Shown here piece by piece: positions 1 through 11,138 of a DNA stretch of 11,138 nucleotides. A program made the translations under genes and the position numbers. This DNA is from Spirochaetia bacterium. GTDB taxonomy: Bacteria; Spirochaetota; Spirochaetia; Treponematales; Breznakiellaceae. Every line of letters starts with the position of its first letter. Within the stretch, counting starts at the first letter, position 1. The notes beneath the pieces are model-generated. The model did not search any database. It was not told the origin of the DNA and saw nothing but the letters and a program-made list of their open reading frames with translations. Location of the stretch: assembly GCA_025997655.1 (NCBI GenBank), contig BNUW01000083.1, positions 1 to 11,138 on the forward strand, in the 5' to 3' direction.

Positions 1-506
1 TCAAGGAAGATAAGGAAACACTTTTTGATAATTTTGGGGAGTTTGGTGTCCAGCCGGGAGCGGATGGGGAAGTAGAATTGCAGGGCCAGGATTCCTACCA
101 GCAGGGTCCAGAAGAGGAGGGTCCCCAGAAGGAGTCCAAAAAAGGATTCTATGCTGAAATAAAAGGGGATGACCATGGTTACCAGGAGAAATCCCAGGAG
201 AAAAAGGATCCCTAACAGGAGCCCTGCGGGCCAGGCGGATTTAAGGCTGCTGAGGAAGTCCCCGATCCCAAAGGAGCGGTAATCCGATAGGGCCTTGAGG
301 GTCAGCGCGGCGCCGGAAAGGTAGACAAAGCACCAAACTATGCCAAGCGCCAGGAGCGCCATTGATACGGAAGGAATGGATTCAAACAAGGGGGGGATGA
401 GGAGCGTGGCGGCTAAAAAGGCAAGGAATGTCAGGTTCAACAGGGCTACCTTGAAGAGATTGTCCCAGAGATCATAAAAGGTTTTTTTTATGAGGAATCC
501 AATCAT
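1..506 (-). CDS. Hydrophobic multi-pass membrane protein, C-terminus beyond window edge
   Basis: An open frame of 168 codons starts at ATG 506-504 on the minus strand, begins MIGFLIKKTFYDLWDNLF, and is still open at the left edge. Hydrophobic stretches lie near residues 20-40, 45-70, 94-117 and 122-146, so at least four membrane passes are likely. No catalytic motif is visible. The short basic/aromatic N-terminus followed by a long hydrophobic helix loosely resembles the YesL/DUF624 membrane family, but that is an impression, so no function is assigned. The start lacks a Shine-Dalgarno sequence. A TATAGT-like hexamer (512-517, minus sense) sits only five bases before the ATG, without a recognisable -35. 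The gene is divergent from the GGDEF gene, about 100 bases away. I am fairly sure it is coding, because it is the only long frame here and has coherent membrane-protein composition. Confidence 0.72.
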   Translation of the reverse strand, partial: MIGFLIKKTFYDLWDNLFKVALLNLTFLAFLAATLLIPPLFESIPSVSMALLALGIVWCFVYLSGAALTLKALSDYRSFGIGDFLSSLKSAWPAGLLLGILFLLGFLLVTMVIPFYFSIESFFGLLLGTLLFWTLLVGILALQFYFPIRSRLDTKLPKIIKKCFLIFL

Positions 507-556
507 GGTTTACTATAAGTCCGGAAGCTCCGCTACGTACAGGGAAATAATAAAAA

Positions 557-587
557 TTCACTTACTTTTCTTAAAATGTGGTATACT
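557..587 (+). promoter_or_regulatory. Probable promoter of the GGDEF / acyl-CoA synthetase operon
   Basis: TATACT at 582-587 is a good -10 hexamer and is preceded by TG at 579-580, which makes it an extended -10. The -35 is weak: TTCACT at 557-562 with a 19-base spacer is the best candidate. An AGAAGGA ribosome-binding site at 598-604 follows, five bases before the ATG at 610. Confidence 0.6.
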
Positions 588-609
588 TGTCCGATAAAGA
601 AGGATTAGT

Positions 610-2028
610 ATGGAAAAGTTGGTAGAAAAGGATTTGCAGGTCAGTGAGCTGGAGCAGGAAAAGGATCTGTTTGTCCGTATATTCAGACAATTAAGCGCTT
701 ACAAGGACCCCAACCAGTCCATTTCCGGCGTTTTAAAGGACACCAGTGATTTTTTTGGTTTTTTTGGCGCCTTCGTGTATGAGGCGGATCATGCCAAGGT
801 TTTTCATCTTTTTGAACATTATCGCGCTCCCGAGGCGGGGCTGCCGTCAACCCTGGTTCTACAAGATCATTTGAGTGAACCTGATTTAGAAGAATTGACC
901 CGGAAGCAGAGAGGAATCGTCTATCTAAAGTCCCGGAAAACCAAGCTGGGCGCCAAGTTTCTGGAACTATTTTCCGCCAAAACCCTGGTCATGATCCCCA
1001 TTTTTATTGAGCAGAAGGAACCCGTCGCGCTTATCGGCATGTTGGACCGGCGGCATCCTATCCGGCTGAGCGGGCGGCAAATCGTTGATGCCGACGCGGT
1101 ACTTTCGGTACTTGCGGGGCATATCAAGATGCGGGTCTACCAGAAACGGCTGGAATATGCCTATTCATCCCTGCGGAACCTGATTGATAAGGCGGGGGTT
1201 GAAATGTACGTCAACGACTTCTACACCCATGAACTGCTCTTTATCAACGAATCCCGCGCCGTTTCCCGGGGCGGGGTGGAGAAGCTCCTGGGTATGCCCT
1301 GCTGGAAAGCCCTGTACCCCTCAAGAACAGGGGAGTGTGATTTTTGTCCCAAGGACAAGCTGGTGGATGCGAAGGGGCACCCCACCCAGGCCTATACCTG
1401 GGATTTACAGCGCCCCAGTGATGGTTCATGGTTCAGGATGGTGAATGCCGCCATTAGATGGGTTGACGGCCGGCTTGCCCATGTGGTAAGTAGTATCAAC
1501 ATTACGGAGAATAAGTATAATGAAATGCTGGTGCGCCGCATGGCGGAATGCGACGCCCTGACAGCCCTGCCAAACCGGGGAAAATTGATTGAGGACCTGA
1601 ATAAGATGTTAAGCAGAGCGGTCCCGGACCAGGGAATAGGTTACCTGATATTCATCGATCTGGATGATTTCAAAGAGGCAAATGACACCCACGGTCATTT
1701 GCTGGGGGATGCCTTGCTGCGGCAAATCGGCCATTACCTGCTGAGTGAAAACAGGAACCTGGGCATGCCCTATCGGTACGGCGGTGATGAATTTGTTATT
1801 GTTGCCGAAAATAGAACAGAAGATGATCTGGGCCGTATCCGGGAGATACTGCTGAACCGGTTTTCCACCGAGTGGCGGATCGACGGCAATTCGATTATCT
1901 GCGGTATCAGCGCAGGGGCGGTCCCCTTGAAGAAAAAAACAGCGGAAGAACTTATTTACGCGGCGGACATGGCCATGTATGAAGTCAAAAAGAGCGGAAA
2001 ACACGGATTCCGCCTGAGTACTCAATAG
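610..2028 (+). CDS. Diguanylate cyclase with GAF-like and PAS-like sensor domains and C-terminal GGDEF domain
   Basis: Predicted to make cyclic di-GMP from two GTP. A short helical N-terminus (about 1-28) leads into a GAF-like region (about 30-175), a PAS-like region (about 185-300) and a GGDEF domain (about 308-472). Visible signatures are DALTALPNR (315-323), the metal-binding segment FIDLDDFKEAND (348-359) with Asp350, and an intact GGDEF at 391-395. The inhibitory I-site is degenerate: the expected RxxD upstream of the signature reads RNLG (382-385), so Arg remains but Asp is lost and product inhibition may be weak. The PAS-like region has three cysteines (231, 243, 246, the last two as CDFC), a pattern common in such PAS domains and possibly redox- or metal-sensing. 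There is no transmembrane segment, so it should be cytoplasmic. The ATG at 610 has an AGAAGGA ribosome-binding site. The acyl-CoA synthetase follows after 19 bases. The catalytic role is well supported; the ligand is unknown. Confidence 0.93.
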   Translation: MEKLVEKDLQVSELEQEKDLFVRIFRQLSAYKDPNQSISGVLKDTSDFFGFFGAFVYEADHAKVFHLFEHYRAPEAGLPSTLVLQDHLSEPDLEELTRKQRGIVYLKSRKTKLGAKFLELFSAKTLVMIPIFIEQKEPVALIGMLDRRHPIRLSGRQIVDADAVLSVLAGHIKMRVYQKRLEYAYSSLRNLIDKAGVEMYVNDFYTHELLFINESRAVSRGGVEKLLGMPCWKALYPSRTGECDFCPKDKLVDAKGHPTQAYTWDLQRPSDGSWFRMVNAAIRWVDGRLAHVVSSINITENKYNEMLVRRMAECDALTALPNRGKLIEDLNKMLSRAVPDQGIGYLIFIDLDDFKEANDTHGHLLGDALLRQIGHYLLSENRNLGMPYRYGGDEFVIVAENRTEDDLGRIREILLNRFSTEWRIDGNSIICGISAGAVPLKKKTAEELIYAADMAMYEVKKSGKHGFRLSTQ

Positions 2029-2047
2029 ATGTTTTAGAGGAGTAAAG

Positions 2048-3778
2048 ATGCTTAAACCAGAAGATTATATCGCCGATTGGCCCGATATGCCTTATCACCA
2101 TTTTTCCGAGTGGCTTGAGGACCTCTCCACCCGGTGGGGCAGTAAGACCGCTCTATTTTACCGGTCCGGTAAGCAGAAAGAATTTACCCAATGGTCCTTT
2201 TCCCGGCTGACTGAGGAAAGCCGCCGCATTGGCCGGGGGCTCCTGGCTGCGGGGCTGGTCAAGGGCGACAGGGTTGCCCTCTGGTCGGAAAACCGTCCCG
2301 AGTGGATCGCCATCTGGCTTGGCGCGGTGATAGCGGGGCTGGTCATCGTACCCATCGACTTTCTTGTTTCCGAAAAGGAATGTACCAATATATTGAAGAT
2401 AACCAAGGCGGGGGCATTTTTTTATTCCGGCCGGAAGCGGGACTATGCCACAGATTTGCCTGCCCAGGGTATAACCCTCAAGGCGGCGGTCTGTATCAGC
2501 CAGGAGGGGGAGAATTTTTTTGAAGCCTTTGGCGCGGATGCGGAGAATCAGCGGCATTCTTCAACGGCGGAAATCGCCGGATCTGATCCGGCGTCAATCG
2601 TGTTCACTTCCGGTACTACCGGCTTTGCCAAGGGGGTTACCCTGAGCCATAAGGGGATCATCGCCAATTCCAACGCCGCTATTCGTTCCCTTCGGGCCTA
2701 TCCCTCTGATGTGTTCGTCAATGTCCTCCCTTTGCATCATACCTATCCTACCACCTGTTCCTTTATTTCCCCCCTTTCCGTGGGAGCCGCCATCCTCATT
2801 GTGGATAAGCTGGTGGGGAAGGTGGTCATCGACGATATCCGCGACGCCGGGGGGACATTCCTCATCGCGGTGCCCTTGCTTTACGACAAGGTGATGGCGG
2901 GAATTGCGAATGGCTACAATGCGCTGCCCGGGATTTTGCGGGTAATCCTGGACCCTCTGCGGAAAATAGCCCTGGAAAAGGCCAAAAAAGGGAACTATCA
3001 ATTTGGCCAGAGGGTGTTTATGTTTATCCGCAAAAAGACCGGGCTTGCTTCCATTCGGATAATGGTTGCCGGCGGTGGCCCCCTGAGCCCCAAAACGGCG
3101 GATTTTTTTGATTCCCTGGGCTTTAACATGGTTCACGGCTACGGCATGAGCGAAAACGGCCCCCTGATCAGCGTGAGTACCCCCTGGCATAAAAACAACG
3201 TTTCTGTGGGCCTGCCGGTAAAGTACACCGAGGTGAAGATCCTTGATAAGAACGAAGAGGGCATCGGGGAGATTGCGGTAAAATCCCCCTCCCTCATGCT
3301 TGGGTACTACGAAAACCCCGAAGCTACGGCGGAGACCTTTACTGAAGACGGTTGGCTCAAGACCGGGGACCTGGGCTTTATCGATGAGCAGGGCTTTATT
3401 TACATCAACGGCAGAAAGAAGAACCTCATCGTCAGTTCCGGGGGCAAGAATGTCTACCCCGAGGAAATCGAGGCCCACTTTGACGGGTCACGGGTTATCG
3501 CGGAGATTCTGGTGCTGGGCCGGAAGGAGCCGGACTACGGCGGGGAGGAGATCTTCGCCGTGGCGGTGCCCAACCTGGAAGCCCTGGAGCAGGATCATCC
3601 GGGTAAAACATTGGACGACAGCTTTATTCACGATTTGATGAAAAAGGAAATAGAAGCGGTGAATCGCAGCTTACCGGGGTATAAAAAAATTAGCGGCTTT
3701 GTCCTCCGCCGGGAGCCCTTTGAAAAGAACGCCCAGCAGAAGATACGCCGTTTTATGTATAAGAGCTACGAGAACTAA
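2048..3778 (+). CDS. AMP-forming long-chain acyl-CoA synthetase (FadD/FACS-like)
   Basis: Member of the ANL adenylating superfamily, expected to activate a fatty acid with ATP to acyl-AMP and transfer it to CoA. At 576 residues it has normal length. Core motifs are in order: the ATP P-loop TSGTTGFAKG (187-196), HGYGMSENGP (363-372), the adenine/ribose segment LKTGDLG (437-443) and the hinge-region INGRKKNLIVSSGGKNVYP (453-471). The C-terminal catalytic lysine is probably Lys565 in NAQQKIRR, although its surroundings differ from the usual K-x-x-x-G-K pattern. AGAGGAG at 2036-2042 precedes the ATG. Only 19 bases separate it from the diguanylate cyclase, so co-transcription is likely. Convergent accA/accD downstream put fatty-acid activation and malonyl-CoA formation side by side. 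Substrate chain length is not readable from the sequence; an aryl or short-chain acid cannot be excluded. Confidence 0.9.
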   Translation: MLKPEDYIADWPDMPYHHFSEWLEDLSTRWGSKTALFYRSGKQKEFTQWSFSRLTEESRRIGRGLLAAGLVKGDRVALWSENRPEWIAIWLGAVIAGLVIVPIDFLVSEKECTNILKITKAGAFFYSGRKRDYATDLPAQGITLKAAVCISQEGENFFEAFGADAENQRHSSTAEIAGSDPASIVFTSGTTGFAKGVTLSHKGIIANSNAAIRSLRAYPSDVFVNVLPLHHTYPTTCSFISPLSVGAAILIVDKLVGKVVIDDIRDAGGTFLIAVPLLYDKVMAGIANGYNALPGILRVILDPLRKIALEKAKKGNYQFGQRVFMFIRKKTGLASIRIMVAGGGPLSPKTADFFDSLGFNMVHGYGMSENGPLISVSTPWHKNNVSVGLPVKYTEVKILDKNEEGIGEIAVKSPSLMLGYYENPEATAETFTEDGWLKTGDLGFIDEQGFIYINGRKKNLIVSSGGKNVYPEEIEAHFDGSRVIAEILVLGRKEPDYGGEEIFAVAVPNLEALEQDHPGKTLDDSFIHDLMKKEIEAVNRSLPGYKKISGFVLRREPFEKNAQQKIRRFMYKSYEN

Positions 3779-3797
3779 GCCGTGTGTCGACAAAGCC

Positions 3798-3932
3798 GGG
3801 AGGGGAGGGGCATGCCGGGCGCTCATGCGGTTGGGGGAATCCACTCCGGGAGCCCGGCCCCAGGGGGCCCGAATAGGTCTCCCTACGCGGGGAAACCCAA
3901 ATGCATTCGGCCCGGCACGCCCCTCCCCTCCC
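3798..3932. repeat. GC-rich inverted repeat flanking a 89-base spacer
   Basis: The 23-base G-rich arm at 3798-3820 is the reverse complement of the C-rich arm at 3910-3932 with one mismatch. The right arm is part of the first 69-bp tandem unit, so the left arm could also pair with the related segments of units 2 (about 3979-4001) and 3 (about 4048-4070). The arms enclose a GC-rich stretch with a small CCCCAGGGGG palindrome. It begins 20 bases after the acyl-CoA synthetase stop and has no T-run, so it is not a classical terminator. Its function is unknown; a dispersed genomic repeat is likely. Confidence 0.8.
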
Positions 3933-4107
3933 GCTGCGTCGCCATTAAATCGCCGAACTGAGTGGGGAAATGCATTCGGCCCGCTACGTCCCTCCCTTCC
4001 CGCTGCGCCGCCATTAAATCGCCGAACTGAGTGGGGAAATGCATTCGGCCCGGCACGCCCCTCCCCGCCCGCTGCGCCGCCATTATATCGCTGAACTAAG
4101 AGTGAGA
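3901..4107. repeat. Three tandem 69-bp repeat units
   Basis: Units start at 3901, 3970 and 4039, each opening with ATGCATTCGGCCCG and containing CGCCATTAAATCG or a variant. Units 1 and 2 differ at about five of 69 positions; unit 3 is more diverged at its 3' end. The period is divisible by three, so frames on both strands stay open and read as 23-residue peptide repeats, but these frames lack a credible start and overlap the acyl-CoA synthetase end, so I treat the region as non-coding. There are no unique spacers, so this is not a CRISPR array. Degenerate fragments of the unit border (GGGGAA near ATGCA) recur near 3887-3904 and 4172-4190. The stretch 4108-4201 otherwise holds nothing I recognise. 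Confidence 0.9.
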
Positions 4108-4201
4108 ATACATCCTGCAAAGTATGCTCCGCGTATACAGTGGCGAAGCCCCCGCATAATCCCGCGCGCAAAGTGGGGAAGCCATGCACCTCCACATATG
4201 A

Positions 4202-4318
4202 GAAAGCACGCAGCCGGAAATGGTATTGTGGGTGTCTGTTGAAAGAGATGGGTCCTCCGGAGGGGCCCCATCTCTTTCAACAGACAGGCCCCACCGCCAA
4301 TTCCTCTTGCGTGCTTTC
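4202..4318. repeat. 117-nt nested palindrome between convergent genes (possible bidirectional termination/processing hairpin or MITE-like element)
   Basis: Nested pairings are exact or nearly so. The outer stem is 11 bp (4202-4212 with 4308-4318), then 7 of 8 bp (4216-4223 with 4297-4304), 5 bp (4228-4232 with 4290-4294) and a perfect 20-bp core (4233-4252 with 4267-4286). The 14-base apex contains CCTCCGGAGG, itself a palindrome. The right foot lies five bases beyond the accA stop codon, so accA mRNA would fold here immediately after its coding region. Neither strand has a T-run after the stem, which argues against a plain intrinsic terminator. A miniature mobile element or an RNase III-type processing site are alternatives. 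Confidence 0.85.
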
Positions 4319-4323
4319 GGGCA

Positions 4324-5139
4324 CTAATCTAAGTGCATGGCTTCCCTAAACTCCCCCATGGCCCGGAATTTTTGATACCGCTTTTCCAGCAGAGTATTGG
4401 TATCCAGGGCCGAGTACTTTTTCACCGCACCCAGCAGATAATCGGCAATGTTCTTCGCCGTAAGCGGTATATCGCTTACGGCGCCATCGGGGGGTTCGGC
4501 GATAACTTTGTCGCAGATGCCGAAGGAGTGGAGGTCGTCGGCGCAGATTTTCATTAGTTCCGCCGCCTCTTTTTCCCGGTTACCGTCCTTCCACAGTATT
4601 GATGCGAAGCCCCGGGGTGAGATGACCGAGTAGAGGGCGTTTTCCAGCATGGCAATATCGTCGCAGACCCCCAGGGCCAATGCGCCGCCAGAGCCGCCTT
4701 CGCCCAGGACCACGCCGATGATTGGGGTTTTGGCGTTGGAGAACTCCTGGAGGTTCCGGGCAATGGCCTCGCCCTGCCCCCGTTCTTCCGCGCCGAGGCC
4801 GGGAAATGCGCCGGGGGTGTCGATGAAGGTGATCACCGGGCGGTGGAATTTTTCCGCCTGCTTTACCAGCCGCAACGCCTTGCGGTAGCCCTCGGGGTGG
4901 GGCATGGAAAAGTTCACCCGCTTAAATTCTTCGATGTCCCGCGCCCGGACTTGGCCGATCACCGTTACGGGCTGCCCTGCCAGGTACGCCAGGCCCCCGA
5001 GGATGGCCGGGTCGTCGCCAAAGTAACGGTCCCCGTGGAGCTCGGTGAAGTCCTGGAAGATCAGGGGAATATAGTCGTTTACTGTGGGCCGCCCCAGACC
5101 CCGGAGCTGTTCAAGCCGTTGTACAACCGTGAGCGCCAT
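4324..5139 (-). CDS. accA: Acetyl-CoA carboxylase carboxyltransferase subunit alpha
   Basis: Alpha half of the cytoplasmic carboxyltransferase that moves the carboxyl group from carboxybiotin to acetyl-CoA, giving malonyl-CoA for fatty-acid synthesis. Diagnostic segments are NFSMPHPEGYRKALRL (76-91), DTPGAFPGLGAEERGQGEAI (107-126) and GEGGSGGALALG (146-157), then SVISPRGFASILWK (171-184). At 271 residues it is shorter than the E. coli protein (about 319) because the N-terminal helical extension is missing, as in other compact AccA proteins. Its ATG overlaps the accD stop as TAATG, and GGAGG (5147-5151) inside the end of accD is its ribosome-binding site, so translation is probably coupled and the subunits made in equal amounts. 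Biotin carboxylase and biotin carrier protein genes are not in the window. Confidence 0.96.
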   Translation of the reverse strand: MALTVVQRLEQLRGLGRPTVNDYIPLIFQDFTELHGDRYFGDDPAILGGLAYLAGQPVTVIGQVRARDIEEFKRVNFSMPHPEGYRKALRLVKQAEKFHRPVITFIDTPGAFPGLGAEERGQGEAIARNLQEFSNAKTPIIGVVLGEGGSGGALALGVCDDIAMLENALYSVISPRGFASILWKDGNREKEAAELMKICADDLHSFGICDKVIAEPPDGAVSDIPLTAKNIADYLLGAVKKYSALDTNTLLEKRYQKFRAMGEFREAMHLD

Positions 5140-5840
5140 TATACCGCCTCCTTTTGTACTTGATGCATTTTGAGGAACCGCGCCAGCGCCGTCCGCATTT
5201 CATTCCGGGGCACGATGATGTCCACAAAGCCTTTTTCCTGCATGAACTCTGCGGTCTGGAACCGCTCGGGGAGTTTCTGGCCGATGGTGTCCTCGATAAC
5301 CCGCTTCCCCGCAAAGCCGATGAGCGCCCCCGGTTCGGCGATGATGATGTCCCCCAGGGATGCGAAGGAAGCGGTCACCCCGCCGGTGGTGGGATCGGTA
5401 ATCACCGTTAGGTAAAGCTGCCCCGCTGCGTTATGCCGGGCCACGGCGGCGGAAGTCTTGGCCATCTGCATCAGGGAGAATATCCCTTCCTGCATGCGGG
5501 CGCCCCCGGAGGTGGTAAAAATGATGACCGGTAGTTTATGTGCGGTCCCGTATTCCAGGGCACGGGTGATCTTTTCCCCCACCACGCTGCCCATGCTGCC
5601 CATCATAAAGTAGCTGTCCATAATGCCCAGCACCGCAGGAAAGCTATTTATGGTACAAACACCGGTAACCACCGCATCCTTCGTATTGCAGCTCTTTTGC
5701 AGCGCACTGATTTTGCCTTCGTAGTCGGGAAAGCCGATGGGGTTTTTCGATTCCAGCCCCGGGTCGAGCTCCTTAAAACTGCCGGGATCGGCGGTACAGT
5801 CAAGTCGCTCCTGCCAGTGCAGCCTGGGATTTTTATCCAT
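5139..5840 (-). CDS. accD: Acetyl-CoA carboxylase carboxyltransferase subunit beta, lacking the N-terminal zinc ribbon
   Basis: Beta half of the carboxyltransferase, partner of the overlapping accA. Recognised by GSMGSVVGEK (81-90), TSGGARMQEGIFSLMQMAKT (110-129), DPTTGGVTASFASLGD (149-164) and IGFAGKRVIEDT (174-185). The ATG at 5840 is chosen because GGAGGAA lies six bases upstream; an in-frame ATG at 5945 lacks such a site and would place coding sequence over the TATAAT element. From 5840 the protein has 233 residues against about 290-300 usual. It begins at the segment just after the zinc ribbon (HWQERLDC, residues 8-15), with no paired CxxC motifs. The 105 bases upstream encode none either. 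The carboxyltransferase core is intact, so the gene is probably functional, but the nucleic-acid-binding/regulatory zinc domain known in E. coli AccD is absent. Confidence 0.94.
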   Translation of the reverse strand: MDKNPRLHWQERLDCTADPGSFKELDPGLESKNPIGFPDYEGKISALQKSCNTKDAVVTGVCTINSFPAVLGIMDSYFMMGSMGSVVGEKITRALEYGTAHKLPVIIFTTSGGARMQEGIFSLMQMAKTSAAVARHNAAGQLYLTVITDPTTGGVTASFASLGDIIIAEPGALIGFAGKRVIEDTIGQKLPERFQTAEFMQEKGFVDIIVPRNEMRTALARFLKMHQVQKEAV

Positions 5841-5867
5841 GATGTTCCTCCAAAAAATGTCATCATC

Positions 5868-5873
5868 ATTATA
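5868..5873 (-). promoter_or_regulatory. -10 element of the accD-accA operon
   Basis: The minus strand reads TATAAT here, an exact -10 consensus, about 28 bases upstream of the accD ATG and just before its GGAGGAA site. No convincing -35 is found at 16-18 bases, so the promoter is weak or needs an activator. Confidence 0.5.
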
Positions 5874-5909
5874 TTCAAGACAGGTAAAAAAGGATAGAGG
5901 GGGGACTTC

Positions 5910-5930
5910 GACAAAATTTACAAATTTGTC
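5910..5930. promoter_or_regulatory. Imperfect palindrome upstream of accD, candidate operator
   Basis: The 21 bases have GACAAA and TTTGTC as perfectly inverted outer arms and an A/T-rich centre with partial symmetry. It lies about 37-57 bases upstream of the accD -10 element, where a regulator of fatty-acid synthesis might bind. It does not match operators I know, such as FapR sites. Confidence 0.3.
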
Positions 5931-5977
5931 ACAATCCCGGCGCATAGAAAAAATAATGAAGAAAAGAGAAGAATTTT

Positions 5978-6072
5978 AACCGCGAAGGTGCCAAAGGCGA
6001 CGAAGGAAAGAAAGAACAAGAGAATCGGGTCCAGGAAGTATTCTCTTCTTCTCCTTAGTCGCCTTTGCGGTT
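5978..6072. repeat. Imperfect inverted repeat with purine-rich arms
   Basis: The left arm (5978-6025) contains AACCGC, AAAGGCGAC, AAGGA and AAGAGAAT in order. The right arm (6040-6072) contains their complements in reverse order, with a 9-base bulge (GAAGGTGCC) and small mismatches in the left arm. The left arm itself is built from rough 9-base variants of GCGAAGG. On the plus strand the stem is followed by T residues (6071-6077) and resembles an intrinsic terminator, but no plus-strand gene ends upstream. It is probably a dispersed intergenic repeat. Confidence 0.6.
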
Positions 6073-6114
6073 TTTTTCTCTTATGCGTTTATCCTGCGGG
6101 GGACTTTCTTTGTA

Positions 6115-6143
6115 TTGACATTCTTTTCGATTAGGGACAGAGT
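6115..6143 (+). promoter_or_regulatory. Candidate promoter of the alanine leader / aminotransferase unit
   Basis: A perfect -35 TTGACA lies at 6115-6120. At the ideal 17-base spacing the -10 position reads CAGAGT (6138-6143), only half matching consensus, so the assignment is tentative. If correct, transcription would start within a base or two of the leader ATG at 6151. Confidence 0.4.
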
Positions 6144-6150
6144 AATAGGT

Positions 6151-6225
6151 ATGAAAAACAGGGTGTCCCATAACCATGTATTCAGTCTCGCAGCGGCGGC
6201 CGCTATCCTGGAGGATCGCGGTTAG
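6151..6225 (+). CDS. Putative alanine-rich leader peptide of a transcription attenuator
   Basis: A 24-codon frame starting at ATG 6151 and ending with TAG 6223-6225. It reads MKNRVSHNHVFSL, then five consecutive alanine codons (GCA GCG GCG GCC GCT, 6190-6204), then ILEDRG. Size and layout match amino-acid biosynthetic leader peptides: a short polar start, a run of the regulatory residue, and a stop inside the RNA switch. Its last codons form segment 2 of the downstream attenuator, and its last two alanine codons form part of segment 1. A Shine-Dalgarno sequence is weak or absent (only AGG next to the ATG), but the candidate promoter would make the mRNA nearly leaderless. The frame was read directly from the sequence. 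Translation and alanine sensing are inferred. A chance GC-rich alanine run is the alternative. Confidence 0.6.
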   Translation: MKNRVSHNHVFSLAAAAAILEDRG

Positions 6226-6282
6226 CCCTTCGTTATAAGAAGTAGGGGCCGTGATCCTCCGATGGGATCGCGGCTTTTTTTT
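6200..6282 (+). promoter_or_regulatory. Ribosome-mediated attenuator with three alternative stems upstream of the aminotransferase
   Basis: Segment 1 (6200-6208) pairs with part of segment 2 (6213-6221), 8 of 9 bp with a 4-base loop. Segment 2 (6210-6221) pairs with segment 3 (6249-6260) over 12 bp including one G-U, forming an antiterminator. Segment 3 (6248-6257) pairs with segment 4 (6265-6274) over 10 bp, forming a terminator. The 1:2 and 3:4 pairings each exclude 2:3, as in trp/his leaders. A ribosome stalled on the alanine codons would cover segment 1 and favour 2:3 (readthrough); one reaching the stop would cover segment 2 and favour 3:4 (termination). Confidence 0.72.
6248..6282 (+). 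terminator. Intrinsic terminator of the attenuator
   Basis: A 10-bp stem (6248-6257 with 6265-6274, one G-U pair) with a 7-base loop is followed directly by eight T residues (6275-6282). It lies 73 bases before the aminotransferase start and does not follow any full-length gene, so it is best read as a conditional terminator in the leader. Confidence 0.85.
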
Positions 6283-6355
6283 GCCCAATCGGTGGAAAGA
6301 AAGGCGTACTCCCCAGAGGAAACAGCCGGAACTAAAGTTCCTTGAGGAGTAAAAA

Positions 6356-7678
6356 GTGAGAAGAGACATCGTTCACCCCGGCGCGGGGAAGTTAAAGTAC
6401 GAGATTCGGGAAATCGTCGCCTTTGCCCGGAGTTTAAGCCGGTGGAATATCCCTATCCGGTGGGAGAACATCGGTGACCCGGTGAAGAAGGGTGAGCCGA
6501 TTGCTCAATGGATCAAGGATATTGTCCGGGAAAAGGCGGGGGAGGATCTGTCCTACGCGTATTCGGAGACCGAGGGCGCCCGGGAAGCCCGGGAATTTTT
6601 ATCAGCCCAGGTGAATAATCGGCCAAAGCCGGCTGGGTGTCCGGACCCGGTAAAAATTGAAACCGATGATATTCTCTTTTTTAATGGCCTGGGGGATGCG
6701 GTGGCCAAGGTTTTTGGGTTCCTTCGCCGGGAAGCCCGTGTGCTGGGTCCTTCCCCGGCCTATTCCACCCTGTCCTCCGCCGAAGCCGCCCATTCGGGCT
6801 ACGAGCATCTGACCTACCGGCTGGACCCCAACCGGGACTGGATGCCCGACATGGAGGACGTGGAACTTAAGGTTAAGTATAACGATTCCGTGGCGGGGCT
6901 CCTCCTCATCAACCCCGACAATCCCACCGGCGCGGTGTATCCCCTGGAAATTTTGCAGGAATTTGTCCGTATCGCCCGAACCTACGGCCTGTTCATCGTC
7001 TGCGACGAAACCTATGCCAATATCGTGTACGGGGGCGCCAAGACCGCCGCCCTTTCCCAAGTTATCGACGGCGTTCCCGGTCTGGCCCTGCGCTCCCTGT
7101 CCAAGGAGGTCCCCTGGCCGGGCGCCCGCTGCGGCTGGGTTGAGGTGTACAATCGCCACTCGGATAAGCGTTTTGATACCTACGTGCGGAGCCTGCTGGA
7201 TGCCAAGCGCCTTGAGGTCTGTTCCACCAGTCTGCCCCAGCTCTGTATCCCCGCCATCATAGGGGATCCCCGCTACCCGGATCACCTAATCCACCGGGCC
7301 GCCATGTTTGAAAAACGCGCCGAAGAAGCCGCCGCCGCCTTTACCGGTATCAAGGGGATCAGCCTGAAAAAACCCCGGGGCGCCCTCTACGCCACCGCAG
7401 TTTTCGATCCCGGTATCCTCGACGCGCTCATCCCCCGCAGCCTCCCGGTTTCCGACCCCTCCCTGGCGGAATACATCCGGGAACAAACCGCCAATGTTGC
7501 GCCGGACAAACGGTTCGTCTACTGGCTGTTGGCATCCGCCGGTATTTGTGTGGTTCCCCTCTCCGGGTTTGCCAGCGATCTCCCGGGCTTCCGGTTTACG
7601 TTACTGGAATATGATGATGAAAAGCGCCGGCAGATTTACCGGGCCATGGGACACGCGGTGAAGCAATATCTGAATTAG
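6356..7678 (+). CDS. PLP-dependent class I/II aminotransferase, candidate alanine aminotransferase
   Basis: A fold-type I aminotransferase of 440 residues. Visible motifs are YAYSETEGAREAREFL (68-83), LINPDNPTGAVYP (184-196), CDETYANIVY (216-225) with the PLP-ring Asp217, the Schiff-base lysine Lys250 in SLSKEVPWPGARCGW (247-261), and the substrate-carboxylate Arg413 in FRFTLLEYD. The INPDNPTGAVY and SLSK-GxRxGW segments resemble AlaA-type glutamate-pyruvate transaminases, but sequence alone does not settle specificity; aspartate or aromatic substrates remain possible. The start is GTG at 6356: TTGAGGAG (6342-6349) lies six bases upstream and an in-frame TAA at 6350-6352 blocks any earlier start. 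The alanine-coding attenuator directly upstream supports a role in alanine formation. Its stop overlaps that of the convergent glycosidase by four bases. Confidence 0.9.
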   Translation: MRRDIVHPGAGKLKYEIREIVAFARSLSRWNIPIRWENIGDPVKKGEPIAQWIKDIVREKAGEDLSYAYSETEGAREAREFLSAQVNNRPKPAGCPDPVKIETDDILFFNGLGDAVAKVFGFLRREARVLGPSPAYSTLSSAEAAHSGYEHLTYRLDPNRDWMPDMEDVELKVKYNDSVAGLLLINPDNPTGAVYPLEILQEFVRIARTYGLFIVCDETYANIVYGGAKTAALSQVIDGVPGLALRSLSKEVPWPGARCGWVEVYNRHSDKRFDTYVRSLLDAKRLEVCSTSLPQLCIPAIIGDPRYPDHLIHRAAMFEKRAEEAAAAFTGIKGISLKKPRGALYATAVFDPGILDALIPRSLPVSDPSLAEYIREQTANVAPDKRFVYWLLASAGICVVPLSGFASDLPGFRFTLLEYDDEKRRQIYRAMGHAVKQYLN

Positions 7679-8559
7679 TATGTCCTAATCCCCAGACACG
7701 CAGCCACCGCCCGTTCTTTACCGGGGATGAGGTCGTGGATGGGGATGTTTACCGGGCGGATCTTCCCGTCGGGATAGCGCAGAACCAGTGCGGTGGAGCC
7801 CCCGCCGTCAAAGTTGAGGCCGTCATCGGCGCCCAGTCGTTTCAGGATGACGCCGATTTCTTCTTCTGTTGCGCCCACGCTTCCCAAACGCCTGCCGTCA
7901 ATCGCCAGCAGGTAGAGGGTTTTCCCGTCCGCAGAGAGTCCCGTAGCGCTCCGGGGGTGCCGTGCAGCACGCCGGGTGTCCATAGCGAGTATTCGATCCG
8001 GAATTGCGCCGTCCCGCAGCACCACGAAAAATCCCCCCAGGGCATTACGGAGGTTTGCCAGGGTTTCGGCGTCCAAATCCCCCTGGTTTACAATTGCGGC
8101 GGAACCATCCTGATAAAAGACCAGCGCGTCAAACCGGGGGTTGGGCGGCGCGGCCAGGAAACCATCGGCCACCGCAATCCCCACGATGGTCCGGTCTTCC
8201 CCAACCACCGCCGAAACCGGGGCAAAGGGGGTGGCGTTGATCCCCGCGATACAGTCATAGTCCCGGACAAAGCCGCTGATGGTGGTACTCCTGGTGTCCC
8301 CGTTCACGACGAATTCCAGGTCGGGATTGCTCAGGTCAACACGGAGCGCCCAAAACGCCAGCCGGGGTTTCCCGGTACGCCCCTCGACGTAATCAATTCC
8401 GGGGGCAAAAGACTCCCATTGGGGGACCAATTCCCCCGGCACGGCGGCTCGAAGGGGAAACGAATCCGGGGGTGTGGTCAGTGGAGAGACGGACGCGCAG
8501 GAGAAAAAAAGTGAAATGAGGAACAGTGATAGGGGAATTAAGCTGAGCGTTTTTCTCAT
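7675..8559 (-). CDS. Putative lipoprotein with phosphodiester glycosidase (NAGPA/DUF2233) domain
   Basis: 294 residues. The N-terminus MRKTLSLIPLSLFLISLFFS followed by Cys21 is a lipoprotein signal peptide with a spirochaete-style lipobox (Leu-Phe-Phe-Ser-Cys), so the protein is probably anchored to the envelope. The rest matches the phosphodiester glycosidase family (PF09992): GINATPF (106-112, the family's GxNGxxF position), RHPRSATGLSADGKTLYLLA (200-219), DGLNFDGGGSTALV (246-259, hallmark DGGGS) and RAVAACLGI (283-291). Known members remove GlcNAc from phosphodiester-linked glycans; bacterial substrates are mostly unknown and may be cell-wall or envelope glycans. The start has no strong ribosome-binding site. 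It lies 15 bases after the TSCPD gene, so coupled expression is likely. Four bases of its stop are shared with the convergent aminotransferase. Confidence 0.88.
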   Translation of the reverse strand: MRKTLSLIPLSLFLISLFFSCASVSPLTTPPDSFPLRAAVPGELVPQWESFAPGIDYVEGRTGKPRLAFWALRVDLSNPDLEFVVNGDTRSTTISGFVRDYDCIAGINATPFAPVSAVVGEDRTIVGIAVADGFLAAPPNPRFDALVFYQDGSAAIVNQGDLDAETLANLRNALGGFFVVLRDGAIPDRILAMDTRRAARHPRSATGLSADGKTLYLLAIDGRRLGSVGATEEEIGVILKRLGADDGLNFDGGGSTALVLRYPDGKIRPVNIPIHDLIPGKERAVAACLGIRTY

Positions 8560-8574
8560 TTCGTGAGCAGAAAC

Positions 8575-8844
8575 CTATTCCGGCTTCGCTCCTTTCGCCT
8601 GTTCTTTTACCACCAGATCAAGGGCCTTGGCCAACTGGTCCGGGCAGGAAGTCTGCTTTGACCCGCAGCGCACCCCCGAAAGGCGCTTGCTCAGTTCTGC
8701 GGCGTCCATCCCTTCCGCAAGGATGGATATGCCTTTGAGATTGCCGTCACAGCCGCCGAGAAAGGACAGGTTGTGGACCTTGTTATCCTGGATATCAAAC
8801 CTGATCTTGGCGGAACAGGTTCCCTGGGTTGTATATTCGTACAT
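8575..8844 (-). CDS. TSCPD-domain small protein (TIGR03905 family)
   Basis: 89 residues beginning MYEYTTQGTCSAKIRFDI. It carries the features of this family: GTCS near the N-terminus, LSFLGGCDGNLKGIS (28-42) and VRCGSKQTSCPDQLAKAL (58-75), with four conserved cysteines (Cys10, Cys33, Cys60, Cys67). A related domain occurs at the C-terminus of vitamin B12-dependent ribonucleotide reductases. The stand-alone protein has no established function; the cysteines suggest metal binding. The start is taken at 8844 rather than the adjacent ATG at 8847, because AGGAG (8851-8855) is then six rather than three bases upstream and family members begin at MY. It is first in a two-gene unit with the glycosidase and divergent from the radical SAM gene. 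Confidence 0.9.
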   Translation of the reverse strand: MYEYTTQGTCSAKIRFDIQDNKVHNLSFLGGCDGNLKGISILAEGMDAAELSKRLSGVRCGSKQTSCPDQLAKALDLVVKEQAKGAKPE

Positions 8845-8864
8845 CATGCACTCCTGATTCCTCT

Positions 8865-8870
8865 AATATA
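8865..8870 (-). promoter_or_regulatory. Candidate -10 element for the TSCPD-glycosidase unit
   Basis: The minus strand reads TATATT, about 20 bases before the TSCPD start and ahead of its AGGAG site. The -35 is poor (TTTCTT at 17 bases, plus 8888-8893), and it overlaps the -35 of the divergent radical SAM promoter. Confidence 0.4.
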
Positions 8871-8882
8871 CTAAGCAAACCC

Positions 8883-8911
8883 TTGAAAAGAAACCTATAC
8901 GAGTGTATAGT
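8883..8911 (+). promoter_or_regulatory. Strong promoter of the radical SAM gene
   Basis: TTGAAA (8883-8888) and TATAGT (8906-8911) are separated by exactly 17 bases. The expected transcription start is about 8917-8919, that is, at the ATG of 8918, and there is no ribosome-binding site, so a leaderless mRNA is suggested. Confidence 0.72.
8895..8910. promoter_or_regulatory. Palindrome CTATAC-N4-GTATAG overlapping the -10 element, candidate operator
   Basis: Perfect 6-bp inverted arms with the 4-base spacer GAGT cover the spacer end and most of the TATAGT hexamer of the radical SAM promoter. A repressor bound here would block that promoter and might also affect the divergent one. It matches no LexA box I know. 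Part of the symmetry could be incidental to the TATA-rich -10. Confidence 0.45.
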
Positions 8912-8917
8912 ATCTTC

Positions 8918-10159
8918 ATGGATTTAGGTGATAAGTTGTCTATCCTGGCGTCATCGGCAAAGTATGACGCCTCCTGCGCCTCCAGTGGAAGCGGCAGGTC
9001 CGGGGCCTTTGGGGCGAACCTCCCCGCCGGGGTCTGCCACAGTTGGACCGGGGATGGCCGCTGCGTCAGCCTCCTCAAGGTGCTCTACTCCAACGCCTGC
9101 CGTTTCGACTGCGCCTATTGTGTAAATCGCGTCTCGGCGGACACCCCGCGGACCGCTTTCACCGTGGACGACCTGGTGGACCTGACCTGCCAATTCTACC
9201 GCCGCAACTATGTTGAAGGTCTCTTCCTCTCATCGGGGATCTTCACCGACCCGGACATGGTGATGGAAAAGCTCATCGCCGTTGCAAAAAGGCTCAGGAC
9301 TGAGGCGGGATTCGGCGGCTATATCCACTTAAAGGTTATCCCCGGTGCGGGCGAAAAGCTGATCCGGGAGGCGGGGCTCTGGGCGGACCGGCTCAGCGCA
9401 AACATTGAACTGCCCACGGATAAGAGCCTCCAAACCCTGGCCCCCCAGAAATCGGGGAAGGTAATTTTCGGCGCAATGGATGACGTATCCCGGTGCGGCG
9501 CGGAAAACGAGGAGGATCGCCGCAAAATCCGCTCCACCCCGGTGTTTGCACCGGCGGGCCAGAGCACCCAGCTTATCGTGGGGGCAAGTGAAGAGGACGA
9601 CCGGACCATCATCGGTCTTTCCGGCGCATTGTACCGGAAATACTCCATGCGGCGGGTCTACTATTCAGCCTTTATTCCCGTGGGCGTCGATGGCCGGGGC
9701 GGCATTCCCGACCCCCGGCTGCCTGCAATCCCCGGCCCGCCTTTGGTGCGGGAACACCGGCTCTACCAGGCGGACTGGCTCATGCGGTTCTACCACTTCA
9801 GCGCCGCAGAAATCCTGGAGGAGACCCCCTACCTGGACCGGCATGTGGACCCCAAAACCGCCTGGGCCCTCCGGCACATCGACCGCTTTCCCATCGACCT
9901 CCAATGGGCGGATTACGAGGAACTGCTCCGGGTCCCCGGCATCGGTGCAACTTCGGCCCGGCGCATCCTGGAAATCCGGCGGCTCCGGTCCCTCAGCTTT
10001 GACGGCCTCCGCCGCCTGGGGGTCGTGCTCAAGCGGGCGCGGTACTTCATCACCCTGGGGGGCGCTTTTATCGACAAACCGGAGGACCCCAAACGGATAC
10101 GCCGGATGCTGTCGGATCAGGATGGGGCGGGGCTGCAACTACCTTTGTTTGATTTTTAA
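8918..10159 (+). CDS. Putative DNA modification/repair radical SAM protein (TIGR03916-like)
   Basis: 413 residues. The radical SAM cluster motif is Cys61-x3-Cys65-x2-Cys68 (CRFDCAYC), embedded in CVSLLKVLYSNACRFDCAYC (49-68), which should bind a 4Fe-4S cluster that cleaves S-adenosylmethionine. The N-terminal KYDASC (15-20) and AGVCHSW (37-43), then LFLSSGIFTDPD (102-113), YIHLKVIPGA (135-144) and NIELPTDKSLQTLAPQKS (162-179), match the 'DNA modification/repair radical SAM' family that is often linked to a uracil-DNA glycosylase-like gene. A helix-hairpin-helix motif (LLRVPGIGATSARRILEIRR, 336-355) supports nucleic-acid binding. ATG 8918 is preferred over an in-frame GTG at 8903, because the GTG lies within the promoter and family members start at M-D-x2-x-KL-x-IL. 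No uracil-DNA glycosylase gene adjoins it; the M24 peptidase follows after 33 bases. The reaction is unknown. Confidence 0.92.
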   Translation: MDLGDKLSILASSAKYDASCASSGSGRSGAFGANLPAGVCHSWTGDGRCVSLLKVLYSNACRFDCAYCVNRVSADTPRTAFTVDDLVDLTCQFYRRNYVEGLFLSSGIFTDPDMVMEKLIAVAKRLRTEAGFGGYIHLKVIPGAGEKLIREAGLWADRLSANIELPTDKSLQTLAPQKSGKVIFGAMDDVSRCGAENEEDRRKIRSTPVFAPAGQSTQLIVGASEEDDRTIIGLSGALYRKYSMRRVYYSAFIPVGVDGRGGIPDPRLPAIPGPPLVREHRLYQADWLMRFYHFSAAEILEETPYLDRHVDPKTAWALRHIDRFPIDLQWADYEELLRVPGIGATSARRILEIRRLRSLSFDGLRRLGVVLKRARYFITLGGAFIDKPEDPKRIRRMLSDQDGAGLQLPLFDF

Positions 10160-10192
10160 AGGACGGTACAATTATGATAGGAGGATACCGGC

Positions 10193-11138
10193 ATGGAACT
10201 TACCTTACCGGAACTTGAACAACGCCGCGCGCGATTTACCGCCATGATGCACAGGCGCTTTCCCACCTGGGATACGGCGGTGATCATTGGAAACGCCAAT
10301 CAGTATTACTTTACCGGGACCATACAGAACGGGATATTGTTCATTTACAAAGACGGAAGCTGCCTCTACGGTGTGCGGCGCAGTTACGAGCGGGCAAAGG
10401 CGGAATCGCCCCTGAAAGAGATTATGCAGATTGCCGGATACCGGGACATTGCGGACCGAGTAGGTCCGCGGCTCGGCAATGTTTATATAGAAGGGGATAC
10501 CTTGCCGCTGGCGGTCCTGGAACGCTTAAAAAAATACTTTAAGATCACCTCGGTCAATTTTCTCGACACCATTATCAGAACGGTCCGGAGCGTAAAGTCC
10601 CCCTACGAACTCCATTGGCTCAAGCGGTCCGGGGAGCAGCACCGGATACTTCTGGAAGAGCGGGTAAGCGCCCTGCTAAGAGAAGGAATCAGCGAGGCCG
10701 AGTTTATGGGCGAACTGCTCAACGAAATGTACCAACTGGGGTACCACGGTTTGGCGCGGTTTCATCAAAGCCAGGTTGAGATGAGCGCGGGCCAGATCGG
10801 TTTTGGGACCAATTCTCTGTACCCCTCCAGTTTTGACGGCCCCGGCGGCGGTAAGGGCGGCGGTCCGGCGAATCCCCTGGCGGGAGACCGCAGCAGAAAA
10901 CTGAAACCGGGGGACCTGGTGTTCGTCGATATCGGTTTCGGCATCAACGGCTATCACACCGACAAGACCCGGGTGTTTATGTTCGGCGCGGAGCCTCCCC
11001 CGGAACTCGCCGCCGCCCACCGCCTCTGCCTGGACATCCTGAATTCGGCCGCTTCCCGGCTAAAACCCGGCGAGATTCCTTCGCAAATATACCAGGACAT
11101 TATGGCCGGCCTTTCGGAACAGGAACGGGACTGCTTCA
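10193..11138 (+). CDS. M24-family metallopeptidase (Xaa-Pro aminopeptidase-like), 3' end beyond window
   Basis: An open frame of 315 complete codons from ATG 10193 to the right edge, starting MELTLPELEQRRARFTAMMH, with AGGAGG at 10179-10184 eight bases upstream. The N-terminal region (about 1-140, including IIGNANQYYFTG) resembles the creatinase/prolidase N-domain. The second half is the start of the pita-bread fold, with FVDIGFGINGYHTDKTRVF carrying two metal-binding aspartates 11 residues apart, as in aminopeptidase P. The later His and Glu ligands would lie outside the window, so catalytic integrity cannot be checked. A glycine-rich insert (GPGGGKGGG) precedes the metal site. Expected to be a cytoplasmic peptidase acting on N-terminal Xaa-Pro bonds or dipeptides. 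It is probably co-transcribed with the radical SAM gene. Confidence 0.88.
   Translation, partial: MELTLPELEQRRARFTAMMHRRFPTWDTAVIIGNANQYYFTGTIQNGILFIYKDGSCLYGVRRSYERAKAESPLKEIMQIAGYRDIADRVGPRLGNVYIEGDTLPLAVLERLKKYFKITSVNFLDTIIRTVRSVKSPYELHWLKRSGEQHRILLEERVSALLREGISEAEFMGELLNEMYQLGYHGLARFHQSQVEMSAGQIGFGTNSLYPSSFDGPGGGKGGGPANPLAGDRSRKLKPGDLVFVDIGFGINGYHTDKTRVFMFGAEPPPELAAAHRLCLDILNSAASRLKPGEIPSQIYQDIMAGLSEQERDCF

Follow-up and report, generated by a model that had tools for sequence, protein, structure and literature searches.

A predicted leaderless attenuator with an alanine run ahead of a putative alanine aminotransferase gene in Spirochaetia

A leader with five alanine codons precedes an aminotransferase gene

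The window analysed here, the whole 11,138-nucleotide stretch of contig BNUW01000083.1 from a Spirochaetia bacterium, carries on its forward strand a short leader open reading frame (ORF) followed by a gene for a PLP aminotransferase. The leader ORF extends from an ATG at 6151 to a TAG at 6223–6225 and comprises 24 codons (peptide MKNRVSHNHVFSLAAAAAILEDRG), of which codons 14–18 form an uninterrupted run of five alanine codons (GCA GCG GCG GCC GCT, 6190–6204), the proposed sensor. Three alternative stems can be formed between the end of this frame and the sequence beyond it. Segment 1 (6200–6208) meets 6213–6221 in eight pairs and one U·C mismatch. Segment 2 (6210–6221), made up of the final codons ahead of the stop, is the candidate antiterminator partner of segment 3 and forms twelve pairs, one being G·U, with 6249–6260. 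Segment 3 (6248–6260) can pair with segment 2 or, through ten pairs of 6248–6257, one being U·G, with segment 4 (6265–6274), the 3′ arm of an intrinsic terminator that has eight T residues (6275–6282; U8 in the RNA) directly after it. A preliminary description had placed the frame, the alanine codons, the three stems and the T tract at these positions, and direct reading confirms them. The region 6130–6356 folds to −83.5 kcal/mol, compared with −66.1 (s.d. 4.5) for 200 dinucleotide shuffles, none of which was as low (3.9 s.d. below), and the 2:3 duplex exceeds shuffles of segment 2 (p 0.002).

Ahead of the leader lies a promoter-like pair, TTGACA-17-CAGAGT, consisting of a −35 element (6115–6120) and a −10-like element (6138–6143; assigned by consensus match only) that ends 7 nt ahead of the leader ATG. 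No clear Shine–Dalgarno site was seen for the window leader, in contrast to the Shine–Dalgarno-like GAGGAG (6344–6349) of the aminotransferase gene. This spacing recurs in 25 leaders drawn from the two sets of relatives described below: 23 of them have TTGAC 34–39 bases ahead of the leader ATG, G004 has TAGAC at −36 in place of TTGAC, and G339 has neither motif ahead of the start used, with a TAGAC 34 bases ahead of an in-frame ATG further upstream. The best −10-like hexamer ends 6–9 nt ahead of the ATG in 24 of the 25 and, by eye, the leaders share no Shine–Dalgarno site. Because of the promoter spacing and the absent shared Shine–Dalgarno site, transcription is predicted to start at or beside the leader AUG, which would make the leader leaderless. 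The promoter-like pair, this predicted start and the class-wide spread reported below go beyond the preliminary description.

The putatively regulated gene (6356–7678, GTG start) matches NF005334 (PRK06855) at 601 bits against a cut-off of 443, a family whose name is silent on the substrate. Searching the PDB with a profile of 13 family members placed the glutamate-pyruvate aminotransferase AlaA first (4CVQ, E 1.3e-55) and a putative transaminase second (1XI9, 1.1e-53); 3TCM came third and 3IHJ sixth, both being entries named alanine aminotransferase 2, with tyrosine aminotransferases in the two places between them. The same top two, 4CVQ and 1XI9, were returned by a single-protein search with the window aminotransferase. 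As tyrosine aminotransferases rank fourth and fifth, alanine is put forward only as the likely substrate or product, and the gene is annotated as a predicted alanine aminotransferase. The leader, if it works as proposed below, would in turn hint at alanine as the likely product of PRK06855 aminotransferases. The next downstream ORF with a Pfam match (7675–8559) lies on the opposite strand.

Close relatives retain the frame and the alanine run

Among 57 genomes, the window's own counted, 11 others encode an orthologue (E < 1e-150). The leader lies upstream of eight of these (G001, G004, G003, G020, G025, G031, G034 and G018) and is absent upstream of those in G005 and G021; the G010 orthologue lies at a contig edge. 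A covariance model of nine leaders matched 14 of 195 genomes of the window's family at E < 1e-24, the window's own included, and all 14 matches lie directly ahead of an NF005334 gene. These 14, together with the leader of G034 from a second family of the order, make up a close set of 15.

The leader ORF has 24 codons in 14 of the 15 close leaders and 23 in G208, and the run has five alanines in 14 and four in G018. Conservation of the run and the frame, which the preliminary description had named as the property to look for in homologous leaders, is thus found in 15 of 15, window included; selection accounts for part of this agreement, the search model itself having been made from leaders of this type, and the gene-first count below is fairer. 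The first 12 codons vary freely with the frame kept. The run begins at codon 14 in 13 of the 15, and at the same codon in 17 of 25 leaders of both sets. Except in G018, the first alanine codon is GCA or GCC and the second and third are GCG or GCA. Paired cells amount to 96.7% for stem 1:2, 95.0% for 2:3 and 96.0% for 3:4. Stem 2:3 has no double change and 3:4 has two double-change pairs, none above shuffles in this highly conserved set; covariation was rejected as the main proof because the close set is too conserved. A separate feature of these leaders is a near-invariant GTCTCGC just ahead of the alanine run (6185–6191 in the window), outside the three stems.

Counting from the gene shows a class-wide spread

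A count that starts from the gene was made on orthologues with at least 240 bases upstream, leaving out G010, G093, G132, G133, G134, G404, G390, G651 and G728 (short upstream region or partial gene match). We define the strict form as an ORF with at least four alanines in a row whose ATG start has TTGAC 33–40 bases ahead of it. The gene is present in 27 of 195 genomes of the window's family, and of the 22 judged, 14 are preceded by an ORF with four or more consecutive alanines (13 in strict form) and eight are not. In the class as sampled, 42 of 394 genomes carry the gene; 37 belong to families other than the window's, and 35 of these have the required upstream length. A short ORF containing four or more consecutive alanines occurs in 25 of the 35, 22 in strict form. 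An alanine run thus precedes 14 of 22 and 25 of 35 orthologues. No leader of any kind was found for 8 of 22 family and 8 of 35 other-family orthologues, and the two remaining ones, G563 and G667, have leaders with the TTGAC spacing of the strict form and scattered alanines. The record L129, taken as G133, lacks a four-alanine ORF.

Beyond the class, no ORF with at least four alanines, and no strict form, was found among 34 orthologues from other classes of the phylum. In other phyla, such an ORF was found in 1 of 62 and the strict form in 0 of 62, this set being the best 80 of 574 matches less 18 with spirochaete-naming titles, where some titles read just 'bacterium'. Neither reversed strands (0 of 35, 0 of 22) nor mononucleotide-shuffled regions (0 of 350) gave a strict form. 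The loose form occurs in 7 of 35 reversed class upstream regions, and taken by itself the loose count is therefore too generous. In the family 13 of 22 orthologues, and in the class 22 of 35, have a terminator of some kind upstream, compared with 2 of 34 in other classes and 4 of 62 in other phyla (from the best 80 of 574).

Leaders of other class families are exemplified by MKHTNLSSQHLHLAAAAAAAATMVGPL, MTIPTEQREKNSNAAAAGTRCLPHSGML, MIVRSSDVQILLAAAAAAP and MCLDKQKSAVTMPRIAAAAAAAGKARAAVNGRISFRE. Between families the peptides have little in common save the alanine run, which mostly starts after 10–16 codons, and all four alanine codons are in use. In a quick 88-enzyme tree, most class lineages have the leader, whose distribution needs ten changes, versus about 30 for shuffled labels. 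This tree includes 16 of 34 other-class and 14 of 62 other-phyla rows (from the best 80 of 574), is rooted at its midpoint for drawing only and has outside rows branching among class rows; we read it as an early gain followed by several losses. Three genomes, G091 (L097), G090 (L099) and G092 (L106), lack the leader and have a TTGACA promoter about 39 bases ahead of the aminotransferase's own ATG, the arrangement that excision of the attenuator, but not of the promoter, would leave.

Folding predicts a switch between antiterminator and terminator

The antiterminator duplex, in which the final codons of the leader pair with the 5′ arm of the terminator, is stronger than in shuffles for 24 of 35 leaders (p < 0.05), comprising 14 of 14 close leaders and 10 of 21 others; in 11 of the 21 outside the close set it is not above shuffles. 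Fisher's combined value for those 21, which are non-independent, is 6.5e-8. In the close set and many other leaders, the duplex region spans about 15 bases ahead of the stop codon up to the stop, and the terminator starts about 20 bases past it. An automatic rule called no terminator for G625, G557, G620, G339 and G208. The G208 terminator is present with a larger loop, and in L139, where the automatic call is wrong, a terminator is seen by eye as GCTGCGGT/ACCGCAGC against AACCGCAGCCG/CGGATGCGGTT followed by T7. What supports the stems is thus that the pairing recurs in leaders of unlike sequence, though not in all of them.

Folding of the complete leader at equilibrium, with the whole terminator present, gives a switch in 11 of 34 leaders, the window among them. 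As terminators tend to win at equilibrium, folding of the nascent RNA was added, with the ribosome either at the alanine codons (A site on the first three) or at the stop codon. Under thresholds of 0.5 and 0.3, a switch is predicted in 28 of 34 leaders (13 of 14 close, 15 of 20 other). The mean probability that segment 3 is paired upstream is 0.97 (close) and 0.82 (other) in the alanine state and 0.14 and 0.20 with the ribosome at the stop, a drop that is partly automatic, less RNA being free. Shuffling the stretch between lowers the alanine-state probability to 0.54 (close) and 0.55 (other), and 13 of 14 close and 11 of 20 other leaders exceed at least 57 of 60 shuffles in that state. Given the equilibrium result of 11 of 34, the antiterminator in most leaders would need to win by forming first. 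For the window leader without a ribosome, the terminator is predicted not to form at equilibrium (0.00), unlike in the textbook trp leader, where it forms without a ribosome.

A proposed alanine-sensing attenuator and its alternatives

Taking the codons, stems, terminator, promoter-like spacing, conservation and program-predicted switch together, we infer transcription start, translation, termination, alanine response and enzyme specificity as follows. RNA polymerase would start at or beside the leader AUG, leaving the transcript with a bare 5′ end that a ribosome could load onto. When alanine is ample, the ribosome would reach the stop codon and cover segment 2, leaving segment 3 to pair with segment 4, and transcription would end at 6275–6282. 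With alanine short, the ribosome would wait at codons 14–18 and cover segment 1; segment 2 would then pair with segment 3, no terminator would form and the aminotransferase would be made. The leader is thus very likely to attenuate transcription by way of the ribosome in response to charged tRNA-Ala, and so to control an aminotransferase predicted to form alanine, and the attenuator is probably alanine-specific, leaderless and old in the class. The preliminary description had proposed a ribosome-mediated attenuator sensing alanine, and the relatives from the gene-first count and the folding lend that interpretation support.

Could the leader be a general translation-stress sensor of the whiB7/toiL type, stalling on antibiotics or on shortage of any amino acid, with alanine incidental? 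Passages of PMC12121999 describe chloramphenicol as stalling ribosomes best just past Ala, Ser or Thr codons, and whiB7 uORFs respond to antibiotics and to amino-acid shortage according to sections of PMC13393426 and PMC11550727. The gene controlled here, however, is a predicted alanine aminotransferase and no resistance factor, and the alanine run persists in leader after leader that is otherwise different, which makes such a sensor very improbable. Less probable still is an arrest peptide, in which nascent SLAAAAAI(x)EDRG would stall the ribosome on a small molecule and not on charged tRNA-Ala: leaders of other families retain the alanines without SL or EDRG, and the residues past the run are conserved because segment 2 encodes them. 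What an arrest peptide would account for is the joint conservation, in close leaders, of these residues and of the Ser-Leu ahead of the run, which lies outside the three stems.

The very high nucleotide identity around the run and segment 2 in the close set, with GTCTCGC conserved outside the stems, would also suit a riboswitch or protein-binding RNA whose binding site comprises these letters and for which translation is irrelevant. Yet in other families the letters are gone and the ORF, the alanine run, the promoter spacing and, in most, a terminator remain; the close leader ORFs vary in length just once, in G208, and by a whole codon; and no Rfam family matches the window at gathering score. 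We consider this reading extremely unlikely, and place in the same position an ordinary terminator beside a chance ORF, with no regulation. Alanine-rich short frames are not rare in GC-rich DNA, as the 7 of 35 reversed regions with a four-alanine ORF attest, but requiring the promoter spacing leaves 22 of 35 and 13 of 22 orthologues and none of the reversed or shuffled controls.

Relation to known leaders

The trp and his leaders of enteric bacteria consist of a leader ORF with codons for the product, segments 1–4 and a U-tract terminator. The window has in common with them the run of product codons, the four segments, the position of segment 2 at the leader stop and the U-tract terminator, and differs in its amino acid, alanine and not Trp or His, and in a predicted leaderless start in place of a Shine–Dalgarno site.

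Leaderless sensors have been described elsewhere. The transcript of Sinorhizobium meliloti trpL/rnTrpL starts with the ATG of the leader ORF and is involved in transcription attenuation of an amino-acid gene, as set out in passages of PMC7298713; that system concerns tryptophan, has a 14-residue leader and belongs to the Alphaproteobacteria. Mycobacterial polycysteine leaderless ORFs respond to cysteine, going by the title of Canestrari 2020 (a reference entry in PMC13236596), and resemble the window leader in being short ORFs with a single amino acid repeated, there cysteine, and in a leaderless start, which for the window is a prediction. In the portion of PMC1262725 on candidate mycobacterial Cys leaders, no conserved terminator hairpin was found, whereas most leaders here have one. 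Of the regulatory codons in uORFC-8-2, which precedes cysS in Rhodobacterales, an excerpt of PMC8632094 states that they usually occupy positions 14 and 15, compared with a run that here opens on codon 14 in 17 of the 25 leaders; uORFC-8-2 differs in concerning cysteine and a tRNA synthetase gene.

In whiB7/wblC, translation of a uORF sets the choice between terminator and antiterminator (sections of PMC13393426 and PMC11550727). Alanine-linked attenuation as such has precedent, because alanine starvation affects the mycobacterial whiB7 response, judging by the title of the Poulton 2024 reference and citing passages, which link it to the alanine gene aspC (PMC13236596). The gene under the whiB7 uORF encodes a transcription factor responding to many translation stresses, and the uORF does not serve as a dedicated leader for an alanine enzyme. 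In the literature on leaders and attenuators, on whiB7 and on AlaA, with few subscription papers covered, we found no dedicated alanine leader of an alanine enzyme. The kind of attenuation is known; the use of alanine, and its combination with a leaderless start, appear to be new.

If the proposed mechanism is true, alanine, among the commonest amino acids, would join those sensed by dedicated ribosome-mediated attenuators, and attenuator control need not rest on rare codons. The spread would suggest an old trait of a whole spirochaete class, lost several times, and a further lineage, beside rhizobia and mycobacteria, would use a leaderless ORF as a sensor. The leader might be more than an alanine meter: with a start on its AUG, whole 70S ribosomes would read it, so that translation might continue under impaired initiation and the leader might also answer antibiotics that cause stalling after alanine. 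The terminated leaderless RNA of about 130 nt, set free at ample alanine, might act in trans like rnTrpL of S. meliloti, which would put it at the heart of a regulon for alanine in Spirochaetia. We regard this wider role as improbable.

Further observations

Weak matches of the covariance model were read at eight loci (L046, L047, L048, L051, L053, L055, L056 and L058), none of which is an alanine leader ahead of an aminotransferase. L049, L054, L057 and L059 fall outside these eight, L049 being the reverse strand of a true leader, and the weak matches in G548 and G563 are divergent leaders ahead of the same aminotransferase gene. At L058 (G044; 1501–1613, minus strand), an ORF, MAVSARNGIIIISSIIITPGMMKEE, is followed by a terminator and then by an ORF that resembles acetolactate synthase by eye; this is a candidate isoleucine attenuator from a different family within the order. 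The expectation in the preliminary description that a spirochaete example would be unusual may therefore be too strong, given this isoleucine-run leader in the same order. The motif was not found in viral contigs. Among the matches listed, the sole remaining lead in other phyla is L175, a Planctomycetota orthologue with an alanine-rich ORF, MNARPCLNRFDGITAARIAAAIATSAAR, upstream of 1501, a possible Shine–Dalgarno site and no clear terminator; it is perhaps an independent alanine leader.

Within the window, ACTCC at 6308–6312 is able to pair with GGAGT (6346–6350) of the aminotransferase Shine–Dalgarno site, and the same letters occur in L003, L004 and L005; a second layer of control in the window's genus is possible. 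Upstream of the promoter, 5978–6072 holds an imperfect 28-base inverted repeat (79%), and the near-identical genome G001 has, by eye, a different inverted repeat at this position, perhaps indicating a small mobile repeat. Between the acyl-CoA ligase gene and accA (3671–4195), ORFs overlap on both strands, and the one on the forward strand has repeated 'NAFGPARPSPPAAPPLNRRTEWG'-like units.
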